Assembly: GCA_947488435.1 (NCBI GenBank)
Contig: CANKZG010000001.1
Location: 2,596,308-2,660,307, forward strand
Source: an uncultured Flavobacteriaceae bacterium
Lineage (GTDB): Bacteria; Bacteroidota; Bacteroidia; Flavobacteriales; Flavobacteriaceae
Reading direction: 5' to 3'
Length of the DNA: 64,000 bases
The stretch's first letter is position 1. Each line of letters opens with the position of its first letter. This document shows positions 1 to 64,000 of this stretch, piece by piece. The notes under the pieces were generated by a model that was not told the DNA's origin, searched no databases, and saw only the letters and a program-made list of their open reading frames with translations. The position numbers and the translations under genes were made by a program.

Positions 1-1
1 A

Positions 2-280
<279 letters not shown>

Positions 281-312
281 TCCTAACAAAACAACATTAA
301 GAAAGTAGTGAA

Positions 313-343
313 AGAGAGCTGATTGTAATCAGCTCTCTTTTTT
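313..343 (+). terminator. Intrinsic terminator after trxB
   Basis: Twelve-base complementary arms (AGAGAGCTGATT and AATCAGCTCTCT) meet around a very short loop and run into a T tract. It lies between the trxB stop and the convergent gene ending at 350, and probably ends trxB transcription. Confidence 0.85.
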
Positions 344-349
344 ATGTTT

Positions 350-796
350 TTAATGGATACGTTTATAGTTTTCAGAGAAGGTTCTGTTTCCTTCTTCATC
401 AATGGTTATTTGGCTGAAACTATTTTCCTCTAATATTAGCTCAAAGCTGAACACTCGAATGGTATCTAGCGCTTTCATAATAGAGGCTGAGCCATACTCT
501 AGTGTTTCTCGTAATTCATTATTGGTATTTTCATAAGAACCGTATCCAAACCATTCTACAGAATCTCTAGGAACGTAGCGTGTCCACATAACTTTTCCTT
601 CATTATACATTTTAATTTGTCGATAGCCTTTGGGATTGGGTACAGTGTCAATAACTTCATCTCCATCATAATTATAATGGTTTATTAACTCCCAAGCACC
701 ATCAAGAGTGAGGGTTTTTTGCGATTTTGGAGAGGTGATTTCAGTAGCAGATACCAAAAACAGCATCAAAAAAATCAGTCCGAGTAATTTTTTCAT
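350..796 (-). CDS. Secreted protein of unknown function, possibly lipocalin-like
   Basis: A 148-residue protein with a clear Sec signal (MKK followed by a hydrophobic stretch to about residue 17). There is no lipobox cysteine, so a soluble periplasmic or exported protein is expected. The body begins with a LDGAWELINHYNYDG segment and then alternates short beta-like strands (YRQIKMYNEGKVMWTRY, ETLEYGSASI, FSFELILEENSFSQITID). This resembles the small lipocalin-like domains often seen as secreted unknowns in Bacteroidota, where GxWxL marks the first strand. The family assignment is inference from that pattern only. The gene stands alone, convergent with trxB and about 115 bases from the next gene. 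Confidence 0.7.
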   Translation of the reverse strand: MKKLLGLIFLMLFLVSATEITSPKSQKTLTLDGAWELINHYNYDGDEVIDTVPNPKGYRQIKMYNEGKVMWTRYVPRDSVEWFGYGSYENTNNELRETLEYGSASIMKALDTIRVFSFELILEENSFSQITIDEEGNRTFSENYKRIH

Positions 797-910
797 GGTG
801 GCGTGTTTTTAATTAGTAAACTCTTTAATACTAAAAAGATACATATATTTTTGTTGATATCATAAACTTTGGTATCAATAATTAAGAATTTATTAAAAAA
901 GAAACAAATA

Positions 911-1957
911 TCATGAGAAATACTTATTCGCGTAGAAAGCAAGCTTGTCCAAATCTTCTTGGGTATGATATGCGCTTATCACAATCTTACTGATAAGTGG
1001 AGCGTTTGTATTCGGATAATTAAAGTGAGTTAGAAGAATATAGTGCGTGCGCAAGTAAGCTGTAAAAGCAGGGTCTTTGTACATAAAAGATGGAAAATCC
1101 CTTATACTTTTTAATACCTTCGGGTTTTTGAGTTTAGCCAAGAAATACGAGATATTTTGAAGCAACAATATTCTCTGATTTAAATACAAATTTTCACTTG
1201 CGATTAAGGTAGCTAAGCCGGCAGGTGAAGCCGGACTGGCACCTCCAAAAAGGGAAGTGTCTTTAAAGGCATTGATTCTGGTCTTAGAACCGAATATAAC
1301 TCCAGCTTGAATGCCATAACTTTTCCCCAAAGAACCACAAATAATGAGCTCCTTTGGATGTAATTGTTGTAAAGCGCAGTACGAACCTAAACCATTGTTT
1401 CCAATAATACCTATGCCATGAGAATCGTCTGCCACTAAAATGATTTTGTCCAATGGCAATTTTTTTAATTCCGAATAATCTGGGAAATTCCCGCCAAAAA
1501 AATCGATAGTATCCAATATTACTAAGGCTTCCGTCGAACTATCAGATTTTAAATGCAATCGTAAAGCTTGGTTAAGTTGATCGTATGATTTAAAATGTAC
1601 TGTAGTGTTTGTGGATAGCGCACTATGGGTTCTGGGCGCATAAAATGTTTTATAATTTGCCGTATCGAAATACTGTGCGATGAGCTGTCCTGTCAAATAC
1701 CCCGAAGAAAGCGTAATAGCTGCTTCACTTGTTGCTTTTTCGCTTAGATAAGTCTCCGCCTCATCAAATATGGATAATTGAATATTTGAACGTCTCGATG
1801 CCCCGTAATTAGTACCGTATTTTTTTATGTTAGTACTATAGATTTGTTGAAAATGTGAATTCGCTTGTATACCTAAATAAGATGTGCCTCCAAAATATAA
1901 ATATGACTTATCTTGGAGTATAATTTCACGTCCTGGGTATGTATTGGTATAATCCAT
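911..1957 (-). CDS. PLP-dependent alpha-oxoamine synthase-like enzyme (aminotransferase class I/II fold)
   Basis: A 348-residue PLP enzyme of the BioF/KBL (alpha-oxoamine synthase) group of fold type I. The N-terminal substrate region reads YGASRRSNIQ and SSGYLTG, as in 8-amino-7-oxononanoate synthase. D177 and H180 sit in DDSHGIG, and the Schiff-base lysine is K212 in GSLGKSYG. Family members condense an amino acid with an acyl-CoA, but the usual length is about 380-400 residues and some N-terminal sequence is missing, so the substrate cannot be read off. The ATG overlaps the stop of the upstream dipeptide epimerase by one base (TAATG), implying translational coupling. No other biotin gene is nearby, so a role in biotin synthesis is not supported. 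A part in cell-wall peptide or amino-acid salvage with the epimerase is inference. Confidence 0.8.
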   Translation of the reverse strand: MDYTNTYPGREIILQDKSYLYFGGTSYLGIQANSHFQQIYSTNIKKYGTNYGASRRSNIQLSIFDEAETYLSEKATSEAAITLSSGYLTGQLIAQYFDTANYKTFYAPRTHSALSTNTTVHFKSYDQLNQALRLHLKSDSSTEALVILDTIDFFGGNFPDYSELKKLPLDKIILVADDSHGIGIIGNNGLGSYCALQQLHPKELIICGSLGKSYGIQAGVIFGSKTRINAFKDTSLFGGASPASPAGLATLIASENLYLNQRILLLQNISYFLAKLKNPKVLKSIRDFPSFMYKDPAFTAYLRTHYILLTHFNYPNTNAPLISKIVISAYHTQEDLDKLAFYANKYFS

Positions 1958-2970
1958 TAAACTAATAAATGTATCCCACTACCAGAGGTATTAGGAAAAA
2001 TCACCTGCCCATCTGCTGTAATAGAAATACCCTGAGCAATATCTTTTTTTAGAAGCATGGCACCATCCATGTCTACATAATCCAATTGCGGGAGCAATTG
2101 CCCTATAGCGGATATTCCAACAGTAGACTCTGTCATGCAACCCACCATAATTTTTAAACGTAAAGCTTTTCCTTTACGGATCATTCGCAATGCAGGAGTA
2201 AGTCCTCCGCATTTCGTGAGTTTAATATTAATTCCATGAAAAAAAGACGCACAGGTTTCTACGTCATCTTCTATAATACAACTTTCATCAGCAATAATAG
2301 GAAGAACACTTTGTTGCATAACCTTTTTCATACCATCCCAGTTATCTGCCGCCAAAGGTTGTTCAATAAACTCAACGCCCAATTCTTTTAATTTATGAGC
2401 ATTTTGAACAGTCTCTTCAGCGGTCCAAGCGCAATTGGCATCGACTCTAAAAACTGCAGTAGTGTGTTTCCTTAATGCCTTTACAATAGCCACATCTTCA
2501 TCCGTTCCTAATTTAATTTTATAGATTGGCCACGGCTTTTCTTTAATTTTTGATATCATTTTCGGAATAGTATCAATTCCAATGGTATAATTGGTAATGG
2601 GATACTGATCAACTTTTGTCTTCCAAATACGATACAAGGGTAACCGCTGCAACTTTCCATAAAGATCATGAGCAGCGAGGTCCAAAGCACAAATAGCAAA
2701 ATTGCTAAGTCCTTTTTGTACTAAAAACTCATGAAATATTTCAGGGGTACTAAAATTATAAGCGGCTAACTCTTCTCGAATTTTCTCTATTTCGGCAATC
2801 ATGCTTACTGTTGTAATTCCATAATAGGGGTTGGCAGTAGCTTCACCATAACCTGTTTCTCCTTTTAACTGCAAACAGACAATTAATGTATCTTGAAAAT
2901 CATGCGATTCTCTTGAAATGCTAAAAGTATGGGCAAGTTCAAGAGAAAAGGTTTTAAGCTGCAATTGCAT
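1957..2970 (-). CDS. Dipeptide epimerase (L-Ala-D/L-Glu epimerase type), enolase superfamily
   Basis: A 337-residue muconate-lactonizing-subgroup enolase-superfamily enzyme. Metal ligands fit D177 (RVDAN), E203 (FIEQP) and D228 (ADES). The catalytic lysine pair is K151-I-K153 on one face and K250 in NIKLTKCGG on the other. The DxD motif D300-M-D302 near the C terminus is the marker of dipeptide epimerases within this subgroup. Known members epimerise L-Ala-D-Glu from murein turnover or related dipeptides in the cytoplasm. It is the first gene of a two-gene unit, with its stop overlapping the start of the PLP enzyme. Exact dipeptide specificity cannot be told from sequence alone. Confidence 0.88.
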   Translation of the reverse strand: MQLQLKTFSLELAHTFSISRESHDFQDTLIVCLQLKGETGYGEATANPYYGITTVSMIAEIEKIREELAAYNFSTPEIFHEFLVQKGLSNFAICALDLAAHDLYGKLQRLPLYRIWKTKVDQYPITNYTIGIDTIPKMISKIKEKPWPIYKIKLGTDEDVAIVKALRKHTTAVFRVDANCAWTAEETVQNAHKLKELGVEFIEQPLAADNWDGMKKVMQQSVLPIIADESCIIEDDVETCASFFHGINIKLTKCGGLTPALRMIRKGKALRLKIMVGCMTESTVGISAIGQLLPQLDYVDMDGAMLLKKDIAQGISITADGQVIFPNTSGSGIHLLV

Positions 2971-3011
2971 AAAGAAAGGTTTGCCTCTAAGATAAATAAA
3001 CCTAAGGGATC

Positions 3012-3048
3012 AAAAAATACAAACCCATTGAAATTTCAATGGGTTTGT
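3012..3048 (-). terminator. Intrinsic terminator of the PadR/PspC/GIN operon
   Basis: A perfect 15-base inverted repeat (3019-3033 and 3034-3048, beginning ACAAACCCATTG) lies 98 bases after the GIN-domain gene stop. On the minus strand it is followed by a T-rich run. It separates that operon from the dipeptide epimerase gene downstream. Confidence 0.8.
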
Positions 3049-3145
3049 AAAGGTTAGGTGGTTTTGGTTTAGCTATTTGATTGACTTAAAACGACTATTG
3101 AATATTGCTAAGATACCAAGCTACCGATTTGCCTAACGCTATCAA

Positions 3146-3868
3146 CTAATATTTACTTACGCTTCCTGATACGGATTTATTTTTATAAACCTCAGCATCT
3201 CCGGTGTATGAAATGTCAGCACCACTGCTGGCATCTGCTGTTAATTTTTCACTAACATTTACTCTGATATCTGCTCCGCTACTAGCATCGGCATAACACG
3301 TTTTGGAGATCAGATTTCTAGCATTAATATCAGAACCACTACTGGCATCTGCATACAGTACATCTGTATTTCCGGAAACTTTAATATCTGCTCCACTACT
3401 AGTATCTGCAGAAACCTGTTCAGCCATTACTTCTGCTCTCAGGTCAGAACCACTGCTAGCATCTAAATCAATTTTAGTTGCAGTAATAACCCCTTGAGTC
3501 CAAAGATCTGCTCCACTTGATGTTTTGATTGCAGTTACTTCTGGAAGCGTTACATATACTTTTTTGGTAGCTCTACCGATGTTTTCGATAGCATGAATGC
3601 GTAACTTTCCATTTTTAATATCCGTTCCAATGAGTTCCATAATGTTCTCATCTGCTTCTACTTTTATTGCTGTTACTGCTCCTTGTGTAACATAAACATC
3701 TAGTCCTTCGGAAGCAGAAACAACAGTAAAATCCTCAGTAACTTCACGAGTTTCTTCTACTACAACTCCATTTCCTTTTTCCCCATCTCCAAAATTAATA
3801 TCGAACGCGCAGGAGGATAAAAATAGAGATACGATAATTGCGATTGTGATTCTTGCTAATGTTGTCAT
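3146..3868 (-). CDS. GIN-domain (DUF2807) lipoprotein
   Basis: Head-GIN-domain protein of the putative adhesin/DUF2807 family, expected to form a right-handed beta-helix at the cell surface or in the periplasm. I prefer the ATG at 3868 over the in-frame ATG at 3898, because it starts directly with a lipoprotein signal (MTTLARITIAIIVSLFLSSC) and is preceded by an A-rich leader. The mature part opens with GNGVVVEETREVTEDFTVVSASEGLDVYVTQG, the family hallmark, followed by six SSG(A/S)D repeats spaced about 17-22 residues apart. It is the last gene of the operon behind DUF4870, PadR and PspC genes, a set common in Bacteroidota and usually read as an envelope-stress module. The molecular function is unknown. 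Confidence 0.85.
   Translation of the reverse strand: MTTLARITIAIIVSLFLSSCAFDINFGDGEKGNGVVVEETREVTEDFTVVSASEGLDVYVTQGAVTAIKVEADENIMELIGTDIKNGKLRIHAIENIGRATKKVYVTLPEVTAIKTSSGADLWTQGVITATKIDLDASSGSDLRAEVMAEQVSADTSSGADIKVSGNTDVLYADASSGSDINARNLISKTCYADASSGADIRVNVSEKLTADASSGADISYTGDAEVYKNKSVSGSVSKY
3212..3525 (-). repeat. Coding repeats: six SSG(A/S)D beta-helix turns
   Basis: Six copies of a short motif ((D/T)(A/T)SSG(A/S)D followed by I or L) recur through the second half of the GIN-domain protein. The codons are also similar (GCTAGC or GCCAGC AGTGGT followed by GCTGAT-like), so the repetition is visible in DNA as well as protein. Each copy probably forms one turn of a parallel beta-helix. Confidence 0.75.
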
Positions 3869-3961
3869 GTTTTTCGTTTTAGATTGATCAAAAGTCATTA
3901 TATTTTGGTTGTTTTTTTAATTAATTCTACTGAATTGTATAATAGCACGACTCAGTTGTTG

Positions 3962-5689
3962 TTATTTGTTATTGGAATTGGATTGAATCTCTACACCGTC
4001 TTCATCTACTTTTAATTTTAGCGATTCATCGCCGTCACGTAAATTCACATCAATCCCTTCTTCATCAATGATAATATGAGAATTGTCATCGTCATATTCG
4101 TTTTCTTCTGGTTCTGGACATTCCTGACATTTTAACTCTCCATCGACTCCCATTTTCCATACATAATTGGATACGCTTCTGCCATAAACACCTTGATTAT
4201 TTCTTGGTGTTCTTCCAAAATGGCTTCTGGTTGTTTCATCAAATTTCACTACTGTGTTTTCAGGAATGTAAAGTGTAATTCTCACCTTTTGATCCCGAAT
4301 TTTGTTTTCAGATCCGGTCGTTAAGTAATCATTAAGAGATAACGTATTTCCGGATAGTGCATAGGCATAGCTTATCTTTTCCGCCCTTTGACTGGCTTGT
4401 CTAAAAGAATTTCCATCCGCATCTTTGCGAACCTTAACCTGAAGGGTCGAATCATTTGCTTTTTTAATATCGAACTTCACATTATCAGATAGTAATAATT
4501 TCTCTCCATTATCGGTATAGGTAATGGCTATCCCATCAATTTCTACCTCCCTATTATTGTATAAATCCGTAGTTTGCATGGTAACTGTTAAAGTGTCTAA
4601 ACTGGTTTCAGCATACAATACTTCTTGCGAAGAACTACTTCCGGTATGGGAATGTTCAACGGCTTCCTTAATTCCAAATACAATAAGAATGATCATAGAT
4701 AGTAACCAAAGTCCTAATAAGGAAAATTTGGCTATGTTTCCTATAGATTTGAGGTTAGTAACCAAAATCTTAAGTCCTAAATACAGTAAGAAGAAAAATG
4801 GTATTCCAACCGCAAAAAATGTCAATATTGAAATAACCCAGACTGGCATTCCGGAAGTATTTACCATTTCGTAAAAATCAATTCCAGGAATATGAATAAC
4901 ATCAATTATACCCACAGTAAATAAGCCAACAAATAAAGCAATTAAGGTAGCGGCACCTATTATAATGAGCAGAATACCAATAAACTTCCCTAAAATCTTA
5001 AAAAAGAAAATAATAATATCACCTAGGGTTTCAAAAAAAGACTTTGAAGTATCTTTTACCTTGTTTCCAACTTTTTCGTAATCAACATTTTTAACCCTGC
5101 TGGTAACATCGTCAAAACCTTCTTTTACTTTACGTTCAATATTGCTAATATTCACAGCTTCTCCACGCATATCCAGTTTTCTGGCCGTAGTAGAAGCTTC
5201 CGGAACTAGAATCCAAAGCAGAATATAGGCGATAAAGCCAAAGCCAGTAGATATGGCTAGTAAAACAAATATAAGTCGGATCCATAATGCATCAAATCCC
5301 AAATAGTGTTCTAGTCCTGAACATACACCACCAATGTACTTGGTTTCGATGTCTCTATATAATTTCTTAGTCCTAGGAGCGGATTTTCTTGAACGTGGTT
5401 GCGGTTCGTCCTCGAAAATATCTTCATCGATTTCATAATCTTCGGGTTGCCCCATAATCGCAATGACTTCGTCTACTTCTTTCTGAGTAATTACTTGACG
5501 GTCATTTTCCATTTTTTCATGGAAGAGTTCGGCAATCCTAGCTTCAATATCACTAAGAATCTCATCGCTTCCGGTTGTGCTTGCAAAAGAGCGTTTTACG
5601 GATTCGAGATATCGCCTTAATTTACCATACGCTTCTTCATCGATGTGAAAGAAGATATTGGCGAGATTTATATTTACTGTCTTGTTCAT
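3962..5689 (-). CDS. PspC-domain inner-membrane protein
   Basis: A 575-residue membrane protein. Residues 1-90 form a charged, helical cytoplasmic segment (MNKTVNINLANIFFHIDEEAY, DIEARIAELFHEKM, VITQKEVDEVIAIMGQPEDY) found in front of many Bacteroidota PspC proteins. A PspC domain follows at about 108-175 (KLYRDIETKYIGGVCSGLEHY, then a hydrophobic span ending ILLWILVPEA). Further membrane spans lie around residues 230-340. The C-terminal 220 residues are beta-rich and end in a strongly acidic stretch. PspC proteins sense envelope stress; here the partner is the PadR regulator encoded 8 bases upstream, so the two are surely co-transcribed. The downstream GIN lipoprotein may be an output or partner, which is inference. 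Confidence 0.9.
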   Translation of the reverse strand: MNKTVNINLANIFFHIDEEAYGKLRRYLESVKRSFASTTGSDEILSDIEARIAELFHEKMENDRQVITQKEVDEVIAIMGQPEDYEIDEDIFEDEPQPRSRKSAPRTKKLYRDIETKYIGGVCSGLEHYLGFDALWIRLIFVLLAISTGFGFIAYILLWILVPEASTTARKLDMRGEAVNISNIERKVKEGFDDVTSRVKNVDYEKVGNKVKDTSKSFFETLGDIIIFFFKILGKFIGILLIIIGAATLIALFVGLFTVGIIDVIHIPGIDFYEMVNTSGMPVWVISILTFFAVGIPFFFLLYLGLKILVTNLKSIGNIAKFSLLGLWLLSMIILIVFGIKEAVEHSHTGSSSSQEVLYAETSLDTLTVTMQTTDLYNNREVEIDGIAITYTDNGEKLLLSDNVKFDIKKANDSTLQVKVRKDADGNSFRQASQRAEKISYAYALSGNTLSLNDYLTTGSENKIRDQKVRITLYIPENTVVKFDETTRSHFGRTPRNNQGVYGRSVSNYVWKMGVDGELKCQECPEPEENEYDDDNSHIIIDEEGIDVNLRDGDESLKLKVDEDGVEIQSNSNNK

Positions 5690-5697
5690 TTTTGTTG

Positions 5698-6027
5698 CTA
5701 TTTTGTAGTGGTTACCAAATTAACTGCATTTCTTAGTTCATCCCAGGTGGTATTGAGTTCCTTTAGGAATAACTTCCCCGTTTCGGTTAACATATAATAT
5801 TTACGCGGAGGCCCAGAAGTAGATTCTTCCCAACGGTAGTTGAGTAATCCCGCATTTTTTAATCTAGTTAACAAGGGATAAATTGTCCCTTCCACGACGA
5901 GCATTTTGGCATCTTTGAGGGCGTTGAGTATTTCGGAAGCATACTTATCTTCTCCATTTAGGATCGAAAGTATGCAATACTCCAAAACCCCCTTGCGCAT
6001 TTGTGCTTTTGTGTTTTCAATATTCAT
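5698..6027 (-). CDS. PadR-family transcriptional regulator
   Basis: A 109-residue regulator of the short PadR class. The winged helix is plain: MRKGVLEYCILSILNGEDKYASEILNAL, then the recognition part VEGTIYPLLTRLKNAGLLNYRWEESTSGPPRKYYMLTETGK, which is nearly the family consensus (GTIYPLLxRLxxxGLL and GPPRKYYxLTxxG). The family represses envelope or efflux genes and is often released by phenolics, drugs or a membrane partner. It sits 8 bases upstream of the PspC gene and downstream of the DUF4870 gene, so it probably controls this operon. Candidate operators are the repeats at 6763-6884. The ligand is unknown. Confidence 0.92.
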   Translation of the reverse strand: MNIENTKAQMRKGVLEYCILSILNGEDKYASEILNALKDAKMLVVEGTIYPLLTRLKNAGLLNYRWEESTSGPPRKYYMLTETGKLFLKELNTTWDELRNAVNLVTTTK

Positions 6028-6199
6028 AATTTCATAATTCTTATTTAATTAACTATTCGTTTTTCAGTGGTATCTGTCTGAAACAGTATTAACTATTACT
6101 GGAGGACAAATACCTCTGTTTTGATTGCTGTATAAACTCCTTTTTTTGATTTGATGACAAACTCCGTATTGGCGTGATGAGGACCAATTTAAAAGGACA

Positions 6200-6679
6200 T
6201 TATTTTATAAATGGTATTGTAAAAGGATATTTAAATCGTTGTCCTTCACTCGTTTTTATAGTTGCCAGTATGCTATAAACAATATTTACCACAACTATTG
6301 CACCTTGAAGCAAACCTCCTATCCCTATTGGCCATAAATGACCTAGTCTAAAATTATCGCTATCAAAATTGATATGCAGATTATTGAAATTATGGAAGCG
6401 AGGAAAATCAAAAAAGTTCCAATCAAAAATGTTAAAAAGAAACGGAACACTTACGATTCCCAAAACAAGGGAATATAAAAACAAACTAATTTGAAAATTC
6501 AACGCTTGTTTTCCATTATAATCCACGAACTCGTGTTCTTTTTTATTAACGGTCCATAAAATCAACGGAAGTATAAAGTTTCCAAAAGGAATAAAATACT
6601 TGGAGAACGTAGATGCATGAATAATCGCCGATAAGTTTTTTTCGTGTTTGGTTATGGTGTTATTTTCTGTTTCTGTCAT
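6200..6679 (-). CDS. DUF4870 membrane protein
   Basis: A 159-residue membrane protein of the DUF4870 (Tic20-like) family. Three or four hydrophobic spans are visible, around residues 28-42, 62-85 and 115-140. The family signature FIPFGNFILPLILWTVNKKEHEFVDYNGKQALNFQISL lies in the first half. The loop between spans is rich in Phe, Asn and His. It lies 172 bases upstream of padR on the same strand and is likely the first gene of the same unit, as in many flavobacteria where DUF4870, PadR and PspC genes travel together. No enzymatic motif is seen and its role is unknown. Confidence 0.85.
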   Translation of the reverse strand: MTETENNTITKHEKNLSAIIHASTFSKYFIPFGNFILPLILWTVNKKEHEFVDYNGKQALNFQISLFLYSLVLGIVSVPFLFNIFDWNFFDFPRFHNFNNLHINFDSDNFRLGHLWPIGIGGLLQGAIVVVNIVYSILATIKTSEGQRFKYPFTIPFIK

Positions 6680-6762
6680 GGCTCAAAAGTTTCGTATAAT
6701 CGCTTTTATAGTATTGATTTTTGTTTGTGTGCTAAGCATAATAAAATGAATAACATAATATC

Positions 6763-6884
6763 TTACTATGCAAATATATGGATAAAAAAAGGTATTATGC
6801 AAAACATAGTACTTAAAATTAACATTTAATTAACAAATTGAGAACTGCATTTTTTTGCATATTTTAGCATGCAAATACTATGTT
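6763..6884. promoter_or_regulatory. Divergent control region with repeated ATGCAAA and CTATG elements
   Basis: The gap between the divergent DUF4870 and DUF4442 genes holds three copies of ATGCAAA (starting 6768, 6797 and 6869). It also holds a 9-base inverted pair, AACATAGTA at 6803-6811 and TACTATGTT at 6876-6884, with a related ACTATG at 6765. On the minus strand TATATTTG (6778-6771) fits the Bacteroidota -7 box, with TTTG 21 bases upstream (6803-6800), slightly wide of the usual spacing. The repeats are candidate operators, most simply for the PadR protein of the operon. That assignment is inference. Confidence 0.4.
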
Positions 6885-7340
6885 ATGTCAGGTTTTACAA
6901 GGAAATTTAACCTTTTTACGTTTTTAAAATTGCCTGCAGCATGGTGGTGCGGAGTACGTTTAAAATATTTAGATGAGCAGAAGGCTATAGCAACAGTTAC
7001 CTATAAATGGATCAATCAAAATCCATTTAATTCTATGTTTTGGGCAGTTCAGGGAATGGCTGCAGAACTTTGCACGGGAGCAATGGTGGCTGAACAAATA
7101 AAGCAAAGTGGTAAAAAAATCTCAATGCTAGTGGCCAATAATAACGCAAACTTTTCAAAAAAAGCAACAGGGAAAATTACATTTACTTGTGAAGATGGAC
7201 ACTTAGTCGCTGCAGCTATTCATAAAACCATTTCCACCGGAGAAGGAGAGACTTTATGGATGCGTTCAGTAGGGGTTAACATGGATGGAGTAGTGGTATC
7301 AACCTTTAATTTTGAGTGGACCATAAAATTGAAAGCTTAG
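6885..7340 (+). CDS. DUF4442 hotdog-fold thioesterase-like protein
   Basis: A 151-residue protein of the DUF4442 family, related to hotdog acyl-CoA thioesterases. I chose the ATG at 6885 rather than an in-frame TTG at 6855, because conserved sequence begins at MSGFTRKFNLFTFLKLPAAWWCGVRLKYLDEQKA. The central helix region reads NPFNSMFWAVQGMAAELCTGAMVA, where the hotdog fold carries its catalytic acid (the Glu in AAELCTG), followed by strands FSKKATGKITFTCEDG and GETLWMRSVGVNMDG. It is probably cytoplasmic and acts on acyl thioesters, but the substrate is unknown. The gene is monocistronic and divergent from the DUF4870/PadR/PspC unit. Confidence 0.85.
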   Translation: MSGFTRKFNLFTFLKLPAAWWCGVRLKYLDEQKAIATVTYKWINQNPFNSMFWAVQGMAAELCTGAMVAEQIKQSGKKISMLVANNNANFSKKATGKITFTCEDGHLVAAAIHKTISTGEGETLWMRSVGVNMDGVVVSTFNFEWTIKLKA

Positions 7341-7474
7341 TTCTGGGGTTAATTACGCGAAACCAATGCTGCAATTCCTAAAAATTTGTTGAAAAAAAGA
7401 TTTAGCTATAAATTTTGTAACAAATGGTTGATAAAGTTCAACTAATAAGGGAACAATAAACAACACGAAAAAAT

Positions 7475-8275
7475 ATGAATGCACACGAAATTGATTATAC
7501 CATCTATGGTGAAGAAATGCAATATGTAGAAATAGAACTGGATCCTCAGGAAGCGGTAGTAGCTGAAGCTGGGAGTTTTATGATGATGGATTCTGATATT
7601 AAAATGGATACCATTTTTGGAGATGGATCTAACCAGGATACAGGGGTTTTAGGAAAGCTTTTTTCAGCAGGAAAAAGATTACTTACTGGCGAGAGTTTGT
7701 TTATGACCGCTTTTTTAAATATAGGACAAGGAAAGAAACTGGTAAGTTTTGCTTCTCCATATCCTGGAAAAATACTTGCTATTGATCTTTCCGAAAAACA
7801 AGGAAAATTTATTTGCCAGAAAGATGCCTTCTTATGTGCTGCAAAAGGAGTTTCCGTTGGAATAGAGTTTTCAAAACGTTTAGGGAGAGGGTTATTTGGT
7901 GGAGAAGGATTTATAATGCAGAAATTAGAAGGAGACGGGATGGCTTTTGTGCATGCAGGAGGTACGTTGGCCAAAAAAGAATTGGCTTCTGGAGAGGTCT
8001 TGAAAGTAGATACAGGTTGTATTGTAGGTTTTTCTAAAGATGTGGATTACGATATTGAATTTGTTGGAGGTATTAAAAACACTGTTTTTGGCGGTGAAGG
8101 TCTGTTCTTTGCCACCTTGAGAGGCCCTGGCACTGTTTATATTCAATCGTTACCATTTAGCAGATTAGCGGGCCGAGTTTGGGCAGCCGCACCTAGAGGT
8201 GGAGGAAAGGATAAAGGAGAAGGAAGTTTGTTGGGGGGAATAGGAGATTTATTGGATGGAGATAATCGATTTTAA
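7475..8275 (+). CDS. AIM24 / TIGR00266 family protein
   Basis: A 266-residue member of the TIGR00266 (AIM24-like) family. Hallmarks are the opening MNAHEIDYTIYGEEMQYVEIELDPQEAVVAEAGSFMMMD, the internal duplicated beta-sandwich units (GEGFIMQKLEGDGMAFVHAGGTL) and the ending LRGPGTVYIQSLPFSRLAGRV, all nearly diagnostic. A glycine-rich tail (GGGKDKGEGSLLGGIGDLLDG) follows. The yeast homologue is mitochondrial, while bacterial members have no assigned function. There is no signal peptide, so a cytoplasmic location is expected. The gene appears to head a run of four same-strand genes to nudK. Confidence 0.9.
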   Translation: MNAHEIDYTIYGEEMQYVEIELDPQEAVVAEAGSFMMMDSDIKMDTIFGDGSNQDTGVLGKLFSAGKRLLTGESLFMTAFLNIGQGKKLVSFASPYPGKILAIDLSEKQGKFICQKDAFLCAAKGVSVGIEFSKRLGRGLFGGEGFIMQKLEGDGMAFVHAGGTLAKKELASGEVLKVDTGCIVGFSKDVDYDIEFVGGIKNTVFGGEGLFFATLRGPGTVYIQSLPFSRLAGRVWAAAPRGGGKDKGEGSLLGGIGDLLDGDNRF

Positions 8276-8350
8276 AAAAGAAATCCGAAATTTGTAAGGC
8301 GTCGGTGGGGTTTACATTAATGCAACCTACCGCTAAACCTTTGCCATTAC

Positions 8351-9004
8351 ATGGATTTTAAAGCACTTTACAGTTTTCTTCGAGATTTGGAACAACACAA
8401 TTCCAAAGATTGGATGGATCAACATCGAAAAAAATACAAAGCACTTCGTACTGATTTTATTTCCTGGCTAGATGAATTAAATACTCAAATAGAAACGTGG
8501 GACACAGCTTACTATAATACTCCTGGAAAAAGAGGTATTAATAGAATCAACAATAACCTTATGTTTCATCCGAACAAACCAATATATAAGGATCATTTTG
8601 GAGGAGGATTAGATAAAGCGCCAGGTACAGCGGATTTTTATATCGAAATTGGTCCAAATGGATCTTTATTGGCAGGTGGTTTTTGGCGACCAGACCCCAA
8701 GACCCTTCGTAGTATACGAGATGGTATTGATTATGACGGGGAAAAATTACAAGAAATTTTGACTAAAGACTCTTTTAAAGGAAATTTTGGGGAGCTGTAT
8801 AAGGACGTTAAGTTAAAAAATGCTCCTAAAGGGTTTTCAAATGATCATCCTCATATTGAGCTTTTGAAACATAAAACATTTGCTGTAGTGCATCATCTAA
8901 AAGATGAAGAGGTATTTCAACAAAGTTTTAAGGAAAAAATTATAACGGTGTATAAAGAGATGTTGCCATTTCGACGTTATTTAAACCAATGCGCCACTGT
9001 ATAA
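8351..9004 (+). CDS. DUF2461 (TIGR02453) family protein
   Basis: A 217-residue protein of the TIGR02453/DUF2461 family. The family pattern is clear: FLRDLEQHNSKDWMDQHRKKY near the N terminus, RINNNLMFHPNKPIYKDHFGG at about 65-90, the FYIEIGPNGSLLAGGFWRP core around 97-120, and the C-terminal LKNAPKGFSNDHPHIELLKHKTFAV segment. It has no signal peptide and is presumably cytoplasmic. Function is unknown in every organism I am aware of. It overlaps no neighbour and lies 21 bases before the next small gene. Confidence 0.88.
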   Translation: MDFKALYSFLRDLEQHNSKDWMDQHRKKYKALRTDFISWLDELNTQIETWDTAYYNTPGKRGINRINNNLMFHPNKPIYKDHFGGGLDKAPGTADFYIEIGPNGSLLAGGFWRPDPKTLRSIRDGIDYDGEKLQEILTKDSFKGNFGELYKDVKLKNAPKGFSNDHPHIELLKHKTFAVVHHLKDEEVFQQSFKEKIITVYKEMLPFRRYLNQCATV

Positions 9005-9024
9005 TTAGTAAGGATCCTCTTTTT

Positions 9025-9360
9025 ATGAACTACAATAATAAAAAATTTAAGGTAATAGAAGTATCAGAAAATGGAGAGGTTAGCGAGACACTAATTTTTG
9101 ATTATAAGCAGGTAGGAAATATTTTATCTGCCACCTATAATGATACCAACATAATAAAAGGCCATTTGTTGGGATGGGTAGATACCGAAGGAAATATCAC
9201 GATGAGCTATCATCAAATTAACAAAGAAGGGGTAATTAATACCGGGAAATGTACTTCTAAACCCGAGATTCTATCCAACGGGAGAATACGGTTACATGAA
9301 ACATGGCAATGGACCTCAGGAACAAGATCAAAGGGGCAATCAATATTAGAAGAAGTATAA
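9025..9360 (+). CDS. Small conserved protein (often labelled n-acetylglutamate synthase)
   Basis: A 111-residue protein starting at MNYNNKKFKVIEVSENGEVS. An earlier in-frame ATG at 8989 lies inside the preceding gene and is less likely. The sequence is beta-rich with a closing LHETWQWTSGTRSKGQSILEEV segment. Proteins of this kind are commonly named n-acetylglutamate synthase in bacterial annotation. I see no acetyltransferase motif (no QxxGxG or A), and 111 residues is too short for that enzyme, so the label should not be read as function. It sits 15 bases before nudK on the same strand. Confidence 0.75.
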   Translation: MNYNNKKFKVIEVSENGEVSETLIFDYKQVGNILSATYNDTNIIKGHLLGWVDTEGNITMSYHQINKEGVINTGKCTSKPEILSNGRIRLHETWQWTSGTRSKGQSILEEV

Positions 9361-9375
9361 ATTAATACCTGAAAG

Positions 9376-9957
9376 TTGAGTAAAAAACGCGTTCGTAATA
9401 TTAAGAAAGAACTATTATCAGATAACTGGTATTCCTTGCAAAAAATAACTTTCGACTATTTAAAAGACGATGGAACTTGGGAAACGCAAGCTCGAGAATC
9501 TTACGATCGAGGAAATGGCGCTGCCGTATTGCTCTACAATAGCACTAAAAAGACTGTAGTATTAACGCGGCAATTTCGAATCCCAACTTTTTTGAACGGA
9601 AATACAGATGGAATGATGATTGAAGTTTGTGCAGGAATCCTGGAAGAAGACAATCCTGAAGATTGTATAAAAAAGGAAATCTTGGAAGAAACGGGTTATA
9701 AGATTACCAAAGTTACCAAGGTTTTTGAATCTTATATGTCTCCTGGTTCGGTTACCGAAATACTACACTTTTTTATTGGGGCCTATGAAGATCATATGAA
9801 AATTAGTGCAGGTGGGGGAGTTTCTGAGGAAACGGAAAATATCGAAGTAGTAGAATACACTTTTGAAAAAGCATATGAAATGCTACTATCCGGAGAAATT
9901 AGGGATGCGAAAACCATTATGTTACTACAATATGCCAAGTTAAATCATATTTTATAG
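9376..9957 (+). CDS. nudK: Nudix hydrolase, GDP-mannose pyrophosphatase NudK type
   Basis: A 193-residue Nudix hydrolase that starts with TTG. The Nudix box runs from about G87 to G107 (AGILEEDNPEDCIKKEILEETGY), with a Lys in place of the usual Arg before the first catalytic Glu (E101). E104 and E105 complete the metal site. The flanking FESYMSPGSVTEILHFFIGAY and the GGGVSEETENIEVVE and GEIRDAKTIMLLQYAKL segments are those of NudK, which splits GDP-mannose and related sugar nucleotides into GMP and sugar phosphate. It is the last gene of a short same-strand run. Substrate preference is family knowledge and is not shown here. Confidence 0.88.
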   Translation: MSKKRVRNIKKELLSDNWYSLQKITFDYLKDDGTWETQARESYDRGNGAAVLLYNSTKKTVVLTRQFRIPTFLNGNTDGMMIEVCAGILEEDNPEDCIKKEILEETGYKITKVTKVFESYMSPGSVTEILHFFIGAYEDHMKISAGGGVSEETENIEVVEYTFEKAYEMLLSGEIRDAKTIMLLQYAKLNHIL

Positions 9958-10387
9958 CTTGATTTAATACGTATTTTCTCGAAAAAACTCATGTCAATTT
10001 TATCAAAATTGTATCACGAAATTATCACGAAAATACTTTTAAAAAGGCAGAGTCTTCACTTCAAAAGTTAAAGAAAAGTTAAAAAATATAGATTATTTAT
10101 AACGATATAGAGAATATTTATAGCTCGTAAATATCTGAGAATTAATATTTTAAATATTATTTAACATTTCTTCGAAATTCTAGATGCCTTACCGACCTCC
10201 TTCTTTTTCTTGTAAGTGCAAAAACATCGCTACGTACCAAAGATCAATCAAGGATTTGGACTAATTTTTCTTGGTGTTCCCATAAGTATTCGGCCGAATT
10301 AAATGGTGAAAATGATATAACTAAAGTTAGTGCACTGACTATATCTGAAAAAAAATTAAAAGAAAACGACTTAAAAAACTAATTGTG
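9958..10387. other. 430-base gap without a recognisable gene
   Basis: AT-rich spacer between nudK and the propeller lipoprotein. I see no open frame of note, no strong hairpin and no RNA gene. The A-rich leader just before 10388 probably serves translation of the next gene, and the rest is likely promoter and spacer. Confidence 0.5.
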
Positions 10388-11776
10388 ATGAGAAAATTAA
10401 GAATACCTGCACTGGCTTCACTTATGCTGCTATTTATACTTGCTTCCTGTATTGGAGATGATTTTGTAGGCAACCCAGGTGATGGCGACGATGGTGATGA
10501 CAGTAATGCAACCGTTGGAGCTGTTTATGCAATGACTAATGGAGATGGTCAGGTACCTGGTACAAATATTCAAGGTGCCAATGTAATTGTAGCTTATGGT
10601 AGAACAGCAGATGGAACATTATCCGCTATCGGTCGTTTTGAGACCGGCGGAAATGGAGGTGACTATGATGGCGGTGAGGGGTTAGATCCCCTTATTTCCG
10701 CCTATGCGCTAACTAAAACGGATGATAATGAGCACTTGCTTGCTGTTAATGCCGGAAGTAATACAATTACTTCATTTAACATTCAGGAAGACTTCTCCTT
10801 AGAAATGGCAGGTAGTCCTCAATCAACAGGTGCTATCGGCCCCAATAGTATTGATTATGCCACAGTAAATAGAGAAGGATTTAAAGGAATCGTATATGTG
10901 TCTAACATTACAAGACCTGAATTTTTGGCTGGAGGAGAACCTATGCAACAAGGTACCGTAACAGGATATTGGTTGGCTGAGGATGGAACTTTAAGTGCAA
11001 TTCCTGGTTCTACAAGAAACTTATTGAATAGACCATCAGCCGTACAATTTTCTCCAAATGGCGATTTTTTAGTGGTCTCTTCCATTAATTCAGGTGCTGC
11101 TGCATTAGCGTCGGGAAGTGAAGATGAGATTGTTGTTTATGGTGTAAATGCTGATGGTACACTTTCTACACTACCATTAGCTGCAGCAACATCAACATTA
11201 CGAGATAATACCGAAGGAAGAAACCTACCTTCCGCTATTGGTTTTCAGATTGTAGGGGCAAATTACGTTGTTGTCACCGAAGCTCGGGAATTTCAGCCTA
11301 ATGGAATGCCTCCGGCATTTCCTGCCCTACAGGATGGATCGGTATCTACATGGCAAATTCAAGGTGATGGAAGTCTTACACCCATTAGTTTAGATGTTGC
11401 TTCTGGAGAAAATAATACAGGAAGAACAGCGTGTTGGTTGGATTTTACTTTAGACGGAAATACCTTCTTTGTATCTAATGCGATTGAAGCGGGAATTGCT
11501 TCTTATAGTTTTAATAACGGAGTAGTCTCTTTAATAGATCAAACTGCAGCTCAGGGTCAAGGAACAGGGGGCGCTGATAATGGACCTGAAGCTTTTGCAA
11601 CTACAGAAGGTTGGATCGATTTATGGATTTCTGATGATGGACAATTTTTATATCAGTTGTTTGGATTGGATGGAACTATTGGAATTTATAGAATAAATGG
11701 TAGTGAACTTGAATTTATTGGAACTGAGTCAGGAAACCTTCCTGACACCAATACACAAGGTATTGTAGCTATCTAA
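10388..11776 (+). CDS. Beta-propeller lipoprotein, lactonase-like
   Basis: A 462-residue lipoprotein (ATG at 10388 preferred to the GTG just before). The signal ends LLFILASC, so Cys is the lipid site, followed by an acidic, Gly/Asp-rich linker (GNPGDGDDGDDSN). The mature part repeats propeller-like units: VYAMTNGDG, LLAVNAGSNTITSF, GIVYVSN, VQFSPNGDFLVVSS, VVVTEAREF, FVSNAIEAGIASYSF and LWISDDGQFLYQL. This is the pattern of the 6-phosphogluconolactonase/YncE-like seven-bladed propellers. Whether it hydrolyses a lactone or only binds ligands cannot be decided. It is monocistronic and followed by a strong terminator. Confidence 0.82.
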   Translation: MRKLRIPALASLMLLFILASCIGDDFVGNPGDGDDGDDSNATVGAVYAMTNGDGQVPGTNIQGANVIVAYGRTADGTLSAIGRFETGGNGGDYDGGEGLDPLISAYALTKTDDNEHLLAVNAGSNTITSFNIQEDFSLEMAGSPQSTGAIGPNSIDYATVNREGFKGIVYVSNITRPEFLAGGEPMQQGTVTGYWLAEDGTLSAIPGSTRNLLNRPSAVQFSPNGDFLVVSSINSGAAALASGSEDEIVVYGVNADGTLSTLPLAAATSTLRDNTEGRNLPSAIGFQIVGANYVVVTEAREFQPNGMPPAFPALQDGSVSTWQIQGDGSLTPISLDVASGENNTGRTACWLDFTLDGNTFFVSNAIEAGIASYSFNNGVVSLIDQTAAQGQGTGGADNGPEAFATTEGWIDLWISDDGQFLYQLFGLDGTIGIYRINGSELEFIGTESGNLPDTNTQGIVAI

Positions 11777-11797
11777 AAAATAGGGTTTGGATTCGCG

Positions 11798-11836
11798 AAA
11801 GGCCTGGAAGTCATTATTGCTTCTGGGCCTTTTAAT
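11798..11836 (+). terminator. Intrinsic terminator after the propeller lipoprotein gene
   Basis: Arms 11798-11810 (AAAGGCCTGGAAG) and 11820-11832 (CTTCTGGGCCTTT) pair across 13 positions with two G-T wobbles around a 9-base loop, then a T tract follows. Its presence here also argues against translating the long open frame that begins at 11787. Confidence 0.85.
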
Positions 11837-11906
11837 TTTGGTGTCTTTCAAAACTTCCATATCCACATGCAGACACGAAAGAATTATTTTTTACCTTGGT
11901 CTCTGT

Positions 11907-12416
11907 ATGAAAACAACAGAACTAAAAATAGCTTTCGGTGGCGGATGTCATTGGTGCACAGAAGCTGTTTTTCTCTCTTTAAAAGGTATTTCTGAAGTTG
12001 CTCAGGGATTTGTAGCTTCTGAAAATGAAGCAAGTGCTTTCTCAGAAGCAGTGGTTATTACTTATAACCCCAAAGTAATCCCATTAGAAGTGTTGATCAC
12101 CATTCACTTAAACACTCATAAAAGCACTTCTAATCATAGTATGCGAAACAAGTATCGTTCTGCAGTATATATCTTTTCTGAAGAAGATCGGAAACTAGTT
12201 AATACGATATTACAAAAATTACAATCACAATTTTTCGAACAACTTATAACTAAGGTGTATTCTTTTAAAGCATTTAAACCTTCAGATGAGATGTTTCAAA
12301 ACTACTATTTTAATAACCCAAAAAAACCTTTTTGCGAAACTTATATCAAACCTAAATTGAGTTTATTGTTGAAAGAATACGGTAATTATGTAAGTAATAC
12401 AGGGTTGGAAGATTAA
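11907..12416 (+). CDS. Peptide-methionine (S)-S-oxide reductase family protein (MsrA-like)
   Basis: A 169-residue MsrA-family protein that would reduce methionine-S-sulfoxide in the cytoplasm. I start it at 11907, because the upstream in-frame extension to 11787 overlaps a terminator hairpin. The catalytic motif is GGGCHWCTEAVF with C14 as the nucleophile (GCFW in most MsrA, here His for Phe). KYRSAVYI and YYFNNPKKPFCETYIKPKL match the family core and C terminus. The usual GxxDxGTQYRS loop is replaced by SNHSMRNKYRS, so the substrate pocket has changed. The gene is convergent with dacB and the two overlap by four bases. Confidence 0.8.
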   Translation: MKTTELKIAFGGGCHWCTEAVFLSLKGISEVAQGFVASENEASAFSEAVVITYNPKVIPLEVLITIHLNTHKSTSNHSMRNKYRSAVYIFSEEDRKLVNTILQKLQSQFFEQLITKVYSFKAFKPSDEMFQNYYFNNPKKPFCETYIKPKLSLLLKEYGNYVSNTGLED

Positions 12417-13708
12417 TTAGCATCTCGAATTGCTTCTAAAACAATTTTCATTTCTTTTCTAATTTCAGCAGTTGATTTTGTAAAATGATTATTCATATAA
12501 CTAAATACTAATACTTTACCTTGTTTAGTAAGCAAAAAACCACTTAGCGAATAGTTGTTCCCTAGACTTCCTGATTTTGCATAAATATAAGGAACAGAAG
12601 TCCCTGTAAATCGGTTTTTCAATGTCCCTTCCAACCCTCCTGCTGGAAACAATTGAAACAAACGGGATTGCTCGGTTTCTTTATACATCCTATGCAATAC
12701 AGTAACTATAGCATTGGGAGAAAAAAGATTGTATCGAGATAAACCAGAGCCGTCTACCCAACGAGGAACTTGTTTTAAGTCTGAAAGATAATTTTGTAAA
12801 ATATGTGTTCTTGCTTTAGAACTGTTTAAGGTATCTGTTAATGTCGATGCTACCAGCAACAGCAGTTGCTCTGCAATAAAATTATCACTTTTATGCATCA
12901 TATATTTATATACTGAATCGGAAGGAACTCCCTTTAACAGTTGTCTATTCGTTTTTGGCAGGTCCTTTACCAAATGAACTTCTTTACCTAATAGGTTTTC
13001 TAAAAGTTCTTTAGTTGTAGCATTTGATGTAAGGTATGGGATCTCCGTACTATCTGTTTTTTTTGGATTAAGGTAAAAGATATTGTCATGCACTTCCCGC
13101 TGTTTAGTGTATTCCCCAAACGTAAAATTAGCAGAAAAATAGTCGGGTTGCATTAAAATAGAATCCTTCTTTTTTGATACCGTTACCACATTCCCATATA
13201 TGGGTAAGCCACTGCGTTCGGGTGAAAAATAATATTGATAATCCTCCCAAGCCCAACCAGGTCCGTAAGCAGTTTCTTTAAAATTATCTAAGCGTAAAGC
13301 AAGATGTTTAAAATCTTTTGAGAAATGGATAAGTGTACTATCCTTGAAATAAGGATGCAAAAATGTAGGATCTCCTGTACCTTGTAGATATAGCGTATCG
13401 TTTTGATGCACATAGGTTGCAGCCGGAATAGTATCTGGAAGCAGCTTTAAAGCTCCATACAGTGTAAATATTTTGGTATTGGAGGCAGGTATAAAATAAC
13501 GATGTCCATTGTAATCGTATAAGGTATCCTGAGTTGCAGCATCTATGACAGATAGACCTTTAAAATAATTTGAAGTTCGGTCTTTGGAGAAATGTTGTTT
13601 TAAAACGCGATGTGTTTTTGTGTAATTTAATGATTTACAACTAGTTGTAATAATCACAATCGGAACAAAAAAAAGCGTAATGGCGCTGTATTTTTTGAAT
13701 GCGAGCAT
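12413..13708 (-). CDS. dacB: D-alanyl-D-alanine carboxypeptidase/endopeptidase, PBP4 type (S13)
   Basis: A 431-residue serine peptidase of family S13, which trims or splits peptidoglycan peptide cross-links in the periplasm. The ATG at 13708 is preferred over an in-frame GTG at 13729. The resulting signal MLAFKKYSAITLFFVPIVIITTSC ends in a plausible lipobox Cys (C24), so it may be a lipoprotein. The active-site triad of motifs is present: S76-N-T-K79 (PASNTKIF), S274-D-N, and K378-S-G (KSGSLGNNYSLSG). The VDGSGLSRYNLFSPNA segment is also typical. No damage is seen. Confidence 0.88.
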   Translation of the reverse strand: MLAFKKYSAITLFFVPIVIITTSCKSLNYTKTHRVLKQHFSKDRTSNYFKGLSVIDAATQDTLYDYNGHRYFIPASNTKIFTLYGALKLLPDTIPAATYVHQNDTLYLQGTGDPTFLHPYFKDSTLIHFSKDFKHLALRLDNFKETAYGPGWAWEDYQYYFSPERSGLPIYGNVVTVSKKKDSILMQPDYFSANFTFGEYTKQREVHDNIFYLNPKKTDSTEIPYLTSNATTKELLENLLGKEVHLVKDLPKTNRQLLKGVPSDSVYKYMMHKSDNFIAEQLLLLVASTLTDTLNSSKARTHILQNYLSDLKQVPRWVDGSGLSRYNLFSPNAIVTVLHRMYKETEQSRLFQLFPAGGLEGTLKNRFTGTSVPYIYAKSGSLGNNYSLSGFLLTKQGKVLVFSYMNNHFTKSTAEIRKEMKIVLEAIRDAN

Positions 13709-13818
13709 TACCAATTTCGATTTTAACACGAATTTATTTATTTTTTAACGAAGCGTTGATTACATAAATCAACATTTTTTTTTAAATTTAAACAAACAAT
13801 CTAACAAAACATAAATAA

Positions 13819-14016
13819 ATGGCAAGAGCTATGTTGGAGTATACTAAAACAGTACTCCAAAAAGTTAGTTTCGATACAAAGTTGTTTTGTAAAGAACTAA
13901 AAAAAGCAGTTTCGAGGTTATTACCTAATGAAATTGAAGAATTGAAATCTTGGCTTGAACAGTTTATCACAGATAAACCGGAACTTCAAGAAAGCCTATT
14001 ATATTTAAAATCATAA
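13819..14016 (+). CDS. Small conserved protein of unknown function
   Basis: A 65-residue protein, MARAMLEYTKTVLQKVSF followed by an amphipathic, Lys/Glu/Leu-rich body (KELKKAVSRLLPNEIEELKSWLEQF). It is probably all alpha-helical and cytoplasmic. I think similar short proteins are widespread in flavobacteria, but I know of no function. An A-rich leader precedes the ATG and a tetraloop hairpin follows directly, so it looks like a real, compact, monocistronic gene. It lies between divergent dacB and convergent oxyR. Confidence 0.75.
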   Translation: MARAMLEYTKTVLQKVSFDTKLFCKELKKAVSRLLPNEIEELKSWLEQFITDKPELQESLLYLKS

Positions 14017-14018
14017 AA

Positions 14019-14044
14019 AAAGCCACTGAAAAGTGGCTTTGTTA
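14019..14044 (+). terminator. Hairpin terminator after the 65-residue gene
   Basis: AAAGCCACT at 14019-14027 and AGTGGCTTT at 14032-14040 form a perfect 9-base stem closed by a GAAA tetraloop, three bases after the stop codon. The A tract before and T-rich bases after suggest it can work in both directions. Confidence 0.75.
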
Positions 14045-14102
14045 TTTATGACTATTTCCTGTAGTTCTTAGTGTTAAATGAAAAGAAATGATAGAGGTTT
14101 TC

Positions 14103-15044
14103 TTAAGCACTATTTAAAGGACTAATTATTTTCACGTCTTGAAACTTTATAGCCCCTCGTACTATACCTGAAATCACATCTCGAAGTGCTTCAGTAATCT
14201 GTATTTTTAATTCACTCTTGTGATAAATAAGACTTACTTCTCTTGCTGGCGAAGGGTCCGTAAAATACTTCAGCTGCTGCTTTTTAACATCGTCGAGTTC
14301 TAAGGTATTTAAAAAGGGGAGAAGTGTCATTCCCAATCCTTCATTGGAAAGATTAATTAAGGTTTCAAAACTTCCACTTTGTAATTGAAAATGTTGTGCG
14401 GCAAGATCTCTTTTTGTTTTACAAATATTAATTACACCATCCCTGAAGCAATGTCCGTCCTGTAATAACAAGACATCACTAATGTCCAAATCTTCCGGAA
14501 TTAAATGTGTTTTTGAGTTTAAGCGATGACTTTTAGGAACATAACCCACAAACGGTTCATAATAAAGTGGGCGTTCTTTTATAAATTCAATCTCTAGGGG
14601 AGTAGCTGCAATTCCAGCATCTAAGTGCCCATCTTGAATATTACGAATAAGGCTTTCGGTATTTTGTTCCTTTATAATTAGATTTACCTTGGGGTACTTT
14701 TTAATAAAAGTTTTCAAGAACATAGGTAATAATGTTGGCATAACGGTTGGTATAACTCCTAAGGTATACTCTCCTCCAATAAACCCTTTTTCCTGATCTA
14801 CAATATCTTTAATTCGCTCAGCCTCATTTACGATATTTTTTGCCTGCGCTACAATTTTTTCCCCAACTTCAGTAACCCGTATCGGTTTTTTACTGCGATC
14901 AAATATTAAGATATCTAATTGATCTTCTAATTTCTGAATCTGCATACTTAGCGTTGGTTGCGTGACAAAACTCTTTTCCGCTGCTACTGTAAAATTTTGA
15001 TACTCGGCTACCGCAAGAACATACTGCAATTGTGTGATGGTCAT
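14103..15044 (-). CDS. oxyR: Peroxide-sensing LysR-type regulator OxyR
   Basis: A 313-residue LysR-type regulator. The N-terminal helix-turn-helix is MTITQLQYVLAVAEYQNFTVAAEKSFVTQPTLSMQIQKLE. In the sensor domain the motif GHCFRDGVINIC places cysteines at positions 199 and 208, the same numbers and spacing as the redox pair of E. coli OxyR, where peroxide forms a C199-C208 disulfide. This supports hydrogen-peroxide-responsive control of catalase and peroxidase genes, although none of these lies next to it. Transcribed alone, it ends 87 bases before the 65-residue gene on the other strand. Confidence 0.93.
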   Translation of the reverse strand: MTITQLQYVLAVAEYQNFTVAAEKSFVTQPTLSMQIQKLEDQLDILIFDRSKKPIRVTEVGEKIVAQAKNIVNEAERIKDIVDQEKGFIGGEYTLGVIPTVMPTLLPMFLKTFIKKYPKVNLIIKEQNTESLIRNIQDGHLDAGIAATPLEIEFIKERPLYYEPFVGYVPKSHRLNSKTHLIPEDLDISDVLLLQDGHCFRDGVINICKTKRDLAAQHFQLQSGSFETLINLSNEGLGMTLLPFLNTLELDDVKKQQLKYFTDPSPAREVSLIYHKSELKIQITEALRDVISGIVRGAIKFQDVKIISPLNSA

Positions 15045-15130
15045 AGTATAATTTTAAATGATAAAAATACAAAAAACGATCAACAAAATCTATATGAAAT
15101 TTAATATTATTTCTAAATAAATCAACAAAG

Positions 15131-15164
15131 TATCTCGGGTTTATCAGAAATAAAACCCGAGATA
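15131..15164 (-). terminator. Hairpin after the DUF2141 gene
   Basis: TATCTCGGGTTT (15131-15142) and AAACCCGAGATA (15153-15164) form a perfect 12-base stem with a 10-base loop between the DUF2141 stop and the oxyR promoter. The T tract is weak on the minus strand, so termination efficiency is uncertain. Confidence 0.6.
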
Positions 15165-15192
15165 TTTCTTTTAATTACCTCGTCTTTTGGGA

Positions 15193-15612
15193 TTAAAATT
15201 TAATATTTAAGTCCAAGTCTTCATTCGTAACTTCAAATTTTGAAAGCTCAAAAGAAGGTGGTCCCATGCTCATATCATTTCCAGAAGTACCATAGTTTTC
15301 TAGCGGCATTCCATTGTCTTCAAAATCCATTCTATTATTCTCATTTTCATCATGTAATGCCATAATAGCATAACTTCCAGGAGCTACATTTTTGAAAGTA
15401 AAGCTAACTTGTCCATCTGTAATAGTACTCTCAAGATTCTGCGTTCCCGGACCTTTCATGAAGGTATCGGCTGTATGTAAAGCAACAATTACTTTACCGT
15501 TGTTATTGGAAATGTTGTTAATGCTTACCGTTATGCTCACTGTTTCGGATTCTTGACCGAAGGTTACAAAACTGGTAAATACGCATGCTAAAATTAATCC
15601 TAAAGTTTTCAT
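15193..15612 (-). CDS. DUF2141 secreted protein
   Basis: A 139-residue exported protein. The signal peptide is MKTLGLILACVFTSFVTFGQ with cleavage near Q20. The mature domain matches DUF2141: VSINNISNNNGKVIVALHTADTFM, VSFTFKNVAPGSYAIMALHDENENNRMDFEDNGMPLENYG. The D/N/E-rich DENENNRMDFEDNG loop looks like a calcium-binding turn. The family is a small beta-sandwich of unknown role, abundant in Bacteroidota and Alphaproteobacteria. It probably stands alone, with a hairpin behind it. Confidence 0.88.
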   Translation of the reverse strand: MKTLGLILACVFTSFVTFGQESETVSITVSINNISNNNGKVIVALHTADTFMKGPGTQNLESTITDGQVSFTFKNVAPGSYAIMALHDENENNRMDFEDNGMPLENYGTSGNDMSMGPPSFELSKFEVTNEDLDLNIKF

Positions 15613-15753
15613 CTATATTTGATTTAATGGTGAATATGGATACAAACTTCTGAGATATTGGAAGTTTTTAAAAAGAGAAAGGATTCAATTGCCAGTTTAA
15701 GCTACTGAATTGTAAATAATGACGTCTCAATTCAAAATGATGCTCTTGTTGAT

Positions 15754-16533
15754 CTAATTCAGTTCTTTATCAATCAGGCTAATTAATTCCTTAATGTCAT
15801 TTTCAAGGCTAGGATAGGTCCTTTCATGAAGATAGAACCCAGCTGCTAAATAGTTTAGAAGAATATTTTCAAACTTAGGAGATTTTAGTAATGTTTTATT
15901 GCTAGCCGTTTTAACTGCATTTTCAATTTGAAACTCTTCTGATAATCCAATCTCATCAAACACGACTCTGTAATGTCCGAAAGCTTCAATGTGATTAATC
16001 GTTTTATTTAAAGATTCGTGAAGTGCTTTTTCCTGTGACCTTACTCCCGTAAGTTTTCCTTCCCAAGAAGCCAGAATACCTCTTATGCTGTCATTTTTAA
16101 TATCTTTCAACCCTCCAGACGCAATCAATTCTGTAAAAGCTCCGTTTTCGTACTCCACTTCTATTTTCCGCGACATCGGCAATAGCAGTAGTAACGACAG
16201 GTCATCTTCGCTTATTGATGCAATCGCCTCATCGGAGTCCATTAATGTTATAAGATCGCGATTGCTATTTATAATGCGTAAAAGATCTTCCCTTTCGGAT
16301 GCAATCTCCTTGAGATTATTCATCATTTCACCCTTAATTAAAAGAAGGTGATTTTCCTGTTTTTTATGAATTCCAATGCGTTCGTTATAATTATTGAATT
16401 GTAGCGCTATTAAAATACCAATTACAACCAGCACAATTTCTCCTACGGCGTACAACATGTATTTGCTGTATTTTCCCATTGATTTGTTTTCTGTAAATAA
16501 TTCCAGTCTGACTTTACGAAAGAATTTTATCAT
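15754..16533 (-). CDS. DUF6090 family membrane-anchored protein (copy 1)
   Basis: A 259-residue protein of the DUF6090 type. It begins with a basic segment (MIKFFRKVRLELFTENKSMGKYSKY), then one membrane span MLYAVGEIVLVVIGILIALQFNNY at about 26-50. The remainder is helical and mostly hydrophilic, probably periplasmic with coiled-coil tendency (MKKQE-like heptads around 55-90). The FRK-x(n)-KY-x(2)-YA-x-GEI-x-LVxIGILxALQxNN core is shared with the copy at 28381-29112. The function of the family is unknown. It lies 19 bases after the decarboxylase stop on the same strand and could be co-transcribed. Confidence 0.85.
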   Translation of the reverse strand: MIKFFRKVRLELFTENKSMGKYSKYMLYAVGEIVLVVIGILIALQFNNYNERIGIHKKQENHLLLIKGEMMNNLKEIASEREDLLRIINSNRDLITLMDSDEAIASISEDDLSLLLLLPMSRKIEVEYENGAFTELIASGGLKDIKNDSIRGILASWEGKLTGVRSQEKALHESLNKTINHIEAFGHYRVVFDEIGLSEEFQIENAVKTASNKTLLKSPKFENILLNYLAAGFYLHERTYPSLENDIKELISLIDKELN

Positions 16534-16552
16534 TAGTTTATAAGCTATTAAT

Positions 16553-18007
16553 TTAATTTTCTGTGCTTTGTTTGGACAGCTTCGCTACATTTTCTTTGAT
16601 GATCTCTAAAAGCAAATCAATTTGTTGTAGATGTGTTCTAAAAATTACAACAGCAACACGAATCCAAAATACATCATTAACAGTGGTTGAAGAAAGAAAA
16701 ATACGTCCATCTTTTTGGATGGCTTGTATCAGTTTTTTATTAAATAGATTAGCATCTGCATTGATAGGCATATATCGAAACATTACAACCGAAAGTTCTG
16801 GTTCTGGTCCAGTTACAAATGCATCCAATTTTCTTATTTCCCTATAAAAATATTGTGCCAACAACAGCTTTTCCTCCAAGGCTGCTCTAAAGGGCTTTAA
16901 ACCAAATAATTTTAATGGTAACCATAATCGCATTCCACGGAAATGTTTGGTTAATTCTGGAGAAATGTCTGCCGGAGATATCTCTGTATTTGCAACTCTA
17001 GCATCTTGCATATAATCGGCCATATAATGATAGGCATTCAATAGTTTTTTCCTATCTTTCACCAGAATAGTACCTGTTCCAAAGGGTAAAAAGAGCGTCT
17101 TATGAGGATCTAAAGTAATAGAATCGGCCATTGCTATTCCTTTAAATTTAGAACTCATGTGCGCGACTAATTTAAAGAAACCTCCATATGCGGCATCGAC
17201 ATGAAACCAAAGCTTATAGGTTTTAGCAATAGAAGCGATGGATAAAATTGGATCGATGGCACCAGTATTGGTTGTCCCAAAAGATGCGTTAATAAAAAAG
17301 GGGAGTAGTCCTTTTTTCTTGTCAGCTAAAATTGCTTTCTCTAAAGCAGGAACCGACATTCGCAACCCTTCATCTAAAGGAATATACCTTAAATGTGCTT
17401 CAGATAATCCAGAGATACGAACTGCTTTTTGAATAGAATGGTGCGCCTGTTCTGAAAGATAAATAACACTTTTTTCAAAATCACGTGCTTTAAGCGCAAG
17501 TGCTTCTCTCGCCGTTACAATAGCAACCAAATTGGCGATAGAACCTCCTGAAGTTAAATTCCCAATAGCACTTTTTGGGTACCCCATTAAATCACACATC
17601 CACCGCGTTAGCATATTCTCTAACCGAACGGCTCCGGGAGCTGTATAGAAAATACCGGCATACCGATTGCTCACAGCAGCAATATAATCCCCTAAAGCAG
17701 AAGGGTAAAGACCTCCTCCCGGAATATAACCCATATGCCCTGCAGAAGCCGGATTAAGACCAACTTCATCGATGCTGTTGGTGGTTTGCTCCAGTAGATC
17801 AGATAGGGGAGTTGGTTGCTCTGTAATATTTAAATGATTAACACTACGTTCATTTTCTTCAGAATGCACATAGGTCTGCGTGTTTTTTAGGGTATTTATA
17901 AAAGTATTAGCGTAAGCTGTAACCGAAGCATTCCAGCGATCTCTCTGCTGTTGATCTGGATCTAAAAACCTCGACAATTCTTCTAACTCCTTAAGTCTTG
18001 TAATCAT
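16553..18007 (-). CDS. Group II pyridoxal-dependent decarboxylase (aromatic or diaminobutyrate type)
   Basis: A 484-residue fold-type-I PLP decarboxylase. Key residues are H190 (SEQAHHSIQKA, stacks on PLP), D271 (HVDAAYGGF) and Schiff-base K303 (TLDPHKTLFLPFGTG). N-terminal motifs HMGYIPGGGLYPSALGDY and TSGGSIANLVA are those of the aromatic-L-amino-acid/2,4-diaminobutyrate decarboxylase group. It would make an amine and CO2 from an amino acid in the cytoplasm, but the substrate cannot be fixed by sequence. The DUF6090 gene follows closely, and the TonB-dependent receptor gene is divergent from it across a 341-base gap. Confidence 0.88.
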   Translation of the reverse strand: MITRLKELEELSRFLDPDQQQRDRWNASVTAYANTFINTLKNTQTYVHSEENERSVNHLNITEQPTPLSDLLEQTTNSIDEVGLNPASAGHMGYIPGGGLYPSALGDYIAAVSNRYAGIFYTAPGAVRLENMLTRWMCDLMGYPKSAIGNLTSGGSIANLVAIVTAREALALKARDFEKSVIYLSEQAHHSIQKAVRISGLSEAHLRYIPLDEGLRMSVPALEKAILADKKKGLLPFFINASFGTTNTGAIDPILSIASIAKTYKLWFHVDAAYGGFFKLVAHMSSKFKGIAMADSITLDPHKTLFLPFGTGTILVKDRKKLLNAYHYMADYMQDARVANTEISPADISPELTKHFRGMRLWLPLKLFGLKPFRAALEEKLLLAQYFYREIRKLDAFVTGPEPELSVVMFRYMPINADANLFNKKLIQAIQKDGRIFLSSTTVNDVFWIRVAVVIFRTHLQQIDLLLEIIKENVAKLSKQSTEN

Positions 18008-18348
18008 CGGTGCGATCGAGGTTTAAATACATATAATTTTAAGAAATGCTTAAACAGTAGTTTATATGAGCTTTTTTGAGATGCTATAAATTAATTCGTG
18101 TAGTTGCAAAATACCGAAATAAAATGAGATACGAATTTAAAATTAATTGCACGGCTATCGTTTTACTTTAAACGATCATTTGTAAGCGTACTTATCTGAA
18201 CTGCGACCTTGTTTGTATAGCGTTAAGCCTATAGTTCGACATTAGAAAGATGTACACAATTCATCCTTCAAAATCCACGGTTGAGTGTTTTAATTTAGAA
18301 ATGCTATGCACAATAAAAGACTTTTGTTAGATCAAAAAACGAAAGATT
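18008..18348. other. 341-base divergent intergenic region
   Basis: Spacer between the start codons of the decarboxylase and the TonB-dependent receptor. It must hold both promoters, but I cannot point to a convincing -33/-7 pair or operator. No gene-length open frame is present. Confidence 0.45.
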
Positions 18349-20511
18349 ATGAGCAAGCAATTAAGCATACTATTTCTTTTCCTTGTGTCTCAATACCATT
18401 TTGGACAAACCTCTATCTCAGGAATGGTATTGGATAAAAAAGGAAATCCTATTTTAGGTGCGAATGTCTATGTTGAAGGAACTTATGATGGGGCATCCAC
18501 AGATGAAAAGGGTAGTTTCCAATTTACTACTGAAGCAACAGGAACACAAACAATCGTAGTTTCTATGATTACCTATGAAGCGTATTATCAAACAGGAGAT
18601 GTAGCATATTTTAAAAATTTAAACATCACACTATATGAAGCCATCAATTCATTAACGGGAGTAACGCTTACAGCAGGTACTTTTGAAGCTGGAGGAAACA
18701 GTAAGGCTTCTGTATTAAAACCATTGGATATTGTTACTACGGCTGGCGCTACTGGGGATTTTGTAGCAGCACTCCAAACACTACCAGGAACTTCTACAGT
18801 AAGTGAAGATGGTCGTCTTTTTGTTCGTGGAGGAGATGCAGGAGAAACACAGGTATTTATTGATGGCTTGCGAGTATTTCAACCGTTTAGTGCTACAGCT
18901 AATAACATTCCCACACGTGGTCGTTTCTCTCCTTTTTTATTTAAAGGAATCTCCTTTAGTACAGGAGGGTATTCCGCGGAGTACGGCCAAGCTTTATCTA
19001 GTATTTTATTGTTGAATACAGTTGATGTTCCAGATCAGGAAAAATCCGATATTTCAATCATGTCAGTCGGTGGAGGATTAGGTCATACCGAAATATGGGG
19101 AGATGAATCCTTAAGTATTAATACCTCTTATATTAATCTTGCTCCATACGAGAGTTTGCTCTCCTCAGATCAAGGTGTGCGTTGGATTAAACCTTTTGAA
19201 TCTATTTCAGGGGAAGCGGTTTTTAGGAGTAAAAAAGAAAAAAGTATTTTTAAATTGTATAGTGGTTTTACGCATACCAATTTAGATATCGAACAGGAGG
19301 ATATAAATTTTGAAGATTTTGTTCGTTTTCGCTTACGAAACAACAATATTTACTTTAATGCAACTTACAAACATTTTTTAGCCAACAATTGGGCAATGCA
19401 AACCGGAGCGAGTATTTCTAACGATACTAATAGTATTACAATTATTGAAGATGTTATCGATACCAAAGAGACTGCAGCGCATGTAAAGATGAAGTTGCAG
19501 AAGAGCTTTAATAGTAGATTTAAATTATATCTTGGCGCAGAATACTTTAGAACGGCTAATAATGATGGTTTCAACGGAGCAGATGGGTTTACTACTGAGG
19601 GACGTCTTATAGATCATCTAGGCGGTCTGTTTGCCGAGACCGATATCTTTTTCAATAACCAATTGGCGTTAAAATTAGGTTTAAGAGCAGAACATTCATC
19701 AATCATTGAAGAAACTACAGTGTCTCCAAGAATTTCATTCGCTTATAAAAACAGTCCGGAAAGTCAATTTTCTTTAGCTTATGGAGATTTTTATCAAAAC
19801 CCTGCAGTCAATAGTTTACGTTTCGATAGTACTTTGGTTTCTGAAAAAACAACACATTACATTATGAACTACCAATATATTAAGGATGGTAAAACGTTCA
19901 GGGCAGAAGCGTATTATAAGGACTATCGAAATCTTGTTCGTTTTGATACTGCTTTACCGCAGTTCAATTCTAATTTTTCAAACTCAGGAGATGGTTATGC
20001 TAGTGGTTTAGATGTTTTTTGGAGGGATAATAAGAATATAAAAAATCTCGACTACTGGATTTCGTATTCTTATTTAGATACAGAACGGGAATATTTAAAC
20101 TTTAGAGAACGTGCAACGCCTAGTTTTGCAGCTACACACAATTTTTCGGTAGTAAGTAAATTATGGGTTAATAAGTTACGATCGCAGCTAGGATTGTCTT
20201 ATTCTTTTGCTTCCGGACGCCCTTTTGATAACCCAAATACCGCTGGTTTTTTAGATGAACGGACTAGAAGTTTTAACAACTTAAGTTTTAACTGGGCGTA
20301 TTTGATTTCTCCACAGCGAATACTATATTTCTCTGTAAATAACCTTTTAGGATTCAATAATGTCAATGGTTTTCAATATACAGATAGTCCGAACGCAAAT
20401 GGAGTATTTGATCGTCGTGCTATTCGACCTCCGGCTGATAGTTTCTTTTTTGTTGGATTCTTCTGGACGATAAGTGATGATAAGAAGAGTAATCAGTTAG
20501 ACAATCTTTGA
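18349..20511 (+). CDS. TonB-dependent outer-membrane receptor with CarboxypepD_reg-like domain
   Basis: A 720-residue outer-membrane protein. The signal peptide ends near FGQ at residue 20. Residues 22-100 form a carboxypeptidase-regulatory-like beta-sandwich (ISGMVLDKKGNPILGANVYVEGTYDGASTDEKGSFQF). A plug domain follows (LQTLPGTSTVSEDGRLFVRGGDAGETQVFIDGLRVFQPF), then a beta-barrel with many aromatic-girdle strands ending in FFWTISDDKKSNQLDNL. There is no SusD gene next to it, so it belongs with stand-alone receptors rather than a polysaccharide-utilisation pair. At 720 residues it is shorter than SusC proteins. The ligand is unknown; siderophore, cofactor or peptide are possible. Confidence 0.9.
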   Translation: MSKQLSILFLFLVSQYHFGQTSISGMVLDKKGNPILGANVYVEGTYDGASTDEKGSFQFTTEATGTQTIVVSMITYEAYYQTGDVAYFKNLNITLYEAINSLTGVTLTAGTFEAGGNSKASVLKPLDIVTTAGATGDFVAALQTLPGTSTVSEDGRLFVRGGDAGETQVFIDGLRVFQPFSATANNIPTRGRFSPFLFKGISFSTGGYSAEYGQALSSILLLNTVDVPDQEKSDISIMSVGGGLGHTEIWGDESLSINTSYINLAPYESLLSSDQGVRWIKPFESISGEAVFRSKKEKSIFKLYSGFTHTNLDIEQEDINFEDFVRFRLRNNNIYFNATYKHFLANNWAMQTGASISNDTNSITIIEDVIDTKETAAHVKMKLQKSFNSRFKLYLGAEYFRTANNDGFNGADGFTTEGRLIDHLGGLFAETDIFFNNQLALKLGLRAEHSSIIEETTVSPRISFAYKNSPESQFSLAYGDFYQNPAVNSLRFDSTLVSEKTTHYIMNYQYIKDGKTFRAEAYYKDYRNLVRFDTALPQFNSNFSNSGDGYASGLDVFWRDNKNIKNLDYWISYSYLDTEREYLNFRERATPSFAATHNFSVVSKLWVNKLRSQLGLSYSFASGRPFDNPNTAGFLDERTRSFNNLSFNWAYLISPQRILYFSVNNLLGFNNVNGFQYTDSPNANGVFDRRAIRPPADSFFFVGFFWTISDDKKSNQLDNL

Positions 20512-20521
20512 AACTAGTGTG

Positions 20522-20558
20522 GGGCATTCAAAAGTTTACAAGGATGCCCAAATTTTTT
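20522..20558 (+). terminator. Hairpin after the TonB-dependent receptor gene
   Basis: GGGCAT (20522-20527) and ATGCCC (20544-20549) pair around a long loop, followed by a TTTTTT run. The stem is short and overlaps the 3' end of the convergent epimerase gene, so this is a moderate call. Confidence 0.5.
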
Positions 20559-21486
20559 CTATTAAAGCCTTAGTTGCTCGAATACCATCAACTTCGCTCA
20601 TTTTTTCACCTTCATATTCAATACCAATAAAACCTTGATAACCAGTATCTTTTACCAATTTTAATAATTTAGGGTAATCCACATCGATTTGATTACCATC
20701 GGCATCAAAATCATAGGCCTTAGCACTTACTCCTTTAGCATAAGGAAGAAAATCTGCTAAGCCTTGATAAGGATCATAAATTTCGGAACAGCTGTTGTTT
20801 TGTGTACCTCCCCATTCTTTGTTCATACACCAATTTCCAAAATCTGGAAGTGTCCCCAAATATGGATTATCTACCGCCTTTATAAGATCCACAATAAAAG
20901 CACCATCCGAGGTATGAAGACCGTGATTCTCTATCAGCACATGAATATTTTCCTTAGCAGCATAAGCAGTTAATTGTCCCAAACCATCCACCAAATTAGT
21001 CTTCAACGCTTCACGATTTCCATTTCCGAAAGCATTTACACGAATAGAATGACATCCCATTAATTTAGCCGCATGAATCCATTTGAAATGATTTTCAACT
21101 GCAATTTTACGTGCTTTTTTCTTTGGATCTCCCAAGAGACCTTCATCGTCAATCATCAGCAAAAGATTTTCTACTCCTTCATTTAAAGCAGCAGTTTTCA
21201 TTTGACTCCAAAATTTTTCGTTCTTAGACTGATCTTTATAGAATGCGGCAACATATTCTACCGCTTTTATTTGATACTGATTACTTGCAATAGCAGCAAA
21301 TTGCGCAGCATCTAGTTCCTTGGCAAAAAAGGCTTTATGCAAAGACCATTGCGCCAAAGAAATTTTGGGTGTAGCAATATGGGAAAAGGTAAGGGGATTT
21401 ATAGTACTATATAGTGCAATATTCGGAGCAGCCATTGCTGCAGTAAATAATACACTTTTTTGAATGAAATTCCGACGACTTGACAT
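20536..21486 (-). CDS. Xylose-isomerase-like TIM-barrel sugar phosphate isomerase/epimerase, Tat-exported
   Basis: A 316-residue AP-endonuclease-2/xylose-isomerase-like TIM barrel. I start it at 21486, where MSSRRNFIQKSVLFTAAMAAPNIAL gives a twin-arginine signal (SRRNFIQ); an in-frame ATG at 21513 only adds nine residues. Metal-binding positions fit E/H residues in VLIENHG, TLPDFGNW and GFIGIEYEGE. Family members isomerise or epimerise sugars and inositol derivatives. Export by Tat implies a periplasmic, folded, metal-containing enzyme. The upstream PLDc_N-like membrane gene ends four bases before this start, so both lie on one mRNA. Confidence 0.85.
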   Translation of the reverse strand: MSSRRNFIQKSVLFTAAMAAPNIALYSTINPLTFSHIATPKISLAQWSLHKAFFAKELDAAQFAAIASNQYQIKAVEYVAAFYKDQSKNEKFWSQMKTAALNEGVENLLLMIDDEGLLGDPKKKARKIAVENHFKWIHAAKLMGCHSIRVNAFGNGNREALKTNLVDGLGQLTAYAAKENIHVLIENHGLHTSDGAFIVDLIKAVDNPYLGTLPDFGNWCMNKEWGGTQNNSCSEIYDPYQGLADFLPYAKGVSAKAYDFDADGNQIDVDYPKLLKLVKDTGYQGFIGIEYEGEKMSEVDGIRATKALIEKIWASL

Positions 21487-21490
21487 AATC

Positions 21491-21868
21491 TTATGGTTTA
21501 AGTTTGGCCTCATTTTTTTTACCTATAATTTCTACCATCCAATACACCAATTTTCCAATAGTTCCCACAAATACAAACAAAAGAATCCATACAATGAGCA
21601 GGTTGCCCTGTTTTAGATTGGGGTTTTGAACGGCATGCATAATGTAAAAAATCAAACCTCCTAATGAGACCAGAAGCATTAGTAAGATTAGTATAAAAAA
21701 GATCCAAAAATTTCCAAAAATCATACTAAATGACATGTTTTCACCTCCTTGGAGCTCTACTATCTCTATAATGGAGAAAAATAAAATAAAGTAACTTACT
21801 ATGAAGAATATTGCCAAAATTAACGGAGCAATTGCAAAAAATGCTTGCCAAAATTTATTATGTAACAT
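21491..21868 (-). CDS. PLDc_N-like small membrane protein
   Basis: A 125-residue integral membrane protein with three hydrophobic spans (about 8-34, 50-76 and 86-113). The second half (GLIFYIMHAVQNPNLKQGNLLIVWILLFVFVGTIGKLVYWMVE) follows the PLDc_N pattern, the two-helix segment found at the start of cardiolipin synthases and as a free-standing small protein in many bacteria. There is no HKD catalytic motif, so it has no phospholipase activity of its own. Four bases separate it from the Tat-exported epimerase gene, indicating co-transcription. Function is unknown. Confidence 0.78.
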   Translation of the reverse strand: MLHNKFWQAFFAIAPLILAIFFIVSYFILFFSIIEIVELQGGENMSFSMIFGNFWIFFILILLMLLVSLGGLIFYIMHAVQNPNLKQGNLLIVWILLFVFVGTIGKLVYWMVEIIGKKNEAKLKP

Positions 21869-21936
21869 GTTTGGATTGCTTTCTTAAATGTAAACAAAAT
21901 TTTAGAGTATACCGAGTGATTGGTAAATAGCATTAG

Positions 21937-22548
21937 TTACGACAGTCGTTTTTTCAATTCCGCTGCAATCGCTTTTGCCCCTTTTTGTTTCCCTTCTTCC
22001 AATTGTTTTATAATTTCAGGATGGTCGTGTTCCCTGCCTTGCGATAATTTGTAAGCTGCTTTTATTTCCGTGATTTTGATTTGGAAGCCAACAATACCTT
22101 TAATCTGTCGCATTGTTTTGGGGGATAAGTCATGCAGGGAGATAGGAGTTTTACTGTTTTTTTCATATTTAGATACCAACCTGTGCAAAGAGGCTAAAAC
22201 TGCATCCTCCGGTAAAATCTCCAGCCTTCCATATATATGCACCGCAATATAATCCCAGGTAGGCACCTCTTCATCACGATACCAAGAAGAGGAAATATAC
22301 GTGTGCGGACCATTAAAGATTACAAGCACTTCGGCATCTTCAGCAAAAGACTTCGATTGTGCATTGGCTTTTGCAATATGCCCCACAAGTACATCTTCCC
22401 CGCGATCATTAACCTCCAATTCCAAAGGAGTATGCGTGGCCCATGGTCTTCCATCGGTTTGATTGATTAAAATACCAAAACCATGCTCTTCTATAAACGC
22501 TTTAATCTCGGAGAGGTTTTCATTTTTATAATGGTGTGGAATATACAT
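21937..22548 (-). CDS. PaiB-type FMN-binding protein
   Basis: A 203-residue protein of the PaiB family (FMN-binding split barrel). I start it at 22548, because MYIPHHYKNENLSEIKAFIEEHGFGILI is the family N terminus; the ATG at 22575 adds nine weak residues. Typical segments are GRPWATHTPLEL, LVGHIAKANAQSKSF, VLVIFNGPHTYISSSWY and VPTWDYIAVHIYGRLEI, then KIKGIVGFQIKITEIKAAYKLSQ. PaiB was described in Bacillus as a negative regulator of sporulation and protease genes; in other bacteria the role is unclear and it may be a flavin enzyme. It is divergent from the DUF6588-like gene. Confidence 0.88.
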   Translation of the reverse strand: MYIPHHYKNENLSEIKAFIEEHGFGILINQTDGRPWATHTPLELEVNDRGEDVLVGHIAKANAQSKSFAEDAEVLVIFNGPHTYISSSWYRDEEVPTWDYIAVHIYGRLEILPEDAVLASLHRLVSKYEKNSKTPISLHDLSPKTMRQIKGIVGFQIKITEIKAAYKLSQGREHDHPEIIKQLEEGKQKGAKAIAAELKKRLS

Positions 22549-22682
22549 TTTTGGTCTTTTAAGATTTAAAATCAATCCTTGTATTAAAGTAGCTGAGGTG
22601 TATTCATAGGTTATCTGCCTTATACTATAGCAATAATCGGGAGCGTTATGCGTTGTTTTAAAGCCATAAAAATATAGAAATT

Positions 22683-23702
22683 ATGAAAAATTTTATATCC
22701 TTATTGTTTATAATATTCGTTTCAGGAACTTTTTCTGTAAGCGCTCAAGACGAAGTTGAAGAACTATTAGCTGCGGGTGTTGATGATGCCCAACGTTTTG
22801 CTCAGTCTTATTTAAAACCAGCCAATGATGCGCTGGTGTATGGATTAAGTAATGGATGGTATAACTCTGGAGGACCACAAAAACAGTTTGGTTTTGAAAT
22901 ATCAGCTATTGTTAATGCAACATTTATTGGAGACGACGCACAAAGTTTTACGCTAGATATTAATGACTACGAAAATCTGCGTTTTCTGGATGGAAGCACA
23001 ACACAAGAAGTAGCTACAGCTTTTGGCGATATTAATACTATAACTGCCGTGGTAGAAGGCCCATTACCAGGGGCAATAGATGATGTAACTATTGATTTGC
23101 CTTCAGGATTTGGAGATGAAAGTACGATTAACTTCATACCTACTGCCGTAATTCAGGGTAGTTTTAACATTCTTAAAGGAACTTCAATTAAGGCACGTTT
23201 TTTTCCAAATGTGGAGACAGATGATGTGGAGATTGGGCTGTATGGAGTAGGGATACAGCAAGATTTTACAGCTTGGCTACCTGCAGATAAAATTATTCCA
23301 ATTGCAATTTCTGGTGTTATCGGATATACCCGATTAGATGCGACATTTAATTTTGATAGTACCGCCGGTTTTAACGGTGCGGATCAACGTTTAGAAAGTA
23401 CTACAAATAGCTGGGTTTTTGAAGCGGTTGCGTCTACAAAGCTCCCTGTGTTTAATGTATATGGTGGAGTAGGTTATGTTACCGGTAATTCTGAAACGGC
23501 GCTTTTGGGAACCTATGAGATTAATTCTGGTGTAATAAGTGGTCAAACTCTAGTGGACCCTTTTACTACGGAAAATACAACTTCCGGTGTTCGCGGAACG
23601 GTTGGGTTTAAATTAAAACTTGGTTTTTTTAGACTTAATGCGGACTATACATTAGCGGAATTTAACAACGCTACTGTAGGTATAAACTTCGGATTCAGAT
23701 AA
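22683..23702 (+). CDS. DUF6588-like secreted or outer-membrane protein
   Basis: A 339-residue protein with a signal peptide (MKNFISLLFIIFVSGTFSVSAQ). The mature N terminus LLAAGVDDAQRFAQSYLKPANDALVYGLSNGWYNSG is the characteristic opening of a Bacteroidota family I know as DUF6588. The rest is made of alternating beta strands with regular Gly/aromatic spacing (GYTRLDATFNF, VYGGVGYVTGN, GFKLKLGFFRLNADYTLAEFNNATVGINFGFR) and ends in an aromatic-Arg terminus. This suggests an outer-membrane beta-barrel. The function is not known. It is monocistronic. Confidence 0.78.
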   Translation: MKNFISLLFIIFVSGTFSVSAQDEVEELLAAGVDDAQRFAQSYLKPANDALVYGLSNGWYNSGGPQKQFGFEISAIVNATFIGDDAQSFTLDINDYENLRFLDGSTTQEVATAFGDINTITAVVEGPLPGAIDDVTIDLPSGFGDESTINFIPTAVIQGSFNILKGTSIKARFFPNVETDDVEIGLYGVGIQQDFTAWLPADKIIPIAISGVIGYTRLDATFNFDSTAGFNGADQRLESTTNSWVFEAVASTKLPVFNVYGGVGYVTGNSETALLGTYEINSGVISGQTLVDPFTTENTTSGVRGTVGFKLKLGFFRLNADYTLAEFNNATVGINFGFR

Positions 23703-23784
23703 CCTATTTTTTTTATTTTTTGATATAAAGTTTAATGTCACTAAAGCTATTACGACCAAATAGTCATAATATACGAATACAGGC

Positions 23785-23815
23785 TTTTAATAAAGCAGTG
23801 AATTCAGTATTTTTG
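23785..23815 (+). promoter_or_regulatory. Bacteroidota-type promoter of the aconitase gene
   Basis: A -7 box TATTTTTG (23808-23815) fits TAnnTTTG exactly and lies 19 bases after TTTT (23785-23788), one base off the -33 consensus TTTG. It is 32 bases before the aconitase ATG. This is the best promoter match that I found in the window. Confidence 0.6.
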
Positions 23816-23847
23816 TTAAATTCAAGAAAACTAAATAACATTACCGT

Positions 23848-26112
23848 ATGGCTTTTAACATAGACATGATCAGAGAGGTGTATCAGCAGATGGCTGATAA
23901 AATAGCAGCTGCAAGAGCAGTAACTGGAACACCACTTACATTAACCGAGAAAATTTTGTATGCGCATCTTTGGGAAAAAAATGCTTCTCAAAGTTATACA
24001 CGAGGAAAAGATTATGTAGATTTTGCACCAGATCGTATTGCTTGTCAAGATGCAACAGCACAAATGGCTTTATTGCAATTTATGCAGGCAGGGAAGACAA
24101 AAGTTGCCGTACCGACAACCGTACATTGTGATCATTTAATTCAAGCCAAAGTAGGTGCAGACAAAGATTTGCAGACGGCATTGAATACCAGTAATGAAGT
24201 TTTTAACTTTTTAGAATCAGTTTCAGATAAATATGGTATTGGTTTTTGGAAACCCGGAGCTGGAATAATACATCAGGTAGTTTTAGAAAATTATGCATTC
24301 CCGGGAGGAATGATGATTGGTACCGATTCACATACGGTAAACGCTGGGGGTCTTGGAATGATTGCTATTGGTGTAGGTGGAGCTGATGCTGTAGATGTAA
24401 TGGCAGGAATGGCATGGGAATTAAAATTCCCAAAACTAATAGGTGTGCGCTTAACAGGGAAGTTGTCTGGATGGACGGCGCCAAAAGATGTAATCTTAAA
24501 AGTAGCTGAAATATTAACCGTAAAAGGTGGTACAGGTGCTATTGTTGAGTATTTTGGACCTGGAGCTACGGCTATGTCTTGTACCGGAAAAGGAACAATT
24601 TGTAATATGGGTGCAGAAATAGGAGCGACAACTTCTACTTTTGGCTACGACGATTCTATGGAGCGTTATTTAAGAGCTACAGATCGAGCTGATATTGCAG
24701 ATGCAGCTAATGAGGTAAGAGAACATTTAACTGCAGATCCTGAAGTATATGAAAACCCTGAGCAATATTTTGATCAGGTGATTGATATTAATTTATCTGA
24801 ATTAATGCCGCATTTGAACGGACCTTTTACACCGGATTTAGCTACCGAAGTAGGTTCAATGACAGAAAAAGCAAAATCCAATGACTGGCCGCTTAAGGTA
24901 GAGTGGGGATTAATAGGTTCCTGTACAAACTCTTCTTATGAAGATTTGTCAAGAGCATCTTCTGTTGCGCAACAAGCACTAGACAAAGGATTAAAAACAA
25001 AGGCCGAATTTGGTATCAACCCGGGTTCTGAACAAGTCCGTTATACGGCAGAACGTGATGGAATTTTAGAGGTGTTCGAAAAATTGGATGCTAAAATATT
25101 TACAAATGCTTGCGGTCCTTGTATTGGACAATGGGGACGTTACGAAGACCCTAAAAATGCACCTAAGAATAGCATCATACACTCTTTCAATAGAAACTTT
25201 GCTAAACGAGCCGATGGGAATCCAAATACACATGCTTTTGTTGCCTCCCCAGAAATGGTAGCAGCAGTAGCTATTTCAGGTAGATTGGATTTTAATCCGA
25301 TTACAGATAGCTTAATTAATGAAGATGGACAGGAAGTGAAACTAGACGAACCAACAGGGTGGGAACTACCACCTAAAGGTTTTGAAGTTGAAGATGCAGG
25401 ATATTTAGAACCACAGGAAGATGGGAGTAGTGTTGTAGTAAATGTAAGCCCCACTTCGGAACGACTACAATTACTAGAACCATTTACACCAATCGGGGAT
25501 AAAATTGAAGGTGCAAAATTATTGATTAAAGCTTTTGGAAAATGTACTACAGATCATATTTCAATGGCAGGGCCATGGTTACGTTATCGCGGTCATTTAG
25601 ATAATATTTCGAACAACTGTCTTATTGGAGCAGTAAATGCCTATAATAAGCAAACGAATTTTGTTAAAAATCAGTTGACGGGTGAGTACGGCGGAGTACC
25701 AGATACCCAACGTGAATATAAAGCGCAGGGTATTCCAACCATTGTAGTTGGCGATCATAACTACGGAGAAGGTTCTTCAAGAGAACATGCAGCAATGGAA
25801 CCACGGCATTTAGGAGTAGTTGCAGTATTGGTAAAATCATTTGCGCGTATTCATGAGACAAACCTAAAAAAGCAAGGAATGTTAGGGTTAACGTTTGCGA
25901 ATGAAAGTGATTATGATCTTATTCAAGAAGATGACACTTTTACTTTTACAGATCTTGCGGATTTTACATCTGGAAAACCTCTTACCATAGTAGCTACACA
26001 TGCTGATGGAAGTACTGATACTATAATGGCGAATCACACGTATAACGAATCGCAAATAGAGTGGTATAAAGAAGGGTCTGCTTTAAACTTAATTAAAAAG
26101 AATAATGCGTAA
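23848..26112 (+). CDS. Aconitate hydratase, mitochondrial-type
   Basis: A 754-residue [4Fe-4S] enzyme that interconverts citrate and isocitrate in the TCA cycle, in the cytoplasm. The cluster cysteines are C359 ([11 protein letters not shown]), C422 and C425 ([11 protein letters not shown]), with the same spacing as mitochondrial aconitase. [21 protein letters not shown], and the swivel domain with [24 protein letters not shown] and [19 protein letters not shown], complete the active site. The length fits the mitochondrial-type family rather than AcnA (about 890) or AcnB (about 865). It has its own promoter and terminator and is thus a single-gene unit. Confidence 0.95.
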
Positions 26113-26157
26113 GAAAAAGAAGTTCAATAAAAACTTCTTAAACTATTAAGAATACAA

Positions 26158-26197
26158 AGTTGAGTCTCACTTATTTGGTGGGACTTAATTTTTTGAT
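26158..26197 (+). terminator. Intrinsic terminator after the aconitase gene
   Basis: A stem around GTCTCAC (from 26164) and GTGGGAC (ending 26184), extended by AAGT/ACTT pairing, is followed by TTAATTTTTTG. A second, smaller hairpin (AAGAAGTT and AACTTCTT) lies just before it. Both sit between the aconitase stop and the aldo/keto reductase gene. Confidence 0.7.
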
Positions 26198-26228
26198 CAT
26201 AGTATAGATTGCATCTAAATTACTACAA

Positions 26229-27212
26229 ATGAACTATCGAACACTAGGAAAGACAGGACTAAAAATTTCTGAATTGAGTATTGGTACTTGGCAATTAGGG
26301 GGTACTTGGGGAAGCGACTTTAACTTTAAAAATGCGGAAGAAATAGTACATACAGCAATCGATAAAGGGATAAACTTTATTGACACTGCAGATGTTTATA
26401 GTGATCGTTTAAGTGAAAAAACGGTAGGTAAGGTTGTACGCTCGCGCAGCGAAGAAGTATATATAGCAACAAAATGTGGACGACAATTAAACCCCCATAC
26501 TAATGCGACATATCAAATACCAGTCTTGCGAAAATATGTGGAAGATAGTCTTACAAATTTGGGTGTTGATCGCATTGACCTAATGCAATTACATTGCCCT
26601 CCTACTGAAGTGTATTATCGCCCAGAAATTTTCGGATTGTTTGATGATCTGGTTGAAGAAGGAAAATTAAGGAGTTATGGGGTTAGTGTAGAAAAAGTAG
26701 AAGAAGCGCTTAAAGCAATAGAATATCCTGGGGTAAGTACGGTTCAGATTATTTTTAATATGTTCCGTCAGCGCCCTTCGGAACTTTTCTTTAGAGAAGC
26801 AAAAGCGAAAAATGTGGGTATTATAGCACGCGTACCTTTAGCTAGTGGACTTTTAACGGGGAAATTTACCAAAACATCAACATTTGCTGAAGGTGATCAC
26901 CGTTTTTTCAATAGAGACGGTGCTGGGTTTGATAAAGGAGAAACGTTTTCTGGGGTTAATTTTGATCTGGGGCTTGAAGCTGTGGATGCACTTAAAGCTA
27001 TATTTCCTAATCAAAGTTTAGTACATAAAGCCATTCAATGGATTTTGGCGTTTGACGAAGTAGGCTGTGTTATTCCTGGTGTATCTAAATTACCACAGCT
27101 TGAATCTAATTTGGCCGCTTTAACAGCAGAAGGAATTTCTCAATCTGAACTACTACAGGTAAATGAAATTTATGAGAAATACATCAAAAGAGAAGTTCAT
27201 CATTTATGGTAG
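26229..27212 (+). CDS. Aldo/keto reductase
   Basis: A 327-residue NAD(P)H-dependent TIM-barrel oxidoreductase. The catalytic tetrad is D52, Y57, K82 and H122 (FIDTADVYSDRLSE, YIATKCG, LMQLHCPP). The start MNYRTLGKTGLKISELSIGTWQLGG is standard. The C-terminal nucleotide-binding part (VHKAIQWILAFDEVGCVIPGVSKLPQLESNLAA) is of the YakC/Tas-like branch. It reduces aldehydes or ketones in the cytoplasm, with substrate unknown. The 3' end overlaps the convergent amine oxidase gene by 13 bases. Confidence 0.92.
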   Translation: MNYRTLGKTGLKISELSIGTWQLGGTWGSDFNFKNAEEIVHTAIDKGINFIDTADVYSDRLSEKTVGKVVRSRSEEVYIATKCGRQLNPHTNATYQIPVLRKYVEDSLTNLGVDRIDLMQLHCPPTEVYYRPEIFGLFDDLVEEGKLRSYGVSVEKVEEALKAIEYPGVSTVQIIFNMFRQRPSELFFREAKAKNVGIIARVPLASGLLTGKFTKTSTFAEGDHRFFNRDGAGFDKGETFSGVNFDLGLEAVDALKAIFPNQSLVHKAIQWILAFDEVGCVIPGVSKLPQLESNLAALTAEGISQSELLQVNEIYEKYIKREVHHLW

Positions 27213-28264
27213 GTAGTTATTTTCATTAAAATTTGCTTTACTACTTCCTTGGCACGATATATAGCGCCATCCATATAACCACCATGAATAGGAGACGTTT
27301 CAGCACCAGATAACCATAGTCGTTCATTGTATAAGGCTTGTTGAAGCAATGGATTTCCATAACGGGGACTAATATATACTGATTTTAAACTTTTGGCAGA
27401 AGTATCTAAATCTTGAGACCAATCTTTTTCTTCATAGTGCAAATAGTCTCTGATCTCCTTACCTAAATGCTTTTCTAAATACAATAAGATTCGTTCTTTG
27501 CGGTTTTCCTTAGATTCATCTCGCAATCCTTCATTTACAAAACCCATAAGACTATAGGTATTATCTGCTGCGTTAGAATGATCGTAAAGCTCTATAGTTG
27601 GTCCTATCTGACCAATAATTGTTCCTGAAAACCCTTTGTCACGCCAAAAGGGTGTTCTGAAAGATAAACCTACTTTTATTGCATTGCTCATCCAGGTGTG
27701 CGTTTCCTCCATAGCCATAATTATTGGATCTGGTAGCGCAGGTTCAAAATTAATTCCTGCTGCAAGTTTTGGAGGAAGTGCTAGAATCACATTGGTAGCA
27801 GAATAATTACCTGTACTGGTATTAATGGTAATCACATCATTATCATTTTGAATACCTGTAACTAAAATGTTTAATTGAATATGTTTTTGTATTGGTTTGG
27901 CTAAAGTATCAATAAGGTTACTAGAGCCGCCTGCAATTCGATATGCAGCGGGTGCATTAGGATCACTTTCAAAGTAATGTGCGGGTGCCATAGAATTGTA
28001 AACCAAAACACTGGTTCCTGAAGAGCGTTGCGAAAATCGTTTAAGATCTAAATCATCCAATAATTTAGATAGGTACGTATGATGGTCCTGAAACCAAGTT
28101 GCTCCTAAGTCAATACCATCTTTAGTGAAAATTCTACCGCCTATACGATCCCTGCTTTCCAAAATAACAAAATCATTTTCACCTTTTTTGTGCAACTCAT
28201 TTGCCGAAGTTAATCCTGATAATCCAGCACCTATAATCAAATATTTATAATGCGGTGTTTCCAT
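27200..28264 (-). CDS. Flavin-dependent amine oxidase family protein
   Basis: A 354-residue FAD enzyme. The N-terminal dinucleotide motif is LIIGAGLSGLTSANELHKKG, followed by the acidic end of strand 2 and the MAO signature ESRDRIGGRIFTKDGIDLGATW. The C-terminal FAD-contact motif is RLWLSGAETSPIHGGYMDGAIYRAKEV, as in the flavin monoamine oxidases. At about 350 residues it is shorter than the usual 430-500, with a compact substrate domain. It probably oxidises a primary or polyamine substrate in the cytoplasm. It is on its own, with its 3' end overlapping the aldo/keto reductase gene. Confidence 0.87.
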   Translation of the reverse strand: METPHYKYLIIGAGLSGLTSANELHKKGENDFVILESRDRIGGRIFTKDGIDLGATWFQDHHTYLSKLLDDLDLKRFSQRSSGTSVLVYNSMAPAHYFESDPNAPAAYRIAGGSSNLIDTLAKPIQKHIQLNILVTGIQNDNDVITINTSTGNYSATNVILALPPKLAAGINFEPALPDPIIMAMEETHTWMSNAIKVGLSFRTPFWRDKGFSGTIIGQIGPTIELYDHSNAADNTYSLMGFVNEGLRDESKENRKERILLYLEKHLGKEIRDYLHYEEKDWSQDLDTSAKSLKSVYISPRYGNPLLQQALYNERLWLSGAETSPIHGGYMDGAIYRAKEVVKQILMKITTYHK

Positions 28265-28380
28265 AGCTTTGCAAAGGTCGGATAATTTTTTATGTTACCT
28301 GTTTTTATTTTGCTGAGTAAACAAAGAGGTACATCTTAATATCAAAAATTGCGTTTGTTTTTCTATTAAACGATATACAA

Positions 28381-29112
28381 TCAACCATCTTCTTCTTGAA
28401 GTCGTTCTTTTATGAGTCGAAGTATTTCGGTAGCATTTAATTGATAACTTCTTAATAGTGCAAGATAATTTCCATGCGCTAGGATACTATGCGCAGCCAC
28501 CCTTTTTCGATAATCTTCGCTTTCAGCAAAATAAGCAATCATTTCAGGGTTTGTTTTGTTTTGTGTAAAGTCTACGAACCATGAACGTTGCTTGAAATTA
28601 TCAAAATTTTGCAAGGCATCTGCTGCTAACATATCACTACTATTTTTAACAGTCCCAAGAAAGAGGGTGTAAAATTGAGTGATATCGGTTAATAAGCTAT
28701 CTTTCCGAATCGTATGTTGATTGGAAAAGCTCTTAAGGAGTTCATAGCCTTTTTTTTGCAAGGCACCGGATTGCACAAAAGTTGTGAGTGAGCCACACCG
28801 CTGGCAATCTGCATAATTCTCGACGGTTACTTTTTTGTCAATAATAAGTTGACTCATTTTTTGATGATTCTCATAAAAAGTAATGACTTCTGCGGTTAAG
28901 GTAGTATCGGTTTCTAAATCGTAAGAAATGGTTCTTAAAATACTCCGAAGTTCTTTTTTTGATTTTTGTTCTGAACTCCAATTATTCACTTGCAGGGCAA
29001 GCAGAATACCGATCATAACTAAGGCAATTTCACCAATAGCATAAACAAGATATTGTGTAAACTTATTCTTTGTAATAAGTTGCTGACGAATTTTACGAAA
29101 TACTTTAAGCAT
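28381..29112 (-). CDS. DUF6090 family membrane-anchored protein (copy 2)
   Basis: A 243-residue DUF6090 protein. The start at 29112 (MLKVFRKIRQQLITKNKFTQYLVYAIGEIALVMIGILLALQVNNW) aligns with the start of copy 1 at 16533; an in-frame ATG at 29178 adds 22 residues that copy 1 lacks. One membrane span (about 20-43) precedes a helical, hydrophilic domain. It contains a pair of cysteines (ADCQRCGSL) that could bind metal or form a disulfide and are absent from copy 1. It ends with LIKERLQEEDG. Function is unknown. It lies alone between two same-strand genes. Confidence 0.82.
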   Translation of the reverse strand: MLKVFRKIRQQLITKNKFTQYLVYAIGEIALVMIGILLALQVNNWSSEQKSKKELRSILRTISYDLETDTTLTAEVITFYENHQKMSQLIIDKKVTVENYADCQRCGSLTTFVQSGALQKKGYELLKSFSNQHTIRKDSLLTDITQFYTLFLGTVKNSSDMLAADALQNFDNFKQRSWFVDFTQNKTNPEMIAYFAESEDYRKRVAAHSILAHGNYLALLRSYQLNATEILRLIKERLQEEDG

Positions 29113-29174
29113 GGTGCAGTGAGGTTGGTAAACAAAAACTATATTTTTAAAGATATATAAATATAGAGATAAAG

Positions 29175-29204
29175 ACAAAAAACCCGAGTTTCCTCGAGTT
29201 TTCT
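29175..29204 (-). terminator. Intrinsic terminator of the 251-residue secreted-protein gene
   Basis: AAAACCCGAG (29179-29188) and CTCGAGTTTT (29193-29202) form a 10-base stem with one wobble and a GAAA loop on the minus strand, followed by a T run. It lies 27 bases after the stop codon at 29229. Confidence 0.8.
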
Positions 29205-29228
29205 ATAGTTGATTTTTAGCAAAATAGG

Positions 29229-29984
29229 TTATTGGCCATTTATAGCTGCTACTTCCCCTACACTGCCGCTAAGGTCTTTTCTAAAAGTCCATATTTCCTC
29301 ATATTCTCCATCAAAAGCTTCATCAACGTCAGCGATAAATTGTGCAAAGGTTCCTGCACCGTGCACTTCTTCATAAAACTGCGGGAATTTATCCTCTTGA
29401 CCCATCCAGGACATTTTATCGAAAAAGCCAACCCATGCTAAGTCCTGTCCATCCATGTTTGCTAACTCATTAGTATATACACCATATAAATCATCAGGCA
29501 TTTTTTCCGCATAAACTTTTTGAACCTTCGATATTATTGCTATAGCCTGGGGATCCTTAAAACGTTTAATATCGAGCATAAAAATAGATAGATTCTTTAA
29601 TGAAAAATCTTTAGAAAAATTCGAAAACTGAGGATGAAACTTCCAATAGTTAACATCCGTATCTCCAATAGTATAGGCGGCAACATTGGTATTCCAATCT
29701 GCATCATGATCATTCTCTTCAGCAGGACGGGTATCCATTGCACTCCAAGGTAAAGGCCCCATACTCCATACGTACTTCCCCGCATTTTTACCACTACCAA
29801 TATTGTAGACTTGTGCCTGATAAGCTCCTTCGGGATGGTACTTTTTGTTATGCGCGGTCATGCCGGCTTCAAATTCGGCAACTTTGGTTGGATGTACGGT
29901 TAACATAACATTTTGGATGACAACATCTTCTTGGGCTTGCCCCAAAAAAGGAAGTAACAATAAAATTAAAACTACTCTTTTCAT
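29229..29984 (-). CDS. Secreted protein of unknown function (possible ABM-like fold)
   Basis: A 251-residue exported protein. The signal [18 protein letters not shown] is cut near residue 18. Two similar halves can be seen: NVMLTVHPTKVAEFEAGMTAHNKKYHPEG with YVWSMGPLPW, and FMLDIKRFKDPQAIAIISKVQKVYAEKM with LAWVGFFDKMSWM. This looks like a tandem of antibiotic-biosynthesis-monooxygenase/NIPSNAP-like ferredoxin folds, but the match is by pattern only. It is monocistronic, with a good terminator behind and a palindrome (30074-30094) about 90 bases before the start. I do not recognise a function. Confidence 0.7.
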   Translation of the reverse strand: MKRVVLILLLLPFLGQAQEDVVIQNVMLTVHPTKVAEFEAGMTAHNKKYHPEGAYQAQVYNIGSGKNAGKYVWSMGPLPWSAMDTRPAEENDHDADWNTNVAAYTIGDTDVNYWKFHPQFSNFSKDFSLKNLSIFMLDIKRFKDPQAIAIISKVQKVYAEKMPDDLYGVYTNELANMDGQDLAWVGFFDKMSWMGQEDKFPQFYEEVHGAGTFAQFIADVDEAFDGEYEEIWTFRKDLSGSVGEVAAINGQ

Positions 29985-30385
29985 AATACATTGTGTTTAA
30001 ATGGTTAATAGTTGTTTATCACCATAGCAAACGCATTGAAGTATAGGCGTAATCGGGACAATATATAAACCAATTGATGTAGGGTTTACATCAAAAGTCA
30101 GATAACATTTTTACGTTCTTAAGTAGCGATAGTTATGAGGGAAGTTTATTGTTACTATCATTCACTGCATTCTTCAAAGAAGAGCGCGAAGTAATATACA
30201 TAAAAGTAATTGATTATCAGTGTTTTATATATTAATTACTACACGGTTATGAAATGTAAATAAAGAAAATAAGAAAACAACTACAGAAAAGCAGAGGAAT
30301 TGTCAGTTTGCGATTAAAGAAGCAAGAACATGAGTTTTAATTAATTATTAGAACCGTTTGGTGAGAGCTATATCTGGTCTTAGCT
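29985..30385. other. 401-base gap; upstream region of the secreted-protein gene
   Basis: This stretch lies between the helicase 3' end and the start of the 251-residue secreted-protein gene. It contains one notable element, the palindrome at 30074-30094, and otherwise AT-rich sequence without a plausible gene. The short open frame at 30358 is the antisense shadow of the helicase tail. Confidence 0.5.
30074..30094. promoter_or_regulatory. Operator-like palindrome
   Basis: TTGATGTA (30074-30081) and TACATCAA (30087-30094) are perfect inverted repeats with a 5-base spacer. The site lies 90 bases upstream of the 29984 start codon and has no T tract, so it looks like a protein-binding site rather than a terminator. 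The regulator is unknown. Confidence 0.4.
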
Positions 30386-31669
30386 TCATCGTTTTTTTCG
30401 AGAAGTATTCGGATTATTATGGTTTCGAGTTTTACCCGATCGATACTTCGACCTTCGATACTTATTTTTTCCGGAAGAAACGTTATTTTTTTTATGTGAT
30501 GGTTCTTTGGTTTGAGAGGCAGATTCTGATGTCATATCTACAAACTCATGATCTGAAACAACAGTAATTTCACGCCTTATGAGCTTTTCAATATCTCGTA
30601 AATAAGGCCTCTCCTCAATATCACAGAAAGATAAGGCAACACCACTAGCATTTGCTCTTCCTGTTCTTCCAATACGATGTACATAAGTTTCAGGGATATT
30701 GGGTAAATCGTAATTAATAACCTTAGATAGCTCATCCACATCAATGCCACGAGCAGCAATATCAGTAGCTACTAGAATTTTTAATTTTCCATCTTTAAAA
30801 GCCCCTAAAGCGCGTTGGCGAGCGTTTTGTGATTTGTTACCGTGAATAGCGGCCGCTTTTATATGTACTTTTCCGAGTTTTTTTACAATTTTATCAGCAC
30901 CGTGTTTGGTTCTTGAAAATACTAAAACGGAATCCTGCGAATATTCTTCAAGCAGTTGTGTTAATAAACTAATTTTATCTTTCTTGGCAACGTAGTATAG
31001 CATTTGAGATACACTTTCTGCGGTAGTTTGTTGCGGTTTTATAGTTACCTGCTCGAAATCACCTAATAGCTTTCTCGAAAGTTCAACGATGGTTTTAGGC
31101 ATGGTAGCCGAAAAGAACAACGATTGACGTTGGGAGGGTAATTTTGCAATAATCTTTTTAATGTCATGGATAAACCCCATGTCTAACATTTGATCAGCCT
31201 CATCCAATACCGCATATTCAATAGCGCGTAACGAAATGATTCCTTGATTCATTAAATCTAATAAACGACCCGGTGTGGCAATCAAAATATCTACACCATA
31301 GCGTAATGCGGCGACTTGTTTTCCTTGTTTTACACCACCAAAAATAACCGTATTTCGAACCCCTGTGTGTTTCCCATAGGTGCTAAAACTATCTCCAATT
31401 TGTATAGCCAGCTCTCTAGTTGGGGTTATTACTAGCGCTTTGATAACTCTTCTCCCGGGTTGTTGGGTTTTTTTTTGAAAAATGTGATGCAAAATTGGTA
31501 TAGCAAATGCCGCTGTTTTACCAGTACCAGTTTGTGCAACACCTAACAGATCTTTTCCTTTTAACAATATAGGAATAGATTTTTGCTGAATTGGAGTTGG
31601 TGTTTGATAACCTTTGTTCTGAAGTGATTTCAGAATAGGTTCAATAATTCCTAAATCTTTGAATGTCAT
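30386..31669 (-). CDS. DEAD-box RNA helicase, RhlE-like
   Basis: A 427-residue ATP-dependent RNA helicase. The Q motif (GYQTPTPIQ), Walker A AQTGTGKT (45-52), PTRELAIQ (83-90), DEAD (156-159), SAT (187-189), ARGIDVDEL and HRIGRTGRA are all in order. The C-terminal 50 residues are Lys/Arg/Ser-rich ([27 protein letters not shown]), a typical RNA-binding tail of RhlE-type helicases, which remodel rRNA or mRNA, often in the cold. It is transcribed alone and is divergent from the TPR/kinase operon; their upstream regions overlap. Confidence 0.93.
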
Positions 31670-31709
31670 GTATGGGAAAAGATAAGCGGCAAAGGTAATG
31701 CTATTTTTT

Positions 31710-31739
31710 ACAGCTCATCATTCAAAAGCAACAGTTCGG
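31710..31739 (+). promoter_or_regulatory. Candidate LytTR operator upstream of the TPR/kinase operon
   Basis: Two 9-base direct repeats, ACAGCTCAT (31710-31718) and ACAGTTCGG (31731-31739), are separated by exactly 12 bases. The second fits the known LytTR half-site pattern ([TA][AC][CA]GTTN[AG][TG]) at every position and the first at eight of nine. It lies 67 bases upstream of the ATG at 31807, a sensible place for an activator. The response regulator at 36309 is the obvious candidate to bind here. Single half-sites occur by chance in such DNA; the spacing and the second copy at 33904 are what make it credible. Confidence 0.55.
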
Positions 31740-31806
31740 TAATTCTTTTTTAGAAATACTGCTAAAGAAATCCATTTTTGTGCATCATAATTAAAAACGA
31801 ACAGTC

Positions 31807-32430
31807 ATGAAAAATGTAATTGTATTTGGTCTTATTTTGGTAATGAAAGTTATTAATGCACAAGATCCTTATACCAAAGGAATGGAAAAGGCTTTTCAAC
31901 TTTGGGGGGAGAATAAAACAATAGAAGCAGCCAATTTATTCGAACGAATTGCCACGGCAGAACTGGATAATTGGTTACCGTATTATTATGCTGCGCAAAT
32001 AAATACTATTAATGCTTTTGGAGAGCAGGATAAGGTAAAATTGCGTCAATATTTAGATAAAGCTCAAGAATTACTTGACCTTGCCAAATCAATAACCCCA
32101 GATCACCCTGAAGTGCTTGTCCAACAGGCAATGATACATACTGCTTGGATAGCTTCAGATGGCGCCAGTTATGGACCAACACTTTCTGGAAAAGTGATTG
32201 CATTGTACCAAAAAGCAGTACAAATAGCACCAGACAATCCAAGAGTTGTTTTCTCCAAAGCGGAATGGGATATGGGATCTGCTAGATATTTCGGGCAGGA
32301 TACTGCACCATATTGTGAAGCCGTAGAACGTTCCTTGGATCTTTTTGCTAACTTTAAACCCGAAAGTGATTTTCATCCAAATTGGGGCAAAGAAAGAGCA
32401 GAACAAGTAGCAGCTAGTTGTAAGGAATAA
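31807..32430 (+). CDS. Secreted TPR-like protein, first gene of the kinase operon
   Basis: A 207-residue exported protein. The signal is MKNVIVFGLILVMKVINAQ. The mature part is helical with TPR-like repeats: AFQLWGENKTIEAANLFERIATAELDNWLPYYYAA, LRQYLDKAQELLDLAKSITPDHPEVLVQQA and VIALYQKAVQIAPDNPRVVFSKA. It has two cysteines near the C terminus (PYCEAVE and AASCKE) that could form a disulfide. It ends three bases before the histidine kinase start, so the two are certainly co-transcribed. A periplasmic sensor or partner for the kinase is a reasonable inference. Such TPR-like proteins occur in Bacteroidota with no known function. Confidence 0.82.
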   Translation: MKNVIVFGLILVMKVINAQDPYTKGMEKAFQLWGENKTIEAANLFERIATAELDNWLPYYYAAQINTINAFGEQDKVKLRQYLDKAQELLDLAKSITPDHPEVLVQQAMIHTAWIASDGASYGPTLSGKVIALYQKAVQIAPDNPRVVFSKAEWDMGSARYFGQDTAPYCEAVERSLDLFANFKPESDFHPNWGKERAEQVAASCKE

Positions 32431-32433
32431 AGT

Positions 32434-33771
32434 ATGAATCGATTTCTAAAAGAACTTTTAAAATCAATATTGGTAGGAACTGTCCTGTACCTAGTGTTCA
32501 TGGCAGTTTACTATTTTTCGGGTGTCTACGATTCGGGTTTTGATTTTGCTGAGCTCATTATTGATTTTTACGAACATATGGTGTTTGCCATAATTCTATA
32601 TATGGCTAATGCGTATTGGTTTTTATATCTCATTCGTAAATACGGCTATAATGTTTATGAGTTAAAGCGGTTTGTTTTTGCTTTATCTGGAAACCTTATA
32701 TTATCGCTTGTAGGTGTTTTCATCGCTCGATGCATTGTCATTGTATTTTTACAAGGACAGCACTTTGAACTATTTCTAATGAATGAGAGAATTACGTACT
32801 ACAGATCATCAATGTTAATAGCATTAGGGGTTGCCTTAATATTCTATGCACTCTGGTACTATAAATATCGTCAAGAAAGCAGGGTTAAAGAACAAAAAAT
32901 CATTGCGGGTACCGCATCCGCCCGATTCGATGCATTAAAAAATCAATTAGACCCACATTTCCTATTTAATAGCTTAAATGTACTGACAAGTTTAATAGAA
33001 GAAGATCAATTTCAGGCACAAAAATTTACGACCTCCTTATCAAAGGTATATCGCTATGTATTAGAACAAAAGAATAAGGATTTGGTAACTGTAGATGAAG
33101 AACTAAATTTTGCTCGAACGTATGTGCGTTTACTTAAAATGAGATTTGAGGATAGTATTATCTTTGAAATACCAGATCAATGTAGTATTCCTGATGCTAA
33201 AATAGTGCCACTTTCATTGCAGTTACTATTGGAGAATGCAGTGAAACACAACATTGTTACCTCTTCCAAACCTTTGCGAATAAAAGTCTACGAAGAAAAG
33301 GGAATGTTGGTGGTTGAAAATAACCTGCAAGAAAAACAAGTAATTAAAAAGAGTAGTGGGGTAGGGCTACAAAATATCCAACAACGCTATACTATTTTGT
33401 CAGATCGTCGGGTATACATAAATAAAACAGCCTCTAGTTTTAGCGTTGCCTTACCAATGCTTACCCAGCAAATATCATGGCAAGAAACCCAAGAGGTGCA
33501 CATTGAGGAGAAAAGATACCTTAAAGCTAAAGAAAGGGTAGAAATTTTAAAGGGGTTTTATAGCAACCTAATTGCCTATTGTATTGTTATTCCTTTTTTG
33601 TGGTGGCTTAATTTTAGAACTACAGATTTTTTATGGGCTTTCTTTCCTACTATAGGATGGGGTTTTGGTGTTATAGCACATGGACTTGAAGCATCTGGAC
33701 GTAATCCGCTTTGGGGAAGAAGGTGGGAAGAGCGAAAAATACAAGAATTAATGGAAAAGGACGATTTCTAA
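32434..33771 (+). CDS. LytS-type histidine kinase with C-terminal 2TM domain
   Basis: A 445-residue membrane kinase. Residues 1-145 hold about four membrane spans (12-30, 47-68, 78-108 and 124-144). The His_kinase domain follows, with the phosphorylated H175 in NQLDPHFLFNSLN, N268 in the N box (LLLENAVKHN) and the G box GVGLQN at 309-314. After the ATPase domain, about residues 359-445 form a complete 2TM domain (RYLKAKERVEILKGFYSNL, two hydrophobic spans, then RRWEERKIQELMEKDDF). This tail is very close to the first separate 2TM protein at 33989, so kinase and array are evolutionarily linked. The LytTR regulator at 36309 is the expected phosphoacceptor. The stimulus is unknown. Confidence 0.92.
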   Translation: MNRFLKELLKSILVGTVLYLVFMAVYYFSGVYDSGFDFAELIIDFYEHMVFAIILYMANAYWFLYLIRKYGYNVYELKRFVFALSGNLILSLVGVFIARCIVIVFLQGQHFELFLMNERITYYRSSMLIALGVALIFYALWYYKYRQESRVKEQKIIAGTASARFDALKNQLDPHFLFNSLNVLTSLIEEDQFQAQKFTTSLSKVYRYVLEQKNKDLVTVDEELNFARTYVRLLKMRFEDSIIFEIPDQCSIPDAKIVPLSLQLLLENAVKHNIVTSSKPLRIKVYEEKGMLVVENNLQEKQVIKKSSGVGLQNIQQRYTILSDRRVYINKTASSFSVALPMLTQQISWQETQEVHIEEKRYLKAKERVEILKGFYSNLIAYCIVIPFLWWLNFRTTDFLWAFFPTIGWGFGVIAHGLEASGRNPLWGRRWEERKIQELMEKDDF

Positions 33772-33903
33772 GATATTACTTCTCTCGTATATATCACAGC
33801 TATATTGTTTAGTCTTATCTATAGAAAACAAGAACGCTTCAATCCTTAAATTCCACCTAAAAAAAGAATAATATCAACTCATCCTTAAAAAACAACAACT
33901 CGG

Positions 33904-33933
33904 AAGGCTAGTTTTTTTTCGAGTACAGTTTGT
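33904..33933 (+). promoter_or_regulatory. Candidate LytTR operator upstream of the 2TM array
   Basis: AAGGCTAGT (33904-33912) and ACAGTTTGT (33925-33933) are direct repeats separated by 12 bases. The second fits the LytTR half-site pattern at every position; the first matches seven of nine. The downstream half-site resembles that of the 31710 site (ACAGTT followed by C or T, then G), and the same spacing and orientation occur in both. An ATATTTG box follows at 33938, so the site may act just upstream of the array promoter. Confidence 0.5.
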
Positions 33934-33988
33934 AACGATATTTGAAGTGTAATTAAAATTAACACCAACAAGTTAAAATATAAATAAC

Positions 33989-34267
33989 ATGGAAAATCTC
34001 AACGAATACAAGTATACCAAGGCAAAAGAAAAAGTAGAAGCAATAAAAGGGTTCTATGGGAACTTATTAAGTTATTGTATAGTAATTCCTTTTTTAGTGT
34101 ATTTGAATTACCATACCACTAGTTTCCCTTGGGCAATATTTCCCGCTTTAGGATGGGGATTTGGTCTTATTGCACATTGGATGAATGCCTATGGCTACAA
34201 CCCTATTTTAGGTAAAGATTGGGAAGAAAGAAAGATTAAAGAATTCATGGATCGAAGCGAATTTTAA
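33989..34267 (+). CDS. 2TM-domain protein A
   Basis: A 92-residue protein consisting of a single 2TM domain. Residues 9-24 are a charged helix (TKAKEKVEAIKGFYGN), followed by two hydrophobic spans (about 25-42 and 48-68) and a cytoplasmic tail GKDWEERKIKEFMDRSEF. It is the closest relative of the 2TM domain at the end of the histidine kinase: both have FYxNL, YCIVIPFL, LN-x(2)-TT, WAxFP, GWGFG and IAH. It is the first gene of the array and follows a 217-base leader that holds the candidate LytTR operator. The function of 2TM domains is unknown; helix-helix contact with the kinase is inference. Confidence 0.88.
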   Translation: MENLNEYKYTKAKEKVEAIKGFYGNLLSYCIVIPFLVYLNYHTTSFPWAIFPALGWGFGLIAHWMNAYGYNPILGKDWEERKIKEFMDRSEF

Positions 34268-34326
34268 TAAATATTTTACCTTTAATACGAAGTGGGCGAA
34301 GAACATCAATAGAAATCAAGATTATC

Positions 34327-34629
34327 ATGGAAACAAATATGAACCGAGAAACCAAATATTTAAGAGCCAAAGATCGTGTAGATCAGCTTAAAAAGTTTTA
34401 TGGAAACTTAACCTCTTATGTTTTTTTTATAATTGGGCTAGGAGCTCTTAATTATTGGATAAATGAATGGAGGTATATGTGGTTTTTATGGGCTGCGTTC
34501 GGTTGGGGTATTGGTATATTTTTCCACGCGATGAAAACGTTTAATTTCTTTCCATTCTTGGGAAAAGACTGGGAAGAACGTAAGATGAAAGAATTTATGA
34601 ATGAAGAAGACAATAAAAAATGGAACTAA
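34327..34629 (+). CDS. 2TM-domain protein B
   Basis: A 100-residue 2TM protein. It begins METNMNRETKYLRAKDRVDQLKKFYGNLTSYVFFIIGLG, so it belongs with the N-type (FYGNL) forms. The second span reads WFLWAAFGWGIGIFFHAMKTF, and the tail LGKDWEERKMKEFMNEEDNKKWN is strongly conserved. Its last three codons (Lys-Trp-Asn) overlap the next start: the ATG of protein C is embedded in AAATGG. An ATG at 34339 is a possible later start, but a 59-base leader from protein A makes 34327 more natural. Confidence 0.86.
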   Translation: METNMNRETKYLRAKDRVDQLKKFYGNLTSYVFFIIGLGALNYWINEWRYMWFLWAAFGWGIGIFFHAMKTFNFFPFLGKDWEERKMKEFMNEEDNKKWN

Positions 34630-34961
34630 TTAAGAAAACCGAAATAGACAATAAATTGGATAAAGCAAAAAACAGAGTAGCCACTATAAAACAATTTCAC
34701 AAACATCTTTTAGTATATATTGGCGTAAATGGCTTTGTAACTTTCTCTAAAGTTGTAAGAAACCTAGATAACGGAGAAACATTTATGGAAGCTTTCTGGG
34801 ATTTTGGCACCCTTGTTATTTGGTTGTTCTGGGGTATCGGATTAATGGTACATGGGCTTAAGGTCTTTGTTTATGAAGGATCCTTCGCAAAAAGATGGGA
34901 GCAACAGCAACTTCTTAGATATATGCGAGAAGATGAAGAAACTTTGAGAAAATACAAATAA
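34620..34961 (+). CDS. 2TM-domain protein C
   Basis: A 113-residue 2TM protein, H-type (IKQFHKHLLVYIGVNGFVTF). The loop between spans is longer than in A and B (VVRNLDNGETFMEAFWDFGTL) and the second span is LVIWLFWGIGLMVHGLKVF. The tail EGSFAKRWEQQQLLRYMREDEETLRKYK departs from the WEERKIKEF pattern (WEQQQLLRY), so it is the most divergent member apart from protein G. It starts inside the last codons of B (10-base overlap) and ends 7 bases before D. Confidence 0.85.
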   Translation: MELIKKTEIDNKLDKAKNRVATIKQFHKHLLVYIGVNGFVTFSKVVRNLDNGETFMEAFWDFGTLVIWLFWGIGLMVHGLKVFVYEGSFAKRWEQQQLLRYMREDEETLRKYK

Positions 34962-34968
34962 ACCAACC

Positions 34969-35319
34969 ATGAAAACAAAAAATAAAAATTTATCGAAATA
35001 CGATAGGGCTCGAAAAAAAATAGAAGATATTAAAGGTTTTTATAACCATTTAATGGTTTACATTGTGGTTAATATCATGCTTCTAGTTTTTAGAAAAAAC
35101 ATTAGTTTTTTTATTGTCAATCCGGAAGTACTTGAAGATACTTCTGTATTGAACTGGATCGATTGGAATGTTTATGGAACACCCATTTTATGGGGAATAG
35201 GTCTTGCAATTCATGGATTTTGTGTGTTTGGTAATGTTCCATTTTTAGGAAAAGGCTGGGAAGAACGAAAGATAAAAGAATTTATGCAAGATGAAAACAA
35301 CACTAAAAAATGGCACTGA
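34969..35319 (+). CDS. 2TM-domain protein D
   Basis: A 116-residue 2TM protein, H-type (IKGFYNHLMVYIVVNIMLLVF). A polar inter-span loop (ISFFIVNPEVLEDTSVLNWIDWNVYG) precedes a second span with the LWGIGLAIHGFCVFG core. The tail FLGKGWEERKIKEFMQDENNTKKWH matches B, F and the kinase tail. Its final Lys-Trp-His codons contain the ATG of protein E, again a 10-base overlap. Translation from D to E is therefore probably coupled. Confidence 0.86.
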   Translation: MKTKNKNLSKYDRARKKIEDIKGFYNHLMVYIVVNIMLLVFRKNISFFIVNPEVLEDTSVLNWIDWNVYGTPILWGIGLAIHGFCVFGNVPFLGKGWEERKIKEFMQDENNTKKWH

Positions 35320-35627
35320 GTAGAAACAACGACCTTATAGAAAATAGATACACAAGGGCTAAAGAGCATGTTGCCCAAATCAAAGGGTTTTACATCAATG
35401 TGATTTGCGCGGTTAGCATACTACCTGCTTTGGCAGTCCTGAACTATTGGATAGATCAATGGGAGAATCCATGGTTTTTGTTTTCGGTAGGAGGATGGTC
35501 GGTAGGAATTTTGATGCATGGTTTAGCTACTTTTCAACCGAATATTATCTTTGGAAAGGAATGGGAAAATAATAAAATTCAAGAGTTTATCGCAGAAGAG
35601 GATAAAAAACGAAAACAATGGCAATGA
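35310..35627 (+). CDS. 2TM-domain protein E
   Basis: A 105-residue 2TM protein, N-type (IKGFYINVICAVSILPALAVLNYWIDQWENPW), closest to B in the first half. The second span is WFLFSVGGWSVGILMHGLATF and the tail is FGKEWENNKIQEFIAEEDKKRKQWQ, where NN replaces the ER of the usual WEERK. The ending Lys-Gln-Trp-Gln overlaps the ATG of protein F by ten bases. The start is inside the last codons of D. Confidence 0.86.
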   Translation: MALSRNNDLIENRYTRAKEHVAQIKGFYINVICAVSILPALAVLNYWIDQWENPWFLFSVGGWSVGILMHGLATFQPNIIFGKEWENNKIQEFIAEEDKKRKQWQ

Positions 35628-35941
35628 TTATGGAAAATATGGATAGTAAGAAGCATGCTAGGGCTAAGAAAAGAGTGGATGAGTTAAAAGGGTTCTATAT
35701 TCATCTTACGGTGTACATTGCGGTTAATGCATTCATTCTTATAAACATTTTCTTGAGAAACGATAACTTTTGGCAATGGGGACATTTCTTCAGCCCTATC
35801 TTTTGGGGTATAGGATTGGCATTTCATGCATCTAAAGTATTTAGCTTTGACCTTATTTTTGGAAAAGGTTGGGAAGAGCGTAAAATAAAAGAATACATGG
35901 AAAAAGACCGAAAAGAAAGTGATAAGTTTACAAAGCGATAA
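35618..35941 (+). CDS. 2TM-domain protein F
   Basis: A 107-residue 2TM protein, H-type (LKGFYIHLTVYIAVNAFILINIFL). The inter-span loop is short (RNDNFWQWGHFF) and the second span is SPIFWGIGLAFHASKVF. The tail FGKGWEERKIKEYMEKDRKESDKFTKR is longer and more basic than in the others. The stop TAA (35939-35941) is followed one base later by the ATG of protein G. The ATG used overlaps the E gene by ten bases; a second ATG at 35630 (MENMDS) is a less likely start. Confidence 0.86.
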   Translation: MAMIMENMDSKKHARAKKRVDELKGFYIHLTVYIAVNAFILINIFLRNDNFWQWGHFFSPIFWGIGLAFHASKVFSFDLIFGKGWEERKIKEYMEKDRKESDKFTKR

Positions 35942-35942
35942 A

Positions 35943-36290
35943 ATGGAGGCATATCATACAAAACTGAAAAGAGCTCAAAAAAGAGTTTCTGGAATTAAAG
36001 AATTCTATGCGCACCTTAAAGCGTATATTGTAGTTAATGTGGTAATTCAATTTTTAAAACCAGAGGCAAGAGCCTTTTTTGATCATAAAGAATTAAAGAA
36101 TGGCCACAGTTTTTTAGAATGGTTTGATTGGAATTTATTAATTATACCTATGCTGTGGGGAATTGCTTTAGTGGTGCATGCTATTATTGCCTTCCAGTAT
36201 AAACCAGGATTCTTAAAAAATTGGGAACAAAAACAATATCAAAAGTTTTTAGAAGCAGATCGCGAAGGGGAAAATACTATAAAATCGTAA
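35943..36290 (+). CDS. 2TM-domain protein G
   Basis: A 115-residue 2TM protein, H-type (IKEFYAHLKAYIVVNVVIQFL). I start it at 35943, one base after the F stop, because an in-frame start at 35919 lies inside F and adds unrelated residues. The loop is long (KPEARAFFDHKELKNGHSFLEWFDWNLL) and the second span is LIIPMLWGIALVVHAIIAF. The tail FLKNWEQKQYQKFLEADREGENTIKS lacks WEERK, as in C. It is the last array member, 18 bases before the response regulator. Confidence 0.85.
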   Translation: MEAYHTKLKRAQKRVSGIKEFYAHLKAYIVVNVVIQFLKPEARAFFDHKELKNGHSFLEWFDWNLLIIPMLWGIALVVHAIIAFQYKPGFLKNWEQKQYQKFLEADREGENTIKS

Positions 36291-36308
36291 TAAAATAACT
36301 CAGAATCC

Positions 36309-37064
36309 ATGCATGTAATTATTATCGAAGATGAGAAACCAGCTGCACGTCGTTTAAATCGATTACTTTCAGAATTGGATGTTGAGATTTCTACCATGTT
36401 ACATTCGGTAGAAGAAGCAATAGATTGGTTTCAAAAAAACCCACATCCAGATTTAATTTTTTTAGATATTCAATTATCGGACGGACTCTCTTTTGAGATT
36501 TTTGATGTTATAGAGGTTAAAAGCGCCATAATTTTCACCACCGCATATGATGAATATGCTTTACAGGCATTCAAGTTAAACAGCATTGATTATTTGTTAA
36601 AACCTATTGATGACGAAGAACTTGAAAGTGCGGTAAAAAAGTATCAAAATTTTAAACCTGAAAGTCAAAAAATGTCCTTAGATTTTGAAGACATAAAGAA
36701 GCTTTTAGTTAACCCTTTAGAGCGAGAATTTAAAAAAAGATTTACCGCTAGAGTGGGACAGCATATTAAAATTATTAATGCCGATGAAGTGGAATGTTTT
36801 TATAGTGAAAACAAAGGTACGTACGCTGCAACTTCGGATGGAAGAAATTATTTGTTAGATACAACGCTAGAGAACCTAGAGCCAGAACTGGAACCCAAAC
36901 AATTCTTTCGCGTTAGTCGCAAGTTTTATATTAATATAAATCATATCAAAGATATCGTATCGTATACCAATTCCCGCTTGCAAATCAAGCTAAATAAATA
37001 TCAGGAGCAAGAAATTATTGTAAGTAGAGAGCGCGTCAAAGATTTTAAGTTATGGTTGGAGTAA
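36309..37064 (+). CDS. LytTR-family response regulator
   Basis: A 251-residue response regulator. The receiver domain (1-120) has the acidic pocket E7/D8, the phosphorylated D53 in FLDIQLSDG, the conserved Thr in FTTAYDEYA and Lys in LLKPID. The LytTR DNA-binding domain (about 145-250) begins FTARVGQHIKIINADEVECFYSENKGTY and contains FFRVSRKFYININHIKDI. Such regulators pair with LytS-type kinases and bind tandem 9-base repeats with 12-13-base spacing; candidate sites are at 31710 and 33904. It ends the array transcript. The kinase at 32434 is the only candidate partner in the window. Confidence 0.93.
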   Translation: MHVIIIEDEKPAARRLNRLLSELDVEISTMLHSVEEAIDWFQKNPHPDLIFLDIQLSDGLSFEIFDVIEVKSAIIFTTAYDEYALQAFKLNSIDYLLKPIDDEELESAVKKYQNFKPESQKMSLDFEDIKKLLVNPLEREFKKRFTARVGQHIKIINADEVECFYSENKGTYAATSDGRNYLLDTTLENLEPELEPKQFFRVSRKFYININHIKDIVSYTNSRLQIKLNKYQEQEIIVSRERVKDFKLWLE

Positions 37065-37154
37065 ATAGATATAAGTAACTGATATTTAAATATATAATAT
37101 CCGAATTAAACAACGATAGGTTTTATTTATAATACTTATTCTAGGGTTTTAAGT

Positions 37155-38342
37155 CTATTTTTCAACCCGATTTTCATCAAAAGCTGAAGGTAGCAATTTA
37201 GGAATTAATTTTATAAAAATTGGTAATAAAACTGCCCCGCCCGGAAGCATAAAAATTGCCAAAGATGGAATACTTTTAAAGACATCGAGTAATTGATTCT
37301 GTACTTTTTTACGCTCTTCAGGACTCAAATCTTTAACCGTAGATTTTGATAAAAGCGTTACCAATTCTCCACTTTCTGAAAGCTCCTTTAGCAGCCGCTT
37401 GCTATTTCTCAAAATCAATTTATTTACAATTTTCGAAGTGCTATCATAAAATTGGAGCGCTAAATTTTGGTTCTTTAAATGTGGTATTAACTTCACATGT
37501 TCGTCAAAAAAATAAGCCACATCATTTAGCGATTGAGATACCTTGTCGATAGGTATTTTTAAGTCCTTTGCTAACCCATAAATAAAAACAGATTCTTTAT
37601 AATCTAACGAGTGGTCTTCCCACACTGCCAAACAAGCCAAATCTAGAAAATAGGTATTTTCTTCTGGACAGCAATGTACCAATAATTTTTCGCGATAACT
37701 TCCATCAAAATCACGTTCACCATCTTCAATAAAGGTTAACGAAGAGGCAAATAATTGAGCCAAACGCTCATCTTTTTTTTGTTTTTCTTTAGAATTTAAA
37801 GCATGATATGTACTATTAATGGCAATGTATTCTAAATTTTGAGCATGTTTTCGAATATGCTGTTCTCCATCAAGATATTTTCGGAAGGTCAATACATCTA
37901 CAAAAAGTAGGGAATTTGTGATAATACTATTGAAGGTTTTACTAAATACATTATCCTCGAGATAGATACGTGAACTGATGAGTTTCTCCAATTGGGAAGA
38001 AGTTTTTTTTCCCAATAGTATTTTGTTTAAGTAGGATATTTGTCCCACATCCAATATTTTATAAAAATCAAATATGATGGCTAAAAAAGCATCGAAACCT
38101 GTATTTGGGTGTTTCAGATCATAAGTAAAGTATAATGCAACTAACAAATTAATTTTAGCTTTCTCATCTTCAGATAAGGCATGTGGCGCTTCAATAAACC
38201 CAGAGAATCCTACATTAATTCCATAAATGAACCCAGTCTTCTTTATATGATCGTACAATTCAGAAAATTGGGTATACTTACAAGGATGATCTTTTACTAA
38301 AGAACCAAATTTATCAATCCAACCTGGAGCAGAGGGGTTCAT
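37155..38342 (-). CDS. LETM1-related biofilm-associated protein
   Basis: A 395-residue protein whose last 60 residues match the LETM1 core (LLDVFKSIPSLAIFMLPGGAVLLPIFIKLIPKLLPSAFDENRVEK), including the PGGA-x-LLP and LLPSAF signatures. The rest is helical, with an N-terminal segment MNPSAPGWIDKFGSLVKDH. The name comes from flavobacterial annotation that links this family to biofilm formation; mitochondrial LETM1 acts in cation exchange. A hydrophobic stretch near 365-380 could sit in the membrane. It is convergent with the 2TM/LytTR unit and separated from it by 90 bases. No close connection of function is shown. Confidence 0.85.
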   Translation of the reverse strand: MNPSAPGWIDKFGSLVKDHPCKYTQFSELYDHIKKTGFIYGINVGFSGFIEAPHALSEDEKAKINLLVALYFTYDLKHPNTGFDAFLAIIFDFYKILDVGQISYLNKILLGKKTSSQLEKLISSRIYLEDNVFSKTFNSIITNSLLFVDVLTFRKYLDGEQHIRKHAQNLEYIAINSTYHALNSKEKQKKDERLAQLFASSLTFIEDGERDFDGSYREKLLVHCCPEENTYFLDLACLAVWEDHSLDYKESVFIYGLAKDLKIPIDKVSQSLNDVAYFFDEHVKLIPHLKNQNLALQFYDSTSKIVNKLILRNSKRLLKELSESGELVTLLSKSTVKDLSPEERKKVQNQLLDVFKSIPSLAIFMLPGGAVLLPIFIKLIPKLLPSAFDENRVEK

Positions 38343-38518
38343 CTATTATACAATTTGATAGTTCAAATTAAGTCAAAATATAACACTTTTTGATGGTCTG
38401 ATCGATTTTAAGGAATACTAGTTAAAATTGTTAACTCTTTTTTAACAAAAGAAACCAAACCCTCTTTAGAGAACCTCCGTAAGTAGAAGCGATTTTAACC
38501 TAAAAAAGTAGTTTTAAA

Positions 38519-39199
38519 ATGAAGAAAACAAATTTTATTATCGGACTGGTAGCAACAGGTATTCTTAGCGCCACTATTATAGCGGCAGATCATATAGATG
38601 CGCCATCCACATCCGGAACGACGGCGGATATTGCTGATTTTTTTGCTTTTGAGCCTTCTGAAGGATCAGACAATACTGTTTTTGCAGTAGACTTACAATC
38701 AAATGTATTACCAGATTTAGCTTTTGGTACTTTTGATGAAAATGTGCTCACAGAGATTAATATTGATACCGATGGAGATTTAGTAGAAGATTTAGTAATT
38801 CAAGCAATTCCAAGAGACGGAAGAATGTTCTTTTTTGGACCTGTTACACCTTCTCAAACAGGTTTAAATAGCCAAGTTATGGTAGATGAACCGCTAGGAG
38901 ATGTTGAGATTTCTGGCGCAACAGCAATTGTAAACACCACTTCTTCAGGAGTTTCTTTATTTGCTGGACCAAGACAAGACCCTTTCTTTTTCGATTTTTT
39001 TCAGTTCAACGCTGTAATTGGTGGTCTGGCTCCAGAAGGTTTCCTTCCCGCATCTGATGCTGAAGATACGTTCGATGGAGCAAACACCCTCTCCATTGTT
39101 GTTGAAATACCTAATAGTCTTTTAGGAACACCAACGGCAACAAATGCTTTAGGAATTCCAGTGTACAGAACATGGGTAACTACAAACAATAGACAATAA
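38519..39199 (+). CDS. DUF4331 family protein, N-terminal half (secreted)
   Basis: A 226-residue exported protein. The signal MKKTNFIIGLVATGILSATIIAA is cut before ADHIDAPSTSGTTADIADFFAFEPSEGSDNTVFAVDL, the well-known opening of DUF4331 proteins. The end NTLSIVVEIPNSLLG, then VYRTWVTTNNRQ, corresponds to the middle of full-length family members, where the VWATTSRR-like segment lies. Typical DUF4331 proteins of 450 or more residues continue with a MGxPxxNxV half; here that half is the next gene. The function of DUF4331 is unknown. The two genes are 25 bases apart and clearly form one unit. Confidence 0.88.
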   Translation: MKKTNFIIGLVATGILSATIIAADHIDAPSTSGTTADIADFFAFEPSEGSDNTVFAVDLQSNVLPDLAFGTFDENVLTEINIDTDGDLVEDLVIQAIPRDGRMFFFGPVTPSQTGLNSQVMVDEPLGDVEISGATAIVNTTSSGVSLFAGPRQDPFFFDFFQFNAVIGGLAPEGFLPASDAEDTFDGANTLSIVVEIPNSLLGTPTATNALGIPVYRTWVTTNNRQ

Positions 39200-39224
39200 T
39201 TCACCAATTAATAAAATAAGAATC

Positions 39225-39923
39225 ATGAAAAAAATAAATTTATATATCACCTTATTAACTATCGCGGTATTTACTTCTTGTGAAGTTGATGATAATTTTA
39301 ATAATCCAATAGATCCTATTGATCCTGATCCAGTAGCAGTAGATTTTTCAGGAACCTTTTCTCAGGTTGATCATATGGGAAGGCCAGGAATTAATACGGT
39401 TTTAAGTTTCGATATGGATGGGCAACCTAGTGTAAAAGATGCACACAACGTTACGATTCCGTCAGAAATGGTGGCTACATTTCAAGTAGGTTTTGAAGCC
39501 AGATTAGAACAATATCACGATGTATATGCAGGCCTTTTAGGATTAGATCCAGCTGCAGTAAATTATGAGAATAATATTTTAGGATTAGATGCAACCACAT
39601 TAACAACTGTATTAGCGGCAGATGCGCTAGATGTAGCGCCAAATGCTCCCACTACATATTTTAATCCAGGCACGGACTTAGACAATGATGGCAGAATACT
39701 GGTTCCTGATGGTGACGAGGTAGCACTTACTGGTAGAACTCCAAGCGACGATATCATCGATGTTTCTTTAATTCTGTTTTTTGGTGGAATGGAAGGAGAT
39801 CGTTTTAGTGGTCAAGATGTAAATAATGATGGTGTAGCTGATTTACCGCGATTAACTTCAGATGGAGTAAGCTTAACTGCTGACATTCTAACCTCCTTTC
39901 CCTATTTATCTGCCCCAGAGTAA
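39225..39923 (+). CDS. DUF4331 family protein, C-terminal half (lipoprotein)
   Basis: A 232-residue lipoprotein with signal ending TIAVFTSC. After an acidic, Pro-rich linker (DPIDPDPVAVDFSG) it continues FSQVDHMGRPGINTVLSFDMDGQPSVKDAHNVTIP, the second-half signature of DUF4331 (MGxPxxNTV and KDAxN). It closes with DDIIDVSLILFF, then DLPRLTSDGVSLTADILTSFPYLSAPE, the family C terminus. Together with the preceding gene it makes one full DUF4331 equivalent, but with its own lipobox, so the halves are probably anchored and paired in the envelope. A strong terminator follows. Confidence 0.88.
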   Translation: MKKINLYITLLTIAVFTSCEVDDNFNNPIDPIDPDPVAVDFSGTFSQVDHMGRPGINTVLSFDMDGQPSVKDAHNVTIPSEMVATFQVGFEARLEQYHDVYAGLLGLDPAAVNYENNILGLDATTLTTVLAADALDVAPNAPTTYFNPGTDLDNDGRILVPDGDEVALTGRTPSDDIIDVSLILFFGGMEGDRFSGQDVNNDGVADLPRLTSDGVSLTADILTSFPYLSAPE

Positions 39924-39951
39924 ATAGATCATATGGCTATGAAAAGGAGTG

Positions 39952-39979
39952 AAGGGAGCGCATAGCGCTCCCTTTTTTT
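39952..39979 (+). terminator. Intrinsic terminator after the DUF4331 pair
   Basis: AAGGGAGCGC (39952-39961) and GCGCTCCCTT (39965-39974) pair perfectly around a 3-base loop, followed by a T run. The stop codon of the second DUF4331 gene is 29 bases upstream and the TPR lipoprotein starts 19 bases downstream, so the TPR gene is either read through or has its own promoter. Confidence 0.88.
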
Positions 39980-39997
39980 AACGTAAACAAACACAAC

Positions 39998-41275
39998 ATG
40001 AAATATATTTATCTAATTATTGGACTAATTTTCCTTGGTTCCTGTACAGAAAAACAGGAGGCAACCTTAACTAACGCTGCAGATTATGATGATTTTTTAG
40101 CTTTTGAAAAGCTAGAGAAAAGTAATAAGTACTTTGAACTGTGGAACGGTAAAATTAAACCTGACAGCTTGCAATTAACAAGCCTTGGTATTGCAGCTAG
40201 TCATTATAGTGCATTATTTAATACAACGGGAGAGATTGCATATGTAAAAAAAGCAGAAGCAGCTTTGGAACGCGCAGTCTCTATTGCCAATATTGGTAAA
40301 TCGAATTACCTGAGGGCTCTGGCACGCAACTATATTACGCAGCATCGTTTTAGAGAGGCATTTCCTTTAGCCAAAGAGGCAGAAGCCATGGGTAGCGGTT
40401 TAAGCGAATCTTGGAGTTTATTATTTGATATTCAAATGGAACTTGGCGACTATGATCAGGCATATTCTTATTTGAATCGTATAAAAAATATGTCCGATTT
40501 TGGTTATTTGATTCGAGTGGCCAAATGGAACGATTATAAAGGCGATTTGAATACCACAATTCGTTTTATGGAAAAAGCGCTAAAACGTGCCGAAGCTTCT
40601 AAAAACAAAGACCTTATGATTTGGACCTATTCTAATTTAGCAGATTATTACGGACATGATGGAAGAATAGAAGAATCATATCGTTATTTCTTAAAGACTT
40701 TAGCACTGGATGCTAACAATGCATATGCAAAGAAAGGAATTGCTTGGATTGTATTTTCGCACGAGCGCAATCCCGATGAGGCATTACGTATTCTTAATTC
40801 AATTACCCAATACCACCACGCTCCTGATTATGACCTTTTAAAAGCAGAAATAGCGGCGTTTAAAGGAGATCAAAAAGAAGAAAGCAGTCACCATAATAAC
40901 TACCTAAAAGCCGTTGAAAATCCTGATTATGGTGAAATGTATACCAGTTATACCAGTGCCTTATTGGCCACCACCACAAAAACCACAGCCGAAGCCGTTC
41001 AATTAGCGAGACAAGAAGTATTAAATAGAGCTACACCAGAAACCTATAGTTTGTTAGCCTTTTGTTACTATAAAAATAATGAAAAGGAGAAGGCTATAGA
41101 AATTATAGAAGACAAGGTAATTGGAAAAACTTTTGAGCCTGGAATTCATTTACAAGTTGCGCAAATATTAAAAGCAAATGGAACGCTTGATCAGGTAACA
41201 CCTTTAAAAAAAGATTTGAAAGAGGCTATTTATGAATTGGGTCCGAATGCCGAAAAAGATATAATATCACTTTAA
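39998..41275 (+). CDS. TPR-repeat lipoprotein
   Basis: A 425-residue lipoprotein (MKYIYLIIGLIFLGSC, then TEKQEATL). The body is all alpha-helical with several TPR-like units: EIAYVKKAEAALERAVSIANI, REAFPLAKEAEAMGSG, YDQAYSYLNRIKNM, IRFMEKALKRAEASKNKDLM, EESYRYFLKTLALDANNAYA and DEALRILNSITQYHHAPDYDLLKAE. It lies behind the DUF4331 pair, past a terminator. The usual role is protein-protein scaffolding at the outer or inner membrane. A functional tie to DUF4331 is inference from position only. Confidence 0.83.
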   Translation: MKYIYLIIGLIFLGSCTEKQEATLTNAADYDDFLAFEKLEKSNKYFELWNGKIKPDSLQLTSLGIAASHYSALFNTTGEIAYVKKAEAALERAVSIANIGKSNYLRALARNYITQHRFREAFPLAKEAEAMGSGLSESWSLLFDIQMELGDYDQAYSYLNRIKNMSDFGYLIRVAKWNDYKGDLNTTIRFMEKALKRAEASKNKDLMIWTYSNLADYYGHDGRIEESYRYFLKTLALDANNAYAKKGIAWIVFSHERNPDEALRILNSITQYHHAPDYDLLKAEIAAFKGDQKEESSHHNNYLKAVENPDYGEMYTSYTSALLATTTKTTAEAVQLARQEVLNRATPETYSLLAFCYYKNNEKEKAIEIIEDKVIGKTFEPGIHLQVAQILKANGTLDQVTPLKKDLKEAIYELGPNAEKDIISL

Positions 41276-41588
41276 AAAAATAGAAAAATAGACTATTACA
41301 TGTTTTGTTAAGTATTGGTTGTTGTGTTTTTTTGTAAACCTCCGTTAGGTACCGTTGGATACTATCGGAGGTTTTTTTATTCAAAAAAAATCAATATTAC
41401 TGTCAAAAATGACACTACATTCTTACTTTTTGTTAAAAAAATTAAGATTTTTTTAGGAGGATTCAGATGAAATGTATATATTTAACGTCCAAATGCTGAA
41501 AATGCGTTTGTTTTTGTAGATCCCGAGTCTTACAAAAAAATGAGAACACAGTTGTTGTGTGAAATAATTAACCTAAAAACCGTTGTTT
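41276..41588. other. Gap holding a terminator and a possible small-gene promoter
   Basis: 313 bases between the TPR lipoprotein stop and the small open frame at 41589. It contains the terminator 41336-41378. The remainder, about 41390-41588, is AT-rich and ends in a TTAACCTAAAAAC leader like that seen before the DUF4331 gene. Nothing else is seen. Confidence 0.45.
41336..41378 (+). terminator. Intrinsic terminator after the TPR lipoprotein gene
   Basis: AAACCTCCG (41336-41344) and CGGAGGTTT (41366-41374) pair over nine bases around a 21-base loop and run into TTTTT. Confidence 0.8.
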
Positions 41589-41738
41589 ATGGTGTATCTT
41601 TTATTCTTACTATGGATTGTCGTAATGGTATTTGCTGCTGGGAAAGTAGCTGTAGCACATTATGAATTAAAAAAATCTCTCAAAAACAATACTTCAAAAA
41701 CAAAAGCGTATTACGAACTAACTACTCCTAAAGTATAA
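41589..41738 (+). CDS. Candidate 49-residue single-span membrane peptide
   Basis: A short open frame of ATG, 48 further codons and TAA. It encodes a hydrophobic helix MVYLLFLLWIVVMVFAAGKV followed by a basic tail (HYELKKSLKNNTSKTKAYY). The preceding TTAACCTAAAAAC leader resembles that before the DUF4331 gene at 38519. The last 28 bases overlap the 3' end of the anti-sigma gene on the other strand. Chance is possible; the balance of a clean membrane helix, basic tail and sensible leader makes it worth reporting. No family is recognised. Confidence 0.4.
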   Translation: MVYLLFLLWIVVMVFAAGKVAVAHYELKKSLKNNTSKTKAYYELTTPKV

Positions 41739-42502
41739 AGTTTATCTAAGCTTGGAACATCACTTCCACCTGCTGGTTCTAAGGTAATTCCAAATGCTTC
41801 AGAGGAATTAGGGTTTGTTAATGCAAATACCTTATTCGTATCTGAGGTAAAATCAGAGAGAAGCCCTAAACTTGTTGGTGTAAGTGGTTCAAGTTTTAAA
41901 GACCACACCTGATATACCATACCATCTGGGGGTTCTGGTAATCCTTCAGCATCAATATAAATTTCTTGTGTAGTTGTATTCCAATATGCTTTAGCATAAG
42001 AAGCAGGTGCAATGTCTTGACCTCCCAATAGAACTACTTGAATGTCTTTCTCTCGAAGTGTTTTTAATAAGGTTTCTGATTTCGCTTTAGAATCATTTGC
42101 TACTGCAATTTGTTCTTCTAAATTTAGATTCTGTTGATTGCTCATTTCGAGATCAGACTTTAGCTGGGAATTTTCGGAGTATATCCAAAACATTCCTATG
42201 GCAAGAGCCACAGAAGCTGCCCAACCCATATAGGAAATCCATGAACCTGATTTTTTAGGACTTAAATTGCGTACGCGATCATCTGATTTTAAAAGATTAG
42301 TAATGGTATGATATTCTGGAGCTTTTCCAGTGAAAGCAGCACTACTAAGTGCTAAAATGGAAGCTTCAATAGCTTCTATTTCTTGCATAATTTCAGGATA
42401 CTGTTCGGCATTACGGTGTACCTCCCTATTTTCCTCTTCAGAAAGGGTACCAGCAACATAAAGTTCTAAAACTCCCGAAGCAATGTATTTTTCAATATCC
42501 AT
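41711..42502 (-). CDS. RskA-type anti-sigma factor
   Basis: A 263-residue inner-membrane anti-sigma factor. Residues 1-90 hold a zinc-less anti-sigma-like region (MDIEKYIASGVLELYVAGTLSEEENREVHRNAEQYPEI); one membrane span follows at about 92-107 (SYMGWAASVALAIGMFWIY), then a coiled-coil (SQLKSDLEMSNQQNLNLEEQIAVANDS). The RskA domain in the periplasm is evident (YAKAYWNTTTQEIYIDAEGLPEPPDGMVYQVWSL, and FGITLEPAGGSDVPSLDKLYTLG). It binds the ECF sigma factor encoded immediately upstream (2-base gap) and releases it on signal, normally by proteolysis. The signal is unknown. Confidence 0.92.
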   Translation of the reverse strand: MDIEKYIASGVLELYVAGTLSEEENREVHRNAEQYPEIMQEIEAIEASILALSSAAFTGKAPEYHTITNLLKSDDRVRNLSPKKSGSWISYMGWAASVALAIGMFWIYSENSQLKSDLEMSNQQNLNLEEQIAVANDSKAKSETLLKTLREKDIQVVLLGGQDIAPASYAKAYWNTTTQEIYIDAEGLPEPPDGMVYQVWSLKLEPLTPTSLGLLSDFTSDTNKVFALTNPNSSEAFGITLEPAGGSDVPSLDKLYTLGVVSS

Positions 42503-42504
42503 AA

Positions 42505-43038
42505 CTATGATGCAGTCATATTTTTCCGTAACTGTCCAATACAGTTCCTATTCCTTGTTTTTACTGTTCCCAAAGGAATGTCCAATTCTTCAGAAACTTC
42601 TTTTTGCGAATAACCTCTAAAATATAATAACTCGATGAGCTGGGTACATTTCTCTTTTAAATTTTTTAGCAATTTTAACACGCCACTATAATCTGTTTCC
42701 GCCTCAGAAACGGGCTCATTTTCTAAAATACCTACGAAAAAATCTACGGAAAGGTTCTGTTTTTGTGTTTTATATGATTTTGAACGAATTTCATCTATGG
42801 CCGCGTTTCTGGCAATATTTAGAAGCCAGGTAAAAAAACGACCTTTTGAAGCGGTATAACTTTCAGCATTGTTCCACGCTTTTATAAAAACATCTTGAGC
42901 AATTTCCTCTGCCAAATCCTCATCTTTAACTATAGCAGTGATTACCCCACAAATATTGGTTATATACATACCATAGAGTTTTTCAAAAGCTATAGTATCT
43001 TTTTGTTGAAAACGAAGAACCAATTGATCTAAAGTCAT
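42505..43038 (-). CDS. ECF-type RNA polymerase sigma factor
   Basis: A 177-residue sigma-70 family member of the extracytoplasmic-function group. Region 2 reads FEKLYGMYITNICGVITAIVKDEDLAEEIAQDVFIKAWNNAESY, then FFTWLLNIARNAAIDEIRSK. Region 4 is LLKNLKEKCTQLIELLYFRGYSQKEVSEELDIPLGTVKTRNRNCIGQLRK with its helix-turn-helix. It lies two bases upstream of its RskA-type anti-sigma gene in the standard order. The DUF4331/TPR genes and the YceI-like gene on either side are candidate targets, by position only. Confidence 0.94.
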   Translation of the reverse strand: MTLDQLVLRFQQKDTIAFEKLYGMYITNICGVITAIVKDEDLAEEIAQDVFIKAWNNAESYTASKGRFFTWLLNIARNAAIDEIRSKSYKTQKQNLSVDFFVGILENEPVSEAETDYSGVLKLLKNLKEKCTQLIELLYFRGYSQKEVSEELDIPLGTVKTRNRNCIGQLRKNMTAS

Positions 43039-43145
43039 GTGCTTATTAGGGTACTAAACCACTATCAAAAACAGTGATCTTAAGTATTCGATTATCCATT
43101 ATTTTAATGGAATACTAAAAACCAGATACGCTTACTTGTACTTGC

Positions 43146-43778
43146 TTAGTTTTTTTGAAGCAAAACTTTAGCTTGTACTGCGACTTCACTCCAAGTTTTA
43201 CTTACACCGTCTTTACCAGTATGTAGGGCTTCACAGGCCTTATTTATAGCAGATACAGCATCAAGAGCATCCCAATTCTCAAGATTCATTACCCCATTAA
43301 ACGTATAAACTTCATCCGAAGTTTTTTCGTAGGTTAACGGAATATTAGCTGTTTCACCATTTAATGTAATATCAATAGAACACTTTTCACCATCCACTAC
43401 TTTAAATATTCCAGAAATGAGTGTTGTATTTTTCATAACTCCAAAAAAGAATTCAATAATTTTTGGATCCCTTGTTCCTGTAGCATCATTGGTAAACAAA
43501 CTACTCACCGGGATAGTAAAAGTGGTTCCATCCATGGCATCCAAGGCTGTAGCTCCAGCATTACTTTCGGTAATATTTATTGTAGTAAATTGACCACCAA
43601 CTGGCAATTTTTCGGTAGTTTTATATGCAGTAAAGCTTACTTTAGTAGAATCTTTTATCAATTCAAATGCTGCTTCAGCTGCAGTTTCAATAGGCTGTTT
43701 GTCTTCTTTTTTTGCCTCTTTGCAACTAAAAGTAAATAGGAGTATAAGTCCAAGGGCTAATGTGGTTAACTTTTTCAT
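43146..43778 (-). CDS. YceI-like domain lipoprotein
   Basis: A 210-residue lipoprotein with signal MKKLTTLALGLILLFTFSC, then KEAKKEDKQ. The mature domain resembles YceI lipocalin-type folds (VSFTAYKTTEKLPVGGQFTTINI, IIEFFFGVMKNTTLISGIFKVVDG, and IPLTYEKTSDEVYTFNGVMNLENWDALDAVSAINKAC). YceI proteins bind isoprenoid chains or other lipophilic molecules. It lies 107 bases upstream of the sigma gene on the same strand and may be part of that regulon. Divergent from the DUF1287 gene. Confidence 0.85.
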   Translation of the reverse strand: MKKLTTLALGLILLFTFSCKEAKKEDKQPIETAAEAAFELIKDSTKVSFTAYKTTEKLPVGGQFTTINITESNAGATALDAMDGTTFTIPVSSLFTNDATGTRDPKIIEFFFGVMKNTTLISGIFKVVDGEKCSIDITLNGETANIPLTYEKTSDEVYTFNGVMNLENWDALDAVSAINKACEALHTGKDGVSKTWSEVAVQAKVLLQKN

Positions 43779-43930
43779 AGTATGGAAATTTTAATAATGG
43801 TTAAAGTTACATATTATTTTATCGGAAGACAATATGGATTAGAAATGATTTACATTAGAAAATAGGTGAGAGTGGTGAAAAATAGCTGTGGCACGAACTT
43901 TTCATTTCAATAACAAATAAAAATATATGT

Positions 43931-44512
43931 ATGAAAAAAATAATGCTATTAATTTCTTTTGTAAGCATAAACTATTGTTTTACACAATCCGGAGGGCAAC
44001 GTTCTCTTTCTGATGCAGCTATAACACTAACAGCGGAAAAGATAACCTACGACTCTCGTTATTTTGCAATCTCTTATCCAAATGGGGATGTACCTAAGGA
44101 TAAAGGAGTATGCACAGACGTTATTATTCGTGCCTATCGTAAAATTGGGTTTGATTTGCAAAAGGCGGTTCATCTGGATATGAAAGATAATTTTGAGGCA
44201 TACCCTAAAATATGGGGATTATCTGGAACAGATAAAAATATCGATCATCGCAGAGTTCCTAATCTGATGACTTTTTTTGAACGAAAGGGAGCCTCCCTTC
44301 CAATTACTGCAAATGCATCAGACTATAAACCTGGAGACATAGTGAGTTGGAATTTGGGTGGAGCCACAACACATATTGGAGTTGTAGTTGAGCAAAAATC
44401 AGAAGATAAGAAACGGAATATGATTGTTCATAACATTGGAGCTGGGCAGGTCATGGAAGATTGTTTATTTAATTTCAGAATTATTGGACATTATAGATTT
44501 GAAACGAATTAA
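43931..44512 (+). CDS. DUF1287 exported protein
   Basis: A 193-residue exported protein (signal to about residue 20, FTQSGGQ). It matches DUF1287, a small family with an NlpC/P60-like papain fold: ITYDSRYFAISYPNGDVPKDKGVCTDVIIRAYRKIGFDLQKAVHLDMKDNF, then YKPGDIVSWNLGGATTHIGVVVE. The Cys in GVCTD and the His in THIGVV are placed like the catalytic pair of that fold. Peptide or amide hydrolysis in the periplasm is plausible but unproven. It is monocistronic and divergent from the YceI-like gene. Confidence 0.88.
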   Translation: MKKIMLLISFVSINYCFTQSGGQRSLSDAAITLTAEKITYDSRYFAISYPNGDVPKDKGVCTDVIIRAYRKIGFDLQKAVHLDMKDNFEAYPKIWGLSGTDKNIDHRRVPNLMTFFERKGASLPITANASDYKPGDIVSWNLGGATTHIGVVVEQKSEDKKRNMIVHNIGAGQVMEDCLFNFRIIGHYRFETN

Positions 44513-44666
44513 CAAAAAGATATAAGTATGGATAATAAAACCTGATATCACTATTCATTCCCGGTCTAAAAATGATTAACTTTCTCAGCATTAAAAATGA
44601 TCATAAAGAAGGTTTATGTTCAGATAAAAAGAAAGCAATCCATTTACAAATTCAGGGTATTAACGC

Positions 44667-45263
44667 ATGAAAGAACTCCAATTTCCACTTGAACTTATAT
44701 TTAATATCACTACAATTTCTAATGATTTTACCGCAAAAGATGTCCGTGGAAATACTGTAGCTTATGTAAAACAGAAAATGTTTAAACTTAAAGAGGATAT
44801 AAGTGTCTTTGAAAATGAGCGTAAATCAAAAGTTATTTTTAAAATAAAAGCAGATCAGTGGATTGATTTTTCTGCTGCTTATAGTTTTACGGATGATCAG
44901 GGAAGAAGATTGGGCAAGATTGCACGAAAAGGATGGGCTTCCCTATGGAAAGCTAAATACGAGTTGATTGACCAACATGAAAAATTACAATATAATATTC
45001 GAGAGGAAAATGCTTGGGTGAAAGTTTTAGATGGTTTATTTGGACAAATCCCCTTATTGAATATAGCAACAGGATACCTTTTTAACCCTGCTTATAAGGT
45101 TACCAACCTGCAAGATGAGATTGTATTTCGGTTGTCTAAGGAACCTTCTTTTTTTGGACGAAAATTTAAAATAGCAAAAATAAAAACTGCTGATAATGAT
45201 GATGACCAGCGTATTATTCTTGGGCTGATGATGATGATACTATTAGAGCGCAGAAGAGGCTAG
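44667..45263 (+). CDS. LURP-one-related/scramblase-like protein
   Basis: A 198-residue protein of the Tubby-like LURP-one-related family. The pattern is FPLELIFNITTISNDFTAKDVRGNTVAYVKQKMFKLKEDISVFENERKSKVIFKIKADQWIDF, then YSFTDDQGRRLGKIARKGWASLWKAKYELIDQ and the C-terminal EPSFFGRKFKIAKI. The fold is a beta-barrel around a central helix. It ends with a hydrophobic RIILGLMMMILLERRRG tail. No signal peptide is seen, so it may be cytoplasmic and membrane-bound by its tail. Its role is unknown. Confidence 0.82.
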   Translation: MKELQFPLELIFNITTISNDFTAKDVRGNTVAYVKQKMFKLKEDISVFENERKSKVIFKIKADQWIDFSAAYSFTDDQGRRLGKIARKGWASLWKAKYELIDQHEKLQYNIREENAWVKVLDGLFGQIPLLNIATGYLFNPAYKVTNLQDEIVFRLSKEPSFFGRKFKIAKIKTADNDDDQRIILGLMMMILLERRRG

Positions 45264-45305
45264 TATTATAAAGAATGTTACCCTTAAAATTTTAAATAAA
45301 TTGTT

Positions 45306-45875
45306 ATGCGAATACTAGTAAAATTAGGTATTGTTTATATGGTTACCCTGACCATGAATTCCTGTCAATCAAGAGAAAATCTTTTTCAAGAAAATACCAA
45401 AGATTGGTTTATAAAAGGAGCTGCAGATTGGAGCTTTTCGGATACGGTATTAATAGGCAAGGTAAAAGATACTTCAGGATTTATTGTAACCAATAAAACA
45501 TATAAAAATTTTCAATTAGAGTTGGAATTTAAACCTGATAGTACAATCAATTCTGGAGTTTTTATTCGCTGCAATGGGGAGAATGTGGGAGCCAAAGATT
45601 GTTATGAAATTAATATTTGGGACTTACATCCAAATCAAGATTACCGAACAGGAGCCATTGTTGCACGAATAAAACCGCTAAAAAAAGTAAATACGCTTAA
45701 CCAATGGAATCGTTATAAAATAAGAAGTAAAGCAGATCATATCCAAGTATGGATCAATGATACTCTAACCGCGGATTTTAAAGATGAATCCCTACCTAGA
45801 GGCTATATAGCATTACAAGCTGCCGGAGTTGGAACCATAGAATTTCGCAAGTTAACCCTCGTTTCCTTAAACTGA
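45306..45875 (+). CDS. DUF1080 (3-keto-disaccharide hydrolase-like) lipoprotein
   Basis: A 189-residue lipoprotein, signal MRILVKLGIVYMVTLTMNSC. The mature domain matches DUF1080, a jelly-roll family (WFIKGAADWSFSDTVLIGKVKDTSGFIVTNKTYKNFQLELEFKPDSTINSGVFIRCNGEN, then NQWNRYKIRSKADHIQVWINDTLTADFKDES and RGYIALQAAGVGTIEFRKLTL). Some members hydrolyse 3-keto-glycosides; others only bind carbohydrate. A lipid anchor suggests cell-envelope sugar handling. Its 3' end is 12 bases from the convergent hydrolase/OsmC gene. Confidence 0.87.
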   Translation: MRILVKLGIVYMVTLTMNSCQSRENLFQENTKDWFIKGAADWSFSDTVLIGKVKDTSGFIVTNKTYKNFQLELEFKPDSTINSGVFIRCNGENVGAKDCYEINIWDLHPNQDYRTGAIVARIKPLKKVNTLNQWNRYKIRSKADHIQVWINDTLTADFKDESLPRGYIALQAAGVGTIEFRKLTLVSLN

Positions 45876-45887
45876 ATCTAGGAAAAC

Positions 45888-47105
45888 CTATGAGGGAATA
45901 AGGGTAGTTAACACCTGCGTATCGGTATGCAAGGTTTTATGTACTGGACATTTGTCTGCTATTTCTAGAAGACGTTTTAGCTGTGCCTCATCCAAATTTC
46001 CTTTAAAACGTATATCTCGTTTAAACGTATCAATTTTTGCCGTATTGGATTCACAATCTTCACAATCCTCTTTATGAGACCTACTATAAGAAGTATGCAC
46101 TTCTACATTATCTACTTGCCAACCCTTACGTTTAGCATACATTTGTATCGTCATAGCTGTGCAAGCAGATAACCCGGCAGATACGAACTCATATGGAGAT
46201 GGACCAAAATTATTACCTCCAAAGGATATGGGCTCATCGGCATGCATATAGTGACTTCCCACCTTCATTTGGGTTGTAAAACCGTCTTCAGCATCTAAAC
46301 TTGCTGCAACCTGATGTTTTGTTTTTAAAACAGTTTCTTCCTCAATAAAAAGATAACGTTTCGCCCAACCAGCGATAACGTCCCCTGCATAAGTAGAATC
46401 TTTTTTCTGCATTAATAGGTGATCGGCGCCATCCAAAGAAACAAAGCTTTTAGGGTGTCGAGCTGCTACATAAATTTCTTCCGCATTAATAATACCCACC
46501 GTAGTATCTTGTGGAGAATGTAAAATAAGTATGGGCTTTCTTAAATGCTTAACAATCTCTGGTAGAGACTTGGTTTCTAAATCATCTAAGAATTGTTTTT
46601 TGATCGTAAAATCCCTACCACTTAGGTTTACAACGGCATGTCCTTGCCTTGAAATCTCTTCTAAACTGCTATGCAATAAATGTTTTACGTGTACTGGATT
46701 GGAAGGAGCACCTATAGTAGCAACGGCTTTTATTGAAGGTATTTCTGCAGCCGCAAATACTACGGCAGCCCCTCCTAAAGAATGCCCAATCAAAAGACTA
46801 GGTGCTTGATAATTTTTTTCTAAGTACGCTGCTGCTGCAATTAGGTCGTTTACGTTTCCTGAAAAATTGGTATCCGCAAAATCTCCATCGCTTTCACCTA
46901 AACCCGTAAAGTCAAAACGGAGCACAGCAAAGCCATTTGAAGTTAGTGCTTTTCCAATATTTTTAACAGCAGATAAATTTTTATTACAGGTAAAACAATG
47001 CGCAAATAAAACAAAATTATGTGGATGCCTATCTGCGGGAAGCTCCAATCTTCCCACGAGTGTTTGCCCTTCTTTATTGGTAAATGTTATTTTTTGTAGA
47101 TTCAT
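45888..47105 (-). CDS. Alpha/beta hydrolase-OsmC fusion protein
   Basis: A 405-residue two-domain protein. Residues 1-250 are an alpha/beta hydrolase with nucleophile S109 in LLIGHSLGGAAV and oxyanion-side FVLFAHCFTCNKN. Residues 260-405 are an OsmC/Ohr domain, with redox cysteines C315 (LSACTAMTIQMYAKRKGW) and C386 (IADKCPVHKTLH), the two positions used to reduce organic peroxides. Fusions of this order are known in many bacteria and are named bifunctional alpha/beta hydrolase/OsmC. An organic-peroxide or ester detoxification role in the cytoplasm is the reasonable inference. The DUF2490 gene lies four bases upstream. Confidence 0.9.
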   Translation of the reverse strand: MNLQKITFTNKEGQTLVGRLELPADRHPHNFVLFAHCFTCNKNLSAVKNIGKALTSNGFAVLRFDFTGLGESDGDFADTNFSGNVNDLIAAAAYLEKNYQAPSLLIGHSLGGAAVVFAAAEIPSIKAVATIGAPSNPVHVKHLLHSSLEEISRQGHAVVNLSGRDFTIKKQFLDDLETKSLPEIVKHLRKPILILHSPQDTTVGIINAEEIYVAARHPKSFVSLDGADHLLMQKKDSTYAGDVIAGWAKRYLFIEEETVLKTKHQVAASLDAEDGFTTQMKVGSHYMHADEPISFGGNNFGPSPYEFVSAGLSACTAMTIQMYAKRKGWQVDNVEVHTSYSRSHKEDCEDCESNTAKIDTFKRDIRFKGNLDEAQLKRLLEIADKCPVHKTLHTDTQVLTTLIPS

Positions 47106-47109
47106 GTAC

Positions 47110-47817
47110 TTAGCTTTGTTCTTTGTTTTTTCTTAAGTCGGTATTAAGAAATAGTCCTATCTGAATACGGTCAAAGTTGGCAGTATTAAAATGATTTTTT
47201 AAATACCCAAATTGCACACTACTATTGGCAGATAAATGAAAACCTACAGCTCCATATAGTCTGTTTTGCCCAAAAATGTTATCCTGTAAGTTAAGAAACA
47301 CCTCATCATAAGCGTTCAGGAAAATAGTTTTGGATAGGGGTAAGGTAAGCTGTAGGCGATACCTTGCCCGATGCTGCGTATCCGAAATATCAAAGTCACG
47401 ATTATTAATAAAACGTTGCTCTAAACGATATCGATGTTCAAAACGTACCTTACCTACTTTGTTTTTAAGAATGAATTGCTCAAAAATTCGATGTTCGATA
47501 AGGGTGTTTATTAGTGTTGGACCGTCTTGAAGCGGTGTGTCTTCAAAGGTAGGATCTGTATCAATATAACCATATCCGAAGGTGGCAATGGCATTAGCAT
47601 TTAAATGATAATTGAGTCCGGTACGGAGTAATAATTGATTAAAATTACTGCTTATTTCATAAAATCGAAACTGGGCTTCTGTGTGAATGCTTAGTTTTTC
47701 TGACACGGTATTTGTGCCAAAATACATATACCAAGCGCCAAACTCATTTTCACCATTGTTTTGTGCGCTTAAGGATATGGTTAAAAAAAATAGGGGTATA
47801 AAATATTTTATTCTCAT
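47110..47817 (-). CDS. DUF2490 outer-membrane-type protein
   Basis: A 235-residue protein with signal MRIKYFIPLFFLTISLSAQ. The body follows DUF2490: GAWYMYFGTNTVSEKLSIHTEAQFRFYEISSNFNQLLLRTGLNYHLN, then FEHRYRLEQRFIN, ARYRLQLTLPLSKTIFLNAYDEVFLNLQ and FGYLKNHFNTANFDRIQIGLFLNTDL. Alternating aromatic and polar residues and the regular strand lengths indicate a small outer-membrane beta-barrel. No function is known. It is co-transcribed with the downstream hydrolase/OsmC gene (four-base gap) and possibly with the S9 peptidase upstream (15 bases). Confidence 0.87.
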   Translation of the reverse strand: MRIKYFIPLFFLTISLSAQNNGENEFGAWYMYFGTNTVSEKLSIHTEAQFRFYEISSNFNQLLLRTGLNYHLNANAIATFGYGYIDTDPTFEDTPLQDGPTLINTLIEHRIFEQFILKNKVGKVRFEHRYRLEQRFINNRDFDISDTQHRARYRLQLTLPLSKTIFLNAYDEVFLNLQDNIFGQNRLYGAVGFHLSANSSVQFGYLKNHFNTANFDRIQIGLFLNTDLRKNKEQS

Positions 47818-47832
47818 TAGGTAATACTATAA

Positions 47833-49773
47833 TTAAGATCCAATTTCTAAAGAGGTACCATCATTAATGGGAGTACCTTCATCTTTTTTCAAATAGGTAT
47901 CTAAAAATTCTAAAACTTTACTATATGCCGTTATTTGATTTTCTTTTTTTACAAATCCATGACCTTCATCTTCGAAAAGTACATATTCCACGGGAACACC
48001 ATTTTTTCGAACACCAGCTACGATTTCATCGGATTCTACCTGCAACACCCGTGGATCTTGGGCGCCTTGAAGCACAATTAAAGGCTTGGTGACTTTATCT
48101 GTATGAAACAAAGGAGATATTTTGCGTAAGCGCACAGAATCGGCACTGTTAGGATCTCCTAATTCTAAATAAAGTGCTTCCTTAAAAGATTCCCACCAGG
48201 GTGGAATACTCCTTAATGTTCGTATCCAATTGGTAACACCAAATAAATTTACGCCTACTGCAAATTCTTCAGGAGCGTAGGTAAGGGCGGCCATAGTCAT
48301 ATAACCTCCATAAGACCCTCCAATAATACCTATTTTATCACCAGCAATTTCGGTTTGCTCAACCAGCCAATTTTTACCTGCCACACAGTCTTTTAAATCC
48401 TTATCTCCATGATTTAAATCATCCATTTGATAAAAGGTTTTACCATAACCACTGCTACCTCGGTTGTTTACCGCTAAAACTGCGTAACCATGATTTACCA
48501 TATATTGAATGAATGAACTGAAATTTTGCCTGGATTGCCCCCCAGGACCTCCGTGAACCCACACTAAGGCTGGAACCTTATTTGTTGCAGAAGCTTGGTG
48601 CGGCTTATAATAAATGGCCGGAATTTCTAAACCATCGAATGATTTATATCGAATTACTTCGGCATGTACCAAATCCGAAGCATTAATTTCTGCGTTGAGT
48701 ACATTAGAAAGCTGAGTGTGATTTTTGGTGTTTAAATCATATACATAAAGGTTAGAAGGCGTATGCGAGCCTCCTAAATAAAATCGCATGGATTGTTCAT
48801 CGTTAGAAAAGCCAACACTGGTGATACTTTCATTTTCAAAGGATGGAAGTGCAATATTTTTACCGGATGCTACATCCATAATTTCAATAACACTTTTAGC
48901 GTCTTCATTAATAGAAGTTACCCTGTATTTTCCATTTTTAGTAAAATAACTCCACGAGATATCCCAGTCTTTTTCTAATACTTTTTTGTAGGACTTATCG
49001 GCAATGTGGTATTCCATTAGATATGAAAATTCAGAACCTTCATCTGTGGTGTAAAAGATAGATTTTCCATCCGGAGCAAAGTCCTGACCTGCGTTGGAAC
49101 TTTGTGTGCGATTTATTTGTATCGAGGATTTTGTAGTAAGATTATGAAGAAATAGATCACTGTCGTTAGTGTTAATAGACTTACCCAATACTAAATATTC
49201 TTTATTTGGAGAGATGGCATTAATAGTATAACCTTCATCGTTTTGATAACGCATTTTAGCTGTTAAAGACGCTAAATCCATTTCATACAAATCCATGTAT
49301 TTACTATCTCTCTTATTGGAGACAAAATAAAAACTAGCATCATCTTTAGCCCAACCCATAAAATTATTACGAGACCCTTCTTCGGGAGTAAGATCTGTAT
49401 CGGATCCATCCGTATCTTTTAAATAAATATGGAAGCGTTCATCCCCATTGTTATCCATTCGAAATAACATACGCTCGTCCTTTGGAAAATAGGATATTGC
49501 AAATACCGAAGAACTATCGGAAACAGAAATCGGCGCGAGTTCCCCTCCTGTCGTTGCAATGGTATACATATTGTAGATTCCAGAGCGGTTGCTTGAAACC
49601 AAGAGTTTTGTTTTATCTGGAGAAAAACTACCACCTCCAATCGCTTCATTGTCCATCATCTGTTCAATGGTATAACTTTGCAGTGCTAACTCCTCTGTTT
49701 CAGAAGCTTCAGATTTCCCATCCTTACAACTCCAAAGTGCAAGGGCAACCAAAAGTGCAATATATTTTTTCAT
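47833..49773 (-). CDS. S9 family (prolyl oligopeptidase-type) peptidase lipoprotein
   Basis: A 646-residue serine peptidase. The signal ends LALWSC, so it is a lipoprotein. An N-terminal beta-propeller with WD/PD40-like repeats (GGGSFSPDKTKLLVSSNRSGIYNMYTI, NAGQDFAPDGKSIFYTTDEGSEFSY) runs to about residue 370; the catalytic alpha/beta domain follows, with S487 in GGSYGGYMT, D573 in GAQDPRV and H605 in DEGHGF. The PALVWVHGGPGGQSR segment forms the oxyanion side. It cuts small peptides at the envelope, perhaps for peptide uptake. It is the middle gene of a likely minus-strand run from 53018 to 45888. Confidence 0.92.
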   Translation of the reverse strand: MKKYIALLVALALWSCKDGKSEASETEELALQSYTIEQMMDNEAIGGGSFSPDKTKLLVSSNRSGIYNMYTIATTGGELAPISVSDSSSVFAISYFPKDERMLFRMDNNGDERFHIYLKDTDGSDTDLTPEEGSRNNFMGWAKDDASFYFVSNKRDSKYMDLYEMDLASLTAKMRYQNDEGYTINAISPNKEYLVLGKSINTNDSDLFLHNLTTKSSIQINRTQSSNAGQDFAPDGKSIFYTTDEGSEFSYLMEYHIADKSYKKVLEKDWDISWSYFTKNGKYRVTSINEDAKSVIEIMDVASGKNIALPSFENESITSVGFSNDEQSMRFYLGGSHTPSNLYVYDLNTKNHTQLSNVLNAEINASDLVHAEVIRYKSFDGLEIPAIYYKPHQASATNKVPALVWVHGGPGGQSRQNFSSFIQYMVNHGYAVLAVNNRGSSGYGKTFYQMDDLNHGDKDLKDCVAGKNWLVEQTEIAGDKIGIIGGSYGGYMTMAALTYAPEEFAVGVNLFGVTNWIRTLRSIPPWWESFKEALYLELGDPNSADSVRLRKISPLFHTDKVTKPLIVLQGAQDPRVLQVESDEIVAGVRKNGVPVEYVLFEDEGHGFVKKENQITAYSKVLEFLDTYLKKDEGTPINDGTSLEIGS

Positions 49774-49802
49774 CCTTTTGTTTATTTAAATTATATCAAT
49801 AG

Positions 49803-52800
49803 CTAGTCAATACTAAAGGACTTAATGTCCTTGAATATGGATATTTCTAGAGCTTCCATGGTTTCTTTATAACTTTTCCAACGATCTGTAAAGAAGTTAT
49901 TGGTTTGGTCTAAAGCTTTTTTAAGATCTTCTTCCGCAAATTTAATTAATCTTTTTTCGGTACTGGTAAGACCTTTTTTTCGTGTTTGCGTATAAAAATT
50001 AGCGTTACCAATGCGTTGCATTACCGTCACTTCTGGGTTTCTTACGATACCTTGTCGTTTATCTTCTTTACCGATATATGTGGCTACTATAGAATCGATG
50101 GCTTTCATTATTTGAGAAGAAGCTTTAATTTCTTCTTTATACTTTTTCTTGTCGAGAGCTTTCAGTTCTTTTTGATATTTTGCAGCTGTATTTTTACTCT
50201 CTACAAGTTGTTTAACTGCATCTGCTGCCGTTTGTGTGAAAGTATTTAATTGTTTTACAGCAGTATGAATTTCATTTATACTTGCTGAAGAAACATCTAA
50301 ACGAGGATCGGATTTTATTGTAATTTTGGTTTCTTCTATAAGATCTCCATAAAACATTTTTACGGTATAGGTACCAGGCTTTACATTTTGCCCTCCACGT
50401 TCTCTTGTACGCTTGCTAATTTTTCTGGCAGGACGATCGGGACCTTTTTCATCCATTCCCCAATATACCCTATGAAAACCGGCCTTTTTTGGGGTTTTAT
50501 ACTTTAATGTTCGTATCAATTGATCACCATCGAAGAATTTAAAAATGATAGAGTCTTTAGTTTTTTTCTTTTTATCCTCTTCCGTATCTGTTGTTGTATC
50601 GTCATTCTTTGCTTTTTGCTTCGCATCTTTCTCAGTAGGTTTCTTCCCTTTTTTAAGGTAGTAAGTGAGCATCGCACCGGACTTTTTGTTTTCAGCATTA
50701 TACAAAGCATCGCCTCCAAAACGACTTCCTGTAGCCTGCTGATAGGCAGCTTGATACCCTATAGGTGGATCGAAAAGTGCGATATCTTTCTCTAAAACCG
50801 TAGATGGATTGCCCGCCAACTTACGTAATGGTCTTATGTCGTCTAACACCCATGCAGCTCGCCCAAAAGTGCCGATTATAAGATCATTTTCTCTAGGATG
50901 AATAACCAAATCTTTGGTTGAAACAGTGGGAAATCCTTTCGTCCATTTTTGCCAAGAATTTCCCGCATTTAACGAAATATATAATCCATCATCAGTTCCT
51001 AAGAATATTAAATTTTTATTTTCTGGATCCTCAATAATAGATAGCGTATAGCTTTCAACATCGTTTCCGTCTACAATTCGTTCCCAAGATTTTCCATAAT
51101 TCCGCGTTCGAAAAGCATAAGGGGTGTAGTTAAAACGACGATAATCATTAGCAATTAGAAGGGCTTCACCTTTATTCTTGTTAGAAGCTTTAATTTGTGC
51201 AATCCAACTACCTTTTGGAAGACCTTTAATATTTTGTCCTACTTCCGTCCAATTTCCACCACCATTTTGAGTAATATGAACCCTACCGTCATCTGTGCCA
51301 ACCCAAAGCATATTTTGCTCCAATGGCGAAGGTTCAATCACTAAGATGGTACAATGGTTTTCTGCACCTGTAGCATCTAAAGAAAGTCCTCCACTTTCAC
51401 TCTGTTTCTGTTTTTCAGGATCGTTAGTGGTAAGATCTGGTGAAATAACCTCCCATGTTAATCCTTTATCCGTACTCTTATGCACGAACTGACTTCCAAA
51501 ATATACGGTACTATTATTAAATGGATCTTGACCTATACCAGCATTCCAATTAAAGCGAAGTTTGGTTTCGGCATCCGGTGGTGTGGGTCTAACGGTATAG
51601 TTATTGCCTGTTTTCCAATCATATCTTGATACAAAACCTTGCTGACTCATGGCATAACCAAAGCGAGAATCATCCAAATCGGGTACTACATCAAAACCAT
51701 CTCCAAAGGCTATTTCTTGCCAATAGCTATTTCGAATTCCTTGAGCTCGCCAAACAAAAGCGGGTCCTCTCCATGAACCATTATCTTGCATTCCTCCATA
51801 TACATTATATGGATATTCGTTATCTACGCTGATATGATAAAACTGGGCAACAGGAAGATTACCTATAAACCGCCATGACTTACCACCATCTCGGGTAATA
51901 TTTAAGCCTCCATCATTCCCGTCAATCATAAATTGTCCGTTTTCAGGATGTATCCACCAAGCGTGATGATCGGGGTGAACTCCATTACTTACCCCATAGG
52001 CAGGCATAAGTTGTGCGAAGTTTTTACCTCCATCTTCGGATACGTTAACATAAGTGAAAATAGAATATACCCGATTTTCATTTTCAGGATCTACATATAT
52101 TTCCGAATAATAAAAGGGACGATTTCCAATATCATTTTTATCATTTACCTTTTTCCATTTAAACCCGCCATCTTCGGATTTATATAATGCATTCTTTTTA
52201 GCTTCAATCAAAGCGTATACTACATTAGGTTTATTACGTGCGATTGCAATACCTATTCTTCCCAATTCTCCTTTCGGTAAACCATCTTCATCACTTAACT
52301 TTTTCCAATTCGAACCTCCATCATGTGTAACATATAAACCACTTCCTTTTCCACCAGATTTAAAAAACCAAGGATCCCTTTTATGCTCCCATAAAGCAGC
52401 TATCAGTTTGTTCGGATTGGTAGGATCCATAACTAAATCAGCAACCCCAGTTTTATTATTTACAAAAAGAACTTTATTCCATGTTTTACCGCCATCGGTA
52501 GTTTTAAAAACACCGCGTTCAGGGTGTTCCCCCCATGGAGATCCTATGGCTCCAGCATATACTACATCGGGGTTCGTAGGGTCTATTATCACTCTATGGA
52601 TATGTCTTGTTTTTTCAAGCCCCATAGATTTCCATGTTTTACCACCATCTAAAGATTTATAAATACCAAAACCACCATTTAAACTGTTTCTAGGATTTCC
52701 TTCTCCTGTTCCCACCCAAATAACCGAAGGGTTTGATTGCTGTATGGCTACAGCCCCTATAGATCCAGTAAGTTCCTTCTCAAAAACAGGTTTCCAAGTG

Positions 52801-53018
52801 ATACCCCCTGATGTGGATTTCCATACCCCTCCTGAAGCAGTACCTACAAACATAATATCTGGATTTTTGTGAACAACGTCAATAGCAGTAACACGTCCAC
52901 TCATTCCACCTGGGCCAATATTTCGTGGTTTTAGATCTTGAATGAGATCCATATTAAATTCTTGAGCGCATAAAAACGAGGATGCAGAAAGCATCAAAAA
53001 GAAGAGTAGTTTTTTCAT
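49803..53018 (-). CDS. Large BNR-repeat (sortilin/VPS10-like) secreted protein
   Basis: A 1071-residue exported protein. I start at the ATG at 53018, since the preceding in-frame codon is TTG; the signal is MKKLLFFLMLSASSFLCAQ. About ten or more Asp-box-like repeats (KSLDGGKTWKSM, KTTDGGKTWNKV, KSEDGGFKWKKV, ITRDGGKSWRFI and so on) build two tandem beta-propellers up to about residue 720, like the VPS10/sortilin and glycoside hydrolase 74 groups. A Lys/Asp-rich linker (KKPTEKDAKQKAKNDDTTTDTEED) and a helical C-terminal domain follow. It has no obvious catalytic pair, so binding rather than hydrolysis is more likely. It lies upstream of the S9 peptidase gene. Confidence 0.88.
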   Translation of the reverse strand: MKKLLFFLMLSASSFLCAQEFNMDLIQDLKPRNIGPGGMSGRVTAIDVVHKNPDIMFVGTASGGVWKSTSGGITWKPVFEKELTGSIGAVAIQQSNPSVIWVGTGEGNPRNSLNGGFGIYKSLDGGKTWKSMGLEKTRHIHRVIIDPTNPDVVYAGAIGSPWGEHPERGVFKTTDGGKTWNKVLFVNNKTGVADLVMDPTNPNKLIAALWEHKRDPWFFKSGGKGSGLYVTHDGGSNWKKLSDEDGLPKGELGRIGIAIARNKPNVVYALIEAKKNALYKSEDGGFKWKKVNDKNDIGNRPFYYSEIYVDPENENRVYSIFTYVNVSEDGGKNFAQLMPAYGVSNGVHPDHHAWWIHPENGQFMIDGNDGGLNITRDGGKSWRFIGNLPVAQFYHISVDNEYPYNVYGGMQDNGSWRGPAFVWRAQGIRNSYWQEIAFGDGFDVVPDLDDSRFGYAMSQQGFVSRYDWKTGNNYTVRPTPPDAETKLRFNWNAGIGQDPFNNSTVYFGSQFVHKSTDKGLTWEVISPDLTTNDPEKQKQSESGGLSLDATGAENHCTILVIEPSPLEQNMLWVGTDDGRVHITQNGGGNWTEVGQNIKGLPKGSWIAQIKASNKNKGEALLIANDYRRFNYTPYAFRTRNYGKSWERIVDGNDVESYTLSIIEDPENKNLIFLGTDDGLYISLNAGNSWQKWTKGFPTVSTKDLVIHPRENDLIIGTFGRAAWVLDDIRPLRKLAGNPSTVLEKDIALFDPPIGYQAAYQQATGSRFGGDALYNAENKKSGAMLTYYLKKGKKPTEKDAKQKAKNDDTTTDTEEDKKKKTKDSIIFKFFDGDQLIRTLKYKTPKKAGFHRVYWGMDEKGPDRPARKISKRTRERGGQNVKPGTYTVKMFYGDLIEETKITIKSDPRLDVSSASINEIHTAVKQLNTFTQTAADAVKQLVESKNTAAKYQKELKALDKKKYKEEIKASSQIMKAIDSIVATYIGKEDKRQGIVRNPEVTVMQRIGNANFYTQTRKKGLTSTEKRLIKFAEEDLKKALDQTNNFFTDRWKSYKETMEALEISIFKDIKSFSID

Positions 53019-53091
53019 CAATATAAAAGAGTTAATTAGTCGCTTAAAGGTACAGAAAACTTTAAAAATGCATCTTAATTTTAAGAGGATA

Positions 53092-53862
53092 TTAGTGTTC
53101 TATAAAATCTTCAAGTTCTGTGAAAAAGATTGCGTTTGGGAATGCCCTTTTAAGGCGCTTTAAATCTCCTAAATTAATTCTTGGTGAAATATGAGTAACA
53201 ACAAGTTGTTTAGGGTTAAGTAAATTTTTAAGGTTTGCCTTTGCATTTTGATGTAAGAGCATCCAGTACGGCAAAATGGCGATATCAATTTGTTCATCAG
53301 CTAATGATAACTTTTGAAACATTGCAATTTCCTGAAACCACCCTGTATCTCCCACATGTAAAATTTTCTTTCCAGCCATGGTAATGATAAAACCAAGGTT
53401 TTGAATTTTTTTATGCCGAGGATTTTTGTGATTCATTCTAAAAACGGAAATATCTACGGTATCATGAGTAAAGAATTGTTTTTTATAGTGTTCTGTTCGC
53501 ACAGAAATAATCTGAGGGGTTTGTAATTTTAACTGTTCAGTCACTTCGGGTGCCGCGATTAGTCGTGCATTTGGAGTTTTCTTCAAATATTGTTCTGCAA
53601 GTTCCTTGGAAAAGTGATCCCCATGTAAATGCGTAAAAAGCAATAGGGTTGGGTTGTAATTTGTTTGAATATCTCGTAATAATGTTTTGGGTGGAAATAG
53701 ATAATCATCGCTGTAATAGGTATGGAGGCCATCAATCATAACCGCATTCTTTTCTGTACTTAAGAGTATACCCATATTTCCAACATACGACAACTTTAAC
53801 GTTTCTTGCCCGTAGATATTAAGAGCCAATAAAAGGAGAAGAAGTATTACAGGAAACCTCAT
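53092..53862 (-). CDS. Metallo-beta-lactamase-fold hydrolase, exported
   Basis: A 256-residue exported hydrolase with signal MRFPVILLLLLLALNIYGQ. The metal motif is H78-L-H80-G-D82-H83 (LLLFTHLHGDHFSKEL); further ligands fit H in LHVGDTGW and in VVTHISPR. The UlaG-like GNMGILLSTEKNAVMIDGLHTYY opening points to the UlaG/lactonase subgroup. An in-frame check gives no truncation. It may remove a phosphodiester or lactone in the periplasm. It is single, 70 bases upstream of the BNR gene on the same strand. Confidence 0.85.
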   Translation of the reverse strand: MRFPVILLLLLLALNIYGQETLKLSYVGNMGILLSTEKNAVMIDGLHTYYSDDYLFPPKTLLRDIQTNYNPTLLLFTHLHGDHFSKELAEQYLKKTPNARLIAAPEVTEQLKLQTPQIISVRTEHYKKQFFTHDTVDISVFRMNHKNPRHKKIQNLGFIITMAGKKILHVGDTGWFQEIAMFQKLSLADEQIDIAILPYWMLLHQNAKANLKNLLNPKQLVVTHISPRINLGDLKRLKRAFPNAIFFTELEDFIEH

Positions 53863-54100
53863 TTAATTCTGATTTGTTTAAAAATAAAGGAAATAGAGGA
53901 CATGCCATTATAAAGTGATGTTAAGTTCGCTTTTTCTTCTTTTTTTTAAAACTAAAAAAAACCTTGAAAGCCTTGCTAATGCTATGATTAACAATTGTAT
54001 ATGACATATCTTTTTATTTTTTTGAACTAAATTTTGTTAGTAATGATTGAGAGTGCGACTGAATTAGCAACAACAATTTAAAACTATAAAGGACAAAACT

Positions 54101-54577
54101 ATGTTACACTTAAAAAAATGGAGCGGTCTTGCAAGTATGCTATTTATAGCCGCTATGATATTATCTTCTTGCAGTAGTGATAGTGATGATGATTCAGGAA
54201 CAATACCTCCTCCTAATGGTGGTGGAACTACACTTCTTAGAGCTGATTTATCTGTTGAACCAGGAACTATTACTGAAGGTGAAAATGCTATTGTTACCTT
54301 AACCCTGGATGCTCCAAATAACACTGGTTCTGATCTAGTTTTCGATTTTACATTTGGTGGAACAATTGATCCTGAATCTGATGTACTAAGTTTGGTAAGC
54401 ACAGAATTGGTAATTGCGAATGGTGCTACGGAAGTAACTTTGGAAATTGTATCAATAGATGATATGGAAACTGAAGATACGGAGACATTTACTTTGAATA
54501 TTAGTGATGGAATTCCGTCAGGAGCAACTGCAGGTACAACTACCGATATCACACTCAATATAATGGATAACGACTAG
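54101..54577 (+). CDS. Calx-beta-domain lipoprotein
   Basis: A 158-residue lipoprotein (signal MLHLKKWSGLASMLFIAAMILSSC). A short Ser/Asp and Pro/Gly linker (SSDSDDDSGTIPPPNGGG) leads into a single Calx-beta domain: LSVEPGTITEGENAIVTLTLDAPNNTGSDLVFDFTFGGT, then ANGATEVTLEIVSIDDMETEDTETFTLNISDG. The acidic ID-DMETEDTE turns would bind calcium. Such domains occur in long adhesins; a one-domain lipoprotein of this kind may be a surface or periplasmic binding module. It is followed by a two-way terminator. Confidence 0.85.
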   Translation: MLHLKKWSGLASMLFIAAMILSSCSSDSDDDSGTIPPPNGGGTTLLRADLSVEPGTITEGENAIVTLTLDAPNNTGSDLVFDFTFGGTIDPESDVLSLVSTELVIANGATEVTLEIVSIDDMETEDTETFTLNISDGIPSGATAGTTTDITLNIMDND

Positions 54578-54594
54578 CGAGTAGTCATTGAAAT

Positions 54595-54630
54595 AAAAAA
54601 ACTGAGTGCTAATATAGTACTCAGTTTTTT
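54595..54630. terminator. Bidirectional terminator between the Calx-beta and amidohydrolase genes
   Basis: AAAAAACTGAGT (54595-54606) and ACTCAGTTTTTT (54619-54630) form a near-perfect stem with an A run on the left and a T run on the right, so it can end transcription from both convergent genes. Confidence 0.85.
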
Positions 54631-54653
54631 ATTCGTTTAATTAATCTTCGCAA

Positions 54654-55913
54654 TTAAGGAACACTATTTCTTACAATAACACCATCTTTCATTACCCATT
54701 TCACAGCCCGCATCTTGGTGATATCAATACTAGGATCCCCTTCTACAGCAATTAAATCTGCTAAAAACCCTTTTTTAATTTCACCTAAATTGTTTAGATG
54801 AAAAACCTTAGCATTAATACTAGTTGCAGATTGAAGTGCTGCTAATGGACTCATGCCGTAGTTGACCATTAATTCCAATTCTCGATAATTTTCACCATGG
54901 GTAAAAACACCCACATCTCCACCAAATACTATAGTAACACCTGAGGCCAATGCTTTTTTAAAAGATTGTTTTTTACGCTTAATACGATCCGGCTCCGGAT
55001 CAACTCCTTTTTTCCATCCTATATATTGTGAGATTGCATCTCCGGCAGCTAGGGTAGGGCATAAGGCAACTCCCTTTACCTTCATTAATTCAAAAATTTC
55101 TGCCGTAGCCCCATCTCCATGTTCAATGGTTTCAACTCCTCCCATTATAGCTCTTCGCATACCTTCAGGAGTACTTGCGTGTGCAACAACATAACGCCCT
55201 GCGCTTGTAGCAGCATCAACCATTGCTTTTATTTCTGCTAATGTAAAAGTAGGCTGAGATGCTTCTCCTGCATGCCAACGGTAATCGGCATAAATTTTAA
55301 TAAAATCAGCACCTTTGCCCAGTTGCCTCCGAACGGTACTCATACTGCCTTCAATTCCTGAAGTTTCTTCAGCACCTAGTGGCACCTGAACTCCATCATG
55401 AAATCCTTTAGGCCCATAAGCACCAGTAGCAACAATAGCAGGGCCCGCGACCAGCAATCGAGGCCCGGGAATAATGGCCTCATCAATAGTTTTCTTTAAG
55501 TATACATCACTATAACCGGCGCCCTCTGAACCTAGATCCCGCATGGTAGTAACTCCTGCCCACAAAGAGTTTTTGGCATGGATTGCTCCTCGAATGGATC
55601 GTTCTACTGGAGATTCCTTTAAAACCTGATCATTCCAGTTTGTTTCATTATATGGATGTAATAATAAATGAGAATGCCCTTCAATTAAACCCGGCATAAG
55701 AGTTAAACCTTCTAAGGCTATAATTTTTGTTTTAGGTGGGAGCTTAATATCCGGTTCTTTCCCTAGAGCAATAATAGTGTTGTTATCTACCAACACAACC
55801 CAATTGTCATGAACTTTTGTGCCGTCAAATACACGATCTGGTTTTAACAGTACTTGAGCTTGAATGGAAAATACAGTAAAAAATAATAATACTAGGCTGA
55901 AGATAAATTTCAT
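54654..55913 (-). CDS. Amidohydrolase family protein (imidazolonepropionase-like)
   Basis: A 419-residue exported metal hydrolase. The start at 55913 ([20 protein letters not shown]) gives a clean signal peptide; an in-frame ATG at 55964 lies inside the upstream amidase gene. Metal ligands are visible as H-x-H in [11 protein letters not shown], the Lys in [13 protein letters not shown] in [10 protein letters not shown] and HGDGA, and D in [10 protein letters not shown]. The small beta-sandwich ([25 protein letters not shown]) flanks the barrel. Relatives split the amide or peptide bond of Xaa-Pro dipeptides or related amides. It is ten bases behind the amidase gene, so they form one unit. Confidence 0.9.
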
Positions 55914-55923
55914 ATAATTTAAG

Positions 55924-57474
55924 TTATTGTTCAGGAGGTTTACGATGTTTTGTACCTTGTTCATAGGCGTAACACAATTTTATTAACGTCGGTTCGGAAT
56001 ACATTCTTCCCAAGAATTGTAGACCGGTTGGTAAATTTTCGGAAGTAAAACCCATAGGTACGGTAAATGCAGGTTGTCCAGTATGAGGTGCGATAATCTG
56101 ACTATTATCTCCTAAATATTCTTCTCGATAATTAACAATGGTAGCCGCTTTGTTATTCCATGATGGATAAATTATAGCGTCCAATTTTTCAGCATTCATT
56201 ACATCTTCTATGGCTTCTCTAAAGGCAATACTTTTACCATCATTATAAATAATATCACAAGGAATACCTGAACCTCCTGATCTGTCATGAGGTGCATCCT
56301 TAAAATATGCTAATGCTTCTCTGGCATAGGAAGATTTTGTTCCAATGCGTATGATATCTTCTAGGGTCTTAATAGTATCATTTTGCACATGGGTATTTAA
56401 ATATGCTTCTAAATCCTTACGAAATACATCGCACCATTGATTCTTTCTTAGTTCTTCAAAGTTTGGAATTACAAGTGGGTCAATGATTGTGGCACCTAAC
56501 TGTTTCAAATCTTCTATTGCCTCATTGAAAAGCGCGGTTACTGCTTCGTCAGGATTATGATCACTTAAGGTTCTTAAAACTCCTATTCGTGCACCTTGTA
56601 GTCCATTTTTATCCAAAAATTGCATATAATTCTCTGGAATTTTATTCTGCGCATATGAGGTTATAGGATCTTCGGGATCGTATTTTGCAATTAATTGCAA
56701 AACGCGAGTGGCATCAGTTACGGTACGACACATGGGTCCTGCAATGTCATTTCTAAGGTATAATGGAATAATTCCCGCTCTACTGGTTAATCCCATAGTA
56801 CTTCTAAAGCCTACTAAGGCATTATGAGATGAAGGGCCGCGAATGGAATTTCCGGTATCAGTTCCTAAACCGATGGTTCCAAAATTCGCTGCTACTGCAG
56901 CTGCAGTACCTCCGCTTGACCCCGCAGGAACATGTTTCGTGTTGTATGGGTTATGAGTGGTACCAATGGTAGAACTTTTGGTATGCATGGCACTAAAAGC
57001 CCATTCCGCCATATTAGATTTGGCAATGATAATGGCTCCGGCATCCAGAAGTTGTTGAACCATTGTTGCATTCGTGGTAGGGTTAAAATCTTTTAAAGCA
57101 AGTGCACCTCCCGTTGTAGGCATATCTTGTGTATTGAAATTATCCTTTACGATTAGTGGAATACCATGTAAAGGTTTTAGTACTCCTGATGTTTTAAACT
57201 CCTGATCTAATTGGCGTGCCTCCTTCAAGGCATCTGGATTAATATAACTAATGGCATTCAGCGCACTATCTTTGTGTTTAATTTCTTGTAAATACGCAGC
57301 TACCAATTGTTCGCTGGTGTAATGTCCTTTTCTATAGTGTTCATGTATTTGATCAATGGTAAGTTCCTGCAAAGAAATAGTAGCAGAATCCGATAACGTT
57401 TTTTTCTTCTCTTCATTACAACTTACAATAACTAATAAACATAAAAAGTAAAAAAGACCTTTTTTAATATCCAT
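55924..57474 (-). CDS. Amidase-signature enzyme lipoprotein
   Basis: A 516-residue amidase. I start it at 57474 ([22 protein letters not shown]), which puts a lipobox right after the signal; ATGs at 57483 and 57516 are also in frame. The Ser-cisSer-Lys triad is visible: Lys in [12 protein letters not shown], the first Ser in the [12 protein letters not shown] region and the nucleophile Ser in [19 protein letters not shown]. The C-terminal [25 protein letters not shown] is typical. It cuts amides in the periplasm. It overlaps or closely follows the short damaged gene and leads the amidohydrolase gene. Confidence 0.9.
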
Positions 57475-57512
57475 CAAGAACATCGTATTTGATTTTTTAA
57501 TTTTCCGCAGTT

Positions 57513-57770
57513 TCATACAAATGGTCTAAAATATCTTTTTTGCTCATTCTTTTTCCACTTAATAACCTCTTCTGCATTAATAAGATCAAGTATAATCTCC
57601 TGCATTTTTTGATCTTTAGCAACAACATATTGGGCTTTCTGAATAGTGTTTGTAGCCACATCAATAATGTTTGTGTTGGAAATTAAAATAGGGAAATTCT
57701 CCATATTGTATTGACCATGTGCCAAGAAAGCACTGCAAAAAATAAAGAAGCCCCAAAATAGCTGTCTCAT
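57513..57770 (-). pseudogene. Short exported open frame, possibly a truncated or frameshifted gene
   Basis: The frame encodes 85 residues: a good signal peptide (MRQLFWGFFIFCSAFLAHGQ) and then ILISNTNIIDVATNTIQKAQYVVAKDQKMQEI, which resembles the N-terminal beta-sandwich of exported amidohydrolases. The metal-binding barrel is missing. The frame ends with an unnatural-looking Trp/Arg/Phe-rich tail. In the +1 frame, the last 26 codons from about 57574 read MQKRLLSGKRMSKKDILDHLYETAEN and stop at 57497, a far more natural protein sequence. I therefore suspect a frameshift or a relic. An intact small gene of unknown family is also possible. Confidence 0.5.
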
Positions 57771-57906
57771 TGTACAAATGATTTTAAGTATTTAAAAATA
57801 CTATATTCCAAACAAAACAAATCGTAAAACTGCAATAGAATTAGGATAAGTTGGCAAAGAATGTCCCTTGAAATAATTTGGTATATTTAAGCAGAAGCAA
57901 TTCACT

Positions 57907-58836
57907 ATGAGATTAATATCCTTTTGCGTTTTAATAATATTTATATTTTCTTCCTGTGGCCCAAGAAAATTTATGAAATCCGAAAAAGAAATGACGTATC
58001 AACAATTTAGAAGTAATCAGAAGACATTCAATTCTGAAACCGGAAAGATAAAATATGTAGATAGGGGTGAAGGTGAAGTAATTTTGTTATTGCACGGAGT
58101 ACCCTCTTCATCATGGCTCTATCGTAAAATGATTGACGGACTTGTAAACAAGGGTTATCGCGTAATAGCTCCTGATATGCTTGGTTTTGGTTCAAGTGAT
58201 AACCCAAAGGGATTTGAAGTTTACAATGAAGAGGCACATGCAGCGCGAATTTTGGCATTAATGGATCATCTGGAAATACAAAACTGGAACCACGTTTTTC
58301 ATGATGCAGGTGGTCTATGGACTTGGGAGCTTTTTAAATTGGCGCCGAATCGCGTACAAAAACTTGTCATACTCAATACTATTATTTATGAAGAAGGTTT
58401 TCACCCGCCGATTAGGATGGAACGAAACATGTTTACACGTTTTACAATGTGGATGTATCGTAACGGAATTACAACAAATACGCTGTTAAAACAGCTCTTT
58501 AAATTAGGTTTAAAGGAAAACAACTTGAGTGAAATAGATATTGAAGGATACAAAAGACCGCTTCGAGAGGGAAAAACAAAAGCTATGTATTATTTCTTTT
58601 CGCAGTCGTGCAATTCCTTACCAGATTTTTCGAGCACTATTGAGTCAATAGATATTCCTACACTTGTAATTTGGGGCACTCATGACGAAATGCTTGTTTG
58701 GAAAGATCAGGAAGAAAGGGTGGCAAAAGATCTAAATATACAAGATGAAAATATCCATATTTTGGATGCAAAACATTTTATACAGGAAGAAAAACCAGAG
58801 GAAATAAATACTTTTATTTTAGATTTTTTAAAATAA
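57907..58836 (+). CDS. Haloalkane-dehalogenase-like alpha/beta hydrolase lipoprotein
   Basis: A 309-residue lipoprotein, signal MRLISFCVLIIFIFSSC. The hydrolase fold shows VILLLHGVPSSSWLYRKM, then the nucleophile D133 in VFHDAGGLWTW (Asp, as in haloalkane dehalogenases and epoxide hydrolases, instead of Ser), D260 in WGTHDEMLVW and H290 in DAKHFIQEEKPEEI. The halide-binding Trp next to the nucleophile in dehalogenases is not evident here (HDAGG rather than HDWGG), so epoxide or another ether/ester cleavage is also possible. It is lipid-anchored and stands alone. Confidence 0.85.
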   Translation: MRLISFCVLIIFIFSSCGPRKFMKSEKEMTYQQFRSNQKTFNSETGKIKYVDRGEGEVILLLHGVPSSSWLYRKMIDGLVNKGYRVIAPDMLGFGSSDNPKGFEVYNEEAHAARILALMDHLEIQNWNHVFHDAGGLWTWELFKLAPNRVQKLVILNTIIYEEGFHPPIRMERNMFTRFTMWMYRNGITTNTLLKQLFKLGLKENNLSEIDIEGYKRPLREGKTKAMYYFFSQSCNSLPDFSSTIESIDIPTLVIWGTHDEMLVWKDQEERVAKDLNIQDENIHILDAKHFIQEEKPEEINTFILDFLK

Positions 58837-59067
58837 CCAATCCAGAACACATTCGTTACAATAGTGCATAATTTGTTGCTATAGTTTTATAGTATGAAGT
58901 TAGAAGGTAACAAAAGATGACTTTCTATGATATCTTCTTTTTTTGATAATTTTATGATAGCTTTTTTTCAAATACCGATATAATATTCAAGATCGTACAA
59001 GGCTTTAAGTTCTATTTAGTACATTTGACACAATAAGATCAATAAATCAATTAACGAACATACTAAA

Positions 59068-62000
59068 ATGAGAAAAGGGATTCTGCTCCTATTAGGGGTT
59101 TTTGCAATAGTAATGGGGAGCTGTACTTCAAAAAGAAGTGCTAAACCAAAGGTTCTGGTATTTTTTAAAACCTCTGGTTTTGAACATGCTTCAATTCCCA
59201 AGGGAATAGCAGCTATTCAGGAACTGGGTACCGCCAACAATTTTGATGTGGATACGACCTCTAATTCGGAAAGATTTACGGAAGATACCTTAAAGGATTA
59301 CGCATCTATAATTTTTCTAAGCACCACAGGAGAAGTTCTAAACACAAAACAGGAAGCTGCTTTTGAACGCTATATTCAGTCTGGTGGAGGCTTTGTCGGG
59401 GTTCATGCGGCAACAGATACGGAGTACGATTGGAATTGGTATGGACAATTGGTAGGGGCCTATTTTATAAGTCATCCACCAGGAACTCAAGAAGCAAATT
59501 TTGTAGTAAAAGACAATAACTTTATCGCAACTGATTTCCTAACGGATTCACTATGGATTCGTACGGATGAATTGTATAATTTTAAAAAAATAAACCCTAA
59601 TATTAAGGTACTTATAACCATTGATGAGAATTCGTATGAAGGAGGAACAAATGGTGAATTTCATCCAATGAGTTGGTATCATGAATACGATGGAGGAAGG
59701 TCTTTTTATACGGCTATGGGGCATACGGATGAAAGTTATGAGGAAGAGAATTTTTTAAAACATTTATTAGGAGGTATTCAATACACGATTAGCGATAATG
59801 CAAAACCAGATTATACTAAGGTAACTTCGCAATTTCCGCCAGATGCGGATCGCTTTGCAAAAAATAAATTAGTAGTAGGAGATTTTCATGAACCTACTGA
59901 AATGACTATTCTACCTAATCTTGATATTCTTGTGGTACAACGAAGAGGAGAGATACTTTTATATAAGCAGAGTACAGGACAATTGCAGCAAGTAGGTGCT
60001 TTGGATGTTTATTACAAGACATTGAATACTCCTGGTGTAAATGCTGAAGAAGGTCTGATGGGATTACAAAAGGATCCCAATTTTGAAGAAAACAATTGGA
60101 TTTATATGTATTACAGCCCGTCTGGCGATAAATGGATAAACCGACTGTCTAGGTTTACCTTTAAAGATGATACACTTGACATGGCTTCGGAAAAAATAAT
60201 TCTGGAAGTTGATTCCCAACGCGAAATATGTTGTCATACGGGAGGATCTATTGCTTTTGGAGGGGATGGTCTTCTGTATTTATCTACGGGAGATAATTCT
60301 ACTCCTTTTAATGAAGGTGGTGCTCCTTATGTAAATAGTGGTTTTGCACCACAGAACGATTTACCGGGGAGACAACAATATGATGCGCGACGTTCTTCCG
60401 GAAATACCAATGATTTACGCGGAAAAATACTACGTATTAAAGTAAATGATGATGGCTCTTATGATATTCCTGATGGAAACCTCTTTCCAAAAGGAACAGA
60501 TAAAACCCGGCCCGAAATATATACCATGGGGCATCGAAATCCCTATCGAATTGCGGTAGACCAAAAAAATGGATACCTGTATTGGGGAGATGTAGGACCT
60601 GATGCTCGTGCCGATAGTTTAGCAACTAGAGGACCAAGAGGATATGATGAGGTGGGTCAGGCAAAAACCGCTGGAAACTATGGCTGGCCTTTATTTATAG
60701 CAGATAATAAAGCTTACCACCAATATGATTATGCTACCGGGATATCTGGAGCGGCGTATGACCCTGAAAAACCGATGAATACCTCAAGAAACAATACAGG
60801 CTTAGTAGAGCTGCCCCCAGCGCAAGAAGCTTTCTTGTGGTATCCGTATGCCGAATCTGGAGATTTTCCACAACTCGGATCTGGAGGTAGAAACGCTATG
60901 GCAGGTGGGGTATTTTATGCAGACCTCTATGAGGGAGCGTTAGCATTACCGGACTATTATGATGGAAAGTTGATAATCTACGACTTTATGCGAGGATGGA
61001 TGAAGGCAGTATCTTTATTTCCAAATGGGGATTTTAATAAAATGGAACCTTTTGCCCAAGATATTGAGTTAAATGCTTTAATAGATATGGAACTAGGGCC
61101 TGATGGACAGATTTATCTTTTGGAGTATGGAAGTGGATGGTTTACAAAAAATGACGATACCGCTTTGAGCGTATTACAATTCAATGGTGGGAATAGACCA
61201 CCCGTTATTAATAGTTTAGAACTAAATAAAACCTCCGGAAGTGTTCCATTTGCTATAAATGCTACGGTTGATGCTAGGGATAGGGAAGGGGATCCTGTAA
61301 AATATGTTTGGGATCTTGGAAATGGAGAGGTTAAAGAAACTACAGCTCCCGAATTAGCATATACTTACGAAGAAGCTGGAGAATTTAAGATAGAAGTAAC
61401 TGCAAAGGACGATAGTGATGCATCTGCAAAAAGTAACGCAATCACTGTTTATGCAGGGAATACAAAACCGGAAGTTACCATTACGATTACTGAAGGTAAT
61501 AAATCCTTTTTTGTTGCAGGTAGACCTATAAGTTATGAAGTTTCTGTTACGGATGCAGATAGTGGATCTATAAATAATGAGGATGTTTTTGTCTCTGTGG
61601 ATTATTTGGAAGGTTTTGACGAAGCATCACTTTCTTTAGGGCATCAGGAAGCTTCTGTTGCTGTTTCTGGAGAGGCGCTAACGCAATCTTTGGATTGTAA
61701 AACTTGCCATAAGATAAATGAAGTTTCCATAGGACCTTCTTATCAGTCTGTATCGGAGCGTTATCAGAACGATCCCAATGCTACAACATATCTGGCCAAT
61801 CGCATGGTTGAAGGTGGCGGAGGTGTTTGGGGCGAAGTGATAATGCCCGCACATCCAAATTTAACCAAGGAGGAAACAAATCAAATCACAACTTGGATCA
61901 TGTCTTTGGCGGATACCAGTCCAAAACGAAAATCACTACCAGCATCAGGAACCATTGTTCCCGAACCGAGTAATGCAAATAAAACCTTGGTACTTACCGC

Positions 62001-62472
62001 AAGCTATACAGATCAGGGTAATAATTCTATAAAGCCACTAACAGGATCAAAATCTATAGCACTTTCAAGTAGTGCTATGACTTTTACAGGAACGGAGAAA
62101 AAAGAAGGTTTCATGCAAATGAAATTTAATGGAACAGAAGTCCTAATATTTCCAACAGATTCAGGTTGGTTTGCATTAGAAAATATTGATTTAACTGGAG
62201 TTAGTTCGGCAATGCTTATGGCAGGATGGCAAGGAGATTTAGCTTTTGGATTAACTTTTGAAGTACATATAGATGCTCCTGATGGACCCGTTATAGGAAA
62301 AGGCAGTATGCCTAAACCCCCGAAGGGACAGCCTGGAGGAGCGATCTTTGTTCCCTTGAAACCAGTGACGGACGGTCAACAGCATGAGTTGTATTTTACT
62401 TATACGACTCAAGATCCAAATAAACAAGGAATTACAGGTGCCATTGTAGGCGTAACCTTTGGAGGGCAATAA
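59068..62472 (+). CDS. ThuA/sorbosone-dehydrogenase/PKD/cytochrome c fusion lipoprotein
   Basis: An 1134-residue lipoprotein (signal MRKGILLLLGVFAIVMGSC). Domains in order: ThuA (about 28-240; KVLVFFKTSGFEHASIPKGI, GGGFVGVHAATDTEYDWNWYGQLVGAYF), a PQQ-type glucose/sorbosone dehydrogenase propeller (about 265-700; PEIYTMGHRNPYRIAVD, YLYWGDVGPDAR), a PKD domain (about 710-795), a c-type cytochrome at about 870-950 with haem motif C877-K-T-C880-H881 and likely axial Met in VIMPAHPNL, and a C-terminal beta domain resembling CBM6 (about 960-1134). It probably oxidises a sugar and passes electrons through its own haem. PQQ dependence is inferred. Confidence 0.9.
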   Translation: MRKGILLLLGVFAIVMGSCTSKRSAKPKVLVFFKTSGFEHASIPKGIAAIQELGTANNFDVDTTSNSERFTEDTLKDYASIIFLSTTGEVLNTKQEAAFERYIQSGGGFVGVHAATDTEYDWNWYGQLVGAYFISHPPGTQEANFVVKDNNFIATDFLTDSLWIRTDELYNFKKINPNIKVLITIDENSYEGGTNGEFHPMSWYHEYDGGRSFYTAMGHTDESYEEENFLKHLLGGIQYTISDNAKPDYTKVTSQFPPDADRFAKNKLVVGDFHEPTEMTILPNLDILVVQRRGEILLYKQSTGQLQQVGALDVYYKTLNTPGVNAEEGLMGLQKDPNFEENNWIYMYYSPSGDKWINRLSRFTFKDDTLDMASEKIILEVDSQREICCHTGGSIAFGGDGLLYLSTGDNSTPFNEGGAPYVNSGFAPQNDLPGRQQYDARRSSGNTNDLRGKILRIKVNDDGSYDIPDGNLFPKGTDKTRPEIYTMGHRNPYRIAVDQKNGYLYWGDVGPDARADSLATRGPRGYDEVGQAKTAGNYGWPLFIADNKAYHQYDYATGISGAAYDPEKPMNTSRNNTGLVELPPAQEAFLWYPYAESGDFPQLGSGGRNAMAGGVFYADLYEGALALPDYYDGKLIIYDFMRGWMKAVSLFPNGDFNKMEPFAQDIELNALIDMELGPDGQIYLLEYGSGWFTKNDDTALSVLQFNGGNRPPVINSLELNKTSGSVPFAINATVDARDREGDPVKYVWDLGNGEVKETTAPELAYTYEEAGEFKIEVTAKDDSDASAKSNAITVYAGNTKPEVTITITEGNKSFFVAGRPISYEVSVTDADSGSINNEDVFVSVDYLEGFDEASLSLGHQEASVAVSGEALTQSLDCKTCHKINEVSIGPSYQSVSERYQNDPNATTYLANRMVEGGGGVWGEVIMPAHPNLTKEETNQITTWIMSLADTSPKRKSLPASGTIVPEPSNANKTLVLTASYTDQGNNSIKPLTGSKSIALSSSAMTFTGTEKKEGFMQMKFNGTEVLIFPTDSGWFALENIDLTGVSSAMLMAGWQGDLAFGLTFEVHIDAPDGPVIGKGSMPKPPKGQPGGAIFVPLKPVTDGQQHELYFTYTTQDPNKQGITGAIVGVTFGGQ

Positions 62473-62474
62473 TT

Positions 62475-63053
62475 TTAACGTGTTCCTCTAGATTTAATAT
62501 TCGCATCGCAGAGTTTAATTATTTCTGCGATGCGTTTTTTTCTAGTTTCATCTCGCTTGGCCTGATTTAGCCAGTATAAATAGTTCTTTTGATAACTTCT
62601 ACTAAAGGCTTTATAGTTGGTAAAAGCAACAGGAGCTTTATGAAACGCACTTTCAAGATCGTTTGGTATAATACCCTCTTCCACAGCATCTAAAATAGTC
62701 CAGGAACCATCTTCTTTGGCAGCTGTTATTTTTTCCAACCCACTGGAATGCATTAAACCTTCTTTGGTCAACGCAGTAATATAGGTTTTGTTGAGTTTAC
62801 TCCAAACACTTTTTGGTTTTCTTGGACAAAAGTACTGACGCCTTTTCCCATTGCCAAGACTTTTTACCGTACTATCGATCCAACCGTAACAAATCGCGAC
62901 TTTTACAGCTTCTTCCCAACGCATACTAGGTACCTGAGTCTCTATTTTATACATTATCAAGTAAATACCAGAGCTAGAACTGTAATTTTCATGTAACCAA
63001 TTTCGCCACTCCTTATCGCTCTTGAAATATATTTCAGGTTTTTCTACATTCAT
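62475..63053 (-). CDS. YdeI/OmpD-associated family protein
   Basis: A 192-residue protein of the YdeI/OmpD-associated (bacteriocin-protection) family. It begins MNVEKPEIYFKSDKEWRNWLHENYSSSSGIYLIMYK and continues with SMRWEEAVKVAICYGWIDSTVKSLGNGKRRQYFCPRKPKSVWSKLN, the family hallmark (AxCYGWID, then FxPRKxxSxWS). The C terminus YLYWLNQAKRDETRKKRIAEII is also typical. No signal peptide; cytoplasmic. It is linked in enteric bacteria with polymyxin or bacteriocin tolerance, but the mechanism is unknown. It is convergent with the fusion gene with only two bases between the stops. Confidence 0.9.
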   Translation of the reverse strand: MNVEKPEIYFKSDKEWRNWLHENYSSSSGIYLIMYKIETQVPSMRWEEAVKVAICYGWIDSTVKSLGNGKRRQYFCPRKPKSVWSKLNKTYITALTKEGLMHSSGLEKITAAKEDGSWTILDAVEEGIIPNDLESAFHKAPVAFTNYKAFSRSYQKNYLYWLNQAKRDETRKKRIAEIIKLCDANIKSRGTR

Positions 63054-63083
63054 GATAAAAACGTACGTACATATTTTAGTGAT

Positions 63084-63587
63084 TTATACTCTTGTAAACT
63101 GTTTAATAAGCAATTGATGTGCTGGAAATAGTTGTATTAAATTGGTGCTATCAGCTAATTCAAAATCTGCAAAATCAAAACCAGGAGAAACGGTGCAACC
63201 TACAAACCCGAAATTCCCATTTCCAATAACCTCAGCTGCAAACCAATGACCTCCAGGGACCACGTATTGCGGTACTTCTCCTTTTTTAATAGCCATTCCT
63301 AGAATAATCTTGCTATATATTCCAGAAGGTGAAATACTGTGAATACAAATGGGATTACCCTCGTAAAAGTGCCAAATCTCATCCTGTTTAATCCTATGAA
63401 ATGCAGAAAAGGCTTCTGAAGTAAGTAAGAAGTAGATACTGGTAGCATAATTTCTTGAACCAGAATAATAACCATCCAAAGCTGAAGAACTTATTTGACC
63501 AGCACTTCGATAGGTTTCTTTGTAAAATCCACCTTCGGGATGGGGCTGTAAATCAAATTTCCCAATAATATCCTTTGCAGTTAACAT
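63084..63587 (-). CDS. Cupin domain protein (DUF985)
   Basis: A 167-residue cupin of the DUF985 family. The sequence starts MLTAKDIIGKFDLQPHPEGGFYKETYRSAGQISSSAL and shows SIYFLLTSEAFSAFHRIKQDEIWHFYEGNPICIHSISPSG and VPGGHWFAAEVIGNGNFGFVGCTVSPGFDFADFELAD, the conserved DUF985 blocks with the His/Glu metal-type positions. These proteins are thought to be sugar or metabolite isomerases/epimerases but are largely uncharacterised. It is 30 bases from the YdeI-like gene on the same strand. Confidence 0.9.
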   Translation of the reverse strand: MLTAKDIIGKFDLQPHPEGGFYKETYRSAGQISSSALDGYYSGSRNYATSIYFLLTSEAFSAFHRIKQDEIWHFYEGNPICIHSISPSGIYSKIILGMAIKKGEVPQYVVPGGHWFAAEVIGNGNFGFVGCTVSPGFDFADFELADSTNLIQLFPAHQLLIKQFTRV

Positions 63588-63631
63588 AAAACGGTCTTAA
63601 AATAAATTAGTATGAATGATATGCATATTCA

Positions 63632-64000
63632 TTATAATGGAACACTTTCTAATTGCTGATCAATTTTAGTTTTTATTCTGCTGGCATCTAAATTTCGAGG
63701 ATCTAATTGAAATGCCTTATCTGCATATGATTTAGCTTTTTGTAGGCTATCCATTTTAAAATAGATTGCAGCCAATACTGCATAAGGTTTTGGGGTTTTG
63801 TAGGATTGCATCAGCTTTTCAAGTTCTTGAGCTTTTTGAATAGCTGCTTTAAAATTACCTACTTCTGCTTCCATTTCTGCTTCATAACCTAAAAGAAAAG
63901 GATTTACCAATTGATCTTCTTTTGTTAATGCGTTAAGCGAATCTAAGGTTGTTTCTGCACCGTATAAACTATGTAAAACTTCGATATACTCCGCTTTTAA
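63632..64000 (-). CDS. TPR-repeat protein, 3' end (partial)
   Basis: The last 122 codons of a TPR protein, open to the window edge. Reading from the edge, the frame is LKAEYIEVLHSLYGAETTLDSLNALTKEDQLVNPFLLGYEAE, then MEAEVGNFKAAIQKAQELEKLMQSYKTPKPYAVLAAIYFKMDSLQKAKSYADKAFQLDPRNLDASRIKTKIDQQL. At least two TPR units can be seen, with the usual Ala/Gly and Pro positions (FKMDSLQKAKSYADKAFQLDPRN). The codon at 63910 is TTG, so it is not the true start. Function is unknown and its remainder lies outside. Confidence 0.8.
   Translation of the reverse strand, partial: LKAEYIEVLHSLYGAETTLDSLNALTKEDQLVNPFLLGYEAEMEAEVGNFKAAIQKAQELEKLMQSYKTPKPYAVLAAIYFKMDSLQKAKSYADKAFQLDPRNLDASRIKTKIDQQLESVPL

Follow-up and report, generated by a model that had tools for sequence, protein, structure and literature searches.

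The closest described relatives of the locus reported here are two-component systems of the LytS/LytTR kind (AlgR/AgrA/LytR family), with which it has in common a His_kinase domain (PF06580), a REC-LytTR regulator, the phospho-residues and an operator of paired 9-mers, the canonical LytTR site being 9-bp direct repeats with a spacing of 10-13 bp (PMC11347149, in excerpt). Judged from sequence, the locus has the H, N and G boxes of such kinases, a regulator that joins a phospho-Asp REC domain to LytTR, and a predicted operator with 10-13 bp spacing. Unlike usual LytS/LytTR systems, its kinase bears a 2TM domain at the C-terminus, further copies of that domain are encoded as free genes between kinase and regulator, and its operator stands at a fixed distance from a Bacteroidota-type -7 box. 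LiaFSR/Psp systems are alike in outline, with membrane accessory proteins encoded together with the two-component pair (PMC11237479, in excerpt), but none of the ten module proteins matched PspA, PspC, LiaF or LiaI. A PspC/LiaI-LiaF-TM gene lies at 3962-5689, some 26 kb upstream of the module. The MHYT-LytTR sensor CoxC, likened here by its description, likewise combines a membrane domain with conserved histidines, LytTR control and a direct-repeat operator; it differs in having seven helices in one protein and in being a repressor whose operator overlaps the -35 box (PMC11347149, in excerpt). No description of 2TM arrays with a LytS-LytTR pair was found in the parts of the literature available, and the excerpts of PMC3597751 and PMC5395568 gave no information on a 2TM-LytS/LytTR module; the "2TM domain" of PMC9425974 is, from its excerpt, a different domain, DUF4191. 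The LytTR/kinase pair FJOH_RS09515/09520 of F. johnsoniae, mutated in each of five coevolved lines (PMC10197871, in excerpt), is probably another pair, because its locus tags as given there are consecutive and leave no space for 2TM genes between them.

The window, meaning the whole stretch of 64,000 nucleotides that was analysed, holds the module at 31807-37064, where coordinates and a single strand held for all module genes:

31807-32430, plus strand: TPR-like protein, TPR below cutoff, signal-peptide-like start judged by eye
32434-33771, plus strand: LytS-type histidine kinase with N-terminal membrane helices, His_kinase PF06580 and a C-terminal 2TM tail
33523-33756, plus strand: 2TM tail of the kinase, residues 364-441 (PF13239, E 4.5e-26)
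33989-34267, plus strand: free 2TM protein f1, PF13239, a free copy of the kinase tail (59% identity)
34327-34629, plus strand: free 2TM protein f2, PF13239
34620-34961, plus strand: free 2TM protein f3, PF13239, His in the TM1 motif
34969-35319, plus strand: free 2TM protein f4, PF13239, His, long loop
35310-35627, plus strand: free 2TM protein f5, PF13239
35618-35941, plus strand: free 2TM protein f6, PF13239, His
35943-36290, plus strand: free 2TM protein f7, PF13239, His, long loop (ATG 35943 being a more likely start than GTG 35919)
36309-37064, plus strand: REC-LytTR response regulator, Pfam Response_reg and LytTR, D53

A sequence-only reading had described these genes as one tight same-strand run headed by a TPR protein. 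Its tail-bearing LytS kinase, seven free 2TM proteins and LytTR regulator were borne out by Pfam and the coordinates, each free protein matching PF13239 (E 8.9e-31 to 2.4e-18) and all eight 2TM domains lying far above the curated cutoff with nearly the whole model covered. The first gene is present, but its Pfam TPR matches scored 20.4 and 19.8 bits, short of their respective cutoffs of 23.5 and 25, which makes "TPR" a weakly founded name for it. The common strand also stood, whereas tight spacing broke down at the 217-bp gap between kinase and f1; an operator and a -7 box lie within this gap, so that the kinase operon and the free 2TM array are probably two transcription units. The phospho-acceptor residues are kept (kinase H175 and N-box N268, regulator D53), with H175, N268 and G309/G311 invariant across the 17 kinases compared. 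A recent, near-identical array was rejected, as identities within the window are 20-46% with the f1-tail pair, at 59%, the sole exception. The genome has nine PF13239 matches, eight of them within the module; the ninth is a lone gene adjoining a DHFR gene. Going by name, 2TM is not known to have an assigned function, as the sequence-only reading also stated, and neither are DUF2141 and DUF2306, which appear below. A relationship of 2TM to a solved fold was likewise rejected, there being no sequence match and only Foldseek matches at E 4.1 or worse, and the matches of the kinase model were ordinary kinase cores. Both models are modest and single-chain and carry no information on contacts (kinase pLDDT 70.6, pTM 0.38; 2TM pLDDT 82.6, pTM 0.57).

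That 2TM arrays recur beside LytS/LytTR pairs was the expectation on which the sequence-only reading most depended, and it survived: tail-kinase and free 2TM genes occur together in 28 of 36 same-family genomes, and a 440-460 aa frame with PF13239 was found in 24 of the 26 same-family genomes with PF13239, among the matches listed. We annotated 46 non-redundant modules (L052 was excluded as a duplicate of L034, both from G018; L035, L036 and L043 are truncated where their contigs stop), and the counts take in related sequences as they stand. The regulator is in place in 42 of these, three of the four exceptions ending at contig ends, and a TPR homologue was detected in 33/46 modules and not in the other 13. 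Free 2TM genes number 1-9 per module where the contig permits, with a single one in 12 of the 45 modules that have any. In one genome, G027, an array gene has internal stops. The kinase carries 2TM in 46/46 modules, doubled at L066, but modules were defined via the tail-kinase, so "always fused" holds partly by construction.

The predicted operator is a pair of 9-mers with 12 bp between them, a direct repeat of 21-bp period, and it precedes both putative transcription units:

31710-31739, plus strand: LytTR-type operator 1, two 9-mers with 21-bp period, upstream of the TPR-kinase operon
31773-31780, plus strand: -7 box nAnnTTTG at a fixed distance from operator 1
33874-33903, plus strand: LytTR-type operator 2, upstream of the free 2TM array
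33937-33944, plus strand: -7 box nAnnTTTG at a fixed distance from operator 2

Both operators have zero mismatches to the LytTR-like repeat in the window sequence, and they scored 40.7 and 31.5 bits with a matrix built from 49 sites of relatives, the window sites being outside the training set; under a composite promoter model operator 2 reached 47.6 bits. Sites above 15 bits numbered 5 in the 1.66 Mb scanned (38% of the genome), against 0.2 for column-permuted matrices, and the composite model gave 7 sites above 20 bits with none above 8 in the mirror control. The -7 box lies outside the operator matrix, yet its offset is fixed: of 109 promoters, 96 have it beginning 63-64 nt past the start of the operator (63 in 93; 64 in 3, two of them window sites read one base off), compared with a mean of 0.64 and a maximum of 4 in shuffled controls; it is absent from the other 13 and from two of the three DUF2306 promoters. 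This set took module sites above 18 bits and receptor or DUF2141 sites above 15 bits, counting identical stretches once, and because of these rules the receptor promoters in it number 15 and the DUF2141 promoters 11, fewer than the 22 and 15 reported below, the rest being classed as "other" under module loci. Kinase-array gaps longer than 60 bp contain an operator in 22/23 cases, a count that is largely in-sample because gap sites trained the matrix, and L040 and L041 have extra operators between the first and second free 2TM genes. A tandem-repeat search at the L168 operator came back empty. The proposal that the module regulates itself, already made in the sequence-only reading, is strongly supported at the sequence level by an operator and -7 box before both the TPR-kinase operon and the array, although the operator could serve other LytTR regulators of the genome too.

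Sites of the same type elsewhere in the window indicate a wider predicted regulon, which is an addition to the earlier reading:

18256-18285, plus strand: predicted regulon operator upstream of the TonB-dependent receptor gene, 33.1 bits
18349-20511, plus strand: TonB-dependent receptor-like gene, CarboxypepD_reg and Plug domains, predicted regulon member
15684-15713, minus strand: predicted regulon operator upstream of the DUF2141 gene, 23.6 bits
15193-15612, minus strand: DUF2141 protein, predicted regulon member
3930-3959, minus strand: candidate operator upstream of the DUF2807 gene, 25.7 bits
3146-3898, minus strand: DUF2807 (head GIN) protein adjoining PspC and PadR genes, candidate regulon member from its site in this genome

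Orthologues of the receptor in other genomes, which were not in training, have the operator upstream in 22/23 cases, and DUF2141 homologues have it within 400 bp upstream in 15/23. The receptor could not be assigned to a known type, its NCBIfam matches being far below cutoff, and it had no solved-structure relative at E 1e-5. DUF2141 has been found co-located with crtG in Sphingomonadales (PMC5989583, in excerpt); a carotenoid role for it was considered and set aside. DUF2306 and DUF2807 are further regulon candidates. In G008 the module operon itself includes a DUF2306 gene, and in G000, G017 and G019 an operator-type site precedes DUF2306. In this genome the module-type promoter precedes the receptor, DUF2141, DUF2306 and DUF2807 genes, and from this common promoter the module would seem to form the centre of a previously undescribed envelope regulon. 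A shared, precisely placed promoter appears to join 2TM, DUF2141, DUF2306 and the receptor in many Flavobacteriaceae, and as they would belong to one regulon, their functions are testable through a single regulator deletion.

Our favoured reading, to which we give about an even chance, is that a self-regulated LytS/LytTR circuit controls this envelope regulon and that hetero-assembly of 2TM domains feeds back on the kinase tail. The module's REC-LytTR protein would bind the operator and, when phosphorylated, activate the promoters that carry it; with the operator at roughly -75 to -46, a short way upstream of the -33 region, the layout fits an activator. The 2TM domains are predicted to be cytoplasm-in hairpins that may combine into mixed complexes within the inner membrane. 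The kinase would enter these via its tail, so that free 2TM protein, whose quantity and type the kinase itself would control, might feed back on kinase output. Being a free version of the tail, f1 might compete with it for binding partners, and the histidine-lacking tail would usually pair with a histidine-bearing free protein; f1 is 60-68% identical to the tails of 12 other loci. The fused tail, the double tail of L066 and the histidine contrast between tail and free domains are consistent with a partnership of kinase and free 2TM proteins, as the sequence-only reading proposed, though not proof of it. The TM1 histidine occurs in 2 of 47 tail domains versus 79 of 124 free domains, and apart from L049, L050, L051 and L066, which have no histidine-type free 2TM, every module having free genes (41/45) carries at least one. 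The circuit would act by changing an outer-membrane receptor and the inner-membrane 2TM assemblies. The module offers a clear example of a kinase bearing a domain that its own circuit appears to make in free form.

The free proteins might instead be pure outputs of the regulon, membrane effectors, with the tail just providing additional anchorage or help in dimerisation and no signal passing between them, a rather unlikely reading that nonetheless draws on the array's own operator and promoter and on 2TM genes in operons that have an HTH_34 regulator and no kinase (TBDR-TPR-4TM-HTH_34-2TM at L106, TPR-4TM-HTH_34-2TM at L096, and 4TM-HTH_34 with DUF2306-2TM farther down at L089), as well as on a free 2TM gene of G120 that adjoins a tail-less LytS (L090). 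However, the kinase already has N-terminal membrane helices besides the tail, the tail is doubled in one genome (L066), and among the 2TM domains of the window conservation is highest in tail and f1, with mean best identities of 63-64% against 33-56% for f2-f7. The earlier suggestion that the array diversifies the signals read by the kinase, its members being accessory input subunits, now seems improbable. The fusion, the constant neighbourhood, free-member loops that differ in length (6-36 residues by a hydropathy rule) and the range of copy number would suit it, but related genes in other genera exist for most members, with subfamilies recurring across genera rather than a fast-diversifying set, the array is a likely target expressed downstream of the regulator, 2TM operons exist without a kinase, and 12 modules have just a single free gene. 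Least probable is that copy number reflects neutral tandem duplication and loss with a single free 2TM gene being enough, as those 12 modules, f1 as a copy of the tail and the G027 gene with internal stops might suggest, against the recurrence of distinct subfamilies in different genera and the extra operators at L040 and L041.

The circuit with 2TM feedback has a bolder form, which we regard as a long shot: the histidine-lacking tail and a histidine-bearing free protein might be halves of a split membrane sensor with a composite ligand site at their interface, candidate ligands being a metal, haem, a quinone or another membrane ligand, and the kinase would govern both the production of the halves that complete it and an outer-membrane receptor that might import the ligand. 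If true, receptor halves would be made by the very circuit they report to.

The one-strand gene set that a sequence-only reading had singled out was confirmed and is not a chance arrangement. Its members are:

31807-32430, + strand, TPR-like protein with a signal-peptide-like start (Pfam TPR scores are below cutoff, so TPR is a weak label)
32434-33771, + strand, LytS-type kinase of 445 residues, whose tail (residues 364-441) is a 2TM domain
33989-36290, + strand, seven free 2TM proteins (Pfam PF13239), f1 to f7 in gene order
36309-37064, + strand, REC-LytTR regulator (Pfam domains)

A profile search found nine PF13239 matches in the genome, eight of them inside this module. Convergent with the regulator is a LETM1_RBD-domain gene (window 37155-38342), homologues of which occur in 26 of 50 loci, 25 of these convergent and downstream of the regulator.

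The conserved two-component module is real. PF13239 was present in 37 of the 60 relatives searched, and tail-bearing kinases were read in 30 genomes, comprising 28 of 36 from the same family and two from the same order (G040 and G053); of the 26 same-family genomes carrying PF13239 in a draw of 247 from across the phylum, 24 had, among the matches listed, a frame of 440-460 aa, the size of a tail kinase. Loci from the 30 genomes, 16 named-contig loci (Maribacter, Arenibacter, Croceitalea, uncultured Flavobacteriaceae and other MAGs) and the window, less the duplicate L052, made up 46 modules. The proposed association of 2TM genes with a LytS/LytTR pair recurs across them, the regulator following the kinase and 2TM genes in 42; three others (L035, L036, L043) stop at a contig end, and L049 has no regulator in the stretch read. 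A TPR homologue lies upstream of the kinase in 33 of 46, and at two loci (L049, L053) the TPR part is continued in frame by a DUF2141 domain. Free 2TM genes number one, two or three (12 modules each), four or five (two each) or six (three modules); seven are found in the window alone, nine in L041 and zero in L043 up to its contig end. With copy numbers of 1-9, the window's seven are therefore high, not a record. Individual modules vary further: one kinase tail has two 2TM domains (L066 4185-5729), and genes within modules include an ICMT-like gene (L050 and L051, the latter domain-scanned, the former alike), an amidohydrolase (L065, domain-scanned; L073 alike) and a DUF2306 gene (L067). An array gene in G027 (L063 4889-5149) has two stops in its match and is apparently decaying.

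A LytTR-like motif of two 9-mers, repeating every 21 bp, is matched exactly at 31710-31739 and 33874-33903; an excerpt of PMC11347149 gives the canonical LytTR site as two 9-mers separated by 10-13 bp. A matrix of 45 columns, trained on 49 sites from relatives and on neither window site, scored these operators at 40.7 and 31.5 bits. Across 1.664 Mb (about 38%) of the window's own genome, one stretch of which shares 3.7 kb with the window, it found 5 sites over 15 bits vs 0.2 with column-permuted matrices, and 14 vs 6.2 over 9 bits. Among kinase-to-first-free-gene gaps longer than 60 bp, 22 of 23 have an operator (largely in-sample). In two large arrays, extra operator-like sites with a -7 box separate the first free gene from the second (L040 9798, L041 9741).

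Of 109 promoters aligned on the operator start, 93 have an nAnnTTTG element, outside the matrix columns, that begins at offset 63, and three have it at 64 (shuffle control at these offsets: mean 0.64, maximum 4, 200 shuffles); the strict TAnnTTTG occurs there in only 8 of 91.

Promoters with the -7 box, by position
Upstream of TPR or kinase: 29/31
Kinase-array gap: 16/21
Receptor: 15/15
DUF2141: 8/11
DUF2306: 1/3
Other sites in module loci: 24/25
Three further own-genome sites: 3/3

TAnnTTTG is described in an excerpt of PMC9723704 as the -7 box of the flavobacterial main sigma factor, at -12 to -5. The operator would then lie at about -75 to -46, beside and not over the -33 region, a position that would suit an activator.

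A composite promoter model (80 columns, trained on 89 promoters of relatives) was run over the same 1.664 Mb and scored seven sites above 20 bits and an eighth at 11.5; its mirror image gave none over 8. Five of the seven are in the window, before the TPR-kinase operon, the 2TM array, a TonB-dependent receptor-like gene (18349), a DUF2141 gene (15612) and a DUF2807 gene (3898); the sixth precedes a DUF2306 gene and then a PagL-domain gene (L185), and the seventh a group of reading frames of 37-39 aa each (L168). Next to the DUF2807 gene are genes for a PspC/LiaI-LiaF-TM/Toast-rack protein and for a PadR protein; with its candidate operator, this stretch (window 3146-6027) may tie the regulon to a Psp-like envelope locus. 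The 37-39 aa frames are of two recurring types (L168 13432-14098, that is G000:C1:1433432-1434098; L265; L266), and three of these frames are preceded by a regulon-like promoter. At two places in G018 close homologues stand in tandem, and the 5-kb stretches there held no operator over 8 bits.

Membership recurs in relatives. Receptor orthologues (E 1e-40 or better) were found in 23 of 32 module-bearing genomes, and in 22 of these an operator lies no more than 400 bp upstream; receptor promoters were kept out of training, and none of ten control stretches gave a site over 15 bits. In the exception, L210, the homologue is 36% identical; two others, at 34% identity, do have the operator. Eighteen genomes have 23 DUF2141 homologues between them, 15 with an operator; three of the others (L222, L224, L226) are fused or partial with the operator further upstream, and the remaining five match weakly (E 1.8e-14 to 5.2e-9). 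DUF2306 homologues occur in three of the 32 genomes, inside the module operon in G008 and with an operator in G017 and G019. The gene order in G123 and G159, TBDR-DUF2141-TPR-kinase-2TM-regulator, looks like an assembled form of genes that in the window are scattered across some 22 kb (15.2-37.1 kb). We regard this envelope regulon as a larger find than the 2TM array association.

In a tree of 171 2TM domains from the 46 modules, in which several deep splits are weak, f1 grouped with kinase tails, the window's included, in a set of 25 members (support 0.956), f2 (0.789) and f5 (0.837) with free genes in first or second place in other modules, f4 with domains from five other loci (0.839), and f6 with a histidine-type group (0.701) shared by f3; f7 was poorly placed (0.117). 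The named loci held no close counterpart of f5 or f7 (mean best identity 39% and 33%). The TM1 histidine of FYx[H/N] is present in 2 of 47 tail domains vs 79 of 124 free ones. Of the 45 modules that have free genes, 41 encode at least one histidine-type free protein, as do 10 of the 12 with a single free gene; the TM2 histidine (GLxxH) is carried by 35 of the 47 tail domains and by 93 of the 124 free ones. Structure models predict three helices, the first long and the last C-terminal, and an N-in, C-in hairpin fits both the basic ends and the fusion of a 2TM domain to the end of a cytoplasmic kinase domain.

Module conservation, operators, promoter geometry and regulon membership are established at the level of sequence, and the regulon is very probably self-regulated. 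The module's own LytTR regulator would bind the operators and, when phosphorylated, activate the regulon promoters; 2TM domains would hetero-assemble, and feedback onto the kinase would run through its tail. Contact between tail and free 2TM proteins is somewhat favoured, and for the mechanism as a whole the chances seem even, kinase-free 2TM operons and the four modules without a histidine-type free partner being counted against it. The sequence-only reading was right about the association; the array's role as partner or regulator of the kinase, diversifying its input, stands only in part. Literature searches on the 2TM domain, PF13239, LytTR and DUF2141, mostly at the level of listings and outside subscription journals, found no published description of this 2TM/LytS-LytTR system.

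Other Bacteroidota have 2TM genes with like companions and a different kind of regulator, in the orders TBDR-TPR-4TM-HTH_34-2TM (L106), TPR-4TM-HTH_34-2TM (L096), 4TM-HTH-2TM (L094) and 4TM-HTH_34 with DUF2306-2TM further down (L089); in G120 (L090) a free 2TM gene, a tail-less LytS and a LytTR regulator are side by side. These five are the linked ones among the 16 class-level loci listed, the link being absent in eleven; ten further loci had it in one (L260, without DUF2306) and lacked it in nine. Hence in some lineages 2TM goes with receptor and TPR genes without a kinase, and many 2TM genes have neither kinase nor receptor/TPR companions. A lone 2TM gene lies next to DHFR in the window's own genome (L077 4143-5023), and in G028 the two are fused in a single reading frame adjoining thymidylate synthase (L082 3614-5372).
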